Made by a program: the position numbers and the translations under genes. 44,130 nucleotides of DNA from Candidatus Nitrosopumilus sp. (GTDB taxonomy: Archaea > Thermoproteota > Nitrososphaeria > Nitrososphaerales > Nitrosopumilaceae). Location: positions 1 to 44,130 of the forward strand of contig NZ_JANQTA010000009.1 of assembly GCF_028278985.1 (NCBI RefSeq), in the 5' to 3' direction. The notes beneath the pieces were generated by a model. That model saw only the letters and a list, made by a program, of their open reading frames with translations. It had not been told where the DNA came from and ran no database searches. Shown in pieces: positions 1 to 44,130 of this stretch; within the stretch, counting starts at the first letter, position 1, and each line of letters starts with the position of its first letter.

Positions 1-84
1 ACTGCTACTGCATTCGTTTGGGAGTCTGTTGATAATCCTACGGCATTATCACCACCAGTTAGTACAACTGTCAACGTAAGCTAA
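1..84 (+). CDS. C-terminal end of a truncated upstream gene (probably exported protein)
   Basis: An open frame enters the window at base 1 and ends at TAA 82-84, giving the last 27 residues of a protein. The tail is rich in Thr, Ser, Pro and Val (it ends in TTVNVS). This looks like the end of a beta-rich extracellular domain, but the fragment is too short to assign a family. A T-rich tract at about 103-118 follows and may terminate it. The next gene on the same strand encodes a membrane-anchored extracellular protein. Whether this is truly coding depends on sequence left of the window. Confidence 0.5.
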   Translation, partial: TATAFVWESVDNPTALSPPVSTTVNVS

Positions 85-191
85 AACTAGTTCACATTAC
101 CCTTTTTTTCTTTTTTTGAATCCTACTTAACGAAAGTTATAGATCATTTTTCCAGAAGTAATATCTAGGAGGAAATTTGCAATAAATTAAA
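85..191 (+). promoter_or_regulatory. Intergenic: T-rich terminator-like tract and distant Shine-Dalgarno
   Basis: A poly-T stretch at about 103-118 fits an archaeal terminator of the upstream gene. A TATA-like GTTATAG lies near 135-141. A perfect AGGAGG at 167-172 precedes the ATG at 192, but the 19-nt spacing is much longer than the usual 5-9. No closer in-frame start is available: TTG 177 runs into TAA within two codons. The ribosome-binding role is therefore uncertain. Confidence 0.4.
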
Positions 192-1178
192 ATGAAAACT
201 AAAATTTTAATTCCATTTATTGCAATGTTTATTCTAGTTAATATTCCAAATTCATTTAGTCAGTATGAAGAAGACCATTCTCTTGAATTATTTACAAACA
301 GTAAGGTATATGCTCCTGCACATAATCTTCAAGTATACGGGAATGGATTACCTGAAGAAAATTTAATCATAAGAATTTTTGCACCTGATGAATCAATTGC
401 AAAATTTGATCAATTAACAACTAATTCAGATGGAACATTCAACTATTCTCTGTTAACATGGCCACAACCATCAACAAACTTTCCATATGGAACATACACT
501 GTTGAAGTAATTAGTACTGAACAAAATGGAATCTCTAAAAAAATAGATGTGAAATTTTCTTCTACAACTGAATTACTTGATGTTCCTGTAGAAAGACATG
601 TAAACACTCTTGTCTTTGCTCCAGAAACTGCAGCAATTAGTCAGCCAATTAGAGTATTTGTTCAAACTACAAGTGATGGTCTTCTGATAGGAAATAATCC
701 ACAAGAATTGTTGGAAACAACACATGTTCACTTACCATCTGGAATTTCAGTTCCTTTAACAAATTCCTTTAAGACTTTACATCAAGGATTGTATTATGTA
801 GATTATACCCCAATTGAAGAAGGTACACATGTTTTTCATGTAGTAGCATTTAGTCAAGGAACAACATCACATGGTTCTGCTGCAACTAATGTACTAAGTC
901 AAGATTTGGGTGGGATCTCTGATCAGATTATACGATTAAATGAAATTTTAGGTGAAACATCTAAAGAAGTAGATATCTTGAAATCTGAAATTGCAGGTTT
1001 TGATAGAACTCTGGAAACTGCTAGCGAGAAAATAGATGAAAGTACTGTAACCATTACCGACTCTGTCCCTCTAATCTTTGAGGCCTCATCTCAATTAAAC
1101 TCCCTATTGTTTCCGATCATAGGAGCAATTGGACTCATTGTTGCATTACAAATTGCGATTCTTGCACGAAGAAGATAA
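192..1178 (+). CDS. Secreted, C-terminally membrane-anchored protein of unknown function
   Basis: The 328-residue product has an N-terminal signal peptide (residues 1-23, hydrophobic core ILIPFIAMFILV, likely cleavage after FS). Two or three beta-sandwich-like extracellular segments follow, with Ig-like phrases such as YGTYTVEV near residue 100 and GLYYVDYTP near 200. A heptad-like stretch (about 240-295) leads into one transmembrane helix near 303-325, which ends in RRR. The expected topology is outside-facing with a short positive cytoplasmic tail, as in archaeal S-layer-associated proteins. It is 30 nt upstream of the large subtilase on the same strand, so the two are probably co-transcribed and may act together at the cell surface. 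I do not recognise a named family. Confidence 0.75.
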   Translation: MKTKILIPFIAMFILVNIPNSFSQYEEDHSLELFTNSKVYAPAHNLQVYGNGLPEENLIIRIFAPDESIAKFDQLTTNSDGTFNYSLLTWPQPSTNFPYGTYTVEVISTEQNGISKKIDVKFSSTTELLDVPVERHVNTLVFAPETAAISQPIRVFVQTTSDGLLIGNNPQELLETTHVHLPSGISVPLTNSFKTLHQGLYYVDYTPIEEGTHVFHVVAFSQGTTSHGSAATNVLSQDLGGISDQIIRLNEILGETSKEVDILKSEIAGFDRTLETASEKIDESTVTITDSVPLIFEASSQLNSLLFPIIGAIGLIVALQIAILARRR

Positions 1179-1208
1179 TTATAATAATACACAATGAGGA
1201 ATTGAATT

Positions 1209-4200
1209 ATGCCCAAAGTGGCAATTTTCTTATCAATTATTCTTCTTTCATCTGGCGTTGTTAATTCTTATGCAATAGAAAATGAAGTTTTACAAAATTT
1301 TGATAATTCTAATTCAATCATATTTGATTCTGGAATTGTTCAAGTAAATGAAAATTTTTTTACTGAAAATAATGTGAAACGGTATTTAGTATTTGGAACA
1401 AGTAATCTAGACAATAATTTAATTAAAAACAATTCAATTTATCAAATTAATTCTGATAATGGATTTTTTTATGTTACATTATTATCTGAAAAGAATGCAT
1501 CTAACTTAATTTCCAAGGGCTATTACGTTGTTGAGGATACACAATTAGATTTTCATTCAACAGAACAATCTTCAGATATTTCAAGAATCTCACAAATTTC
1601 TAAATCTGATATTGCAGAAAAAAAATATGGATATTCTGGAAATGGAACTACAATAGCAATAGTTGATACTGGTGTAGATTTTTCAAATCTAGATATTCAA
1701 CATTCTCTAGCAAGAAATGAAATTAATCATCCAATAATGTTTGATCCTGATGGTCAAGGAATAATTCTAACTAATGCAACATTTTTTGCATACATTGATG
1801 AAAATGAAATAATTCGAAATTATAGTAAACCAATTCCTTCTCATATGACATCTTCTGCATATGTGTCAAGAGAAGGTGTATTCCTAGATGTTTCTCAAGG
1901 AGGAAAAGGAAGTAAGATACCAATTTACAATTCATTTTTTCCACAGTTGGGTTCCTCAATAATTTTTAATGGTACTTTAGCAAATGATATGAAAATTGGT
2001 GATAATAATAGAGATTATATCAAATCAAAAAGTGGTGAATACCATCTAGGAGTAGTTTATCAAGGTGCATTATCAGGACCTCTCGCTAGAATCCAAGTTG
2101 TACCAGTTTTAGTTGTTGATTCATTTCAACCAGGAGTATACGACACAATAATCCCAGATCTTTCAACATCATGGGAAGACTACACAAGATTTGATCTAAA
2201 ACCTGGAACACAACCTGATTATGATTTTGATTTCACTGATGAAAAACCAATTGTGTTGGGAAGTGGAAATGAATTTCTTGTTTATGATTCTAACAAAGAT
2301 GGAAAATCTGATTATAGTGCAGGAACAATTGGTGCGCATGTTTTAGATGTTTATGGCGTAATTAGAAACAATTCTACAAATATTCATGATTCACTCAATG
2401 CCATAAACGGAACAATTCTTCCACCATTAGATCCTGAGGGTGAATTCTTTGGATTAATGACTGATTTTCAAGGTCATGGAACCTCTAGTGCAGCATCAAT
2501 TGTGTCAAGAGGTCATTTGACTTATGACATTTACAATGATTCAAAAAAACATAGTATTACTGGTGTTGCACCTAATGCAAAAATTGTTCCCGTTAAAGCA
2601 TTGTGGTTTGGTGATACTGTATATGGTTGGTTATGGGCAGCAGGATTTGATAACACTGGAACAAATTGGAAATTTTCTGGAAATCCTCGAGTTGATATAA
2701 TTTCCAATAGTTGGGGTGTTTCAACTTTTCCAACTTTTGATGCTGCACCAGGAATGGATCTTCTTTCATTAATTCTTAGCGTACTATCAACTCCTCATTC
2801 ATTAGATGATGATTATCCTGGTGTTACAATTATTTCAAGTGCTGGAAATTCTGGACATGGTTATGGGACAATTGGTTTACCAAATGCATCTCCATTTGGA
2901 ATATCCGTTGGTGCAACAACTAACAATGTGTATGTAGGATATGGTCCTTTCAAGGATCAACCAAGATTTGGAGATACCACTGCTCACTATAACCATGTGG
3001 TAGATTTTTCAAGTAGAGGACCTAGTATAATTGGAGACCCTAAACCTGATGTTATGAGTATTGGTGCACATGGATTTACACCATCTAATGTTTTAACACC
3101 CAAAAAGGATTCCAAAGATGAACCAATTTCATTATTTGGAGGAACAAGTATGGCTGCTCCAATAGTATCTGGTAGTGCAGCAATTGTTATAGAAGCTATG
3201 AAAGATCAATCAAAAAATTATGATCCATTTCTGATAAAAAATATTTTGATGTCTTCAGCAACTGATTTGAGAAATGATCCTTTTACTCAAGGATCGGGTT
3301 TGGTAGATGTTTCAAAAGCACTAGATTTTGTAAACGGAACAAAAGGAGTCTTCATTGTTCATAATGATAAATCGTATGAGAATTTACGAAAAATCTTGGA
3401 ACCTTCTTTAAAGAATGTAAATTCAACTGAGATTGGATTTGAACAATTTGAATTACCCACAAAATCTCTTCCTATGACAAGTTGGTTTGCAGGCCAATTA
3501 TTACCTGAAGAACGTAGTACAACAACATTTACAATTGAAAATCCTTCTAACGAGGAAATTGTTGTAAAAATTGAACCTCAACAGTTATCCTTAATTCATA
3601 AAACTGAATATGATGGAAAAACAATTCCTAGAGAACAAGATTCAATTCTAAATAAAACTGGAACATTTACTCCTAATTACATAAAACTTTCAGATGTTAA
3701 ACGTCATTCTACTGTAGATGAATTTTTTGATGAAAAAAATCCTATCCCTATAAATTCAGAATTAATGATTTTGAATGTAAACTTCCCATTTGATAATTTT
3801 ATGAATGATACTGCTGATGTTTATGCAGATGATTTACAAATATCTTCATTGTATCTCTATGATTGGATAGATTCTGATAATAATACAAAAATTTCTAGTA
3901 ATGAACTTTCAATGGTAAATCGAGCTGGATCTTGGGGAACAGTACAAGAACTACGTGTTTCAGATCCTAATGAAAAATTCGATGGAATTCCATTGGTTGG
4001 TGTATATCCAGTTCCCACAAAATATTCTTACTGGTTAGGTGATACAAAAATAAATTCGACATCAATAGATTATACTTTGTCTGCAAGTTATTATCATAAA
4101 GAAAAATGGTCCTTGCTTTGGACAGAGTCTGAATCTATAGTAGTTCCTGCAAATGATAAATCTACATTTGATGTAACCTTAGTTACTCCAACAGATCTTC

Positions 4201-5039
4201 CAACTGGAGTCTATCAAGGATTTCTTAATTTTGAAAGTAAACATCATACTATCAATACACCTGTATCTTTTGTTTCAAAAACTTTAGTTGATCAAAATGA
4301 TTCAATTGTAATTCTAGAAGGAAAAGATAGTGATGATGTAATGTATGGTAATGGATATACTAAAGGAGCATTTGATATGGTAAATCGTTACATGGCTGGA
4401 GACTGGAGACAATTTTATTTTGATGTTCAAGATGAATTGATTAATTCTGCTGCAATAGAACTATCATGGGAACACGATGATACAAATCTCTCTGTTTTTG
4501 TAATGGATCCTTCTGGAAAAATTATTCAAACAAACGTCCCTTCAGGAGTTTTTGGACATTTCCTTGGATGGGCATCACTTGATTGGTTAGGTAATTCTGT
4601 TTTTAGTCAAGGTGGTGGATTTTATCCTGTAAAAAATAAGGATGACACTTCAATTGTTCTTTACGTTCCAATTAATCAAACTGGTACATATTCAATATTA
4701 ACACATTCCACATTGTTTGGTGGTAATTCTACTACAGAACCAATTTCTTTTGTTGGAAAATTTTCAAATATTTCAAAAGACTTGATGATTGATTCAACTG
4801 ATGAATCAAACTTACTTACAAATGAGATTTCTGAATCAAACCAGCAGTCTAAAGTAAATAAGGAATCTATTGAAGCCTCTAAAGAAAAAAATGAGATCTT
4901 AAATGATCTTAAATTAGAACAAAATATTGATCAGAAGGATAATGATTCATTCACACTTGGAGTAGTTATTGGAATTATCTCTGGAATTGCGATCGGATCT
5001 GTAGCAATTTTCCTTCTAAGACAAAAACCGTCAAAATAA
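1209..5039 (+). CDS. Large membrane-anchored subtilisin-like serine protease (S8)
   Basis: This 1276-residue subtilase begins with a signal peptide (about 1-22). The catalytic triad motifs are all present: Asp153 in AIVDTGVDFS, His423 in DFQGHGTSSAA and Ser647 in GGTSMAAP. The oxyanion Asn lies in SSAGNSGHG. Between Asp153 and His423 there are about 270 residues, against roughly 30-40 in simple subtilisins, so a large insert domain is present. After the catalytic domain (ending near 690) come about 500 residues of beta-rich extracellular domains. A charged linker and a transmembrane helix near 1245-1268 then end in RQKPSK. The family cleaves peptides outside the cell. Here the enzyme is tethered and could process surface-layer or secreted proteins. 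The ATG is preceded by GAGGAATTGAATT. Confidence 0.9.
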   Translation: MPKVAIFLSIILLSSGVVNSYAIENEVLQNFDNSNSIIFDSGIVQVNENFFTENNVKRYLVFGTSNLDNNLIKNNSIYQINSDNGFFYVTLLSEKNASNLISKGYYVVEDTQLDFHSTEQSSDISRISQISKSDIAEKKYGYSGNGTTIAIVDTGVDFSNLDIQHSLARNEINHPIMFDPDGQGIILTNATFFAYIDENEIIRNYSKPIPSHMTSSAYVSREGVFLDVSQGGKGSKIPIYNSFFPQLGSSIIFNGTLANDMKIGDNNRDYIKSKSGEYHLGVVYQGALSGPLARIQVVPVLVVDSFQPGVYDTIIPDLSTSWEDYTRFDLKPGTQPDYDFDFTDEKPIVLGSGNEFLVYDSNKDGKSDYSAGTIGAHVLDVYGVIRNNSTNIHDSLNAINGTILPPLDPEGEFFGLMTDFQGHGTSSAASIVSRGHLTYDIYNDSKKHSITGVAPNAKIVPVKALWFGDTVYGWLWAAGFDNTGTNWKFSGNPRVDIISNSWGVSTFPTFDAAPGMDLLSLILSVLSTPHSLDDDYPGVTIISSAGNSGHGYGTIGLPNASPFGISVGATTNNVYVGYGPFKDQPRFGDTTAHYNHVVDFSSRGPSIIGDPKPDVMSIGAHGFTPSNVLTPKKDSKDEPISLFGGTSMAAPIVSGSAAIVIEAMKDQSKNYDPFLIKNILMSSATDLRNDPFTQGSGLVDVSKALDFVNGTKGVFIVHNDKSYENLRKILEPSLKNVNSTEIGFEQFELPTKSLPMTSWFAGQLLPEERSTTTFTIENPSNEEIVVKIEPQQLSLIHKTEYDGKTIPREQDSILNKTGTFTPNYIKLSDVKRHSTVDEFFDEKNPIPINSELMILNVNFPFDNFMNDTADVYADDLQISSLYLYDWIDSDNNTKISSNELSMVNRAGSWGTVQELRVSDPNEKFDGIPLVGVYPVPTKYSYWLGDTKINSTSIDYTLSASYYHKEKWSLLWTESESIVVPANDKSTFDVTLVTPTDLPTGVYQGFLNFESKHHTINTPVSFVSKTLVDQNDSIVILEGKDSDDVMYGNGYTKGAFDMVNRYMAGDWRQFYFDVQDELINSAAIELSWEHDDTNLSVFVMDPSGKIIQTNVPSGVFGHFLGWASLDWLGNSVFSQGGGFYPVKNKDDTSIVLYVPINQTGTYSILTHSTLFGGNSTTEPISFVGKFSNISKDLMIDSTDESNLLTNEISESNQQSKVNKESIEASKEKNEILNDLKLEQNIDQKDNDSFTLGVVIGIISGIAIGSVAIFLLRQKPSK

Positions 5040-5049
5040 TTGAACAAGG

Positions 5050-5057
5050 TTTATAAG
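5050..5057 (+). promoter_or_regulatory. TATA box of the Rieske-cytochrome b operon
   Basis: TTTATAAG is centred about 29 nt upstream of the Rieske ATG at 5083. This spacing puts the predicted transcription start at or next to the start codon (leaderless or nearly so). No Shine-Dalgarno is visible between them. Confidence 0.65.
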
Positions 5058-5082
5058 CAATTTGGCGAGTACGTCAGCTTGA

Positions 5083-5688
5083 ATGTCAGAGGTGGGGACG
5101 AAAAAGTCTGCCGGATTATCCCGAAGAGACTTTCTAAAGTTAATGGGAGCTGCAGGCACAGGATTAGCATTTGCACCATTCGTTCCATTTGGTAATTTCA
5201 TGCCAAACCCTAATCAGGCTTCATTAGAAAAAGTCCCAGTAATTTTACCTGATGGAACTCAGGCAAACGTTAACTCTTTTCCAGTAAATCACGCTGAAGT
5301 AATTACATATCCTGCAACAGGAGATGCTGCACTTGATGCAGAAGCATTTCGTAAATGGCAATTCATTAGATTGCCAGAAGAACTAGGTGGCGCAAAAAAT
5401 GATGCAGGTGCCTTTAGAGCTTTTAGTATGATTTGTTTACACTTGTGGTGTCTTTGGAAATATTGGCCAGATGATGGAAGAAAGAGAGGCGAATGTCCAT
5501 GTCACGGAAGTATGTATGATCCTGATACTGGAACAGCTTTTGTTGGACCTGCATCTGTACAAGCAGCCCCTTCAAACACTTTACCAAAATTAAGCTTAGA
5601 AGTTGATTCTGCTGGGTTTGTTTTCATTTTACCACCAAAATTCAATGCAAATGATAATGGAGTAGTTGGATATGGCCGCTTCGCTTGA
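5083..5688 (+). CDS. Rieske [2Fe-2S] iron-sulfur protein of a cytochrome bc1/b6f-type complex
   Basis: The 201-residue protein starts with a twin-arginine signal/anchor (SRRDFLKLMG, residues 13-22, then a hydrophobic segment). The two Rieske motifs are clear: CLHLWC with Cys118, His120 and Cys123, and CPCHGS with Cys138, Cys140 and His141. Cys118/His120 and Cys138/His141 bind the cluster, and Cys123-Cys140 would form the disulfide. The spacing between the motifs is 20 residues. In the family, the protein takes electrons from quinol and passes them to a cytochrome or copper protein on the outer face of the membrane. The cytochrome b gene overlaps its end, so the two form an operon. The blue copper gene follows directly. 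Confidence 0.95.
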   Translation: MSEVGTKKSAGLSRRDFLKLMGAAGTGLAFAPFVPFGNFMPNPNQASLEKVPVILPDGTQANVNSFPVNHAEVITYPATGDAALDAEAFRKWQFIRLPEELGGAKNDAGAFRAFSMICLHLWCLWKYWPDDGRKRGECPCHGSMYDPDTGTAFVGPASVQAAPSNTLPKLSLEVDSAGFVFILPPKFNANDNGVVGYGRFA

Positions 5689-7264
5689 AAGAAGAACAGG
5701 AGCTGTTGGCTTCTTCTATTGGTTATGGGATGGTGTAGATAGAACAATTTTTACTGCAATCAAATTTTCATTCCCTGCAAGATTTGTAAGTCCATTTGGT
5801 TTTCTTGGAATGCTTACCTTTATCGTATTTGTCATTCTAGGAATCTCAGGAGCATTACTCATGTTCTATTATCAACCGATTCTTGATAGAGCGTGGGATA
5901 GTGTTCAGTTTATCAATGATGAAGTTCCATTTGGTTTTCATATTAGGAATATTCACTATCATGGTTCCAATGCAATGGTACTTCTTGCAGTTTTACACAT
6001 GTACTATCAATACTTTAGTGGAAGATACAAAATTAGAAACGAAGTCTTATGGATGACTGGTGTTATACTTGGTGTAGTTACAATTCTTGAAGCATTTACA
6101 GGATATGATGTTATTTTCAGTGAAAGAGCAGAACTTGCAATTAGTATTGCTGCGTCGTTAACTACTTCAATTCCAGTGGTAGGACCAACAATTCGTGATG
6201 CGGCGCTGGGTAGTGGATTTTCGGACTTTGTATTAAGATTCTATGCACAACATGTGTTCCTGTTACCTATAGTCATGTTAGGATTAATGGCAGTCCACTT
6301 CCCAAGATTCCTAGTATTTGATGTACCAATGGTAATGGCAATTTCAGGAGCCATCCTAATTACCGGTGGTGTATTCCCAATTGACTTGGGCTTCAAATTT
6401 GAACCCTCGGTTCCTCCTGGAGTCACAGTACCTGAATGGTATTTGACTGGAATCTATGCTTTCATGAGAACTCAATATGACAAGTTTGTAACTGGTCTGC
6501 TGTGGCCGTTGATATTCATTATATCATTTGTATTAATTCCATTCATTGATAGATACAAGAAATTCTCTTGGAGAGATAGACCTATCATCACTGCATTTGG
6601 AATTACTAGTCTTGCCCAAATTATGGTTACTACCTATTGGGGATTCTACATCTCTCCTGATATCTCAGTTCCATTAGTAGAGCGTTTGGTAATAGATCCA
6701 GTATTCTTCTACTCTGTAATGATATTGTTAGTTCCATTAGGATTTGGATTTACTTACATGATGATTAAACTAGCAAATGAAGCAGAAAGAAAATCTAAAC
6801 TTGCAAAGGATAGCGGTCCAAAGAAAGTAGCTTCAATTAATTTGTCTGAAAAATGGATTAATTGGCTACTGATTGCATTATTGGCATTCCAAGTATTCCT
6901 CAATATTGCAGCATATAATGCGGCATTAACAGGAATGAAGAATGTTTCATTACTATTTGTAGGAATTATCCTATTGGTCTTTGCAGCATTCTTCCATATC
7001 TACAGATATGGAATGAGTGAACAAAAGAATGCCCCTCCTCCACCACCATCTCCAGTAGAAGATGAAAAGCCAAAACTAGCAGAACCTGAAGCTACAGAAG
7101 AACCAGGAAAACTTCCAGAAGGAGATGCTTCATCTGACACCAAACCAAAAGAAATTCCAGCTGAAGTTCCAACACCAAAAACTCAGGCTGATCTTGGTGT
7201 TGGTGCAGACCCAAACTCAAACCAAAACCCTAACATCGGTTCAACGGATTTGAATAAACCATGA
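5672..7264 (+). CDS. Cytochrome b (b6/subunit IV-type) of the quinol-oxidising complex
   Basis: The product is about 530 residues with multiple transmembrane helices. The first haem-ligand pair is in RNIHYHG...LHMYY (about His95 and His109, spacing 14). The second is in AQHVF...AVHFPRF with spacing 15, which resembles cytochrome b6 rather than mitochondrial cytochrome b (14). The quinol-oxidation motif PEWY is present near residue 260. The C-terminal 100 residues are a Pro/Glu/Lys-rich hydrophilic tail (PPPPPSPVEDEKPK), unusual for the family. I place the start at ATG 5672, overlapping the Rieske gene by 17 nt; a TTG at 5666 is possible. Both b6-like and subunit IV-like parts lie in one polypeptide. 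Confidence 0.93.
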   Translation: MAASLERRTGAVGFFYWLWDGVDRTIFTAIKFSFPARFVSPFGFLGMLTFIVFVILGISGALLMFYYQPILDRAWDSVQFINDEVPFGFHIRNIHYHGSNAMVLLAVLHMYYQYFSGRYKIRNEVLWMTGVILGVVTILEAFTGYDVIFSERAELAISIAASLTTSIPVVGPTIRDAALGSGFSDFVLRFYAQHVFLLPIVMLGLMAVHFPRFLVFDVPMVMAISGAILITGGVFPIDLGFKFEPSVPPGVTVPEWYLTGIYAFMRTQYDKFVTGLLWPLIFIISFVLIPFIDRYKKFSWRDRPIITAFGITSLAQIMVTTYWGFYISPDISVPLVERLVIDPVFFYSVMILLVPLGFGFTYMMIKLANEAERKSKLAKDSGPKKVASINLSEKWINWLLIALLAFQVFLNIAAYNAALTGMKNVSLLFVGIILLVFAAFFHIYRYGMSEQKNAPPPPPSPVEDEKPKLAEPEATEEPGKLPEGDASSDTKPKEIPAEVPTPKTQADLGVGADPNSNQNPNIGSTDLNKP

Positions 7265-7285
7265 TTTCGAAAATTTCAACCAAAC

Positions 7286-7293
7286 TTTATAAG
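7286..7293 (+). promoter_or_regulatory. TATA box of the blue copper protein gene
   Basis: TTTATAAG is centred about 27 nt before ATG 7317. It has the same core as the Rieske promoter, which suggests that the copper protein has its own transcript although it sits directly after cytochrome b. Confidence 0.6.
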
Positions 7294-7316
7294 AACTTGA
7301 GAGGAACCAGCTAAAT

Positions 7317-7781
7317 ATGGCTGCCCCCACATCTAGTCATGCATATGGGATTGGTGCACTTGCATTCATTGTAGCATTATCTGCTATCACTGTTTTCTAT
7401 ACATCATTTTATCTTCCAGAATCATTAGCAAAACCATCAGTTGATGATCATATTTTACATCCTGAAGAAGAATTTTTCTTAATTGATATTGTTCCAGGTG
7501 CAGTTATTGATGGAAATGAGAACTATGTACCAAACAAACCAACAGTTTTGTTGACATTCACAAACAATGTTAGATGGGTAAACAATGATGATACTGCTCA
7601 CACTGTAACTCCTGATCATAGATATGCAGATGGATATAGTGGTGACTTTGGCTCACCAGGAGTCATTAAACCTGGAGAGACCTATGAATTCTTGTTTACT
7701 GAACCAACTGTAGTTCATTATTTCTGTCAACCTCATCCTTGGATGAAAGGCGAAATATCAGTAGAGAAAAGTAGATTCTAG
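7317..7781 (+). CDS. Membrane-anchored plastocyanin-like blue copper protein
   Basis: The 154-residue protein has one N-terminal transmembrane helix (about 10-32) followed by a cupredoxin domain. The type 1 copper ligands are visible as His95 (DTAHTVTP) and the cluster Cys137, His140 and Met143 in FCQPHPWM. This ligand set is typical of plastocyanin/halocyanin-like proteins. In ammonia-oxidising archaea such proteins replace cytochrome c as mobile or tethered electron carriers. Its position directly after Rieske and cytochrome b indicates that it takes electrons from that complex or passes them to the terminal oxidase. Its stop codon overlaps the convergent gene by 4 nt. Confidence 0.93.
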   Translation: MAAPTSSHAYGIGALAFIVALSAITVFYTSFYLPESLAKPSVDDHILHPEEEFFLIDIVPGAVIDGNENYVPNKPTVLLTFTNNVRWVNNDDTAHTVTPDHRYADGYSGDFGSPGVIKPGETYEFLFTEPTVVHYFCQPHPWMKGEISVEKSRF

Positions 7782-8128
7782 TTAGAATATTTCGCAAAAA
7801 TTATTTTACTTTCAATTTCTTTATGTTGCTCTATAATTGAGACTCTAAATTTCACTTCATGTTCTTGTTCTGGTTCAAATTGAATTAATGCAGTAAATTC
7901 AGCTTTGTCCTGAGGCATTACATCTTTGTTAATGAATAGTCTGGAGACATTTTTTGAAATTTTCTTTTCATTGTATGATTTGTAAACAATGTGTTCGTTT
8001 GAATCTAAGATTGTTGTATTAATCACAACTCCATCATATCTTCCTGGATATGAAACAGAAATCTCTCCAATAATCTCTGATTTTGGCTTAATGTCCGTAG
8101 AATTTAGTTTGAATTCTAAATCTCCCAT
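7778..8128 (-). CDS. Small beta-rich protein of unknown function
   Basis: The 116-residue product is composed mostly of predicted beta strands with no signal peptide or membrane helix. The phrases KPKSEIIGEISVSYPGRYDG and MPQDKAEFTALIQF recall arrestin-fold or Ig-like beta-sandwich proteins, but this is only a resemblance. It is convergent with the blue copper gene and shares the palindromic stop CTAG at 7778-7781. It probably has its own promoter in the 40 nt between it and the tRNA gene. Confidence 0.6.
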   Translation of the reverse strand: MGDLEFKLNSTDIKPKSEIIGEISVSYPGRYDGVVINTTILDSNEHIVYKSYNEKKISKNVSRLFINKDVMPQDKAEFTALIQFEPEQEHEVKFRVSIIEQHKEIESKIIFAKYSN

Positions 8129-8168
8129 AAAATGTGAGGCTATGGCTTGAAATAATAATTTTGTTAAG

Positions 8169-8243
8169 CGGGCCCAAAGGGCTTCGATCCCTTGACCATT
8201 GGATTAGAAGTCCAACACTCTATCCATGCTGAGCTATGGGCCC
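8169..8243 (-). tRNA. tRNA-Arg (anticodon UCU)
   Basis: A complete 75-nt cloverleaf can be drawn. It has a perfect 7-bp acceptor (GGGCCCA/TGGGCCC), a D stem GCTC/GAGT with one G-U pair, an anticodon stem TTGGA/TCCAA around the loop CTTCTAA, a 5-nt variable loop, and a T stem AAGGG/CCCTT. The anticodon UCU reads AGA and AGG, the Arg codons common in this AT-rich genome. The T loop is ATCGAAG, with A at position 54 where T is usual. No intron is present. The 3' CCA is not encoded: the discriminator G is followed by CTT. Confidence 0.93.
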
Positions 8244-8276
8244 AAAAACCTACCAATTAATTACCATTTTAAGGGT

Positions 8277-9116
8277 TTACAGCCATTTTTTATCAAAATT
8301 TTCTCGTTCCATTTTGAATAGAAATTGTTGAGCATATCCTGCATATTCCCCATAATAACTGACAATTTTCTCGTGAAGTAATTCATACTGTTTTTCTGTA
8401 ATTGTTTTTGTTTCAAGATGAAAATTTGAATAATATTTTTCTAAAATTCTAATCATCCATCTGTCTAAAGGAAAAGCTTCCAATTTATTTAATGAAAATA
8501 ACATGATACAATCGGCAACTTTGTTTCCAATTCCTGGAACTTTACAAATTTCTTCTCTTGTTTGACTGTAAGAATATTTCCTTAATTTTTTAAAATCGAT
8601 TTTATTTTCGACTACCATATTTGCTGCAGATTTAATGAATTTAGAACGATATCCAGTTCCACACTTCATAATTTCTTTAATTTGTGCCTCAGCAAGAGTT
8701 TCTGGTTTAGGAAAAACAAAAAACTCTTTTTTATCAAATTCTACTTTTTCCCCAAATTTCTCAGATAATCTTTCTAAACAAATTTTGATTTTTTGAATGT
8801 TAGAATTTGATGAAACAATAAAAGAAATCATGCATTGAAATGGATCTTGATCCATTAATCTTAAACCAAGATAATTTTTTATGGCTTTTTTTGTTGTAGA
8901 ATCTTTTGAAATCATTTTGATGATTTTTTCTAGATTATCGTTATTTCTAAAAAAATCTGATTTGTTTTTTTTAAATGATGTAATTTTGCCAATTTTATCC
9001 ACTTTTAGGATATTTTGACCATTTACACCATACCAGAAATCATCTGTTTTTTGCCAAAGAAATACTTGACCACTTTGGATTGTATTTTCAACATTAATTG
9101 TGTTAAAATTTTGCAT
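8277..9116 (-). CDS. ogg: 8-oxoguanine DNA glycosylase/AP lyase, Ogg1 type
   Basis: The 279-residue product has the N-terminal fold of eukaryote-like OGG1 followed by the HhH-GPD module. The hairpin PGIGNKVADCIMLFSL carries the catalytic Lys, and the conserved Asp follows in FPLDRWMIRILEKYY. In this family the Lys attacks the sugar to excise 8-oxoguanine and the enzyme nicks the abasic site. The length fits archaeal Ogg1-type proteins. It starts 1 nt after the stop of the upstream beta-CASP gene, so both are one transcription unit on the minus strand. Confidence 0.88.
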   Translation of the reverse strand: MQNFNTINVENTIQSGQVFLWQKTDDFWYGVNGQNILKVDKIGKITSFKKNKSDFFRNNDNLEKIIKMISKDSTTKKAIKNYLGLRLMDQDPFQCMISFIVSSNSNIQKIKICLERLSEKFGEKVEFDKKEFFVFPKPETLAEAQIKEIMKCGTGYRSKFIKSAANMVVENKIDFKKLRKYSYSQTREEICKVPGIGNKVADCIMLFSLNKLEAFPLDRWMIRILEKYYSNFHLETKTITEKQYELLHEKIVSYYGEYAGYAQQFLFKMERENFDKKWL

Positions 9117-9117
9117 T

Positions 9118-10383
9118 TTAGATAGTTATTGTATCATTCACATTTGGAGCATATGCTTCAAATCCAAATTTTTCATGAATTTCTTGAGCAAAATTTGTGC
9201 ATGAATCTGTATCTCCATGAACAGTCATCACTTTAGGATTTCCTTTTATTTTTGAAATCATGTCAAATAATTCATTTCTATCTGCGTGCCCAGAAAATTC
9301 AAACTGTTTAACTTCTGCAGTTACACTTAGGTCTCTTCCTCTAGTAGATACCTTGCCTGTTTCAAGCAATTTTCTTCCTGGAGTCCCTTCGCCTTGATAA
9401 GAAACTAGAGCAATACCATTTCTATCATCAAATGCTAGTTGTTGCAAATAATAAACTGCATTTCCTCCAACTAACATTCCTGCTGGAGAAATTACAACAC
9501 ATGGTTCTTCCATTGCACGTTTTCTTTCAGAATGTTCTCTAATTGATAATGAACTATTAATTGCATCTGCAAAAATTTTGGAATCTCTAAGATAGCTTGG
9601 ATGCTTGAACATTATCTCATTTACCTTTAATGCCATTCCATCCATGATTATTCGATGTTTGAAATTTGCATTTTTTAAAATACATGCCATTTCTTGAGAG
9701 CGTTCAACAGAAAATGATGGAATAAATAATGTACCTTTTCTATCCATCACTTCATTTGCAAATTCAACTAGTTCTCTTTCAGATTCTTTTCTTGGTTTTT
9801 GTTCTGTTTGAGAATATGTACTTTCAGTAATTAACAGATCGATTTCATCAAAATCCAAATCCATTTCTCGAAGCATTCTAGAACCATTGGTTTTGATATC
9901 TCCAGTGTAAAACAAGCGCTTATTTTCTGATTCTAAAAGGACAGTACTTCCCCCAACTACATGCCCTGACTCTCTTAGCTCAAATGTAGCATTACCTTTG
10001 GTGACTTTTTGTTTATACTCTACAGGTTTAGCATTTCTCATCATGTTATTTAGTTCAGGCAAATCAAATGGATGAGAATTTTTCTCAATTTTGAGCATGT
10101 CTTCAATTAGTAACTTTGACAAGTCAAATGTTGGTGGAGTAGCATAGACATCTGTATTTCCACTTACAAATAATGATGGAACATTTCCTGAATGGTCTAG
10201 ATGAGCATGGGTAATGACAATTCCATCCACGTCCTTCGGTTTGACATGTAAAGGATAATCTGGAGGTGTACCTCTTTTTCCAAACATTACTCCATAATCA
10301 AGTAATAGATTTGTGCCTTCACAGTTAACTAAAAAACCAGATCTGCCAACCTCATTGGCAGCTCCTAAAACCTTAACATCCAA
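9118..10383 (-). CDS. Beta-CASP metallo-beta-lactamase ribonuclease (aCPSF/RNase J family)
   Basis: The 421-residue protein begins directly with the metallo-beta-lactamase domain and has no N-terminal KH domains. The Zn motif HAHLDHSGN is present near residue 59, followed by GHVVGGS, a Zn-ligand Asp in FYTGDIKT and the beta-CASP region (residues about 190-330). The C-terminal motifs EFSGHADRNEL and TVHGD carry further ligands. KH-less proteins of this length match archaeal aCPSF2 or aRNase J, which process or degrade RNA in the cytoplasm. Which subgroup it belongs to needs a phylogeny. It is the first gene of the unit with ogg. Confidence 0.88.
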   Translation of the reverse strand: MDVKVLGAANEVGRSGFLVNCEGTNLLLDYGVMFGKRGTPPDYPLHVKPKDVDGIVITHAHLDHSGNVPSLFVSGNTDVYATPPTFDLSKLLIEDMLKIEKNSHPFDLPELNNMMRNAKPVEYKQKVTKGNATFELRESGHVVGGSTVLLESENKRLFYTGDIKTNGSRMLREMDLDFDEIDLLITESTYSQTEQKPRKESERELVEFANEVMDRKGTLFIPSFSVERSQEMACILKNANFKHRIIMDGMALKVNEIMFKHPSYLRDSKIFADAINSSLSIREHSERKRAMEEPCVVISPAGMLVGGNAVYYLQQLAFDDRNGIALVSYQGEGTPGRKLLETGKVSTRGRDLSVTAEVKQFEFSGHADRNELFDMISKIKGNPKVMTVHGDTDSCTNFAQEIHEKFGFEAYAPNVNDTITI

Positions 10384-10496
10384 GAATTATCATGCTTTAA
10401 CATCTACGTTAAAACCTTCTTAGGATCGATCCGATCATTATGCCTCATGTGGAATCTTCAAAAGCTTTAATTAGTGCAAGCTAAGATCCGATCCTC
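10384..10496 (+). promoter_or_regulatory. Intergenic region with repeated GATCCGATC and a TATA-like box
   Basis: The 9-mer GATCCGATC occurs at 10428-10436 and again at 10485-10493, just before ATG 10497. The first copy overlaps the palindrome GGATCGATCC (10423-10432). A TATA-like CTTTAATTAG lies at about 10465-10474, some 27 nt before the start. The second copy would therefore sit at the transcript start, as an operator might. Confidence 0.4.
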
Positions 10497-10709
10497 ATGG
10501 GAAGAAGCTTCCAAGAATGGTTAGGACAACAAGATCAAGCCGTCGTCGCTAAAACACGTGCTGGTGACGAAGCAAACAAACCACTCCTTAACCAAATTAA
10601 CTGGATTTGGGTTAACAATCTGATGAACCAGAAAGCAGACCTTAATCCTTCTTCTGCAGAATTACTTGACTGGGTTACTTCTGGTCAAATAGACGCAATG
10701 AGAAAATAA
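10497..10709 (+). CDS. Small soluble protein of unknown function
   Basis: The 70-residue product has no signal peptide or membrane helix. It is rich in Gln, Asn and Trp (EWLGQQDQ, NQINWIWVNNLMNQ). The pattern suggests a compact alpha-helical domain. Coding character is good: the codon use resembles highly expressed neighbours, a TATA-like box is well spaced, and a clear hairpin terminator follows. I do not recognise the family. It stands as a single-gene unit between the beta-CASP gene (divergent) and the ferredoxin gene. Confidence 0.7.
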   Translation: MGRSFQEWLGQQDQAVVAKTRAGDEANKPLLNQINWIWVNNLMNQKADLNPSSAELLDWVTSGQIDAMRK

Positions 10710-10740
10710 ACGTGAAAATCACGTTATCTTTTTGTTTTTT
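10709..10740 (+). terminator. Hairpin and T-tract terminator
   Basis: A 7-bp perfect stem AACGTGA/TCACGTT (10709-10715 and 10719-10725) with the loop AAA is followed by a T-rich tract to 10740. The stem begins at the last base of the preceding stop codon. The structure is unusually like a bacterial intrinsic terminator. Confidence 0.65.
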
Positions 10741-10786
10741 AAATTCTTGAATTCAATATCCTGCGCATGATTTTTTGGCGATCATT

Positions 10787-10826
10787 TTCATAACAGGGTT
10801 ATGAATTTCAATCATGGTTTAAATAG
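10787..10826 (+). promoter_or_regulatory. Ferredoxin promoter with an 8-bp palindrome upstream of TATA
   Basis: TTTAAATAG at 10818-10826 is centred 29 nt before ATG 10851. Upstream, TTCATAAC (10787-10794) and GTTATGAA (10798-10805) form a perfect inverted repeat with a 3-nt spacer. Its place just above the TATA/BRE region fits an activator or repressor site. Confidence 0.5.
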
Positions 10827-10850
10827 TCTCCAAGCGTTTTCTATTTTGTA

Positions 10851-11153
10851 ATGCCAATAGCAATACTTCCAGACATCGATGAACAAAGATGTATCGGATG
10901 TGCACTATGTGTAGAAATCTGTACAACTTTAGGTCCAGATGTCCTTAGAGTAAAACCTGTTGAAGGCTGGAAGAGAGGTAAAGCATTTGTATTTTATCCA
11001 GAAAGATGTATTTCTGACGGTGCATGCATCGGTGTATGCCCAACAAAATCAATCTTTTGGATGAGACCAATGAATTACACTGCTGGACAACCAGTACCTC
11101 TTCACAAAAACGGTATCTTCATCAAAGGTTGGGCAGAAGACGCAGCTTTATAG
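10851..11153 (+). CDS. Small 2[4Fe-4S] ferredoxin-like protein
   Basis: The 100-residue protein contains two cysteine clusters: CIGCALCVEIC (residues about 15-25) and CISDGACIGVCPTK (about 54-67). This arrangement can bind two iron-sulfur clusters, although the second motif has wider spacing (C-x5-C-x3-CP) than the classical CxxCxxCxxxCP. The protein would carry electrons in the cytoplasm. The C-terminal 30 residues after the second cluster carry no motif I recognise. It has its own leaderless-type promoter and is not in an operon with an obvious oxidoreductase. Confidence 0.85.
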   Translation: MPIAILPDIDEQRCIGCALCVEICTTLGPDVLRVKPVEGWKRGKAFVFYPERCISDGACIGVCPTKSIFWMRPMNYTAGQPVPLHKNGIFIKGWAEDAAL

Positions 11154-11222
11154 GCTGAATCTTTTAGCACATTCTTTTTTCTTATTTTTAATTATCAAGT
11201 GAAACTTGTTTGTACTTGATTT

Positions 11223-12731
11223 TTACAAAGATTTTTTCTTAATTTCTTTTGGTAGTAATTTGATAAAGTGTTTCAAGAAATTATCTTCTTTATCATATCT
11301 AATTTCTAAAAATTTGTTATTTTCAAAAAATATTTTCCATGTTTTTTCAAATTCAGGAAATTCTTTAGGGTCAAAATCTAAACGTGATGTCTCATGATGT
11401 GCAGCAGGGAAAACATCTGAAATCTCAATTGGAATTAATCCTAATTGGGGATTATACTGACAGATTTGAATTTCATCAAAATCTTTAGTTTTTCTTTGTA
11501 GGTTGACGTATTGATGAGATAGATATCCTGGTTTTGTAGATGATTCTTTTGTTATCAAAATTCTCTTTTTCTTTGATTTGAATTTCCTTACTATCTCATG
11601 AAATGATTGAACTTCTGGCCTGAACTGATCCTCTTTGTCAAACAGAAAAACTGCTTTTTCTTTAAATTTTGGAGTTGAAATCTTGAGGAATTCAGAATTT
11701 TCAGTCATTACTTTAATCATTTCAAAGAGTTTTGGATGTGCTCTGGCTTTTTTAATCACATATTCCCATAATCTTCCTTCGTAGATTGCTTGTTTTACTT
11801 TGTCTACTTCTAATTTTATGGCATATAGATTATGAATCGCAAGTTGGTTAATTTTCTCAGAAGATTCTAACTGTCTTAGTTCATCTGGTGTGTATTTTGA
11901 GCAAACTTCACAATGACATGGAAAAACAGTAATTTCTGATAAATTACGCGTTCCATCTTCAGTAATGTATCTATTCTGTTTTGCATACAACATGTAAGAT
12001 GCTGAATCAAAGGTATCGCACCCAAGAGCTATTGCAAATGGAATAGTTAAGGGATGACCTGCTCCAAAGAGATGTAGTGGAATATTGTGTGGAATTTGTT
12101 TTTTTGCTGCAACAATCATTTCAGCTAGTAATCTATACTCATATGACTCCATAAATTCAACTGGACTTCCTAATGCTAACATTTTGTATCCCATTTTGAT
12201 GAGACCTTTGGTTGATTTTGCAACAAGATCAAAATGTTCTCCACCTTGAATTGGGCCAATCCAAATCTGTCCGTTATCTTCACTGTCATCTATCGTTTGT
12301 TTACAAACTTCAAGTGTGTGCTTGACATAAGCTTCAGCTTTCTTTATTGGTAATCCAAAACCTGTTGGTTTGTCTAATGGTATTGCAAAGTCTGTCATTA
12401 TTCCTCTTTCAAAGTCTGCCATTTCTGTTGGTTTTACTGGAACATCTCCATATTCTAGAACCTGATACCCACCAGAGTCTGTCATAATTCCTTTATCGTA
12501 ATCAATAATTTTGTGAATTCCTTTTTTGATTGCTTTATCTCCATAATTGTTTCTTGTAATGTATGCATTTGTAATAACCAAATCAAATCCAATCTCTTTG
12601 ATTTTTTTTGATGGGATAGTTTGCTTTACTGGATGAATTACAGGAACATATGCAGGAGTTTCAATTTTACCATGATTTGTTTCAATCTTTCCTATTCTAC
12701 CAGCTAAGTCTGTCTTTGAAATCTCAAACAA
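11223..12731 (-). CDS. tgtA: Archaeal tRNA-guanine(15) transglycosylase (archaeosine pathway)
   Basis: The 502-residue enzyme shows the TGT signature MTDSGGYQVLEYGDV with the catalytic Asp region, and GPIQGG in the substrate pocket. The zinc site is CHCEVC followed by His in LAIHNLYA. In archaea TgtA exchanges guanine-15 in the tRNA D loop for preQ0, the first step of archaeosine formation. Euryarchaeal enzymes are about 580 residues with a C-terminal PUA domain. This one is shorter, and its last 130 residues do not show an obvious PUA. It is preceded on the same strand by the Fap7-like gene with a 29-nt gap. Confidence 0.92.
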   Translation of the reverse strand: MFEISKTDLAGRIGKIETNHGKIETPAYVPVIHPVKQTIPSKKIKEIGFDLVITNAYITRNNYGDKAIKKGIHKIIDYDKGIMTDSGGYQVLEYGDVPVKPTEMADFERGIMTDFAIPLDKPTGFGLPIKKAEAYVKHTLEVCKQTIDDSEDNGQIWIGPIQGGEHFDLVAKSTKGLIKMGYKMLALGSPVEFMESYEYRLLAEMIVAAKKQIPHNIPLHLFGAGHPLTIPFAIALGCDTFDSASYMLYAKQNRYITEDGTRNLSEITVFPCHCEVCSKYTPDELRQLESSEKINQLAIHNLYAIKLEVDKVKQAIYEGRLWEYVIKKARAHPKLFEMIKVMTENSEFLKISTPKFKEKAVFLFDKEDQFRPEVQSFHEIVRKFKSKKKRILITKESSTKPGYLSHQYVNLQRKTKDFDEIQICQYNPQLGLIPIEISDVFPAAHHETSRLDFDPKEFPEFEKTWKIFFENNKFLEIRYDKEDNFLKHFIKLLPKEIKKKSL

Positions 12732-12760
12732 TATTTTTCTATTTTTAGGGTGTTATTTAA

Positions 12761-13306
12761 TCAATCAACAAAGAATTTTTTCAGGTCATCATTTTTTGTT
12801 ACCAATTCTAGCCAGTCAATTTGCTCAGAATCTTTTTTACCAGAAATTACCTTTTCAATTTTTTCTACTACGGGAATTTTTTTATCACTTACATTGATTT
12901 CAACTACTTTTTCCTCAAATTGATTAATTGCATCAAATGCAGTAACTCCTAAAATTTCACTACCTGCATTTTCTCTACTTTTTTCCTCTGAATATCCTCT
13001 ATCTGTGTATACATCCAAAAGATCATATGGATTTCTTCTCAAAACAATCACATTATCAATCTGATTTTTATCTAAAACATATGGTGCCAAATGTCCTACA
13101 ATAATTGATTTTGTGGAGATTTTTGGTCTCAAAATTTCTTTTAGTTTTTCAGTATCTACATCATTTGTTTCATCATTTTTTTCAAACAAATTTTCATTTT
13201 TGGCAATTTCATTGATGTCTATGACTACTAGATGCTTTTTTTGAGATATCTCCTTTGCAATAGTATGTTTGCCAACTCCTGGATTCCCAGTTATCACAAT
13301 TGTCAT
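12761..13306 (-). CDS. Fap7/AK6-like adenylate kinase, probable small-subunit assembly factor
   Basis: The 181-residue P-loop protein has Walker A GNPGVGKHT at residues 7-15, a typical Fap7 variant with GKHT, and the follow-on segment KKHLVVIDINEIAKNENL. IIVGHLAPYVL near residue 70 corresponds to the conserved S/GH motif of the AK6 family, and VLRRNPYDL follows. Archaeal Fap7 proteins act as adenylate kinase/ATPase in 30S maturation. The start ATG 13306 is about 28 nt from TTTAATC on the minus strand, consistent with a leaderless mRNA. It is divergent from the YchF-like gene. Confidence 0.85.
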   Translation of the reverse strand: MTIVITGNPGVGKHTIAKEISQKKHLVVIDINEIAKNENLFEKNDETNDVDTEKLKEILRPKISTKSIIVGHLAPYVLDKNQIDNVIVLRRNPYDLLDVYTDRGYSEEKSRENAGSEILGVTAFDAINQFEEKVVEINVSDKKIPVVEKIEKVISGKKDSEQIDWLELVTKNDDLKKFFVD

Positions 13307-13378
13307 ACGATCATTCTACAAGATGATGATTAAACGATTTCTGCAATACTAATAAGTAGAATTGAATTTTTTAGATTA
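13307..13378. promoter_or_regulatory. Divergent promoter region (Fap7-like / YchF-like)
   Basis: These 72 nt serve two opposite genes. Towards the plus strand, TACTAATAAG (13348-13357) is centred about 26 nt before TTG 13379. Towards the minus strand, GTTTAATCAT (around 13330-13339) is about 28 nt before ATG 13306. Both imply leaderless transcripts. Confidence 0.5.
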
Positions 13379-14566
13379 TTGCAAATTGGATTATTAGGTA
13401 AAGCGAATGTTGGAAAATCAACCTTCTTTTCTGCTGCAACTGAAACCCCTGTAGCATCTGGAAATTTTCCATTTACAACAATTGAACCAAATGTTGGTGT
13501 TGCACATGTACAAGCTGATTGTGCTTGCAAACATTTCAAAATTGAACATCAAAATGATTGTTGTGTAAATGGAATTCGATACATTCCTGTAAAACTAATT
13601 GATATTGCTGGATTAGTACCTGGTGCTCATGAAGGAAAAGGATTAGGAAATCAATTTCTTGATGATGCTAGACAAGCTGAAGTTTTGATTCATGTTGTTG
13701 ACATAGCTGGAACAACTGACATACAAGGCCAACCTGTTCCACCAGGAACGCATAATCCACTTGAAGATGTTGAATTTGTCCAAGATGAATTTGATCTCTG
13801 GTTTGCAGATATCTTGAAACGAGAATGGGATAAAATTACTAGAGAAATTCATCAGAAGCGAGCAAAGCTTACAGATGGTATTGCAAAACGTTTCACTGGA
13901 TTAGGAATTAAAGATTTTCAAGTACAAGAAGTATTACAAAAACTCGGATTCATTTCAAGAGATCCCAAAGAATGGAATGATGAAGATCTCGTAACTTTTG
14001 CACGAGAACTTAGAAAAAATACAAAACCCATGATTATTGCTGCAAACAAAGCAGATTTGTGTTTAGATTTAGAAATAATGAAAAAAATTAACGAAAATGT
14101 AATTCCATGTAGTGCAGAAACTGAACTTTTATTGCGTAAAGCTTCCAAAGCTGGACTGGTAAATTATTCTCCAGGTAATGATGGATTTTCAGTTGTTGAA
14201 GGAAAAGAAATTGCTCCTCCACAACAAAAAGCATTGGATTTAGTCAAATCTGTCTTTGTAAAAATTCCCAATACAGGAATTCAAAAAATTTTGAATACGG
14301 CTGTCTTTGATTCATTAAATTTTATTGTAGTGTATCCTGTTGAAGATGAAACAAAACTAACCAACAAAGATGGAGTTGTTTTACCTGATACAAAATTACT
14401 TCCTGAAGATTCAACTGCAAAAGATCTGGCTGGCTTAATTCATGCAGATATTGCAAAAGGATTTTTACATGCAATTGATTGCAAAACCAAACAAAGAATC
14501 AGTGGTGATCAAAAATTGAAAAATGGAGACGTCATCAAAATAGTATCTACTTTGAGTAGGGGTTAA
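13379..14566 (+). CDS. YchF/Obg-family GTP-binding protein with TGS domain
   Basis: The 395-residue protein has G1 GKANVGKS at residues 7-14, G3 DIAGLVPGA near 76-84 and G4 NKAD near 222. The C-terminal TGS domain ends in KNGDVIKIVSTLSRG. Bacterial and eukaryotic YchF/OLA1 have lost NKxD and prefer ATP. This protein keeps it, so GTP specificity is likely. The family binds ribosomes. The start is TTG 13379, since no ATG precedes the P-loop and a TATA box is correctly placed. kae1 begins 1 nt after its stop, so the two are an operon. Confidence 0.9.
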   Translation: MQIGLLGKANVGKSTFFSAATETPVASGNFPFTTIEPNVGVAHVQADCACKHFKIEHQNDCCVNGIRYIPVKLIDIAGLVPGAHEGKGLGNQFLDDARQAEVLIHVVDIAGTTDIQGQPVPPGTHNPLEDVEFVQDEFDLWFADILKREWDKITREIHQKRAKLTDGIAKRFTGLGIKDFQVQEVLQKLGFISRDPKEWNDEDLVTFARELRKNTKPMIIAANKADLCLDLEIMKKINENVIPCSAETELLLRKASKAGLVNYSPGNDGFSVVEGKEIAPPQQKALDLVKSVFVKIPNTGIQKILNTAVFDSLNFIVVYPVEDETKLTNKDGVVLPDTKLLPEDSTAKDLAGLIHADIAKGFLHAIDCKTKQRISGDQKLKNGDVIKIVSTLSRG

Positions 14567-14567
14567 G

Positions 14568-15551
14568 ATGTTAGGTTTAGGAATAGAAAGTACTGCTCAT
14601 ACATTTTCATGTGCTGTAATTGAAAAGAAAGGAAAAAAAGGAAAAATTCTATCTGATGTAAGGAAGATTTATCATCCAGAGGATGGAGAAGGAATCCATC
14701 CAAGAGAGGCATCACGTCATCATATTGATAATAGCTCAATTGTTTTGTCACAATGCCTAGAAGAAGCAAAAATTTCAGTCAAAGACTTAGACCTTGTTAC
14801 TTATGCAGCTGGTCCTGGATTGGGACCATGCTTGCGAGTAGGTGCTGTGGTTGCAAGATCCTTAGCGTCTTTTTACAAAATTCCAATCTACCCAGTCAAT
14901 CACGCTATTGGTCATATTGAATTAGGAAAATTACTTACAGGGGCTACAAACCCTCTTGTTCTTCTTGTATCTGGAGGCCATACAATGCTACTTGCATTTC
15001 TGAACAAACAATGGAGAGTTTTTGGTGAAACACTAGACATTACATTGGGCCAATTACTTGATCAGTTTGGACGTTCAATTGGTTTTGCATCTCCTTGTGG
15101 AAGAAATATTGAAGAGCTTGCTTCATCTTCATCAAACTATGTCACACTACCATATTCAGTAAAAGGTAATGACGTATCTTTTTCTGGCTTACTTTCTGCT
15201 ACAAAATCTGTTGCTAAAGAAAACAAATCAGATGCATGTTATTCATTACAGGAAACAGCTTTTGCAATGATTAGTGAAGCAGTAGAGAGAGCTTTATCCT
15301 TTACCAGAAAGAAAGAATTGATGATCGTAGGTGGAGTTGCTGCAAACAAAAGACTTTCTGAAATGCTAAAAGATGTTTGTAAACGACATGGATGTAAATT
15401 TTTTGTAGTTCCAATAAAATATGCTGGTGACTGTGGCAGTCAAATCTGTTGGACTGGATTATTAGAATCCCAAGTAAAATCAGGAGTCTCAATAAAAGAC
15501 ACTTTTGTAACTCAATCTTGGCGATTAGATTCTGTAAAAGTAGATTACTAA
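14568..15551 (+). CDS. kae1: KEOPS catalytic subunit Kae1 (tRNA threonylcarbamoyladenosine synthesis)
   Basis: The 327-residue ASKHA-fold protein begins with GIESTAHTFSC. It has the metal-binding NHAIGHIELG (two His), LVSGGHTMLL for nucleotide binding, GGVAANKRL, and the C-terminal AGDCGSQICW in place of the bacterial DNAAMIA form. Kae1 transfers the threonylcarbamoyl group to A37 of ANN-decoding tRNAs. It is translationally close to the YchF-like gene (1 nt gap). Bud32, its regulatory kinase, is nearby at 15.9 kb as a separate gene, and Pcc1 is at 38.0 kb. Confidence 0.95.
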   Translation: MLGLGIESTAHTFSCAVIEKKGKKGKILSDVRKIYHPEDGEGIHPREASRHHIDNSSIVLSQCLEEAKISVKDLDLVTYAAGPGLGPCLRVGAVVARSLASFYKIPIYPVNHAIGHIELGKLLTGATNPLVLLVSGGHTMLLAFLNKQWRVFGETLDITLGQLLDQFGRSIGFASPCGRNIEELASSSSNYVTLPYSVKGNDVSFSGLLSATKSVAKENKSDACYSLQETAFAMISEAVERALSFTRKKELMIVGGVAANKRLSEMLKDVCKRHGCKFFVVPIKYAGDCGSQICWTGLLESQVKSGVSIKDTFVTQSWRLDSVKVDY

Positions 15552-15871
15552 TTTTCTAAGTCATCCATGGCATCTTGGATACTATTTACCCAACCGCCAG
15601 AGTTAAACACTCCAAACTTGTAGCTTTTCTCTCCTTCTGAAGTTTTTGTAGAAAAACAAGCTTTTTTCATTAATAATCCTTCTTTCCACGTTTTTGTAAC
15701 ATCACTTAATGGAACATCAAGAATTGTATCACCTACATTTTTGGAAAAATCTGCAATTCTTGCTTTTGTTTTATCAAATGCTAATCTCTTATTTGTTAAA
15801 GTAAGAATGCCTGCACCAAGGTTATCTTCATTACAGTCTTCTTGTTTGATTCTTTTCTCTCCTTCATCCAT
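15548..15871 (-). CDS. Small GRAM/PH-like domain protein
   Basis: The 107-residue protein contains the sequence GAGILTLTNKRLAFDKTKAR, the strand-turn pattern typical of GRAM or bacterial PH-like domains (x-G-x-L-x-L-T-N-x-R-L-x-F). A second half follows with SDVTKTWKEGLLMKKACF. No signal or membrane segment is seen. The family often acts in protein or lipid binding, but the role here is unknown. Its stop overlaps that of convergent kae1 by 4 nt at 15548-15551. It is divergent from bud32 with about 36 nt between starts. Confidence 0.7.
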   Translation of the reverse strand: MDEGEKRIKQEDCNEDNLGAGILTLTNKRLAFDKTKARIADFSKNVGDTILDVPLSDVTKTWKEGLLMKKACFSTKTSEGEKSYKFGVFNSGGWVNSIQDAMDDLEN

Positions 15872-15907
15872 GTTGACTTTTATTGAATTCCTTTGGATAT
15901 AATGTTA

Positions 15908-16528
15908 ATGAAATTGCTCAAAAAAGGTGCAGAGGCTGATATCTATCAAACAACATGGAATGATTCAAAAGCAATTTTAAAAATCCGTAAATCAAAATCT
16001 TATAGAAATCCTACTTTGGATTCTAAAATTAGAAAACATAGAACCATTAAAGAAGCACAAATTATTTCACATGTCAAATCTTTTGGTGTTTTATCACCAT
16101 TGGTCTATTTTGTAAATACTAAAGACTCTGCAATCTTCATGCAAGAAATTCCAGGTACTCCTGTACATGATTTACCAAATTCCAAAATTATCAAACTCTC
16201 AAAAGATATGGGAAAATTAGTTGGAACTTTGCATAAAAATGGAATAATGCATGGAGATTTGACTACGTCCAACTTTATTTTTTATAAAAATCAGATTTAC
16301 ATTATTGATTTTGGATTATCTCAAAATTCAATCAAACCTGAAGATCATGCAGTCGATTTACGATTAATTAAAGAAATTTTGAACAGTGCACATGCACAAA
16401 TTATGCAATCTAGCTGGAAAAATTTTCTTTTGGGATACAAATCAATTGTAGGAGCCATTAAACATGCTCAAATCTTACACTTAGTTTCAGAAATTGAGAG
16501 TCGTGGAAGATATGCAACAGTCGTTTGA
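15908..16528 (+). CDS. bud32: KEOPS-associated kinase/ATPase Bud32
   Basis: This small RIO-like kinase (about 206 residues) has the glycine-loop equivalent KKGAEADIYQT at the N-terminus, a catalytic loop MHGDLTTSNFIF and the metal-binding IIDFGLS. It lacks the extended C-lobe, as is typical of Bud32. In KEOPS it binds Kae1 and supports t6A formation. I chose ATG 15908 because a TATA-like CTTTTATTG lies about 27 nt upstream and the kinase begins at once; ATG 15902 and TTG 15893 are in frame. It overlaps the next gene by 17 nt. In some archaea Kae1 and Bud32 are fused, but here they are separate. Confidence 0.9.
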   Translation: MKLLKKGAEADIYQTTWNDSKAILKIRKSKSYRNPTLDSKIRKHRTIKEAQIISHVKSFGVLSPLVYFVNTKDSAIFMQEIPGTPVHDLPNSKIIKLSKDMGKLVGTLHKNGIMHGDLTTSNFIFYKNQIYIIDFGLSQNSIKPEDHAVDLRLIKEILNSAHAQIMQSSWKNFLLGYKSIVGAIKHAQILHLVSEIESRGRYATVV

Positions 16529-17060
16529 TCTTTACTTTGTTTCTTCAAATAAACACAAGTATCTAGAAGCAAAAACTATTCTTGATTCATTTGGAATTCG
16601 TTTGGGTTTTTTAAAATTAAGTTTAGAAGAAATTCAATCTGATTCGATCAAAATAATTGCAATTAAAAAAGCTAAAAATGCATTTTCAAAATGCAACAAA
16701 TCTCTAATAATTGAAGATGATGGATTATTCATAAATTCACTTGATGGTTTCCCAGGTCCATACTCATCTTTTGTTTTTCAAACAATAGGCAATAAAGGAA
16801 TTCTAAATTTACTTGATACAAAAAGAAATGCAAAATTTGTTTCTCTAATAACTTATTGTGACAAAAAAACCATTAAATCTTTTGAAGGAAAAATTGATGG
16901 AACCATTTCTAAAAAAATAAAAGGAAAAGGCTGGGGTTATGATCCAATCTTTGTTCCAAAAAATTCAACTAAAACATTTGCAGAAATTAAAAACAAAAAT
17001 GAATTATCTCATAGATACAAAGCTTTGAAAAAATTTGCTAGTTGGTATTTGCGTAAGTAG
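16512..17060 (+). CDS. rdgB: XTP/dITP pyrophosphatase (HAM1/RdgB family)
   Basis: The product is about 182 residues with the family motifs FVSSNKHKYLEA at the N-terminus, EDDGLFINSLDGFPGPYSS in the centre, GKGWGYDPIFVP and SHRYKALKKF. These enzymes hydrolyse ITP, dITP and XTP to monophosphates and keep deaminated purines out of nucleic acids. ATG 16512 is preferred over the upstream TTG 16494. It overlaps the end of bud32, and GTGGAAG may serve as the ribosome-binding site. Its 3' end overlaps the convergent Taw1 gene by 23 nt. Confidence 0.92.
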   Translation: MQQSFDLYFVSSNKHKYLEAKTILDSFGIRLGFLKLSLEEIQSDSIKIIAIKKAKNAFSKCNKSLIIEDDGLFINSLDGFPGPYSSFVFQTIGNKGILNLLDTKRNAKFVSLITYCDKKTIKSFEGKIDGTISKKIKGKGWGYDPIFVPKNSTKTFAEIKNKNELSHRYKALKKFASWYLRK

Positions 17061-18066
17061 GAATCCAACGATCAATAAATCGTTCATTATTTTGTAATAC
17101 TGAAATTCTTGAAACAAAACTTTCATCCATAACTGAAAACATTTTAGTTTGTTTTGCTATTTGATTACTAAATTCTTTAACTTCTTCCATTTCTAACATA
17201 TTTGAATGCTCTAGTCTGTTTGTTGAACGTCCAATATGCATGTATGATTTAATTTCAATAAAGTGTGGACTTGCTTTTCTAAACATTTCTGCAAATTCTG
17301 GAATCATTTCTTTTTTATCATTATAATTTCTAATCAAAGTTATTCGTAACACAGTTCTAGTATCTAATTTCTTTAGCATATCCAAAGTACGATTCCATCT
17401 TTCCCAAGAATCATCGTATTTTGGTTTGTTTATATTCAAAAATGATTCATAATCTGCTGCATTTGTTGACAAGTACAATTGAGTAGGTAATGCATTTTCA
17501 TCTTGTAATCTTTGAATCATATCTGGCTCTTGTCCGTTTGTTACAAGGAAAATTGATTTTGTAGATTCAAGTGAATTTAGATATTTGATGAGTTCTGGTA
17601 ATTTTGGATACATTGTTGGTTCTCCAGAAAGTGAAATTGCATAATGACTTGGCAATAATGATTCATCTAATCTTTGTTTATCATTTCTAGAGTCACCATA
17701 ATATCCATTGATCAATTTTTTTCTTTCAGCCATTAATTTTTCTAGAATTTCTTCTGGTTCTGCAACTTGTTCTGGTTTCATTTCTAATGAATCATAAAAT
17801 TCCATTGGTCTCCAACAATACACACATCTGTTTTCACAGTGCATTCCAGCTGGAGAAAATTCCATACATCGATGTGTTGAAATGCCATAAAACTTGTGTT
17901 TGTAACAACTCCCTTCGTGTTTGAAAGATTTTTTTGTCCAATGGCAAAGCTCAACTGTTGAATGATCTGCTACTCCATACTTGGCTTTTTTTAGTTGCTC
18001 AGAAATAGCAGGCTTGATCTGAATTAATTGATCGTCCTGTTCAACAACTTCTCCAGAACAACTCAT
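17038..18066 (-). CDS. taw1: 4-demethylwyosine synthase (radical SAM, Taw1/TYW1)
   Basis: The 342-residue radical SAM protein has the cluster motif CENRCVYC (C-x3-C-x2-C) followed by WRPMEF, and further N-terminal cysteines (CHWTKKS, CYKHKFYG) that could bind the second cluster. The stretch SLSGEPTMYPKLPEL is characteristic of the family. Taw1 condenses N1-methylguanosine-37 of tRNA-Phe with pyruvate to form the wyosine tricycle. The length matches archaeal homologues without the flavodoxin domain of eukaryotic TYW1. It is convergent with rdgB. Confidence 0.93.
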   Translation of the reverse strand: MSCSGEVVEQDDQLIQIKPAISEQLKKAKYGVADHSTVELCHWTKKSFKHEGSCYKHKFYGISTHRCMEFSPAGMHCENRCVYCWRPMEFYDSLEMKPEQVAEPEEILEKLMAERKKLINGYYGDSRNDKQRLDESLLPSHYAISLSGEPTMYPKLPELIKYLNSLESTKSIFLVTNGQEPDMIQRLQDENALPTQLYLSTNAADYESFLNINKPKYDDSWERWNRTLDMLKKLDTRTVLRITLIRNYNDKKEMIPEFAEMFRKASPHFIEIKSYMHIGRSTNRLEHSNMLEMEEVKEFSNQIAKQTKMFSVMDESFVSRISVLQNNERFIDRWIPTYANTN

Positions 18067-18170
18067 GAGTTGAAAACCTGTTTTCGTTTACTTAAATTGA
18101 TCGAGTTTTTTGTCTAACTTGGAAACTTTTCTCAAATCTATTGCGATTTTTAGTCGATTCTAGAGTGAGG

Positions 18171-18178
18171 TTTAATAA
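18171..18178 (+). promoter_or_regulatory. TATA box of the TSP3-repeat gene cluster
   Basis: TTTAATAA is centred 30 nt before the TTG start at 18205, in the 138-nt gap after the divergent Taw1 gene. It probably drives the first two, and perhaps all three, repeat genes. Confidence 0.55.
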
Positions 18179-18204
18179 CTGGATCCTCAAGGTAATTTTA
18201 GGCA

Positions 18205-20640
18205 TTGAAGAAAATACACGTTTTACCGTTCCTATTGTTGCTTGTAACTACTTTAACTAGTATGCCTTTTGCAACTGTCCATGCTGTTGATGACTTAGAT
18301 AATGACGGTGTTGATGATTCAATGGACGCATGTCCAAATCTTCAAGAAGACTATGAAGGAACAATCGATGGATGTCCCTCAAACTTTGTCCCATGGTATG
18401 ATGAGGACTATGACGGAATTGAAGATCATATTGATCAATGTCCTAGCTTAAGAGAAAATTACAATTTATTCCAAGATGAAGATGGATGTCCTGATACTTC
18501 ACCAGAAGGTGGTCCAGGTGGTTTACCTGATTCTGACGGTGATGGTTTTGTTGATACTGTTGACAATTGCCCAAACCAACCAGAAACTTTCAATGGAGTT
18601 TTAGATAGAGACGGTTGTCCTGATACATTTGGTTCTGGTGATAGAGACTTAGATGGAGTTCCAGATTATCTTGATCAATGTCCACTAAGTGCTGAAACTT
18701 ACAATAGATTCCAAGATGACGACGGTTGTCCTGATTCATTTAATGATTTACAATTTATTGATACTGACAATGATGGTATACAAGACAAAATTGATTTGTG
18801 TCCTACAGAACCTGAAGTGTTCAACGGTTATCTAGACACTGACGGTTGTCCAGACTCTGCACTTGACACTTCATTTGATGATGCAGATGGTGATGGAATT
18901 GCAGACCAGTTTGATATTTGTCCTAATGATCCTGAAACTTACAATCGTTTTGCAGATTATGACGGTTGTCCAGATTCAATTCCTTCATTTGCAGGTTCCC
19001 TTAATGATGCTGATGGTGATAGAATAATGGATGCAGATGATGCATGTCCACTAGAACCAGAAAGATACAATGGATTCCAAGATGACGACGGTTGTCCTGA
19101 CATTCCACCTTATTCTAGTGATAATGATTCTGATTTAGACGGAATTCCAAACAGTCTTGATCAATGTCCCGATGTAAAAGAAACTTACAATATGTTCCAA
19201 GATGACGACGGTTGTCCTGACTTTGTTGGAGATGATAGTGGAATTCCAGACTCTGATGGAGATGGAATAAATGATTATAATGATTTGTGTCCAAACCAAC
19301 CAGAAACTTTCAATGGTGTATTTGATAGAGATGGTTGTCCTGATGATAACAATAGAGGCGATAGAGACATGGATGGAATACCTGACAATTTAGATGCATG
19401 TCCAACTGCTAAAGAAACTTACAATGGCGTTAATGATTCTGATGGTTGTCCAGATGGTGTTGCTGGATTATCTGGATTAGACTTTGATGGTGACGGAATT
19501 TTTGATTTGAATGATAAATGTCCATTACAACCTGAAACAGTAAATGGCTATCTTGATCAAGATGGTTGTCCTGATTCAGCAGTTGTTGATTCTGATAATG
19601 ATGGAATTAGAGATTCATTAGATCAATGTCCATCCTCTCCTGAAACATGGAACAGATACATGGATCATGACGGTTGTCCTGACAATCCTTCTGAATCTGA
19701 TTCTGACTTTGATGGCATTTTAGATTCAGTTGATCAATGCCCACTTGATAGAGAGAGATACAATGGATTCCAAGATGAAGACGGTTGTCCAGATTATCCT
19801 GACTTTATTACTAATTTAGATTCTGACTTTGATGGAATAATTGATGAATTTGATCAATGTCCACTAGTTCCAGAAACTTACAACATGTTTGAAGACCTTG
19901 ACGGTTGTCCTGATACTGTTGGTGAAAACAAGGGAACTCCAGACTCTGATGGAGATGGAATTAATGATTACAGAGATCATTGTCCAAACCAACCAGAAAT
20001 CTATAACGGAATTCTAGACATGGATGGTTGTCCTGATGATTACATTTTAGGTCAAGATAGAGACATGGATGGAATTCCCGATGCTATTGATGCATGTCCA
20101 ACTGCAAAAGAAACTTACAATAAATTCCAAGATGACGACGGTTGTCCAGATGCTATCTTAGAATCAATGACTGTTGATTCTGATAATGATGGTATTTTGG
20201 ATGTCTATGATAACTGTCCTCTTGTTGCTGAAAACTATAATGGATTCCAAGATGACGACGGTTGTCCAGACTTAGATGACACAAGACCTGATTCTGATGG
20301 TGATGGCGTTCCAGATGTTATGGATATGTGTCCAGAACAAAGTGAAGTATGGAACAGATATGTTGACTATGACGGTTGTCCAGATGTATTACCAACTGGA
20401 AATGTTGTAATAGATTCTGATGGAGATGGAATTCGTGATGAAGTTGACTTATGTCCTGACTTGAAAGAATCTTGGAACAAATACAATGATCATGATGGCT
20501 GTCCTGATATTGCTCCAGAACAATCAAGATACAAACATGATGCTGACTTGGATGATATTATCAATGAACATGACATGTGTCCTCTAGAAGCAGAGGATTA
20601 TGACGGAGATAGAGATTCAGACGGATGTCCTGATAATTAG
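18205..20640 (+). CDS. Secreted thrombospondin type 3-like calcium-binding repeat protein, 20 repeats
   Basis: The 811-residue protein begins with a signal peptide (about 1-27, ending TVHA). The rest is 20 copies of a roughly 39-residue unit with the pattern DSDGDGIxDxxDxCPxxPETYN..QDxDGCPD. The DxDxDG loops are EF-hand-like/TSP3 calcium ligands, and each unit carries two Cys that could pair. Units recur in blocks of six: the CPNQPETFNG-type unit is the 3rd, 9th and 15th, spaced 240 and 231 residues. The protein is strongly acidic and has no C-terminal anchor. The start is TTG 18205, giving MKKIHVLPFLLLL. Function is unknown; surface or matrix calcium binding is an inference. Confidence 0.88.
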   Translation: MKKIHVLPFLLLLVTTLTSMPFATVHAVDDLDNDGVDDSMDACPNLQEDYEGTIDGCPSNFVPWYDEDYDGIEDHIDQCPSLRENYNLFQDEDGCPDTSPEGGPGGLPDSDGDGFVDTVDNCPNQPETFNGVLDRDGCPDTFGSGDRDLDGVPDYLDQCPLSAETYNRFQDDDGCPDSFNDLQFIDTDNDGIQDKIDLCPTEPEVFNGYLDTDGCPDSALDTSFDDADGDGIADQFDICPNDPETYNRFADYDGCPDSIPSFAGSLNDADGDRIMDADDACPLEPERYNGFQDDDGCPDIPPYSSDNDSDLDGIPNSLDQCPDVKETYNMFQDDDGCPDFVGDDSGIPDSDGDGINDYNDLCPNQPETFNGVFDRDGCPDDNNRGDRDMDGIPDNLDACPTAKETYNGVNDSDGCPDGVAGLSGLDFDGDGIFDLNDKCPLQPETVNGYLDQDGCPDSAVVDSDNDGIRDSLDQCPSSPETWNRYMDHDGCPDNPSESDSDFDGILDSVDQCPLDRERYNGFQDEDGCPDYPDFITNLDSDFDGIIDEFDQCPLVPETYNMFEDLDGCPDTVGENKGTPDSDGDGINDYRDHCPNQPEIYNGILDMDGCPDDYILGQDRDMDGIPDAIDACPTAKETYNKFQDDDGCPDAILESMTVDSDNDGILDVYDNCPLVAENYNGFQDDDGCPDLDDTRPDSDGDGVPDVMDMCPEQSEVWNRYVDYDGCPDVLPTGNVVIDSDGDGIRDEVDLCPDLKESWNKYNDHDGCPDIAPEQSRYKHDADLDDIINEHDMCPLEAEDYDGDRDSDGCPDN

Positions 20641-20654
20641 GAGTATATCTTAGA

Positions 20655-22829
20655 ATGAAAAAACAATTTCTTTTGGGATTTTTGCTTTTAGTTACAGTAT
20701 CAATTGGTATGATGCCAAATGGTGTTTATGCTGCTGGTGATGATATAGACAATGATGGAGACGGTGTTCCAAATGCTGTTGATCAATGTCCACATCTCTT
20801 AGAAGATTATGATCCACAGTATGGAAACAACATTGACGGTTGTCCAGCTGATTTTGTTCCCTGGTATGATGCAGATTATGATGGTGTAGAAGACCACATT
20901 GATGATTGTCCAACTGTAAAAGAAACCTACAATAGATACCAAGACACTGACGGTTGTCCCGATTTAGCTCCAGGTGATTCACAACCAATCTTTGATACTG
21001 ATGGTGATGGTTATCCTGATTACATGGATTTGTGTCCAAACCAACCTGAAACATTCAATGGTATTGATGACACTGACGGTTGTCCTGATGATGATTTAGA
21101 CTTACGTGACTCTGATCAAGATGGTATTTCAGATAGAAGAGATGCATGTCCATTAGAACCTGAAACATACAATAGATACCAAGACACTGACGGTTGTCCA
21201 GATTCAATTGAAGGAATTGATTCTCCATATGTCTTCCCAGATACTGATGGTGATGGAATTCCTGATAGATGGGATTCATGTATAGATGAAGCAGAGAACT
21301 TTAACAACTATCTTGACTTTGACGGTTGTCCTGATGTTCCAGGTGCTGAATCATTAGAAATTCTTGATGCAGATTATGATGGTATTCCAGATGATATGGA
21401 TCAATGTCCTTTAGATCGTGAAAATTATAATAAATTTGAAGATGGTGACGGTTGTCCAGATGTTTTACAACTCTTTACCACAGGTGATGCAGATGGTGAT
21501 ACAATAATGGATTTAGATGATGCATGTCCATTTAGTCCTGAAACATTTAACATGTTTGAAGATGAAGATGGCTGTCCAGATTTAGTTGCTGATAACAAAT
21601 CTACTGCAGATACTGACGGTGATGGATTTGCAGATGTATTTGATTTGTGTCCAACACAACCTGAAACATTCAATGGTTTACTTGATGAAGATGGTTGCCC
21701 TGATCAACATATGGCAAAACATGATTCTGATCAAGATGGTTTCCCTGATGTCTTAGATGCCTGTCCATTAGAAGCTGAAGTTTACAACAGATATCTTGAT
21801 TCTGACGGTTGTCCAGATTCAGTTCATGGAATTGATTCAATTTTCACTTTCCCAGATACTGACGGTGATGGAATTGAAGATAGATGGGATTCATGTATTG
21901 AAGAACCAGAGAACTTTAACAACTATCTTGACTTTGACGGTTGTCCTGATGTTCCAGGAACTACTGCTGGAGATATGATTGATTCTGATTATGATGGTCT
22001 TGCAGATCATCTAGATGAATGCCCAACTTTGGCTGAACGTTACAACAAATTCCAAGATGACGACGGTTGTCCTGACAGTATTGATTATATGACAATAGGT
22101 GATTCTGACGGAGATGGAATCTTTGATGATGTAGATATGTGTCCTGAAATTAAAGAAACCTATAACAAATTCCAAGATGAAGATGGGTGTCCTGACTTTA
22201 TTGCAGATAACAAATTGTTAGCAGATACTGACGGTGATGGATTTGCAGATGTATTTGATTTGTGTCCAACACAACCTGAAACATTCAATGGAGTCTTAGA
22301 CACTGACGGTTGTCCTGATGATCAATTATCAAAACTCGATTCTGATATGGATGGTATAATGGATGTAAATGATGCATGTCCACTAGAACCTGAAACTTAC
22401 AATAGATATCTTGATTCTGACGGTTGTCCTGATACAGTTGATGCAGTAGATGCTACATACTCCTTCCCAGATTCTGACGGTGATGGAATTCCTGATAGAT
22501 GGGATTCATGTATAGATGAAGCAGAGAACTTTAACAACTATCTTGACTTTGACGGTTGTCCTGATGTTCCAGGAGCTGAATCAACCACTCCAGTGTATGC
22601 AGATTCTGATGCTGATGGTTATCCAGACGCAATAGATTCATGTCCAACCAGTCCTGAAACCTGGAACAAATATCTAGATAAAGACGGTTGTCCTGATACT
22701 GCTCCAGAACAACAAAGATTTGTCCATGATGATGACCTTGATGACATCATCAATGACGAAGACTTGTGCCCATATGATCCAGAAGATTATGATGGTGACA
22801 ATGACCTAGACGGTTGTCCAGATCCATAA
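20655..22829 (+). CDS. Secreted TSP3-like calcium-binding repeat protein, 17 repeats (paralogue 2)
   Basis: The 724-residue paralogue has a signal peptide (about 1-26, MKKQFLLGFLLLVTVS...VYA) and 17 TSP3-like units. Units are arranged in blocks of five with an exact period of 205 residues (615 nt): the variant unit with DRWDSCI.E.ENFNNYLDF is the 5th, 10th and 15th. In that variant the CP of the first cysteine motif is changed to CI. A 95-nt stretch is identical between 21249-21343 and 22479-22573. It starts 14 nt after the first gene with GGAG before ATG, indicating co-transcription. The C-terminal unit ends PEDYDGDNDLDGCPDP without an anchor. Confidence 0.88.
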   Translation: MKKQFLLGFLLLVTVSIGMMPNGVYAAGDDIDNDGDGVPNAVDQCPHLLEDYDPQYGNNIDGCPADFVPWYDADYDGVEDHIDDCPTVKETYNRYQDTDGCPDLAPGDSQPIFDTDGDGYPDYMDLCPNQPETFNGIDDTDGCPDDDLDLRDSDQDGISDRRDACPLEPETYNRYQDTDGCPDSIEGIDSPYVFPDTDGDGIPDRWDSCIDEAENFNNYLDFDGCPDVPGAESLEILDADYDGIPDDMDQCPLDRENYNKFEDGDGCPDVLQLFTTGDADGDTIMDLDDACPFSPETFNMFEDEDGCPDLVADNKSTADTDGDGFADVFDLCPTQPETFNGLLDEDGCPDQHMAKHDSDQDGFPDVLDACPLEAEVYNRYLDSDGCPDSVHGIDSIFTFPDTDGDGIEDRWDSCIEEPENFNNYLDFDGCPDVPGTTAGDMIDSDYDGLADHLDECPTLAERYNKFQDDDGCPDSIDYMTIGDSDGDGIFDDVDMCPEIKETYNKFQDEDGCPDFIADNKLLADTDGDGFADVFDLCPTQPETFNGVLDTDGCPDDQLSKLDSDMDGIMDVNDACPLEPETYNRYLDSDGCPDTVDAVDATYSFPDSDGDGIPDRWDSCIDEAENFNNYLDFDGCPDVPGAESTTPVYADSDADGYPDAIDSCPTSPETWNKYLDKDGCPDTAPEQQRFVHDDDLDDIINDEDLCPYDPEDYDGDNDLDGCPDP
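21249..21343 (+). repeat. 95-nt exact direct repeat, copy 1
   Basis: Identical to 22479-22573, exactly 1230 nt (two 615-nt blocks) downstream in the same gene. It encodes the variant unit with DRWDSCIDEAENFNN. Identity at the nucleotide level points to recent duplication or gene conversion. Confidence 0.8.
22479..22573 (+). repeat. 95-nt exact direct repeat, copy 2
   Basis: Second copy of the 95-nt repeat at 21249-21343. The copy in the middle block (around 21864-21958) has several substitutions. Confidence 0.8.
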
Positions 22830-22902
22830 TCTATATCAAATTTTTGAGAATCTATTTAACGTGAGACTTAATAAATACTTGATAATAGCGGAGTCAGGGA
22901 TA

Positions 22903-25077
22903 ATGAAAAAACAGTTTCTTGTAGGATTTTTGCTTTTAGTTACAGTATCAATTGGTATGATGTCAAATGGTGTTTATGCTGCTAATGAAGAAATTGATAC
23001 TGACGGTGACGGTGTTCCAAATGCACTTGATTTTTGCCCTCATCTTTTAGAAGACTATGATCCAGAATATGGAAACAACATTGACGGTTGTCCCGCTGAT
23101 TTTGTTCCTTGGTATGATGCTGATTATGATGGAATTCAAGACCATATTGATCAATGTCCAACGGTAAAAGAAACCTACAATTTGATTGAAGATGAGGATG
23201 GTTGTCCTGATTTATCTGGAGATGCTGGTTCTGGAATAGCTGACAGTGATGGTGATGGTTATCCTGATTACATGGATTTGTGTCCAAACCAACCTGAAAC
23301 ATTCAATGGAATTGATGATAAAGACGGTTGTCCCGATGATGAATCAACTCTTAGAGATTCTGATCAAGATGGAATTTCTGATTCTACAGATGCTTGTCCA
23401 TTAGAATCTGAAACCTATAATTTCTATCAGGATTTAGACGGTTGTCCTGATTCTGTTGATGGAATTGATTCTTCTTACACATTCCCAGATACTGACGGTG
23501 ATGGAATTGATGATAGATGGGACCAATGTTTGAATGAACGAGAAAATTTCAATGACTATCTTGACTTTGACGGTTGTCCTGAAGCACCAGGAATTAATTC
23601 TCTTGGTCTAATTGATACAGATTATGATAGCATTCCTGATGATCTAGATGCTTGTCCAACAGAACGAGAAAATTTCAATAAATTCCAAGATGAAGACGGT
23701 TGTCCTGATAAAATTCAATTAACAAACACTGGTGATTTTGATTATGACGGAATCCCAGATGAATTTGATATGTGTCCTTACAATAAAGAAACTTACAATC
23801 TTTTCCAAGACACTGACGGTTGTCCTGATTTAGTTGCTGATAACAACTTTGCATTTGATACTGACGGTGATGGAATAATTGATAACTTAGATTTGTGTCC
23901 AAACCAACCAGAAACTTTCAACGGTTATGAGGATGCTGATGGTTGTCCAGACAGTTCTATTTCTGTTTTAGATTCTGATCAAGATGGTATTCCAAATACA
24001 ATTGATGCATGTCCATTTGAACCTGAAACATACAATCTCTTTAAGGACGGTGACGGTTGTCCTGACTCAACTGGTTCTGTAGTTTCATCTTACATTTTCC
24101 CAGATGCTGATGGAGATGGAATTGATGATAGATGGGATGCATGTGATGATGAACCTGAAAACTTTAATGATTATTTAGACACTGACGGCTGTCCAGATGT
24201 TCCTGGAATTTCAAAATCAGCATTACCTGATTCTGATTATGATGGAATCCCAGATGAGATTGATTCTTGTCCAACTATTGGCGAACGCTACAATGGATTC
24301 CAAGATGAAGATGGATGTCCTGACACAATAGCCTATGATTCATTTGGTGATGCTGACTTTGATGGTGTCACTGATGATGTAGATCAATGTCCAACTGCTA
24401 GAGAAACTTACAATAGATTCCAAGATAGTGATGGCTGTCCTGATTTAATTGCTGATAACAAACTTGCAGCAGACACTGATGGTGATGGAATTGGTGATCA
24501 TATTGACTTGTGTCCCGGACAACCAGAAACATACAATGGAATTGATGACGCCGATGGCTGCCCAGATAGTTTTTCATTTACAACTGATTCTGATCAAGAT
24601 GGAATCGTAGATATTTCAGATGCATGTCCATTTGAACCTGAAACCTATAATTTCTATCAGGATCATGATGGTTGTCCTGATACTTTAGGCTCTGTACTTC
24701 CATCTTATACATTCCCAGACACTGACGGTGATGGAATTGAGGATAGAAGAGATGCTTGTATTGATGAACAAGAAAATTTCAATGGTTATCTTGATTGGGA
24801 TGGTTGCCCAGATGTTCTAGCTGCAGAATCAACTGAACCAACACGATATGACTCTGATGGTGATGGTTATTATGATGGAATTGATTCTTGTCCAACCAGT
24901 CCTGAAACCTGGAACAAATACAATGACCATGACGGTTGTCCTGATACTGCTCCTGAACAACAAAGATTTGTCCATGATGATGACCTAGATGACATCATTA
25001 ACGATGAAGATTTGTGCCCATATGATCCAGAAGATTATGATGGCGATAATGACCATGACGGTTGTCCAGATCCATAA
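22903..25077 (+). CDS. Secreted TSP3-like calcium-binding repeat protein, 17 repeats (paralogue 3)
   Basis: From ATG 22903 this protein is 724 residues, exactly the length of its neighbour, with a nearly identical signal peptide and 17 units in the same five-unit blocks (615-nt period, seen at 23512, 24127 and 24742). The GTG at 22861 would add 14 residues before the signal peptide and is unlikely. GCGGAG lies upstream of ATG 22903. The equal length and shared ends indicate a tandem gene duplication. The internal sequences have diverged, e.g. unit 10 reads DACDDEPENFN. The function is presumably the same, outside the cell, with calcium. Confidence 0.88.
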   Translation: MKKQFLVGFLLLVTVSIGMMSNGVYAANEEIDTDGDGVPNALDFCPHLLEDYDPEYGNNIDGCPADFVPWYDADYDGIQDHIDQCPTVKETYNLIEDEDGCPDLSGDAGSGIADSDGDGYPDYMDLCPNQPETFNGIDDKDGCPDDESTLRDSDQDGISDSTDACPLESETYNFYQDLDGCPDSVDGIDSSYTFPDTDGDGIDDRWDQCLNERENFNDYLDFDGCPEAPGINSLGLIDTDYDSIPDDLDACPTERENFNKFQDEDGCPDKIQLTNTGDFDYDGIPDEFDMCPYNKETYNLFQDTDGCPDLVADNNFAFDTDGDGIIDNLDLCPNQPETFNGYEDADGCPDSSISVLDSDQDGIPNTIDACPFEPETYNLFKDGDGCPDSTGSVVSSYIFPDADGDGIDDRWDACDDEPENFNDYLDTDGCPDVPGISKSALPDSDYDGIPDEIDSCPTIGERYNGFQDEDGCPDTIAYDSFGDADFDGVTDDVDQCPTARETYNRFQDSDGCPDLIADNKLAADTDGDGIGDHIDLCPGQPETYNGIDDADGCPDSFSFTTDSDQDGIVDISDACPFEPETYNFYQDHDGCPDTLGSVLPSYTFPDTDGDGIEDRRDACIDEQENFNGYLDWDGCPDVLAAESTEPTRYDSDGDGYYDGIDSCPTSPETWNKYNDHDGCPDTAPEQQRFVHDDDLDDIINDEDLCPYDPEDYDGDNDHDGCPDP

Positions 25078-25098
25078 TCAAAAAACAATTTTTAATCT

Positions 25099-25106
25099 AA
25101 ATATAT
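25099..25106 (+). promoter_or_regulatory. TATA box of dus
   Basis: AAATATAT is centred about 24 nt before ATG 25127. It lies in the 49-nt gap after the third repeat gene. Confidence 0.5.
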
Positions 25107-25126
25107 TCAATTGATTAGAAAACACC

Positions 25127-26095
25127 ATGCTTCCAAAATTTTCTAGTAAGGCATTTTTGGCTCCAATGGCTGGAGTTAGTGATCCAGCATTACGATTACA
25201 ATGCAAAAAGATGGGAGCTGGATTAGTTGTTACAGAATTTACTAGTATCCATAGTATCATTGCAAAAGAACAACAACTCAAAGAGAATATGAAAACCATT
25301 CAAGAATTCATTGAATATTCTGAAGAAGAGCGACCATTATCTGTTCAACTATTTGGATCTGACCTTGTTGCATTAGAAAAAGCAGCAAAAATTGTAGAAC
25401 CTTATTTTGATATTATTGATTATAACATGGGATGTCCTGCACCTCATATTACTCAACAGATGGCTGGTGGTGCACTACTTCAAGAAGTAAATCTTACGCA
25501 ACAAATTTTCAGTACTCTTGTAAATGCTGTCAAAAAGCCTGTTACACTAAAAATTCGTTCAGGAGTTACAAGTGCAAGTAAATTCTTGTTCAGAGATATT
25601 GCAGAAGTTGCAGAAGATGAAGGAATTCAAATGATTACTTTTCATCCAAGGACTGTCAGTCAAGGATATTCTGGAAATGCAGATTGGAATTTGATAAAAG
25701 AACTAAAGGAAATCTCAAATCTACCGATTGTAGGAAATGGTGATGTGACCACTCCTGAAGAAGCAAAAACTATGCTAGATGAAACTGGTTGTGATTATGT
25801 TATGATAGGCCGTGGTGTAATGGGCAATCCCTTCTTGTTTGAGCAAATCAATGATTATCTAAAGACCAACTCATATCATGAATATTCATTCAAAGATAGA
25901 TTAGATTCATTTTTTGAATATCTTCATTTGACATCAAAATACAATATCAAATTTGCAAACATCAAGGGTCAAGCAATGAGATTTACCAAAGGAATGAGAG
26001 GAGGTTCTAGTCTTCGTGCAAAAATTACTTTTTCAAAGAATTTGTCTGAACTTGAACAAATTATGAAAGATGGCTATGCTTTATCAAATGCATAA
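25127..26095 (+). CDS. dus: tRNA-dihydrouridine synthase
   Basis: The 322-residue FMN-dependent TIM-barrel protein starts with FLAPMAGVSDPALR, the FMN/phosphate-binding Dus signature. YNMGCPAPHI carries the catalytic Cys, followed by PVTLKIRSG, HPRTVSQGYSG, VGNGDV and the glycine-rich VMIGRGVMGNPFLF. Dus enzymes reduce uridines in the tRNA D loop with NADPH. The length matches the family, including the C-terminal helical domain. The gene has its own promoter, and no partner gene is obvious. Confidence 0.94.
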   Translation: MLPKFSSKAFLAPMAGVSDPALRLQCKKMGAGLVVTEFTSIHSIIAKEQQLKENMKTIQEFIEYSEEERPLSVQLFGSDLVALEKAAKIVEPYFDIIDYNMGCPAPHITQQMAGGALLQEVNLTQQIFSTLVNAVKKPVTLKIRSGVTSASKFLFRDIAEVAEDEGIQMITFHPRTVSQGYSGNADWNLIKELKEISNLPIVGNGDVTTPEEAKTMLDETGCDYVMIGRGVMGNPFLFEQINDYLKTNSYHEYSFKDRLDSFFEYLHLTSKYNIKFANIKGQAMRFTKGMRGGSSLRAKITFSKNLSELEQIMKDGYALSNA

Positions 26096-26222
26096 AGGGC
26101 TTTTTCCTTAACATTTGTTCATAATTTTGGTAGTAAATTTTCTGAATTTTTGACTTTTTTAGCTTATTCTTATATAATTCAGATTACCAAATAATGTATG
26201 AAATTAGGAGTTGAATCATAAA

Positions 26223-26462
26223 ATGGCAACAGCTTATGTTCTCATAAACTGTGAGCTAGGTTCTGAAGAAGCAGTTATTTCAGAATTAAAATCCATTGAA
26301 GGAGTTGTTGAAGTCCATGGAACATTTGGTGCATACGATATTTTGGCCAAAGTAGAATCTGGTCAAGTAGAGGCATTACGTGAAACAATCACATGGAAAA
26401 TCCGTAAAATTCCAAAAATAAGATCAACTCTGACACTAATGGGAATTGAAGGACAACAATAA
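26223..26462 (+). CDS. Stand-alone Lrp/AsnC effector-binding (RAM) domain protein
   Basis: The product is about 79 residues and consists only of the alpha-beta RAM domain: TAYVLINCELGSEEAV, then VVEVHGTFGAYDILAKVE and a C-terminal strand RSTLTLMG. No helix-turn-helix is present. Such stand-alone domains bind amino acids and can form mixed oligomers with full-length Lrp regulators, which is known for the family. ATG 26223 is preferred to TTG 26211 because TAGGAG lies 13 nt before it. A TATA-like CTTATATAATTC near 26168-26179 leaves a leader of about 20 nt. Confidence 0.85.
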   Translation: MATAYVLINCELGSEEAVISELKSIEGVVEVHGTFGAYDILAKVESGQVEALRETITWKIRKIPKIRSTLTLMGIEGQQ

Positions 26463-26523
26463 TCCTTCAAAATCCTTTGCTTTTATACTCAAATTGTAAT
26501 AGTATTCTATCCCTTCAAACAAC

Positions 26524-26586
26524 ATGTCTCCCAAAGAGATACCGTTCCCGAGAGACGTAGTGAACCTCTCGGCAGAATTATTCTAA
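26524..26586 (+). other. Hairpin-containing intergenic element; 20-codon mini-ORF or small RNA
   Basis: Between the RAM gene and glnK a TATA-like TTTTATACT (26481-26489) precedes a segment with a perfect 7-bp inverted repeat CCGAGAG/CTCTCGG (26548-26554 and 26566-26572, 11-nt loop). A 20-codon frame ATG 26524 to TAA 26586 encodes MSPKEIPFPRDVVNLSAELF and spans the hairpin. GC content is higher than in the surrounding sequence. It may be a small RNA, a mini-protein or a structured 3' element of the RAM transcript. The sequence alone does not decide. Confidence 0.35.
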
Positions 26587-26618
26587 ATTGTAAAAAATAT
26601 TGTTATAAAAGAAAATGA

Positions 26619-26960
26619 TTAGAGGGCTTCACTACCACTCTTTTTTGAAGCAATATTTAGAACACTGTCTACACTTGATACGACTATAATTCCATCTCCA
26701 CCTTTTCCTGTAAAAGCTGCATCTGCAATTGCTGTAGTAACTTTTTCTACTTCTGCGTCATCGACAATTGTACTAACAGTTGCAACTTTGTTATATTCTG
26801 CAACCATTGAACCTGTTCCTCTTCCAGATCTGATGGTTTGTCTTTCACCAGAACCTCTACCATTGCCTTCTAAAATGGTAAAACCCCCAACGATGTCATT
26901 TATGGCATCAGAAACTGCACCTATTTTATTGCCTTGAATTGTTGCCTCAATTCGTTTCAT
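26619..26960 (-). CDS. glnK: PII signal-transduction protein (GlnB/GlnK family)
   Basis: The 113-residue protein begins MKRIEATIQGNKIGAVSDAI, as in PII proteins. The C-terminal signature GKGGDGIIVVSSVDSVLNI matches the ATP/2-oxoglutarate-binding B/C loops. The T-loop region (about residues 36-60, GRGSGERQTIRSGRGTGSM) is Gly/Ser/Arg-rich and lacks the classical YRGAEY with the uridylylated Tyr. PII proteins sense energy and 2-oxoglutarate and control ammonium transport and assimilation. No amt gene is adjacent, so its target is unknown. It is transcribed alone, towards the hairpin element. Confidence 0.88.
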   Translation of the reverse strand: MKRIEATIQGNKIGAVSDAINDIVGGFTILEGNGRGSGERQTIRSGRGTGSMVAEYNKVATVSTIVDDAEVEKVTTAIADAAFTGKGGDGIIVVSSVDSVLNIASKKSGSEAL

Positions 26961-27079
26961 TTGAATTGATTTTTCCCTATTGTTTAAAAAAGATCATATG
27001 TTTTTATGAATATTTTATGATACTATGTTGGTTATTTCACTATCCTCTGACCTTTTTAATTCAAAAAATAATCAAAATT

Positions 27080-27256
27080 ATGAAAAGTGATGAAAAAAGA
27101 TCTCATAGATTGAATTATCTTCTAAAATGCTATCTTACCGACCCTCAGGAAAAATCACTTTATCTTAGGGCAAAACAGATGGGAGTTTCTGATTCTACAG
27201 CCAAAGATTACATTAGAACTGTAATAATTCAGGCCAAAAAAATTCATACAAGATAA
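27080..27256 (+). CDS. Small helix-turn-helix-like protein
   Basis: The 58-residue basic product starts at ATG 27080. The segment LRAKQMGVSDSTAKDYIRTVIIQAKK looks like a helix-turn-helix with a recognition helix, and the N-terminal KRSHRLNYLLKCYL forms another helix. It resembles short DNA-binding proteins of Thaumarchaeota, but I cannot name the family. An open frame continues upstream to 26939, but that part (FYEYFMILCWLFHYPL) looks non-coding and overlaps the glnK start. A DNA-binding role is inferred from the motif only. Confidence 0.6.
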   Translation: MKSDEKRSHRLNYLLKCYLTDPQEKSLYLRAKQMGVSDSTAKDYIRTVIIQAKKIHTR

Positions 27257-27330
27257 CCCTCTCTTCAAAAAGAAATTCTTCGAAATATTAAACAAGTATT
27301 CATAAATAATCATTTGATAGGTGAATAAAC

Positions 27331-28035
27331 ATGGAAGAATCCTTACATGATGACGTAAAGGCTCTTTTAGACAAAGATTTTGGAGATGATAGAATTCTCA
27401 AGCAAATCCTCAGAGCATGTGAAAATGATGAGGTAATTAGTAACTTTGAAAGAAATTATGTTAAAAAACTAGCAGAAAAACATCTTGGCAGAAAACCACC
27501 TGTTGAACCTAATGAAATTCCACCAAAAGAAGAAAAACCAGTTCCAGATGTTGTGATTCCTGAACCTTCAACTGTTCAACAAACACAAACATTCCAAACT
27601 CCTCCACCTAAAATTACATCTGAAAACAAAAAAAATTCTAAAATTATGATGGGCATTGGTGGTATTGCACTTGTAATCATTATTGCAATTGCTGCAACAT
27701 ATGGTGGAATGTCTACTGATTCTCCTGGAGTAGTTGATGATCCTATTACTCCAGTTGATGCTTCATTATCAATAAAATCAGATTTGAATTCATATGATGC
27801 AAAAGATCTTATCTCTATTAGTGGAAATTCTGAAACTTCAGGAACTGCAAATCTCTCAATAGAAAATCAAGATGGAGAATTAGTTTGGGCAGAACAAGTT
27901 TCTATCAATAGTAATGGTAAATATTCAACACTTGCAATTGCAGGAGGCCCTGGTTGGGAGAAATCTGGAACTTATTCATTAATTGTAGATAATGGAAAAG
28001 AAACCAAAACAACTACTTTTACATTTACATCTTAA
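27331..28035 (+). CDS. Single-pass membrane protein with cytosolic N-domain and extracellular beta domain
   Basis: The 234-residue protein has an acidic helical N-terminal domain (1-55). A Pro-rich linker follows (about 55-100, EIPPKEEKPVPDVVIPEP), then one transmembrane helix (about 107-125, IGGIALVIIIAIAATYGG), and a C-terminal Ig-like domain with NSYDAKDLISISGNSE and KSGTYSLIVDNG. That last domain is similar in style to the extracellular domains of the protein at 192-1178. There is no N-terminal signal peptide, so the N-domain should be cytosolic. A sensor or anchor role is possible. It ends tail-to-tail with the next gene, with a 4-nt overlap. Confidence 0.75.
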   Translation: MEESLHDDVKALLDKDFGDDRILKQILRACENDEVISNFERNYVKKLAEKHLGRKPPVEPNEIPPKEEKPVPDVVIPEPSTVQQTQTFQTPPPKITSENKKNSKIMMGIGGIALVIIIAIAATYGGMSTDSPGVVDDPITPVDASLSIKSDLNSYDAKDLISISGNSETSGTANLSIENQDGELVWAEQVSINSNGKYSTLAIAGGPGWEKSGTYSLIVDNGKETKTTTFTFTS

Positions 28036-28607
28036 TCAAATTCTTTCCAATGTGAATCGACTAAATCTCTTAATTTTTCTACAGTGATTTCTTCCATGTA
28101 TTCTCTATAAACAATGAACTTGTTTTGTCTTCCTGAATCTTCTCCGTAGATGTCATTAGTATTTTTTGGAACAGCACCTGTTTTCCAATGATTCATTTCA
28201 AATAACCACACTGTTGCATCTGGATTTGAAAAATTGATTTCATCACATCCAATTATGTATAGATAGCATTTAGTTGCAAGGTTTAGTTTCTCATGCAGTT
28301 TCTCATATGCAATCATTTGTCCTAATGGGATGTTGATTTTATCATTGTGAAATCCTTTGAATTCTAGAATAACAAATCCTCCATTATGCTCTATCATCCA
28401 GTCAATATCCGTGCCTCCTGAGGAAACCATACCATGAACAATGAGATTCCCTAATACCTCTCGACCTCTAGTGAATTCTGATTCATCAAAAATTTGGTAT
28501 TTTGCCTTTGGACTTTTTCGTAAAAATTGTTGAGAAATAGGCTTGTTTTTGTTTGATTCGTCTTTCTCATAAAATGTATCAATCAAATCTGAAGTCTCAT
28601 TGGCCAT
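28032..28607 (-). CDS. Candidate PD-(D/E)XK-fold protein, unknown function
   Basis: The 191-residue protein carries a motif series typical of PD-(D/E)XK nucleases of the RecB/Cas4 style. It has an Asp at 67 and 69 (GGTDIDWMIEH), Glu82-Phe-Lys84 at the end of a hydrophobic strand (FVILEFKG), and Gln97-x3-Tyr101 (GQMIAYEKL). The rest is alpha/beta with no membrane segment. If the fold is right, it could cut DNA or RNA; the family also includes non-catalytic members. It is not linked to restriction, CRISPR or RecB genes. The neighbours are a small unknown gene and TBP. Confidence 0.6.
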   Translation of the reverse strand: MANETSDLIDTFYEKDESNKNKPISQQFLRKSPKAKYQIFDESEFTRGREVLGNLIVHGMVSSGGTDIDWMIEHNGGFVILEFKGFHNDKINIPLGQMIAYEKLHEKLNLATKCYLYIIGCDEINFSNPDATVWLFEMNHWKTGAVPKNTNDIYGEDSGRQNKFIVYREYMEEITVEKLRDLVDSHWKEFD

Positions 28608-28678
28608 AGACTAACCAATTTTTTTTCTAAATGATAAAACAATTTGTAAAATTAAATTCAGTATGGTATATTCTAGAT

Positions 28679-28900
28679 TTATCTACTCAGATTTTCTCCA
28701 GAACTACCCTTGTATAAAATAAAATATTCATCTGGGTTTTTTCTGTCCTTTTTTGCTTTTAGTGCATCTTGATACATTTCAAAATGCTCTACCAGATACA
28801 ATTGATTCCCAGGTTCTGCAAAATAATCAATTCCAATTAAATCAAAACCTGATTCAGGCGTTAGTTTCTTTTTTTCTTCAGCATACGAGTCTGTAGACAT
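28679..28900 (-). CDS. Small acidic protein of unknown function
   Basis: The 73-residue product is charged (Lys/Glu/Asp-rich), soluble and without recognised motifs. The central part FDLIGIDYFAEPGNQLYLVEHFEMYQ is predicted alpha/beta. It lies 8 nt downstream of the TBP stop on the same strand, so it is probably in the TBP transcript. The lack of a longer overlapping frame and the operon position support it as a gene. Confidence 0.55.
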   Translation of the reverse strand: MSTDSYAEEKKKLTPESGFDLIGIDYFAEPGNQLYLVEHFEMYQDALKAKKDRKNPDEYFILYKGSSGENLSR

Positions 28901-28908
28901 TTTTTAAT

Positions 28909-29472
28909 TTACTGATCGTAAATCATTAAATTTTTTTCTTCTAATAATGAGTGTAAATTGTGTACTGAACGATAAACGTCTGATTCTTTTTTTGCACCTG
29001 TACAAACTAACTTACCAGATGCAAACAATAGGATTACAGTTTTAGGATCTAACATTCTATGAATTAAACCTGGAAATTGTTCTGGCTCATACATACTTCT
29101 TGGTAATGTTCTAGCTGCTTTTTCCAAATGAATTTTTCCTCCTAGATTAATTGCAGCAACAATGTTTTGTACAGTAATTACCGCATCATTTTTAATTTTG
29201 ATTTTGCCTTTTCTTAATTTTTGAACCACTGTGTTAACAGCTTTGATTGCCATCTCTTCAGATTTTGCACCAGTGCAAACCATTTTTCCTGTTCTAAAAA
29301 TCAATGTTGCAGTTCTAGGAGTGTTTAATCTAAAGACAAGTCCTGGAAATTGTTCAGGATGATATTCTGTATCTGGAAACTTTTCTGTAATTTCATTCAA
29401 ATCAATTTTTTGTTCAATGGATGCTGATGCAACTACATTTTCAACACTGACAATAGGTTTGGTTTGAGGCAT
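28909..29472 (-). CDS. tbp: TATA-box-binding protein (TBP)
   Basis: The 187-residue protein shows the two direct repeats of the TBP saddle. The first has NVVASASIEQKIDLNEI and YHPEQFPGLVFRL, and the second has NIVAAINLGGKIHLEKAA and YEPEQFPGLIHRM. Each repeat ends in the GKMVCTGAK / GKLVCTGAK stirrup. It recognises TATA boxes and recruits TFB and RNA polymerase. Length is normal for archaeal TBP. Its own upstream region contains two TATA-like sites in tandem. Confidence 0.97.
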   Translation of the reverse strand: MPQTKPIVSVENVVASASIEQKIDLNEITEKFPDTEYHPEQFPGLVFRLNTPRTATLIFRTGKMVCTGAKSEEMAIKAVNTVVQKLRKGKIKIKNDAVITVQNIVAAINLGGKIHLEKAARTLPRSMYEPEQFPGLIHRMLDPKTVILLFASGKLVCTGAKKESDVYRSVHNLHSLLEEKNLMIYDQ

Positions 29473-29480
29473 GACGAGGG

Positions 29481-29507
29481 ACTTTAAATAGGCCCTTTAT
29501 ATATACT
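29481..29507 (-). promoter_or_regulatory. Tandem TATA-like boxes upstream of tbp
   Basis: On the minus strand TATATATAAA (29496-29505) is centred 28 nt before ATG 29472 and is the likely promoter. A second box TATTTAAAGT (29481-29490) lies between it and the start. TBP binding there could block its own transcript, a possible autoregulatory arrangement. Confidence 0.45.
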
Positions 29508-29534
29508 AGACATAATTTTTGCACTCATTGATTT

Positions 29535-29990
29535 CTAATGATGTCCAATCCATTGATATCGGTATTCTTCATCGATAATATCTGAAACAATCTCTTTGTT
29601 TTTGATTTTTGTTTTAGGTAAATCTACATCAAAAAAACCCAATTGACCCTTCCATGGAATTGGAATTCTAAATGCTTTGAAATTTTTCAACATAAATCCG
29701 TACGTTCGATCTTGAAATTTTTTTCCTGCAAAATGGAATTGTTTATCATCATTTACCTCTTTTTTTGAATTGTATTTTTTTACATCATACAACTCTGCTT
29801 TTCCTACAATTGCCCCTGTTGCTAACTTATGATTAATTTTTAATCGCTTACAGTCTTCAGTTCTAATTTTTAATGGAGCATGAACTAAAAACTCTCCTCT
29901 GAAATTAGTATTCCATTTTCTTAATTCTATGGTTTTTTTGCCTGAAATTATTAGATTAGCAAATGGTTGTGATACTGAAAGACATTTCAA
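29535..29990 (-). CDS. ASCH/PUA-like domain protein
   Basis: The 151-residue protein starts with the ASCH signature MKCLSVSQPFANLIISGKKTIELRKWNTNFRG and continues with LVHAPLKI and AIVGKAELYDV. ASCH domains are PUA-like beta-barrels that bind RNA or act as N4-acetylcytidine amidohydrolases or related enzymes. The substrate here is unknown. The start is 4 nt after the stop of the upstream PLP-enzyme gene on the minus strand, so they are probably co-transcribed. Confidence 0.85.
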   Translation of the reverse strand: MKCLSVSQPFANLIISGKKTIELRKWNTNFRGEFLVHAPLKIRTEDCKRLKINHKLATGAIVGKAELYDVKKYNSKKEVNDDKQFHFAGKKFQDRTYGFMLKNFKAFRIPIPWKGQLGFFDVDLPKTKIKNKEIVSDIIDEEYRYQWIGHH

Positions 29991-29994
29991 ATTA

Positions 29995-31530
29995 TTATTC
30001 TCTAGCTATCTGGATATACTCACCAGGGTTTTTACCTCTACCTTCTGGCAAATCAGTAATACCACCATTCAAACTTTGAGTAACAATTCCTTTACTTGCA
30101 AGTACTTGTGCAGTCATAAATGAAGTATTTCCAGCCATACATACTAGTAATGATTTTCCATTTGAACCATCAAATTCTTTGCTTAGCTCCTCAGGAACTT
30201 GCTGAGTAGATAATAATGAGTTAATTGTTCCAGCTTTTGGAACAGCAATTTTTGATTTATCTACACCTAATGATTTTGCAATCATTTCAATTCCTTCTTC
30301 TTTTGGAGCATATTGTGTGTGTACCCATACTATTCTGTCATATTCACTTGCAACTGATGCTGCATCTTCTAATGAAATTCTCATAGGAAGTTTGTCTTGA
30401 GAAATTTGTTCAAAGTTCTTTCTGTATTTCTCAATTCCATCAGCTACTATAACAACAAATTTTGAGCCTAATCCCGCACTTATCATTTCTAATGTTGAAT
30501 ACAACTCAAGTGCTGTGCTTTCTCCAATATCGTATCCCTTATCAACAAAGAATTTCAAAAGGAATTTTGCTTTCTCAAAATCAACAACATGTTCAGTATA
30601 TGCCTCTGGATTGTATAATGTCAAGCCCTCTGCTTTGGAATGAGTTCTAATTCCTGCTACATCTTGACCTTGAGGAGGGAAAACAACGTGAACTGCTTTC
30701 TTGTTGTATTTTTCAGACATGTATTTGCTTAGACCACCTGATGTTCCACCAGTTCCAAAAGAACAAACTAAATCAAAGTTTTCTAATGAATCTCCATTTT
30801 CATGTAATTGCTGATCAATTTCTGGTGCAGTTACAGTATTGTGAATGTCAATGTTTAATTCGTTATCATATTGTTTTGGACAGAACATACCGTAAATTTC
30901 TGCAAGGAAACTTGCTAAATTGATAATATCTTGTTTAGCTAACAATGTTTCAATTTCGCCAATGTTTTTATCAAAAACTTCAGGATCAAAACCCATCTCA
31001 GCTAATTGAGAACGAACATTTGCAGCAGTAGCTTTTGCAGCCATTTCGTCTGCTTTATTTTCCATTCCTGGTGCAGGACAAATATCCATATCTAAATCCA
31101 TTATTCGAATATTTTCATTTCTTAATTCTTTGAAAACTCCTTCTTGGAGCTTTCTTGAAACTAGTGCAACTACTGTAACTCCAAGTTTAGATAACAAACC
31201 AAGAGCAATTCCAAAGTTTCCTGAAGTTGCTTCAATTACTACTCGTTTTCCATTACATTTTCCTGATTTTATAGCCTCATGAATTATGTGGGATGCTGCT
31301 CTTACTTTGATAGAACCACTTATTAATTCTGAATCAAATTTTCCGTAAATTTTCAAATCTTGATTATCTAAATCAACTTTGAAGACATTTTTTGCACATT
31401 CTTTGAAATCTTGTGTGAGATCAACTAATGGTGTTGCGTTAACTATCTTGTCACCTTCACGATGAGGGATTTGGTTCCAAATTTCTTGTTCAAATTTTTG
31501 AATTAGTGCATTATCTACGGTTTCTGACAT
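29995..31530 (-). CDS. PLP-dependent beta-family enzyme (cysteine synthase-like) with C-terminal rhodanese-like domain
   Basis: This 511-residue protein has a fold-type II PLP domain. It shows ELISGSIKVRAA with the Schiff-base Lys, EATSGNFGIALGLL for PLP binding, and the phosphate loop CSFGTGGTSGGLSKY. Residues 120-210 contain an insertion with CPAPGMENKADEMAA. After about residue 385 a rhodanese-like segment follows, with SLLVCMAGNTSFMTAQVLASKG (Cys in the active-site loop position) and QSLNGGITDLP. A cysteine synthase or desulfhydrase joined to a sulfurtransferase would hand sulfur on directly; this is an inference. The fusion is unusual. The substrate is not certain. Confidence 0.82.
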   Translation of the reverse strand: MSETVDNALIQKFEQEIWNQIPHREGDKIVNATPLVDLTQDFKECAKNVFKVDLDNQDLKIYGKFDSELISGSIKVRAASHIIHEAIKSGKCNGKRVVIEATSGNFGIALGLLSKLGVTVVALVSRKLQEGVFKELRNENIRIMDLDMDICPAPGMENKADEMAAKATAANVRSQLAEMGFDPEVFDKNIGEIETLLAKQDIINLASFLAEIYGMFCPKQYDNELNIDIHNTVTAPEIDQQLHENGDSLENFDLVCSFGTGGTSGGLSKYMSEKYNKKAVHVVFPPQGQDVAGIRTHSKAEGLTLYNPEAYTEHVVDFEKAKFLLKFFVDKGYDIGESTALELYSTLEMISAGLGSKFVVIVADGIEKYRKNFEQISQDKLPMRISLEDAASVASEYDRIVWVHTQYAPKEEGIEMIAKSLGVDKSKIAVPKAGTINSLLSTQQVPEELSKEFDGSNGKSLLVCMAGNTSFMTAQVLASKGIVTQSLNGGITDLPEGRGKNPGEYIQIARE

Positions 31531-31589
31531 TTTTTACTAAATGCCGTTGAATCTTTACTCATAAAATATCTTATGATATGCTTCTGAAT

Positions 31590-33152
31590 CTATGCTTCTA
31601 AAATACTCATTACTTTACTTGGAATATCGTTGAGTCTACTAACTGCCATTGTTTTTTCATATCCAAGATGTCTTAGATTATTTGCAATTGTAGTTGCTCT
31701 AAGTGTATTAGGACCCAATCCTAATGCAACCATGTTAATGCCTAACCCCTTGAGGGATTTTGTCATGTTTCTAACGGCATCTGGATCAGATGGTTCTCCA
31801 TCTGTGAGAGTCAAGAAAATATCTGGTCTTTTTGCTTGTAATACTGGAAACATTTTATCATAAACTTCAGCTAATGGGGTGGAACCATTTGCTACTACTT
31901 GAGCTAGTCTTTTTGCAGAAACATTATTCCATTTGATATTGTCTGGCTTTATTGACCAACATACTACTGCTCTATTTTGTGTACTAAATGCATAAACTGC
32001 AAATTTTACTTTTAGAAATGACAATACTTCACATAAAGCTAAAGTTGCTTTCTTGTATTCTAGTGCATCAGATGCGATACTTGAGGAATGATCTAACAAA
32101 ATCACAATTTTAGTTTTAATGGATTTTTTTACATCAGTAAAAAATGGTTCATGTCCTTCAATGTAACTTTCTTCATCAAATTCATCACCTGAACGAAGAT
32201 GTTGTTCTTTCCATCCTGATCTCCATTCTTTGAATTTTGTTTTTAATCCATTTATGAGATTCAGATCGTAAATTGTTGTTTCATCAACTCCTTTAGTTGT
32301 TGGGGTTTGGATTCCTATTGGTTCAGGTGCTAAGCCTTTGTTTTCAGTTTTTTTATTTTCATCTAGTAATACTTTGTATTCATCAATAACATTATCTCCT
32401 CTCATTACTGCATTAGTGTCTACATTACCAAAGTCGCCTTCTTTATTTTTAGAAATTACTTTTAGAATTCTTCGTAATTCTTCTTCTGTTAATGCCATTC
32501 CAGCTTTCATGAATGGAAGTGAAACTGGAATTGTTAGCAATGAATCAATATCTAAAATTTTTACAATTTCACTAACATTTTTTTCAAGCCATTCAGTATT
32601 CTGTTTTTCTTCAATTGCTTTTTTGACAATTTTTTTTGCAAGAACTGTTGCTTTTTTTATTCTCTCAAAGTGACTAGATTGAATTTCTCCTTTAATTGCT
32701 CCAAACATAAAATATTGGTAAAATGCCTCTACAATCCTTGCTTTTCCATATACTGAGTGTAATTGAGGTCTTGAAACCAACATGTAGGCGTAATTAAAAA
32801 TAATTTCATCATCCATTCCTTTCCAAATCTCTCTTCCTAACTGTTCAACTCTTTGAGTTTCCATAGTGTTGAGAATAAAACCAAATGCATGGTCATTACT
32901 GAGAATTTTTTTACAGTATTTCACACGCATTGCTTCATACCATAATGAGGTTCGAAATTGTCTATACTTTTGAAAATCATTACCTATTCTTTTCTCCAGT
33001 GGTGTTAAGATCACCTTGTTTTCGTTTAGTCTTGTTTTGGTTTCAACTTTGTCTGAAATTTCAACTATCATCTTATCTGATTCAGACCATCTTCTAACTA
33101 GAAATGTGGCAATTTCTACTAGAGAATCATTTTGAAGCTGAATTGATTGCAT
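31590..33152 (-). CDS. VWA-domain protein (CoxE/NorD/BchD-like)
   Basis: The 520-residue protein has an alpha-helical N-terminal region (1-340) and a C-terminal von Willebrand A domain. The metal-ion-dependent adhesion site is intact: DHSSS near residue 354 (DxSxS) and a later LTDGEPSD. Such proteins pair with MoxR-type AAA+ ATPases to insert metals or remodel enzymes (CoxD/CoxE, NorQ/NorD, CbbQ/CbbO, chelatase I/D). Here the AAA+ gene is immediately upstream: its stop is adjacent to this ATG at 33152. The client enzyme is not known. Confidence 0.88.
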   Translation of the reverse strand: MQSIQLQNDSLVEIATFLVRRWSESDKMIVEISDKVETKTRLNENKVILTPLEKRIGNDFQKYRQFRTSLWYEAMRVKYCKKILSNDHAFGFILNTMETQRVEQLGREIWKGMDDEIIFNYAYMLVSRPQLHSVYGKARIVEAFYQYFMFGAIKGEIQSSHFERIKKATVLAKKIVKKAIEEKQNTEWLEKNVSEIVKILDIDSLLTIPVSLPFMKAGMALTEEELRRILKVISKNKEGDFGNVDTNAVMRGDNVIDEYKVLLDENKKTENKGLAPEPIGIQTPTTKGVDETTIYDLNLINGLKTKFKEWRSGWKEQHLRSGDEFDEESYIEGHEPFFTDVKKSIKTKIVILLDHSSSIASDALEYKKATLALCEVLSFLKVKFAVYAFSTQNRAVVCWSIKPDNIKWNNVSAKRLAQVVANGSTPLAEVYDKMFPVLQAKRPDIFLTLTDGEPSDPDAVRNMTKSLKGLGINMVALGLGPNTLRATTIANNLRHLGYEKTMAVSRLNDIPSKVMSILEA

Positions 33153-33944
33153 TTAGTTTCCAAACATTGATGTGATGATATCGCTTACCTTTTGATATTC
33201 AATATTTCCCCATTGTGTGTATACATTTCCAAAAACAATCATTGCTGCCTCTTTTGCAGACATTCCTTTTTCTAATAATTTTCCAAAAGCAATTGTTTCT
33301 CTTAAACTTGGAGAGTAAAACAATTCTTCAACTGCTGCAGCTTGTCTTAGAGTATTTGCAAGTTTGATTGCTTGTGTAATTTCTGATTCATGACCTGAAA
33401 CATGTTTTTTTACAATTTCTAATTCAACATCTTCTGGGGGATATTCTAATCTAATTCGTACAGGAAATCTACTCAATAATTGTGGTGGTAATTCCTTTGT
33501 ACCACTGTGCGTCAATGGATTAATTGTTGCAACAACAAACCAATTCTCTTTTGCTCTAACAACTTCCCCTGTAGATTCTTTTAATGCAATTTGTCTTCTG
33601 TCATCTAATGCTTCATCAAGTCTAAGCAAGACATCAGCTTCTGCAGAATTTATCTCGTCAAGATATAGCATATCTCCTTCTCTCATAGATTTTATCAGTA
33701 GGCCTTCATCAAAACTGACAGTTCCTTCATTGAGGGTTTTAGTACCAATGAGATGACTCTCTCTTGTTCTGAGACTAAAGTTGATTGATTCCAAGTTCAC
33801 ATTCTTATTTTTTGCAAAATCTCTTACAAGTGAAGTCTTTCCTGTACCTTTTGGTCCAATTATGAGCACGAATAAGCCTGATTCGTAGGCTTTGTTGAGA
33901 ATTTCTATTGAATTATTCCAATCAAGATATGATACTTCTTCCAA
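33153..33944 (-). CDS. MoxR-type AAA+ ATPase, partner of the VWA protein
   Basis: The protein is about 263 residues with Walker A GPKGTGKTS near residue 30, Walker B MLYLDEIN, sensor 1 VATINP and arginine-finger region LLSRFPVRIRLEYPPED. This is the MoxR/CbbQ/NorQ class. I prefer TTG 33944 because TTAAATAT on the minus strand lies about 29 nt upstream, fitting a leaderless transcript. It also avoids a 67-nt overlap with the reductase gene. The alternative ATG 34052 would add a Lys/Arg-rich 36-residue tail that reads through another gene's conserved end. The VWA gene follows without a gap. Confidence 0.85.
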   Translation of the reverse strand: MEEVSYLDWNNSIEILNKAYESGLFVLIIGPKGTGKTSLVRDFAKNKNVNLESINFSLRTRESHLIGTKTLNEGTVSFDEGLLIKSMREGDMLYLDEINSAEADVLLRLDEALDDRRQIALKESTGEVVRAKENWFVVATINPLTHSGTKELPPQLLSRFPVRIRLEYPPEDVELEIVKKHVSGHESEITQAIKLANTLRQAAAVEELFYSPSLRETIAFGKLLEKGMSAKEAAMIVFGNVYTQWGNIEYQKVSDIITSMFGN

Positions 33945-33985
33945 AGTATGTTTTGATGGATTGCAACAATATTTAATTTTAGATC

Positions 33986-35443
33986 TTACTTTCCGAATGC
34001 TTCTACTTTTTCGAATGCTGCATCCATTCTTTTGTGGAGTGTCTTGTTCCATTCGTCAAATCCAGAAGGATCTTTAGGATAATCATTGTAGTGTTCTACT
34101 AACCACTGATTTTCTTTTGAAGTATATCGTAAACCGTCTGCAACTGTTTTGTTCATTGCACCCCTGATAATCATTCCAAGTTTTCCTAACCCTGAAAAGT
34201 CTGGATGTTCTCCTTTGCTAATTGCCTCAACATCCATATTTCCTAAAAAGTGCTTCATTCCGTAACTAATTTGATCATTTGTCATTTGTTGAACTAATCT
34301 TCTAAACAATTCAAGACCTGCAGTTTTGTATCCATACTCTTTAATGAAATCAAGATTGTATTCCCATAATCCTGCTTCAGAAACATCATTTGCTTCTAGA
34401 GCTTTAGCAACATTATTTCCAAGAATAGTTCCTGCAATTAATGCAGGTCCAATACCGCCAGCATCAATTGGTTTTGGCATCCAAGCTGAATCTCCAACTA
34501 ACATGTATCCGCCTGAAACCATGCAATCGTTTTGTCTCCTAACAGATACTTGGAAAATTCCTGTATTGTTATTGATGTCTTCTGGATCCTCAGATAATTT
34601 TGCATTTTTAATTACGGTATTTCTTTCAAGATATTCTTTCATTAATGATTCAACATTGTCTTTCTTTCCTAGTCTTTGATTTCTTCTTTCTAAGAGAGAT
34701 TTTTCAACACCTAGTCCGATGTTTACTTTGTCATCTGCTTTGGGGAAAACCCATCCATATCCACCAGGTGCAATATCTTGGTCTAGATGAATAATACAAT
34801 AATCTGGATCAAATTCAGTAAGATCTTTTTGTGCAGGATCAAAATACATGATGTATCTTCCAGTAGATTCCAAATCTCGTCTGTCTATTCTTTTTTCTAC
34901 TTTAGTGGAATTCTTGAGAGTGTTTCTAAGCATTGATGTTACTCCAGTAGCATCAATAACAATTTTGGCTGTCTTTTTGAAAGGTTGTTTAGTTTTATTA
35001 TCAACTCCTTGAACTCCAACTGCTTGTTGTCCTTCATAGATTAAACCAGTAAGATTAATTTCATATTCAAACTCAATTCCTATTTTTTTACATCTTTCAT
35101 TTTGAATCTCTGGAAGCTTTTGACGATTTAACATGTATCCGTCTCCATCAAATGGAATTGCAGTTTCTTTATCTGGTGAAAATGCCATTACACCTTTGAC
35201 ATCATGTTCAATTTCTGGTCTAGTCCATTGAACTTTGATTCTTTCTGCCATAAAATCAACTGCTTCTTTAGAGCAGGCATCACCACATACCCATCCAGCC
35301 AGAGATTTTCTACCTGGAAAAAATTCTGTATTTCTATCAACAACTAGAATTTTGGTATTTTGATTTGTATAATGAGCAATTGCTTGTGCAGTAATTGTTC
35401 CTGCTAGACCTCCACCTGCAACTATAACATCATAATCTGCCAC
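33986..35443 (-). CDS. FAD-dependent geranylgeranyl reductase-family protein
   Basis: The 485-residue flavoprotein starts with the dinucleotide-binding motif DVIVAGGGLAGTITAQ. It has the second FAD motif VGDSAWMPKPIDAGGIGPALIAG and GGYGWVFPKADDKVNIGLG, as in geranylgeranyl reductases. Enzymes of this family saturate the isoprenoid chains of archaeal membrane lipids or the side chains of quinones. The start GTG 35443 is supported by TTTAAATAC about 27 nt upstream on the minus strand. The C-terminal 150 residues are more variable and were not matched to a motif. Confidence 0.88.
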   Translation of the reverse strand: MADYDVIVAGGGLAGTITAQAIAHYTNQNTKILVVDRNTEFFPGRKSLAGWVCGDACSKEAVDFMAERIKVQWTRPEIEHDVKGVMAFSPDKETAIPFDGDGYMLNRQKLPEIQNERCKKIGIEFEYEINLTGLIYEGQQAVGVQGVDNKTKQPFKKTAKIVIDATGVTSMLRNTLKNSTKVEKRIDRRDLESTGRYIMYFDPAQKDLTEFDPDYCIIHLDQDIAPGGYGWVFPKADDKVNIGLGVEKSLLERRNQRLGKKDNVESLMKEYLERNTVIKNAKLSEDPEDINNNTGIFQVSVRRQNDCMVSGGYMLVGDSAWMPKPIDAGGIGPALIAGTILGNNVAKALEANDVSEAGLWEYNLDFIKEYGYKTAGLELFRRLVQQMTNDQISYGMKHFLGNMDVEAISKGEHPDFSGLGKLGMIIRGAMNKTVADGLRYTSKENQWLVEHYNDYPKDPSGFDEWNKTLHKRMDAAFEKVEAFGK

Positions 35444-35530
35444 GATAATGAGGTTCGTCTATCCGTATTTAAAATAATACCATGATCTATAGTCACTGAA
35501 ACATTCAACAATTTTTGATGATCGATTCAA

Positions 35531-35593
35531 AATGGGGTCGGTTCGTCGCGGCGTCTTCAAAGCTTTCGCTCAGACTGGAGCGGCTGTTATTTC
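35531..35593. ncRNA. GC-rich intergenic element, candidate structured RNA
   Basis: Within the 189-nt gap 35444-35632 this stretch is strikingly GC-rich against its AT-rich surroundings. It contains a hairpin CGCTC/GAGCG (35567-35571 and 35578-35582) extended by AGC/GCT across a TTT bulge. A 34-codon frame from ATG 35532 uses CGT/CGC arginine codons that are rare here, so an RNA is likelier than a peptide. Strand and identity are unresolved. It is not a tRNA and I see no SRP, RNase P or clear C/D box match. Confidence 0.35.
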
Positions 35594-35632
35594 CTCATTC
35601 CCAAGAAATTTTTTCTTTTATTCCTATTTAAT

Positions 35633-36061
35633 CTAGTTGGCTTTTTGAAAAATTTCAGTAAAAATTTTGACTGTCTCTTTTTTGTTGTATACTGGAGTGT
35701 GGATTTTCATCTTAATTGGATCTTTTTCGACAAATACTAGATTGCCTTTTACCATCTCTTGCTTTCCTAATCTCATATGAAATCTTGAATCCATAGTTCT
35801 TTCTTCAATCTCCTCAACCATTTGGTCTATTTGTTCTTTAGATAGTCTATCTAGAATTTTTTCTATCAAATTTTGAGCCTGTTTTTTAACAATTTTTGAA
35901 TTTAAGATGATTATTGGATTATCAAAATGCCCTGTTGTTTTTTGAATACTAAAATCATCTTCATTTAATTCTAGCATTTCTTCGAATGCTTGAAAAATTT
36001 TTTTGATGTCTTCTGTTGCATGAACAATTACATCAATAGTAATTTCAATTTTTTCAATCAT
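35633..36061 (-). CDS. Exosome-associated RNA-binding protein (COG1325-like)
   Basis: The 142-residue protein has an N-terminal alpha-beta domain (IEKIEITIDVIVHATEDIKKIFQAF) and an acidic helical middle (SKEQIDQMVEEIEERTMD). The C-terminal half has FHMRLGKQEMVKGNLVF and DPIKMKIHTPVY. This matches the predicted archaeal exosome-linked RNA-binding family. The gene is last in the minus-strand translation operon after eS1 (25-nt gap), which agrees with archaeal operons linking ribosome and exosome functions. No experimental role is implied by the sequence. Confidence 0.75.
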   Translation of the reverse strand: MIEKIEITIDVIVHATEDIKKIFQAFEEMLELNEDDFSIQKTTGHFDNPIIILNSKIVKKQAQNLIEKILDRLSKEQIDQMVEEIEERTMDSRFHMRLGKQEMVKGNLVFVEKDPIKMKIHTPVYNKKETVKIFTEIFQKAN

Positions 36062-36086
36062 TAATTTAAAATATCTTTTTGAAAAT

Positions 36087-36698
36087 TTATGCTTCGAGTA
36101 ATACTGTTTCTTTCTCTGCTGTTCTGATTAGTTTTACTTTTTCAAGACCAACATGTCTAACTCTGATTACTTTCTTGAATGCAGCCATGATGTCTGAATT
36201 AATTTTACTGTAACAGGTTGCTTGAACAAATTGATCAATAGTCATTTCTGGAACTGTCTTATTGATAACCTCTCTTGCAATTAATCTCAAAGCATGCTTT
36301 CTAGATGTGTTAAGTTGTCTGTGAGTTAATGCAATAATCTTGATTCTAAAGATGTAACCATCTTTTGTTTTGATATCAATAATGAAATTAATTTTTGATG
36401 AACCACGTCTAACTAAACTTCTCAAAAATTCTTTAGAATATTCAAATCGCTTGAAAATTGTTGATGCTTTCTCTCCATCTACTTTGTCAATTTGGAAATA
36501 AATTTTGTATTGATGTTGTGAAGGATCTCCTTTGAGAATATCATATAGCGTAACTTCTAAAACTCTACCTGATGCATTTTCATCATCAGTAATTGGAACA
36601 TAACCGATTGGGACATTGTTAAATGAATCTGGAGCATTCACTGTAACCCAGCGTTTTTCTCTCCACTTGTCCTTTACTCGACCTTTTCTACGTGCCAA
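36087..36698 (-). CDS. rps3ae: 30S ribosomal protein eS1 (S3Ae)
   Basis: The 203-residue basic protein begins ARRKGRVKDKWREKRWVTVNAP and contains GRVLEVTLYDI, RSLVRRGSSKINFI and the conserved KTKDGYIFRIKI. This is the archaeal/eukaryotic eS1 family. It binds 16S rRNA near the platform of the small subunit. It is encoded 40 nt downstream of serS and ahead of the exosome-linked gene, on the same strand. Confidence 0.96.
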   Translation of the reverse strand: MARRKGRVKDKWREKRWVTVNAPDSFNNVPIGYVPITDDENASGRVLEVTLYDILKGDPSQHQYKIYFQIDKVDGEKASTIFKRFEYSKEFLRSLVRRGSSKINFIIDIKTKDGYIFRIKIIALTHRQLNTSRKHALRLIAREVINKTVPEMTIDQFVQATCYSKINSDIMAAFKKVIRVRHVGLEKVKLIRTAEKETVLLEA

Positions 36699-36738
36699 TT
36701 ATTATCGACCTTTGAACCCAAAATATAAGGGTATGTTA

Positions 36739-38004
36739 CTAGATCTCTTTCTGATTTCCCATGTAACTCTGTAAAACCTGTGGAATTCTAATATGCCCAT
36801 CTTTTGTTTGGAAATTCTCCATTATGGAAACTAAAATTCTACTTGTGGCAATTAGAGTACTATTGAGAGTGTGAAGATATTGTGTATCCTCATTAGTCTT
36901 ATCTCGGAATCTAATTTTCAATCTTCTTGCTTGATAATCTAAACAGTTTGAACATGAAACAATTTCTCGATATGCATTTTGACCTGCCATCCATGCTTCA
37001 ATATCATAAGTTTTAGCTGAAACTTTTCCCATGTCTCCTGTTGACAATAACATAACTCTGTGAGGAATCTCTAATTGTTGATAGAACTCTTCAGCAATAG
37101 ATAACATTCTTTCATGTTCCTTCCACGAATCTTCTGGTCTTGTAAATACAAATTGCTCAATTTTATCAAATTGATGAACTCTGAAAATTCCTTTTTGATC
37201 CCTTCCATGTGCACCAGCTTCTTTTCTAAAACATGGGCTAACTCCAGCATATCTTAATGGGAGATCCTTTCCCTCGATAATTTCCTTTGAATGCATTGCA
37301 GCCATTGCATGTTCAGAAGTTCCAATCATGTAGAGATCTTCATCTTCAATTTTGTAGATTACTTCTTCAAAGTCATCAGCAATAACAGCTCCTTGCATTG
37401 CCTCATGGTTAATCATGTATGGTGGCTGTACAAGTGAATATTCTTTTTTTGATAAAAAGTCCAATGCATAATGAGTGAGTGACTGGTTTAGTCTAACTAA
37501 ATCATTTTTGAGATAGTAGAATCTTGCACCAGCAACCTTTGCTGCTCGTTCTAAATCAACAAGATCTAAATTTTCAGAAATGTCAATATGGTCATTTACC
37601 TTAAAATCAAAATTTGGCAAGTTTCCCCATTTTTTGATTTCTTTATTTGCACTTTCATCTGGTCCAACTGGAACAGATTCATGAATCAAATTGGGAATTG
37701 TGAATGCTAAACTAGCATATTTTTTCTCAACCTGTTCTTGTTCTCCTTCTAACTGTGTCAAGTCTGCTGAAACATTTTTCATCTCAGCTAGAATTGAAGT
37801 TGCATCTTCTCCTGCTTTCTTTTTTTGTGCAATCTCTTGTGCAACTTGATTTTTCTTTTTTCTTAACTCATCAGTTTTGATGATATACTCACGTCTTTTT
37901 TGATCCGATTCTACCAATCCATCTAAATCAAAATCCATAGCACGAGCTTTTAACATACTTTTGATGATCTCAGATTTTTCTTTGATAATTTTAGGATCAA
38001 GCAT
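36739..38004 (-). CDS. serS: Seryl-tRNA synthetase
   Basis: The 421-residue class II synthetase has the N-terminal coiled-coil tRNA-binding arm (about 25-105, rich in Lys/Glu heptads). Motif 2 is FRKEAGAHGRDQKGIFRVHQF, and motif 3 surrounds VSCSNCLDYQARRLKIRFR. It is the common bacterial-like SerRS, not the rare methanogen type. The ATG overlaps the Pcc1 stop by 1 nt, which implies translational coupling. Confidence 0.97.
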   Translation of the reverse strand: MLDPKIIKEKSEIIKSMLKARAMDFDLDGLVESDQKRREYIIKTDELRKKKNQVAQEIAQKKKAGEDATSILAEMKNVSADLTQLEGEQEQVEKKYASLAFTIPNLIHESVPVGPDESANKEIKKWGNLPNFDFKVNDHIDISENLDLVDLERAAKVAGARFYYLKNDLVRLNQSLTHYALDFLSKKEYSLVQPPYMINHEAMQGAVIADDFEEVIYKIEDEDLYMIGTSEHAMAAMHSKEIIEGKDLPLRYAGVSPCFRKEAGAHGRDQKGIFRVHQFDKIEQFVFTRPEDSWKEHERMLSIAEEFYQQLEIPHRVMLLSTGDMGKVSAKTYDIEAWMAGQNAYREIVSCSNCLDYQARRLKIRFRDKTNEDTQYLHTLNSTLIATSRILVSIMENFQTKDGHIRIPQVLQSYMGNQKEI

Positions 38005-38246
38005 TATTCAATCACCTTTAGTGCAACCTGGATATGTTCTAAAACCTCATCGATTGTTCCAACAAGATGTTTCATGTTCTTCTTACTTTCAAAATTAAAA
38101 ATTAGTTTGTTATCAACATTTTCAACATTAAGACTCAAACCTTCTGGAAAATCTACATTATCTGGCTCTAATGCTTTCTGTACGGTTTCAGCCTTTTCTT
38201 TTGATATATCATTGAGTACTACTTGTACTTGACACGTTAACGACAT
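38004..38246 (-). CDS. pcc1: KEOPS subunit Pcc1
   Basis: The 80-residue protein has the Pcc1 pattern: a beta strand, then the helix SKEKAETVQKALEPDN, then GLSLNVENVDNKLIFNFES and a final helix LVGTIDEVLEHIQVALKVIE. Pcc1 dimerises and bridges two Kae1 copies in the complex that makes t6A. The start overlaps the 3' end of the RecJ-like gene by 38 nt, and the stop overlaps serS. Kae1 and Bud32 are encoded more than 20 kb away in the window. Confidence 0.85.
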   Translation of the reverse strand: MSLTCQVQVVLNDISKEKAETVQKALEPDNVDFPEGLSLNVENVDNKLIFNFESKKNMKHLVGTIDEVLEHIQVALKVIE

Positions 38247-39630
38247 TTACTTCTAAATAATTAAGAAAGTCATCTAATTTGTCTTTAGTTATTTTTGCCC
38301 CAGCTGCAGCATCATGACCTCCTCCAACCCCATCAAATTTTTCTGCACCTGCTCTCATTAGGTCACTTAGGTTAATCTCTGATTTACATCCAAATGATTT
38401 TCTAGACGAAAACTTGATTGTGTTCTCTTCTGCTTTAGTTCTCAAAATTACAATTTTTCCCGAATTTTTTGGAGAACCTGCAATTAATGATGAGATAGTT
38501 CCTGTCATAGTTTCTGGAACAATATCTTCTCCATTTACCATTACACATGTTTCACTTTCAGAAATTCTCCATCTTTCATTTGATAAAATATTCATGTATT
38601 CTCTGATCATCTTTCTATAATCCGTCAGGATTGTCTCTCCTTCTCTTAGAATCTTGTTTCTATCCCCCATACAGACAGCCATTCCAACTCCAGATCTACT
38701 AATCCTTCCACAAGAATTCAACATGGTGGAGAATTCTCTTCCATCTCTTAAGAAACTCCGTTTATCTTCTCTTGGAAATGTGTATGTGTATCCAATTAAT
38801 TCTGACATTATCTCAGTTGCATTTTTTCCTGAGGTGAATTTTGTTATTGATTCAATTACCATTCTTTTCTCATCTTCATTTAGTTCAGCTGGAACTCTCC
38901 ATCTTCCACCTTCTTTGAGTTGGATTCCTGAGGAATTTAACACTGAAAGACAAACATCACGATTCCAGGTTAATCCCTCAATAAATGGCTGAGATGTGAA
39001 TGCTAAAGCATCTGGAAGGGGTCTGGTCTCTCTTCCAACCAAAAGTAAATCTAAATCAATTTCTACTAACCCCAAGTTTTTGGCAGTTTCAGCAATCTCA
39101 AAATTCTTTCCTGTAAATGATTTTCTTTCACCTTGGTCTTGTCTATCTCCTAATGCAGATACCACGGCAATTGAAGATAGATCTGAATTTCTCTCATCTA
39201 ATGCATTTGCTGCCAAATATGCCATTCCTCCTGCACAAATTTCCACTCCTCCATCCATTCCATATTTCCATGCATTGATGACATTTGGATTATCCATTTC
39301 GGCCTCAGGAATTTGGTGATGATCAAGGATTATCCAGTCCTCTCCCAAATTTTGATTCATCTCATGTCCAAAACCTCCTCCAAGATCAGTAACTATGTGG
39401 AAATCTCTTGAATCTGTCTTAAATGACTCTGCAACATTTTTGCTAAATTCTTTAGATGTTCTTAGAGTACATTTTGCCCCAGCTCTGATTAGGGCTTTAG
39501 TAATAATACTTCCAGATGTAAGTCCATCACAATCAATATGGGTTGTAACAGAAATTGATTTTTGTGACTTTATGCAATCCGAAACTTTGTCTTTGAAAAA
39601 CGATAGTGAATCATCAAGTGATTTTGTCAT
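38209..39630 (-). CDS. RecJ-like DHH-family phosphoesterase/exonuclease (GAN-type)
   Basis: The 473-residue protein has the DHH motifs THIDCDGLTSG (motif I), the second Asp region DLGGGFG, and ILDHHQIPEAE (DHH). The C-terminal DHHA1 domain ends with GGGHDAAAGAKI. The archaeal RecJ-like proteins act as single-strand nucleases and associate with the GINS replication factor, or degrade RNA. Archaeal homologues are often encoded beside uS15 and eS1, as here. The ATG overlaps the uS15 stop by 1 nt. Confidence 0.9.
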   Translation of the reverse strand: MTKSLDDSLSFFKDKVSDCIKSQKSISVTTHIDCDGLTSGSIITKALIRAGAKCTLRTSKEFSKNVAESFKTDSRDFHIVTDLGGGFGHEMNQNLGEDWIILDHHQIPEAEMDNPNVINAWKYGMDGGVEICAGGMAYLAANALDERNSDLSSIAVVSALGDRQDQGERKSFTGKNFEIAETAKNLGLVEIDLDLLLVGRETRPLPDALAFTSQPFIEGLTWNRDVCLSVLNSSGIQLKEGGRWRVPAELNEDEKRMVIESITKFTSGKNATEIMSELIGYTYTFPREDKRSFLRDGREFSTMLNSCGRISRSGVGMAVCMGDRNKILREGETILTDYRKMIREYMNILSNERWRISESETCVMVNGEDIVPETMTGTISSLIAGSPKNSGKIVILRTKAEENTIKFSSRKSFGCKSEINLSDLMRAGAEKFDGVGGGHDAAAGAKITKDKLDDFLNYLEVNVVNVSSTSSTQ

Positions 39631-40079
39631 TACTCTAATTGAGCAACCACGGATTTATATTTCCAGTTTTTAGGAATTCTTCCAATTTTTTTGTAATAAA
39701 CAGATAATCTGTGAACTTTAGCTTCAATCAATTCTAGAGATCTCACATTTCTTCTGTCTCCTTTGTTTGCCTTTAGGTGTTTTTGGAGACCTACTGCTTT
39801 TTTGACAATATTTTCTAGGTCTTCTGGCATCTCTGCAATAAGATCATGTTCTTCTAAAATCTCCCCAACAGTTTTCTTTGTAATTGGTTTGACTAGTGGT
39901 ATTGAATGTTGATCTCTTAATTTAATTCCAATTTGACTTGGTGTTAAACCATCTTTAGAGTATTTTACAACTAATTCTTCTACTTCTGCGGGACTTTGTG
40001 TAATCCATGAAGGTGCTCTTAGTGTTGCAGGTCTAATGGAATGTGATTTTCCATGTCTATGAGTATGCATTCGTCCCAT
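39630..40079 (-). CDS. rps15: 30S ribosomal protein uS15
   Basis: The product is about 149 residues with the archaeal N-terminal extension (MGRMHTHRHGKSHSIRP) and the S15 core, including SPAEVEELVVKYSKDGLTPSQIG, LQKHLKANKGDRRN and RLSVYYKKIGRIPKNW. ATG 40079 is chosen over TTG 40091 because the extension starts there and CGTTTAATTC lies about 27 nt upstream on the minus strand. An inverted repeat overlaps this promoter. It heads the operon uS15-RecJ-Pcc1-SerS-eS1-exosome protein. Confidence 0.95.
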   Translation of the reverse strand: MGRMHTHRHGKSHSIRPATLRAPSWITQSPAEVEELVVKYSKDGLTPSQIGIKLRDQHSIPLVKPITKKTVGEILEEHDLIAEMPEDLENIVKKAVGLQKHLKANKGDRRNVRSLELIEAKVHRLSVYYKKIGRIPKNWKYKSVVAQLE

Positions 40080-40089
40080 ATTTTGGCTC

Positions 40090-40105
40090 AATTCTGAGCA
40101 GAATT
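40090..40105 (-). promoter_or_regulatory. Inverted repeat over the uS15 operon promoter
   Basis: AATTCTG (40090-40096) and CAGAATT (40099-40105) form a perfect 7-bp palindrome with the 2-nt centre AG. It spans from the TATA-like box (about 40101-40110) towards the start at 40079, where a repressor would block transcription. Confidence 0.45.
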
Positions 40106-40116
40106 AAACGTTACTT

Positions 40117-40129
40117 ATGCTGATCTCGT
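40117..40129. repeat. 13-nt direct repeat ATGCTGATCTCGT, copy 1
   Basis: Exact copy of 40602-40614. It lies between the uS15 promoter and the promoter of the small membrane protein at 40204 (TTTTAATAAG at 40162-40171). Confidence 0.6.
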
Positions 40130-40203
40130 ACATTTTTCAAAAATTGAGGGACAGACTAAAGTTTTAATAAGTACTCTGGCTTCAAAACGAACAGGTAAAC
40201 GGT

Positions 40204-40536
40204 ATGAATACAAAAGTACTATTAACAGCAACCATGCTATCTGTATTTTTCTTCGGTGCCATCGGTGCAGCTTCAGTTGCATTCGCTCAATACATGGGCA
40301 ACGTTGGTGACTCTGGAGAAACCGGATCATATACCTTAGAGGAAGCACTTGAGATTCAACGTAGAAGAATCGAAGCTGCTGAAGCAAATCCATCATCTGG
40401 TTCAGGAACTCCATATCTTGATGCAAGTGGTGTCGTAGGTGCCTCAGTTATTGCTGGTGCAGTCTTTGGTGGTATTGCAGGAGCTTTCTTCATTAGAGGA
40501 AGATCTGGCAAATACGCAGCAATGGGAAGAGGATAA
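40204..40536 (+). CDS. Small secreted/membrane protein near amo, candidate extra AMO subunit
   Basis: The 110-residue protein has an N-terminal signal or membrane segment (about 4-28, ending SVAFA), a short soluble helical part with EEALEIQRRRIEAAEANP, and a second membrane segment (about 78-96, VVGASVIAGAVFGGIAGAFF) followed by RGRSGKYA. The 5' codon use resembles highly expressed genes. From established knowledge, archaeal AMO contains small subunits AmoX, AmoY and AmoZ in addition to A, B and C; this gene is a candidate by size, topology and location, but I cannot confirm it. TTTTAATAAG lies about 37 nt before the ATG. Confidence 0.7.
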   Translation: MNTKVLLTATMLSVFFFGAIGAASVAFAQYMGNVGDSGETGSYTLEEALEIQRRRIEAAEANPSSGSGTPYLDASGVVGASVIAGAVFGGIAGAFFIRGRSGKYAAMGRG

Positions 40537-40601
40537 ACAAACCTCATTTTTCTCTTATTTTATTATCTATCACTTAGTGTCAACTAGGTTTAATTTTGTA
40601 A

Positions 40602-40614
40602 ATGCTGATCTCGT
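40602..40614. repeat. 13-nt direct repeat ATGCTGATCTCGT, copy 2
   Basis: Exact copy of 40117-40129, placed about 24 nt upstream of the TATA box TATATATC (40638-40645) of the 89-residue membrane protein gene. Confidence 0.6.
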
Positions 40615-40637
40615 CTTTTCTGAGAATAAAGGAAATG

Positions 40638-40645
40638 TATATATC
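40638..40645 (+). promoter_or_regulatory. TATA box of the 89-residue membrane protein gene
   Basis: TATATATC is centred about 27 nt before ATG 40668, predicting a leaderless mRNA. The core is close to those of amoC (TTTATATC) and amoA (TTTATATAC). Confidence 0.6.
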
Positions 40646-40667
40646 GCACAAATAGAGCCAAAATATC

Positions 40668-40937
40668 ATGACTCCTATCGTAGGAACTTTCCTAAGCATC
40701 CTGTCATCACTTACAGGACAATTAGGACCAAACTATGATCCATTATTCTACGATGTAATGATTTACATCTTTGGAACCATGATGTTTACAGTTTTCCTTC
40801 TAGGAATTATTGCATTCTGGTTACGTGTTCACGGATGGGCATACAAAGACAACCGTGAAAGATGGGTCGACGAGTTGGACAGACACTTTGAAAGAGAAGG
40901 TATTGGTCTGATTCCAGACAACGGAAAATACTGGTAA
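40668..40937 (+). CDS. Small single-pass membrane protein near amo, candidate extra AMO subunit
   Basis: The 89-residue protein has an amphipathic N-terminus (TPIVGTFLSILSSLTGQLG), one long transmembrane helix (about 28-51, DVMIYIFGTMMFTVFLLGII) and a charged C-terminal domain with WAYKDNRERWVDELDRHFER. The promoter is strong and well spaced. Size, membrane topology and proximity to amoB/C/X/A make it a candidate for AmoY or AmoZ, the accessory subunits known in archaeal AMO. No motif proves this. The neighbour at 40204 shares a 13-nt upstream repeat with it. Confidence 0.75.
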   Translation: MTPIVGTFLSILSSLTGQLGPNYDPLFYDVMIYIFGTMMFTVFLLGIIAFWLRVHGWAYKDNRERWVDELDRHFEREGIGLIPDNGKYW

Positions 40938-41024
40938 AACAACTTCCTTTCTTTTCATTATTTTTAATCTCTATACCTTAGTTCATGCAAAATTTTTTTG
41001 GATTTTTACGAAGTCCGAAATTGC

Positions 41025-41546
41025 TTATTGTTCTGGCAAGAAGTCTTTGTCTTTGGATGTATCGTAATCTTTTGATGTGAATTCAGCCTTGTAGTGATAT
41101 CCTTCTTGAAGTGGATGGTTGATGAAATGAGGTGATTCTTTTCCATTCACGTACATTGTAGATTTACTCTGATCCATGTCTCTTAGAGGGAAATCCCACA
41201 TCCACAAAAAGTGTCCAATTTCAAAGGGATATTCTTCTATCCATTCAGCATAAATGGTACCATCATCTGTAAGTGTATACATTGTCCTATGACATTCCCC
41301 TTCGTTAATTCCAATGTTTGCTGGAATGTCTGCTTTTTGACCATCGATAATCAGTTCTAATGTTGCCTTGATTTTGTAAGGAGTATCTCTATCATTTATG
41401 CAGACTTTCAATGGGTTATCTGAATTGGCCATTTGCTGAATTGTTGAACTGGCAGCAGCAACTGAAATTCCAATCACTGCAGTAATAATTAGGAACTTGA
41501 TTGTTTTCTTCCTTTTGTGAGGATCATTAGTTCCTGGCCAAATCAT
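41025..41546 (-). CDS. Membrane-anchored extracellular protein of unknown function
   Basis: The 173-residue protein has a Lys/Arg-rich start (DPHKRKKTIK), one N-terminal transmembrane segment (about 16-35) and an outside domain with two cysteines (VCINDRDTPY and GECHRTMYT), which may pair. The domain is beta-rich, and the phrase ATLELIIDGQKADIPANIGINEG looks Ig-like or cupredoxin-like, though no copper-ligand set is visible. I do not recognise a family. It lies between the candidate AMO accessory genes and amoB, on the amoB strand, 38 nt after another small unknown gene. Confidence 0.65.
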   Translation of the reverse strand: MIWPGTNDPHKRKKTIKFLIITAVIGISVAAASSTIQQMANSDNPLKVCINDRDTPYKIKATLELIIDGQKADIPANIGINEGECHRTMYTLTDDGTIYAEWIEEYPFEIGHFLWMWDFPLRDMDQSKSTMYVNGKESPHFINHPLQEGYHYKAEFTSKDYDTSKDKDFLPEQ

Positions 41547-41584
41547 GTGATTTTTCTAAGTCAGATTCCTTAAAGTCCTTTCTC

Positions 41585-41899
41585 TTATTCGTACATAATT
41601 TCAATTGTATCGAGCTTATCCTGATTATCAGCCAGAAAATACGTAATTTCATCTGAATCAATTTCAAGCCATTCTGATTCCCCTGAAAATGGGAGATAGT
41701 CTTCAACAAATAGATCTCCTGGACCTGTCATTCTTACAACAACCTTCTCGTTTTTTGGTTGAATCTCAAATGGCAATTTTAGAACTTTACCTCTTCTTTG
41801 ATTTTGAATATTTACTTTGTATTGATCTGAACGAAATTCAACCTCGCCGAAAAAATAACTTTGAAAAATATCTAGTTTGGTTACTTTGAAACTTAGCAT
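41585..41899 (-). CDS. Small beta-rich protein of unknown function
   Basis: The 104-residue product has no signal or membrane segment and is dominated by predicted beta strands (FGEVEFRSDQYKVNI, KLPFEIQPKNEKVVVRMTG). The C-terminus is acidic. The style resembles the unknown gene at 7778-8128. It lies downstream of amoB on the minus strand, separated by 95 nt that hold a hairpin, and probably has its own promoter (TTTTATC near 41924-41930). Confidence 0.55.
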   Translation of the reverse strand: MLSFKVTKLDIFQSYFFGEVEFRSDQYKVNIQNQRRGKVLKLPFEIQPKNEKVVVRMTGPGDLFVEDYLPFSGESEWLEIDSDEITYFLADNQDKLDTIEIMYE

Positions 41900-41941
41900 A
41901 TTTTCAGTATTGATTTCTAGAAGATAAAACTTAGTTTGTTA

Positions 41942-41958
41942 CTTACGCTAGACGTAAG
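41942..41958 (-). terminator. Hairpin downstream of amoB
   Basis: CTTACG (41942-41947) and CGTAAG (41953-41958) form a perfect 6-bp stem with a 5-nt loop, about 40 nt past the amoB stop. On the minus strand it follows a T/C-rich tract. It may end or stabilise the amoB mRNA, or act as an operator for the next gene. Confidence 0.4.
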
Positions 41959-41994
41959 GAAATATAGAAAATGAAAAGGAAAAGGTTGGGTTGT

Positions 41995-42564
41995 TTAGAT
42001 TACTTGCCAGGGTCGTGTTGCAAACGTAATGACATATCCAACACCGATAATAATTGATTGATATGCGATGTTGGTATATGGGATTGGTTTGATAATTGGT
42101 TCGCCCTCAACAACTACTGTTTGACCTGGACCAAGTCCTGGACCGACGCTTGCTACATTGAGTTGGGTGTGTACGTGGTATACACCTGCTTCAAGTGCTT
42201 TGGCTGATAGTGAGTATTCGATGACAGAGTTTCCTGGAATGTCAAAGACGTTTCCTGGTGGGTCTCTTGCCAACATCTCCCATCTGTTACCTGCGTTGGT
42301 TGACTCTGAGAAGATAGATAGCCATCCTCTAAGGTCTCTCTCTACAAGACTGACTAATGTTCCTTGAAGTGTCAAGGTTTCGCCAGTTTGGAGGGATTGT
42401 CTGTTGAAGGTTTCATCCTCAATTCTGATGAAACGACTCTGAAGTTGTGCTTGGACACCGTGTGCATCAGCAGTTGGAAGAATAGACTCAACCCAGTTGA
42501 AACCTAAAGTTCCTAATGCTAGTACGACAGCTAGTCCGAATACGAAAATCTTTTTTTCGACCAT
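41995..42564 (-). CDS. amoB: Ammonia monooxygenase subunit B (archaeal type)
   Basis: The 189-residue protein has a signal peptide ending PTADA, so the mature chain would begin at His35 (HGVQAQ). The copper-B-site ligands of the particulate methane monooxygenase family are conserved as His35 and His130-Val-His132 (YHVHTQLNV). One C-terminal membrane helix follows (about 164-184). Archaeal AmoB is about half the length of the bacterial subunit because it lacks the second cupredoxin domain; this one fits. It is divergent from amoC. Two TATA-like sites precede it: ACATATAAC near 42601-42608 and GTATTATC at 42587-42594, the latter about 26 nt before ATG. Confidence 0.97.
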   Translation of the reverse strand: MVEKKIFVFGLAVVLALGTLGFNWVESILPTADAHGVQAQLQSRFIRIEDETFNRQSLQTGETLTLQGTLVSLVERDLRGWLSIFSESTNAGNRWEMLARDPPGNVFDIPGNSVIEYSLSAKALEAGVYHVHTQLNVASVGPGLGPGQTVVVEGEPIIKPIPYTNIAYQSIIIGVGYVITFATRPWQVI

Positions 42565-42819
42565 AGTTATCCCTAATAATCAGAAAGATAATACACGTCG
42601 TTATATGTTTTACCTTCATTACGAGGATCGACGCTTAATGGAATGTAAATCATCGATGTTATACAATGAAAATAGGGAAAATATAATAAAATTAATTCAA
42701 AATTCTAATTTGGAATACAAGAATTTTCATATTTTTCTATCAAATATATAAAAAAATTCATCAAATTACATTAAATTGGAATCTCTTACTTTATATCCCG
42801 AACTTACATGATATCTTAC
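42565..42819. promoter_or_regulatory. Divergent amoB-amoC intergenic region with the amoC TATA box
   Basis: These 255 nt are extremely AT-rich and contain no convincing gene. The amoC promoter is TTTATATC at 42790-42797, centred about 26 nt before ATG 42820. A loose inverted repeat AAAATTC (42697-42703) / GAATTTT (42721-42727) lies mid-region and could bind a regulator. amoB promoter candidates are at 42587-42608. An 84-codon frame across this region lacks coding character. Confidence 0.6.
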
Positions 42820-43383
42820 ATGGCACAGATGCCCGCATTAATCCCAAAAGAAGTTGAGATTCAGAGACTTAAGAAAATCTGGCTCATCGTTATTGCTATG
42901 GGAAGTACTGCAGCATCCGTCGAAGTAGATAACTTCGTAGACGGTTCTCTACATCAGACATCTATCAGAGATAGTGCATTTACTCCAGCACACTGGTGGT
43001 TATACTCCCACTTTGTAGCATTACCACTCGGTTGGGGTGCAGCAGCAATCTATGATAGAAAAGTTCCAGTTCTTAGAGGTCCAAATAATTCAATGAACAC
43101 AGGTTTGAAAATGACCATTCTCGGTTACTTAGCAACCATGTTTACAATTGGAGTCAATGAGATGTGGCACTTCTGGTTTGTAGAAGAAATCTTTGCAGTA
43201 CCAAATCACTGGATGTTTAACATGGGTGTAGTAGTTGCATTCATGGGAGCACTCGCATACGTAGTCAGAGTATATGCTAGACTCGTAGAGTTAGGTGCAG
43301 AAACTCCAGGTGAGAATCCATATGTTGCTGAAATGTACAAGATGGCCTTAGAAGGCAAATTGTACAGTAGAGCAATCCCATAG
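42820..43383 (+). CDS. amoC: Ammonia monooxygenase subunit C
   Basis: The product is 187 residues with several transmembrane helices, counting from ATG 42820 (MAQMPALIPKE). The alternative ATG 42808 lies only about 14 nt after the TATA centre and would be upstream of the predicted transcript start. The metal ligands of the PmoC/AmoC family are conserved: Asp41, His45 and His58 (DGSLH and AHWWLY), plus Asn113, His117 and His130 (NEMWH and PNHW). AmoC with AmoA and AmoB forms the membrane enzyme that oxidises ammonia to hydroxylamine. A hairpin terminator follows. Confidence 0.98.
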   Translation: MAQMPALIPKEVEIQRLKKIWLIVIAMGSTAASVEVDNFVDGSLHQTSIRDSAFTPAHWWLYSHFVALPLGWGAAAIYDRKVPVLRGPNNSMNTGLKMTILGYLATMFTIGVNEMWHFWFVEEIFAVPNHWMFNMGVVVAFMGALAYVVRVYARLVELGAETPGENPYVAEMYKMALEGKLYSRAIP

Positions 43384-43389
43384 ACAAAT

Positions 43390-43409
43390 TGTGCAATCGC
43401 ACATTTTTT
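43390..43409 (+). terminator. Hairpin and T-tract terminator after amoC
   Basis: TGTGC (43390-43394) and GCACA (43399-43403) form a 5-bp stem with the loop AATC, followed by six T residues. It starts 7 nt after the amoC stop, suggesting that amoC can be transcribed separately from amoX. Confidence 0.6.
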
Positions 43410-43468
43410 CTCTTTTATTATTTTCATCAAAGCCGTAGATCGTACTAGGTGCCGGCCTTTAAGAAAGA

Positions 43469-43477
43469 CTTAAAAGG
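43469..43477 (+). promoter_or_regulatory. TATA box of amoX inside a small inverted repeat
   Basis: CTTAAAAGG is centred 29 nt before ATG 43502. The preceding TTTAAG (43458-43463) pairs with CTTAAA (43469-43474) across 5 nt, so the box forms one arm of a perfect 6-bp inverted repeat. Confidence 0.5.
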
Positions 43478-43501
43478 ATTCTGAATTAGAATAATTCCAT
43501 A

Positions 43502-43864
43502 ATGACTCTTCCTAAAGGATTCGGTTCTGGCGGTGGCGGTGGATCATCTAGCGCTGACGTAGAACGAATGATTGGAAAACGTGTTGAAAACATGACCGGC
43601 ATGATTACAATTTCATTCTGGGCAGCATGGTTGGCAACATTTGGCGGTACTGCAGCAGGATACTTCTATTATCCATGGGCATATCCAACTCCAAGTGGTC
43701 ACTTTGCATTCATCGTACTTACAATCATTGAGGCAATAGGTTACATCTTCTGTGTTAAAGTCATGGAAGAAGGTTCCAACAAGAATAGCAATGGTATCGT
43801 TGGCGGCAGTGTTGCTGCAGTTACAGCAGGTACAATCTTCATCGCATTATTCGTTGGTAACTAG
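43502..43864 (+). CDS. amoX: AmoX, small membrane subunit of archaeal ammonia monooxygenase
   Basis: The 120-residue protein lies between amoC and amoA, the position of the conserved archaeal gene named amoX. It has a Gly/Ser-rich N-terminus (GFGSGGGGGSSSADVE), then three hydrophobic segments (about 35-56, 66-88 and 97-117), the first holding FWAAWLATFGGTAAGY. It has no bacterial AMO counterpart. It has been reported as a component of the archaeal AMO complex (established knowledge), but its role is not clear from the sequence. Confidence 0.93.
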   Translation: MTLPKGFGSGGGGGSSSADVERMIGKRVENMTGMITISFWAAWLATFGGTAAGYFYYPWAYPTPSGHFAFIVLTIIEAIGYIFCVKVMEEGSNKNSNGIVGGSVAAVTAGTIFIALFVGN

Positions 43865-43940
43865 AAGGAAACCCCTTCAGACACTTTATTTTTCATTTTA
43901 ATTTTAATAAAAAACAACGATCTTCATCACACTCTAAAAT

Positions 43941-43949
43941 TTTATATAC
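43941..43949 (+). promoter_or_regulatory. TATA box of amoA
   Basis: TTTATATAC is centred about 27 nt before ATG 43972, so the amoA transcript should be leaderless. It follows a T/A-rich tract (43884-43912) that may terminate amoX transcripts. Confidence 0.65.
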
Positions 43950-43971
43950 TGACCCTTTCTTCAAGTTGATT

Positions 43972-44130
43972 ATGGTCTGGTTAAGACGATGTACACACTA
44001 CTTATTCATAGTAGTAGTTGCAGTTAACTCAACACTGTTAACAATTAATGCAGGAGACTACATCTTCTACACTGACTGGGCTTGGACTTCGTACACGGTA
44101 TTCTCAATATCGCAAACGTTGATGCTTATT
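43972..44130 (+). CDS. amoA: Ammonia monooxygenase subunit A, N-terminal part (cut by window end)
   Basis: The first 53 codons are present: MVWLRRCTHYLFIVVVAVNS..., with the first transmembrane helix at about 8-28 and the start of the second near 45. The segment INAGDYIFYTDWAWTSY is highly characteristic of archaeal AmoA. The frame is open to the last base, and the remaining roughly 160 residues lie outside the window. AmoA is a membrane subunit of the enzyme that turns ammonia into hydroxylamine, and its gene is the standard marker for this group. Confidence 0.97.
   Translation, partial: MVWLRRCTHYLFIVVVAVNSTLLTINAGDYIFYTDWAWTSYTVFSISQTLMLI

Follow-up and report, generated by a model that had tools for sequence, protein, structure and literature searches.

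Why three adjacent genes of an ammonia-oxidizing archaeon should encode secreted proteins made almost purely of TSP3-like repeats is the question raised by the locus at positions 18205 to 25077 of the window, the 44,130-nucleotide stretch of Candidatus Nitrosopumilus sp. DNA analyzed here (NZ_JANQTA010000009.1). Some of the most abundant microbes of the sea belong to the Nitrosopumilaceae, whose envelope is the site of ammonium gathering. The dependence of this envelope on Ca2+ is known; to our knowledge, little is known of its parts beyond the S-layer protein.

Gene 1 (18205..20640, forward strand) was found by open reading frame, HMM unit count and Pfam to encode a secreted all-TSP3 protein of 811 amino acids, with 20 units in blocks of six, termed A type. 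Gene 2 (20655..22829) and gene 3 (22903..25077), both on the forward strand, encode B-type proteins of the same kind with 17 units each in blocks of five. The reading frame of gene 3 ends at 25077 and has two possible starts, GTG 22861 and ATG 22903; the ATG is most likely the true start because the GTG falls within a conserved promoter. Counted from it, the gene 3 product has 724 amino acids, the same as that of gene 2, as a previous reading of the letters alone (the sequence-only reading) had proposed. Its count of 54 units in three consecutive genes was reproduced by an HMM built from the window (20 + 17 + 17). Gene 1 starts with a TTG codon, which is shared by nearly all aligned orthologues; this genus-wide TTG at position 18205 may tune translation.

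All three proteins passed the curated cut-off of 25 bits for Pfam TSP_3 (PF02412), with 133.5, 93.3 and 101.1 bits (E = 2e-39, 7e-27 and 2e-29) for genes 1, 2 and 3, respectively, and the Pfam scan gave no other credible domain in them. A match of gene 2 to the phage family BR0599 (Pfam, 26.7 bits) covered 18 residues of one repeat unit; the BR0599 and TIGR02218 phage matches, 18-24 residues inside a repeat unit, were rejected as chance similarity. All 21 Pfam TSP_3 matches of the genome from which the window comes fall inside the cluster, and none was found elsewhere in that genome.

The units share a 32-residue core with the consensus D-x-D-x-D-G-x-x-D-x-x-D-x-C-P-x-x-x-E-x-Y-N-x-Y-x-D-x-D-G-C-P-D, which was free of any insertion or deletion in 51 of the 54 units. 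Eleven positions of the core are invariant (D1, D3, D5, D12, C14, E19, D26, D28, G29, C30 and P31), among them both cysteines and the main putative Ca2+-ligand aspartates. Variation is confined to the linkers of 4-12 residues that separate the cores, and unit 1 of each protein is spaced differently.

Above the unit lies a second period. In genes 2 and 3, the identity between units at lag 5 was 0.76 and 0.72, respectively, and 0.70-0.78 over lags 5 and 10, compared to 0.56-0.60 at lags not divisible by five; the top DNA self-shift was exactly 615 nt, or 205 residues. In gene 2, the five-unit blocks of 205 residues lie at 20994..21608 (core starts 114 and 319) and 21609..22223 (core starts 319 and 524). 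In gene 1, unit identity reached 0.69 at lag 6 compared to 0.57-0.63 at other lags, and DNA shifts of 720 nt and 693 nt were both among the top ones. They correspond to six-unit blocks of 240 residues (18529..19248, core starts 109 and 349) and 231 residues (19249..19941, core starts 349 and 580). The block sizes of gene 1 and the exact 205-residue period of genes 2 and 3 had both been read correctly from the letters alone. Each protein ends in a cap unit, APEQSRYKHDADLDDIIN..GCPD in gene 1 (20509..20634), and the cap units of gene 2 (22698..22823) and gene 3 (24946..25071) are conserved in alignment. The cap motif PEQ.R..HD.DL is kept in A and B types alike.

The proteins are predicted to be secreted. 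The signal peptide of gene 1 (18205..18285) has a predicted cut after AHA at residue 27, with a hydropathy maximum of 1.78 over residues 4-22 and the first cysteine at residue 43. Each protein has one N-terminal hydrophobic segment and a first cysteine at residue 43-45. By hydropathy and sequence, no lipobox, second hydrophobic stretch or C-terminal anchor was found in any of the three, which agrees with the earlier proposal of a signal peptide without an anchor. The proteins are strongly acidic (Asp plus Glu 28-29%, pI 4.05), and there are 0-2 glycosylation sequons per protein.

A profile of gene 1 orthologues matched solved structures of COMP (3fby, 1e-9), thrombospondin-2 (1yo8, 9e-7) and an OmpA protein (5wtl, 3e-7), in alignments of 100-260 residues within the TSP3 regions. 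AlphaFold models of genes 1 and 2 (27 and 30 rows) were uninterpretable, with a mean pLDDT of 54 and a pTM of 0.17-0.18, and the predicted shape is therefore taken from homology only. From the invariant ligands, the cysteine pairs and the matches to TSP3 structures, we infer extracellular rods filled with Ca2+ and braced by disulfides.

TSP_3 matches were present in 78 of the 95 genomes of the genus. The usual left neighbor of the cluster is a gene for a TYW1-like radical-SAM wyosine enzyme (17038..18066, reverse strand; Pfam Wyosine_form and Radical_SAM), and the usual right neighbor is dus, for a tRNA dihydrouridine synthase (25127..26095, forward strand; Pfam Dus). At 20 loci, the cluster was flanked by both, or the contig included the left flank. 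A gene 1 match was found in 12 of the 20 Nitrosopumilaceae genera sampled. In a class-wide survey of 296 genomes, 12 of 67 genera were positive, and among the matches listed all were within the family (E <= 1e-20). Named records with matches include Nitrosopumilus, Nitrosarchaeum and Nitrosomaritimum, and some titles mention groundwater or Lake Hoare. The synteny across the genus and the presence in 12 family genera rule out a strain-specific oddity, one of the outcomes on which the sequence-only reading had staked its proposal, and a repeat-collapse artefact is ruled out by the identical trio in many single-contig genomes. A search of IMG/VR for a phage origin with six peptide patterns, which are sensitive to close relatives only, gave no match.

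The cluster is not essential, since some complete family genomes do not have it (for example, G127 and G135); in G127, an empty site of approximately 90 nt separates TYW1 from dus. Fragmented assemblies often break at the cluster site (for example, L194), and its absence in MAGs is weak evidence because contigs often end there. Several deviating loci were also observed. A single divergent gene of 714 amino acids and 17 units, with other spacing and missing the standard caps, occupies the cluster site in G003 and G014 (L030:8557-10701, L046:7594-9738). In G047 (L172:2293-9987), the B-type genes are split into several overlapping frames, as a decaying locus or frameshifts in the assembly would produce. 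A separate protein of approximately 490 amino acids, with a few TSP3 repeats of the classical kind and a large His/Cys-containing domain to which no family is assigned, is present in some relatives (L018:1393-2871; also G006:C1:1216586-1216735). Within the window, positions 27331-28035, near a GlnK-like gene, encode a protein of 234 amino acids that matches no Pfam family and seems to have one membrane segment.

Across relatives, the protein lengths were strikingly constant, at approximately 811, 723 and 723 amino acids. For gene 1, the succession of unit lengths (38, 43, 37, 40, 40, 42, 40, 41, 37, 40, 36, 37, 40, 41, 38, 40, 38, 41, 42) was nearly always identical throughout the genus despite a protein identity of approximately 77-83%, and the series of genes 2 and 3 (38, 42, 38, 44, 42, 40, 41, etc.) was likewise retained. 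Gene 1 is under purifying selection; comparison with two orthologues gave dN of 0.12-0.13 and dS of 0.82-1.47 (dN/dS approximately 0.09-0.15).

Where the size did change, it changed by whole blocks. Sizes were counted in 61 genomes for closed reading frames with both end caps, recognized by simple motifs, so that broken, divergent and contig-edge proteins without both caps stand outside this count. The capped proteins had 8 (3 proteins), 12 (1), 14 (2), 17 (64), 19 (2), 20 (45), 22 (6), 26 (2) or 27 (1) units, and in 124 of the 126 the number of units was 2 mod 5 or 2 mod 6. The spacing pattern assigns 8, 14, 20 or 26 units to the A type and 12, 17, 22 or 27 to the B type, in both types a multiple of the block plus two. 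The two exceptions, of 19 units, belong to one genus (G113 and G120) and show a partial, in-frame loss of a single unit. Gain or loss of single units as the main mode of change was rejected, as none was seen among the capped proteins. The largest protein found, a B-like one of 1332 amino acids in G079 (L174:3504-7502), has 32 units and is also 2 mod 5.

In two proteins, of 26 units (L093) and 22 units (G118), segments one block apart were 99-100% identical in DNA, and by this measure their extra blocks appear as recent whole-block duplications; the other extra blocks are old and diverged. DNA identity was approximately 70-79% between blocks and 63-65% between neighboring units. Size change runs by recombination between blocks, and the whole-block steps could come from recombination among the sole long DNA repeats, with no structural reason. 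Between species, the best match of a unit was at the same unit position in 88% of cases for gene 1 and 70% for genes 2 and 3, where mismatches in position were mostly multiples of five. The lower share of positional matches and this pattern of confusions indicate sequence exchange between B blocks as well. From the size rule (2 mod 5, 2 mod 6) follows a direct structural prediction, and the rule could tell whether lengths in repeat proteins are selected or are a default outcome of recombination.

Genus alignment and pattern search revealed a promoter motif upstream of gene 1, GTGAGGTTTAATAA (18165..18178, forward strand), which ends 26 nt before the TTG, and one upstream of gene 3, GTGAGACTTAATAA (22861..22874, forward strand). 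The motif GTGAGRYTTAATAA is kept 5' of genes 1 and 3 in most of the genus. In 10 genomes, the pattern GTGAGRYTTAATWA had 17 occurrences, all of them at the cluster, compared to two of its reversed control. When one mismatch was allowed, the genome of the window contained a single extra site, approximately 200 nt from the next reading frame on that strand; this site is probably due to chance, and a wider regulon was rejected. No conserved promoter was found upstream of gene 2 in the genus alignment. The gap between genes 1 and 2 is 14 nt, with a ribosome-binding-like GGAG at the gene 1 stop. The motif before genes 1 and 3 and its absence before gene 2 therefore suggest that there are probably two transcription units, gene 1-gene 2 and gene 3, with one shared promoter type. 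A few genomes have just one of the two motif sites, and in some the preceding gene abuts gene 3 and the promoter is missing. The shared type may point to a regulator specific to the cluster, or one promoter may have been copied and inherited.

We consider it rather probable that the proteins of the trio are secreted Ca2+-loaded rods, each with a set length, and that they are part of the outer envelope or the extracellular matrix. Each unit of approximately 40 residues has the sequence of one complete Ca2+ loop of the thrombospondin type (DxDxDGxxDxxD) and of half a loop (DxDGCPD), linked by the cysteine pair 16 residues apart, probably as an intra-unit disulfide. In the millimolar Ca2+ of seawater, the chain of units would fold into a stiff rod whose length would be set by the number of units, 20, 17 and 17 in the standard trio, with constant caps at both ends and an interior that gains or loses almost only whole blocks. 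The near-constant length between species is what a spacer or scaffold would show if it had to bridge a gap of fixed width, such as one beneath or above the Ca2+-dependent S-layer. A more specific version takes the rod as a ruler, with a superhelical turn of five units in one class and six in the other and only whole turns allowed between fixed caps; Ca2+ would then allow the trio, expressed from its own promoter type, to fix how far the S-layer stands from the membrane or to assemble into a regular outer lattice. To this version we give little credence.

The matrix, adhesive or S-layer function first proposed for the trio is a putative one. The rods might instead reach outward and hold cells to cells or to particles via Ca2+, as in Myxococcus. 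Among NCBIfam families, the closest was MtsC (E = 1e-51), a protein of cell-cell cohesion, and passages of PMC6593220 draw the same Myxococcus comparison. However, the score of 176 bits is under the cut-off of 350 and reflects largely generic TSP3 similarity; adhesion or binding domains and an anchor are absent, and side-chain diversity is low, which leaves a role in adhesion doubtful. A polyanionic gel, in which a net charge of approximately -180 per protein would serve as a cation reservoir or exchanger and add to the ammonium enrichment by the S-layer, is distinctly unlikely. The composition would suit it (approximately 22-23% Asp, few Lys/Arg), as it exceeds that of the S-layer protein (10.9% Asp, PMC11153153), whose acidic pores have been proposed as ammonium channels (PMC11153153). 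Yet the acidic residues stand in exact Ca2+-loop geometry, with invariant cysteines and near-constant unit lengths; Ca2+-filled loops would shed much of the charge, and a gel could do without a fixed length or a period.

According to passages of PMC6593220, H2O2 exposure of three Nitrosopumilus strains raised the abundance of two TSP3-repeat proteins to 15-40 times the level reached when catalase or a helper bacterium was present. Together with the 34-40 cysteines per protein, this rise would suit a stress-induced shield, or a sacrificial target, that protects against H2O2 or damage to the surface through abundance and many cysteines rather than as a defined rod. The cysteines sit in invariant, probably disulfide-bonded pairs, and the same passages describe S-layer proteins as likewise increased without catalase, so that the rise coincides with a general renewal of surface proteins. 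Such a shield also leaves the fixed length unexplained, and we regard it as highly improbable. A conserved set of Ca2+ rods of fixed length with a cluster-specific promoter would be a concrete candidate part of the envelope.

Secreted TSP3 proteins in ammonia-oxidizing archaea are not new, given the passages of PMC6593220 and a report, cited in PMC7265257, on deep-sea members with an extracellular structure that resembles thrombospondin and has five Ca2+-binding domains. The proposal that the system was undescribed did not stand, while its other part, proteins almost purely of TSP3 and similar to Ca2+-bound thrombospondin/COMP structures, did. The TSP3 proteins of PMC6593220, termed TT3R, come from the same genus as the trio, consist likewise of TSP3-repeat proteins and respond to stress, and are probably orthologues of this cluster, although two relatives have a different, additional TSP3 protein; the main text of that paper prints none of the locus-tag prefixes searched for. 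In contrast to the present analysis, its TT3R passages do not deal with the locus, the order of the genes, their period or length, or the promoters. Within the open-access literature, the pattern of conservation at the locus, the quantized size rule and the cluster-specific promoter seem to be new. In N. maritimus, EGTA strips the S-layer and ammonium binding is lost (PMC11153153), and such effects of EGTA on cells could act on the TSP3 trio too. The S-layer protein NmSLP itself consists of tandem Ig-like domains, whereas no Ig family was found by Pfam in the trio.

The authors of PMC6593220 likened the TT3R proteins, in the passages concerned, to the Myxococcus thrombospondin-like cluster of surface-matrix proteins. 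In that system, MtsC (NF047638) likewise belongs to clustered, secreted, TSP3-rich proteins, with a role in the surface matrix or cohesion proposed in Myxococcus; in contrast, the trio does not carry the MYXO-CTERM tail, and genes 1, 2 and 3 missed the NCBIfam equivalog cut-off of 350, with 175.9, 119.2 and 111.2 bits, respectively. Bacterial OmpA-family proteins (5wtl) have the same intra-unit cysteine pair (CP...GCPD) between Ca2+ loops, and a study cited in passages of PMC6593220 found that Ca2+ binding by OmpA-type repeats depends on the intra-repeat disulfide. Their repeat region is short and joined to an OmpA domain, whereas the trio consists of repeats throughout, with no OmpA match in Pfam. 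Thrombospondin and COMP (PF02412; 3fby, 1yo8, 1ux6) share with the trio the tandem DxDxDGxxDxxD Ca2+ motifs with cysteines, but their EGF, coiled-coil and lectin-like C-terminal domains had no Pfam counterpart in it. Compared to them, the units of the trio are longer and strictly periodic, and its 17-20 units exceed the number in animal TSP3 proteins.
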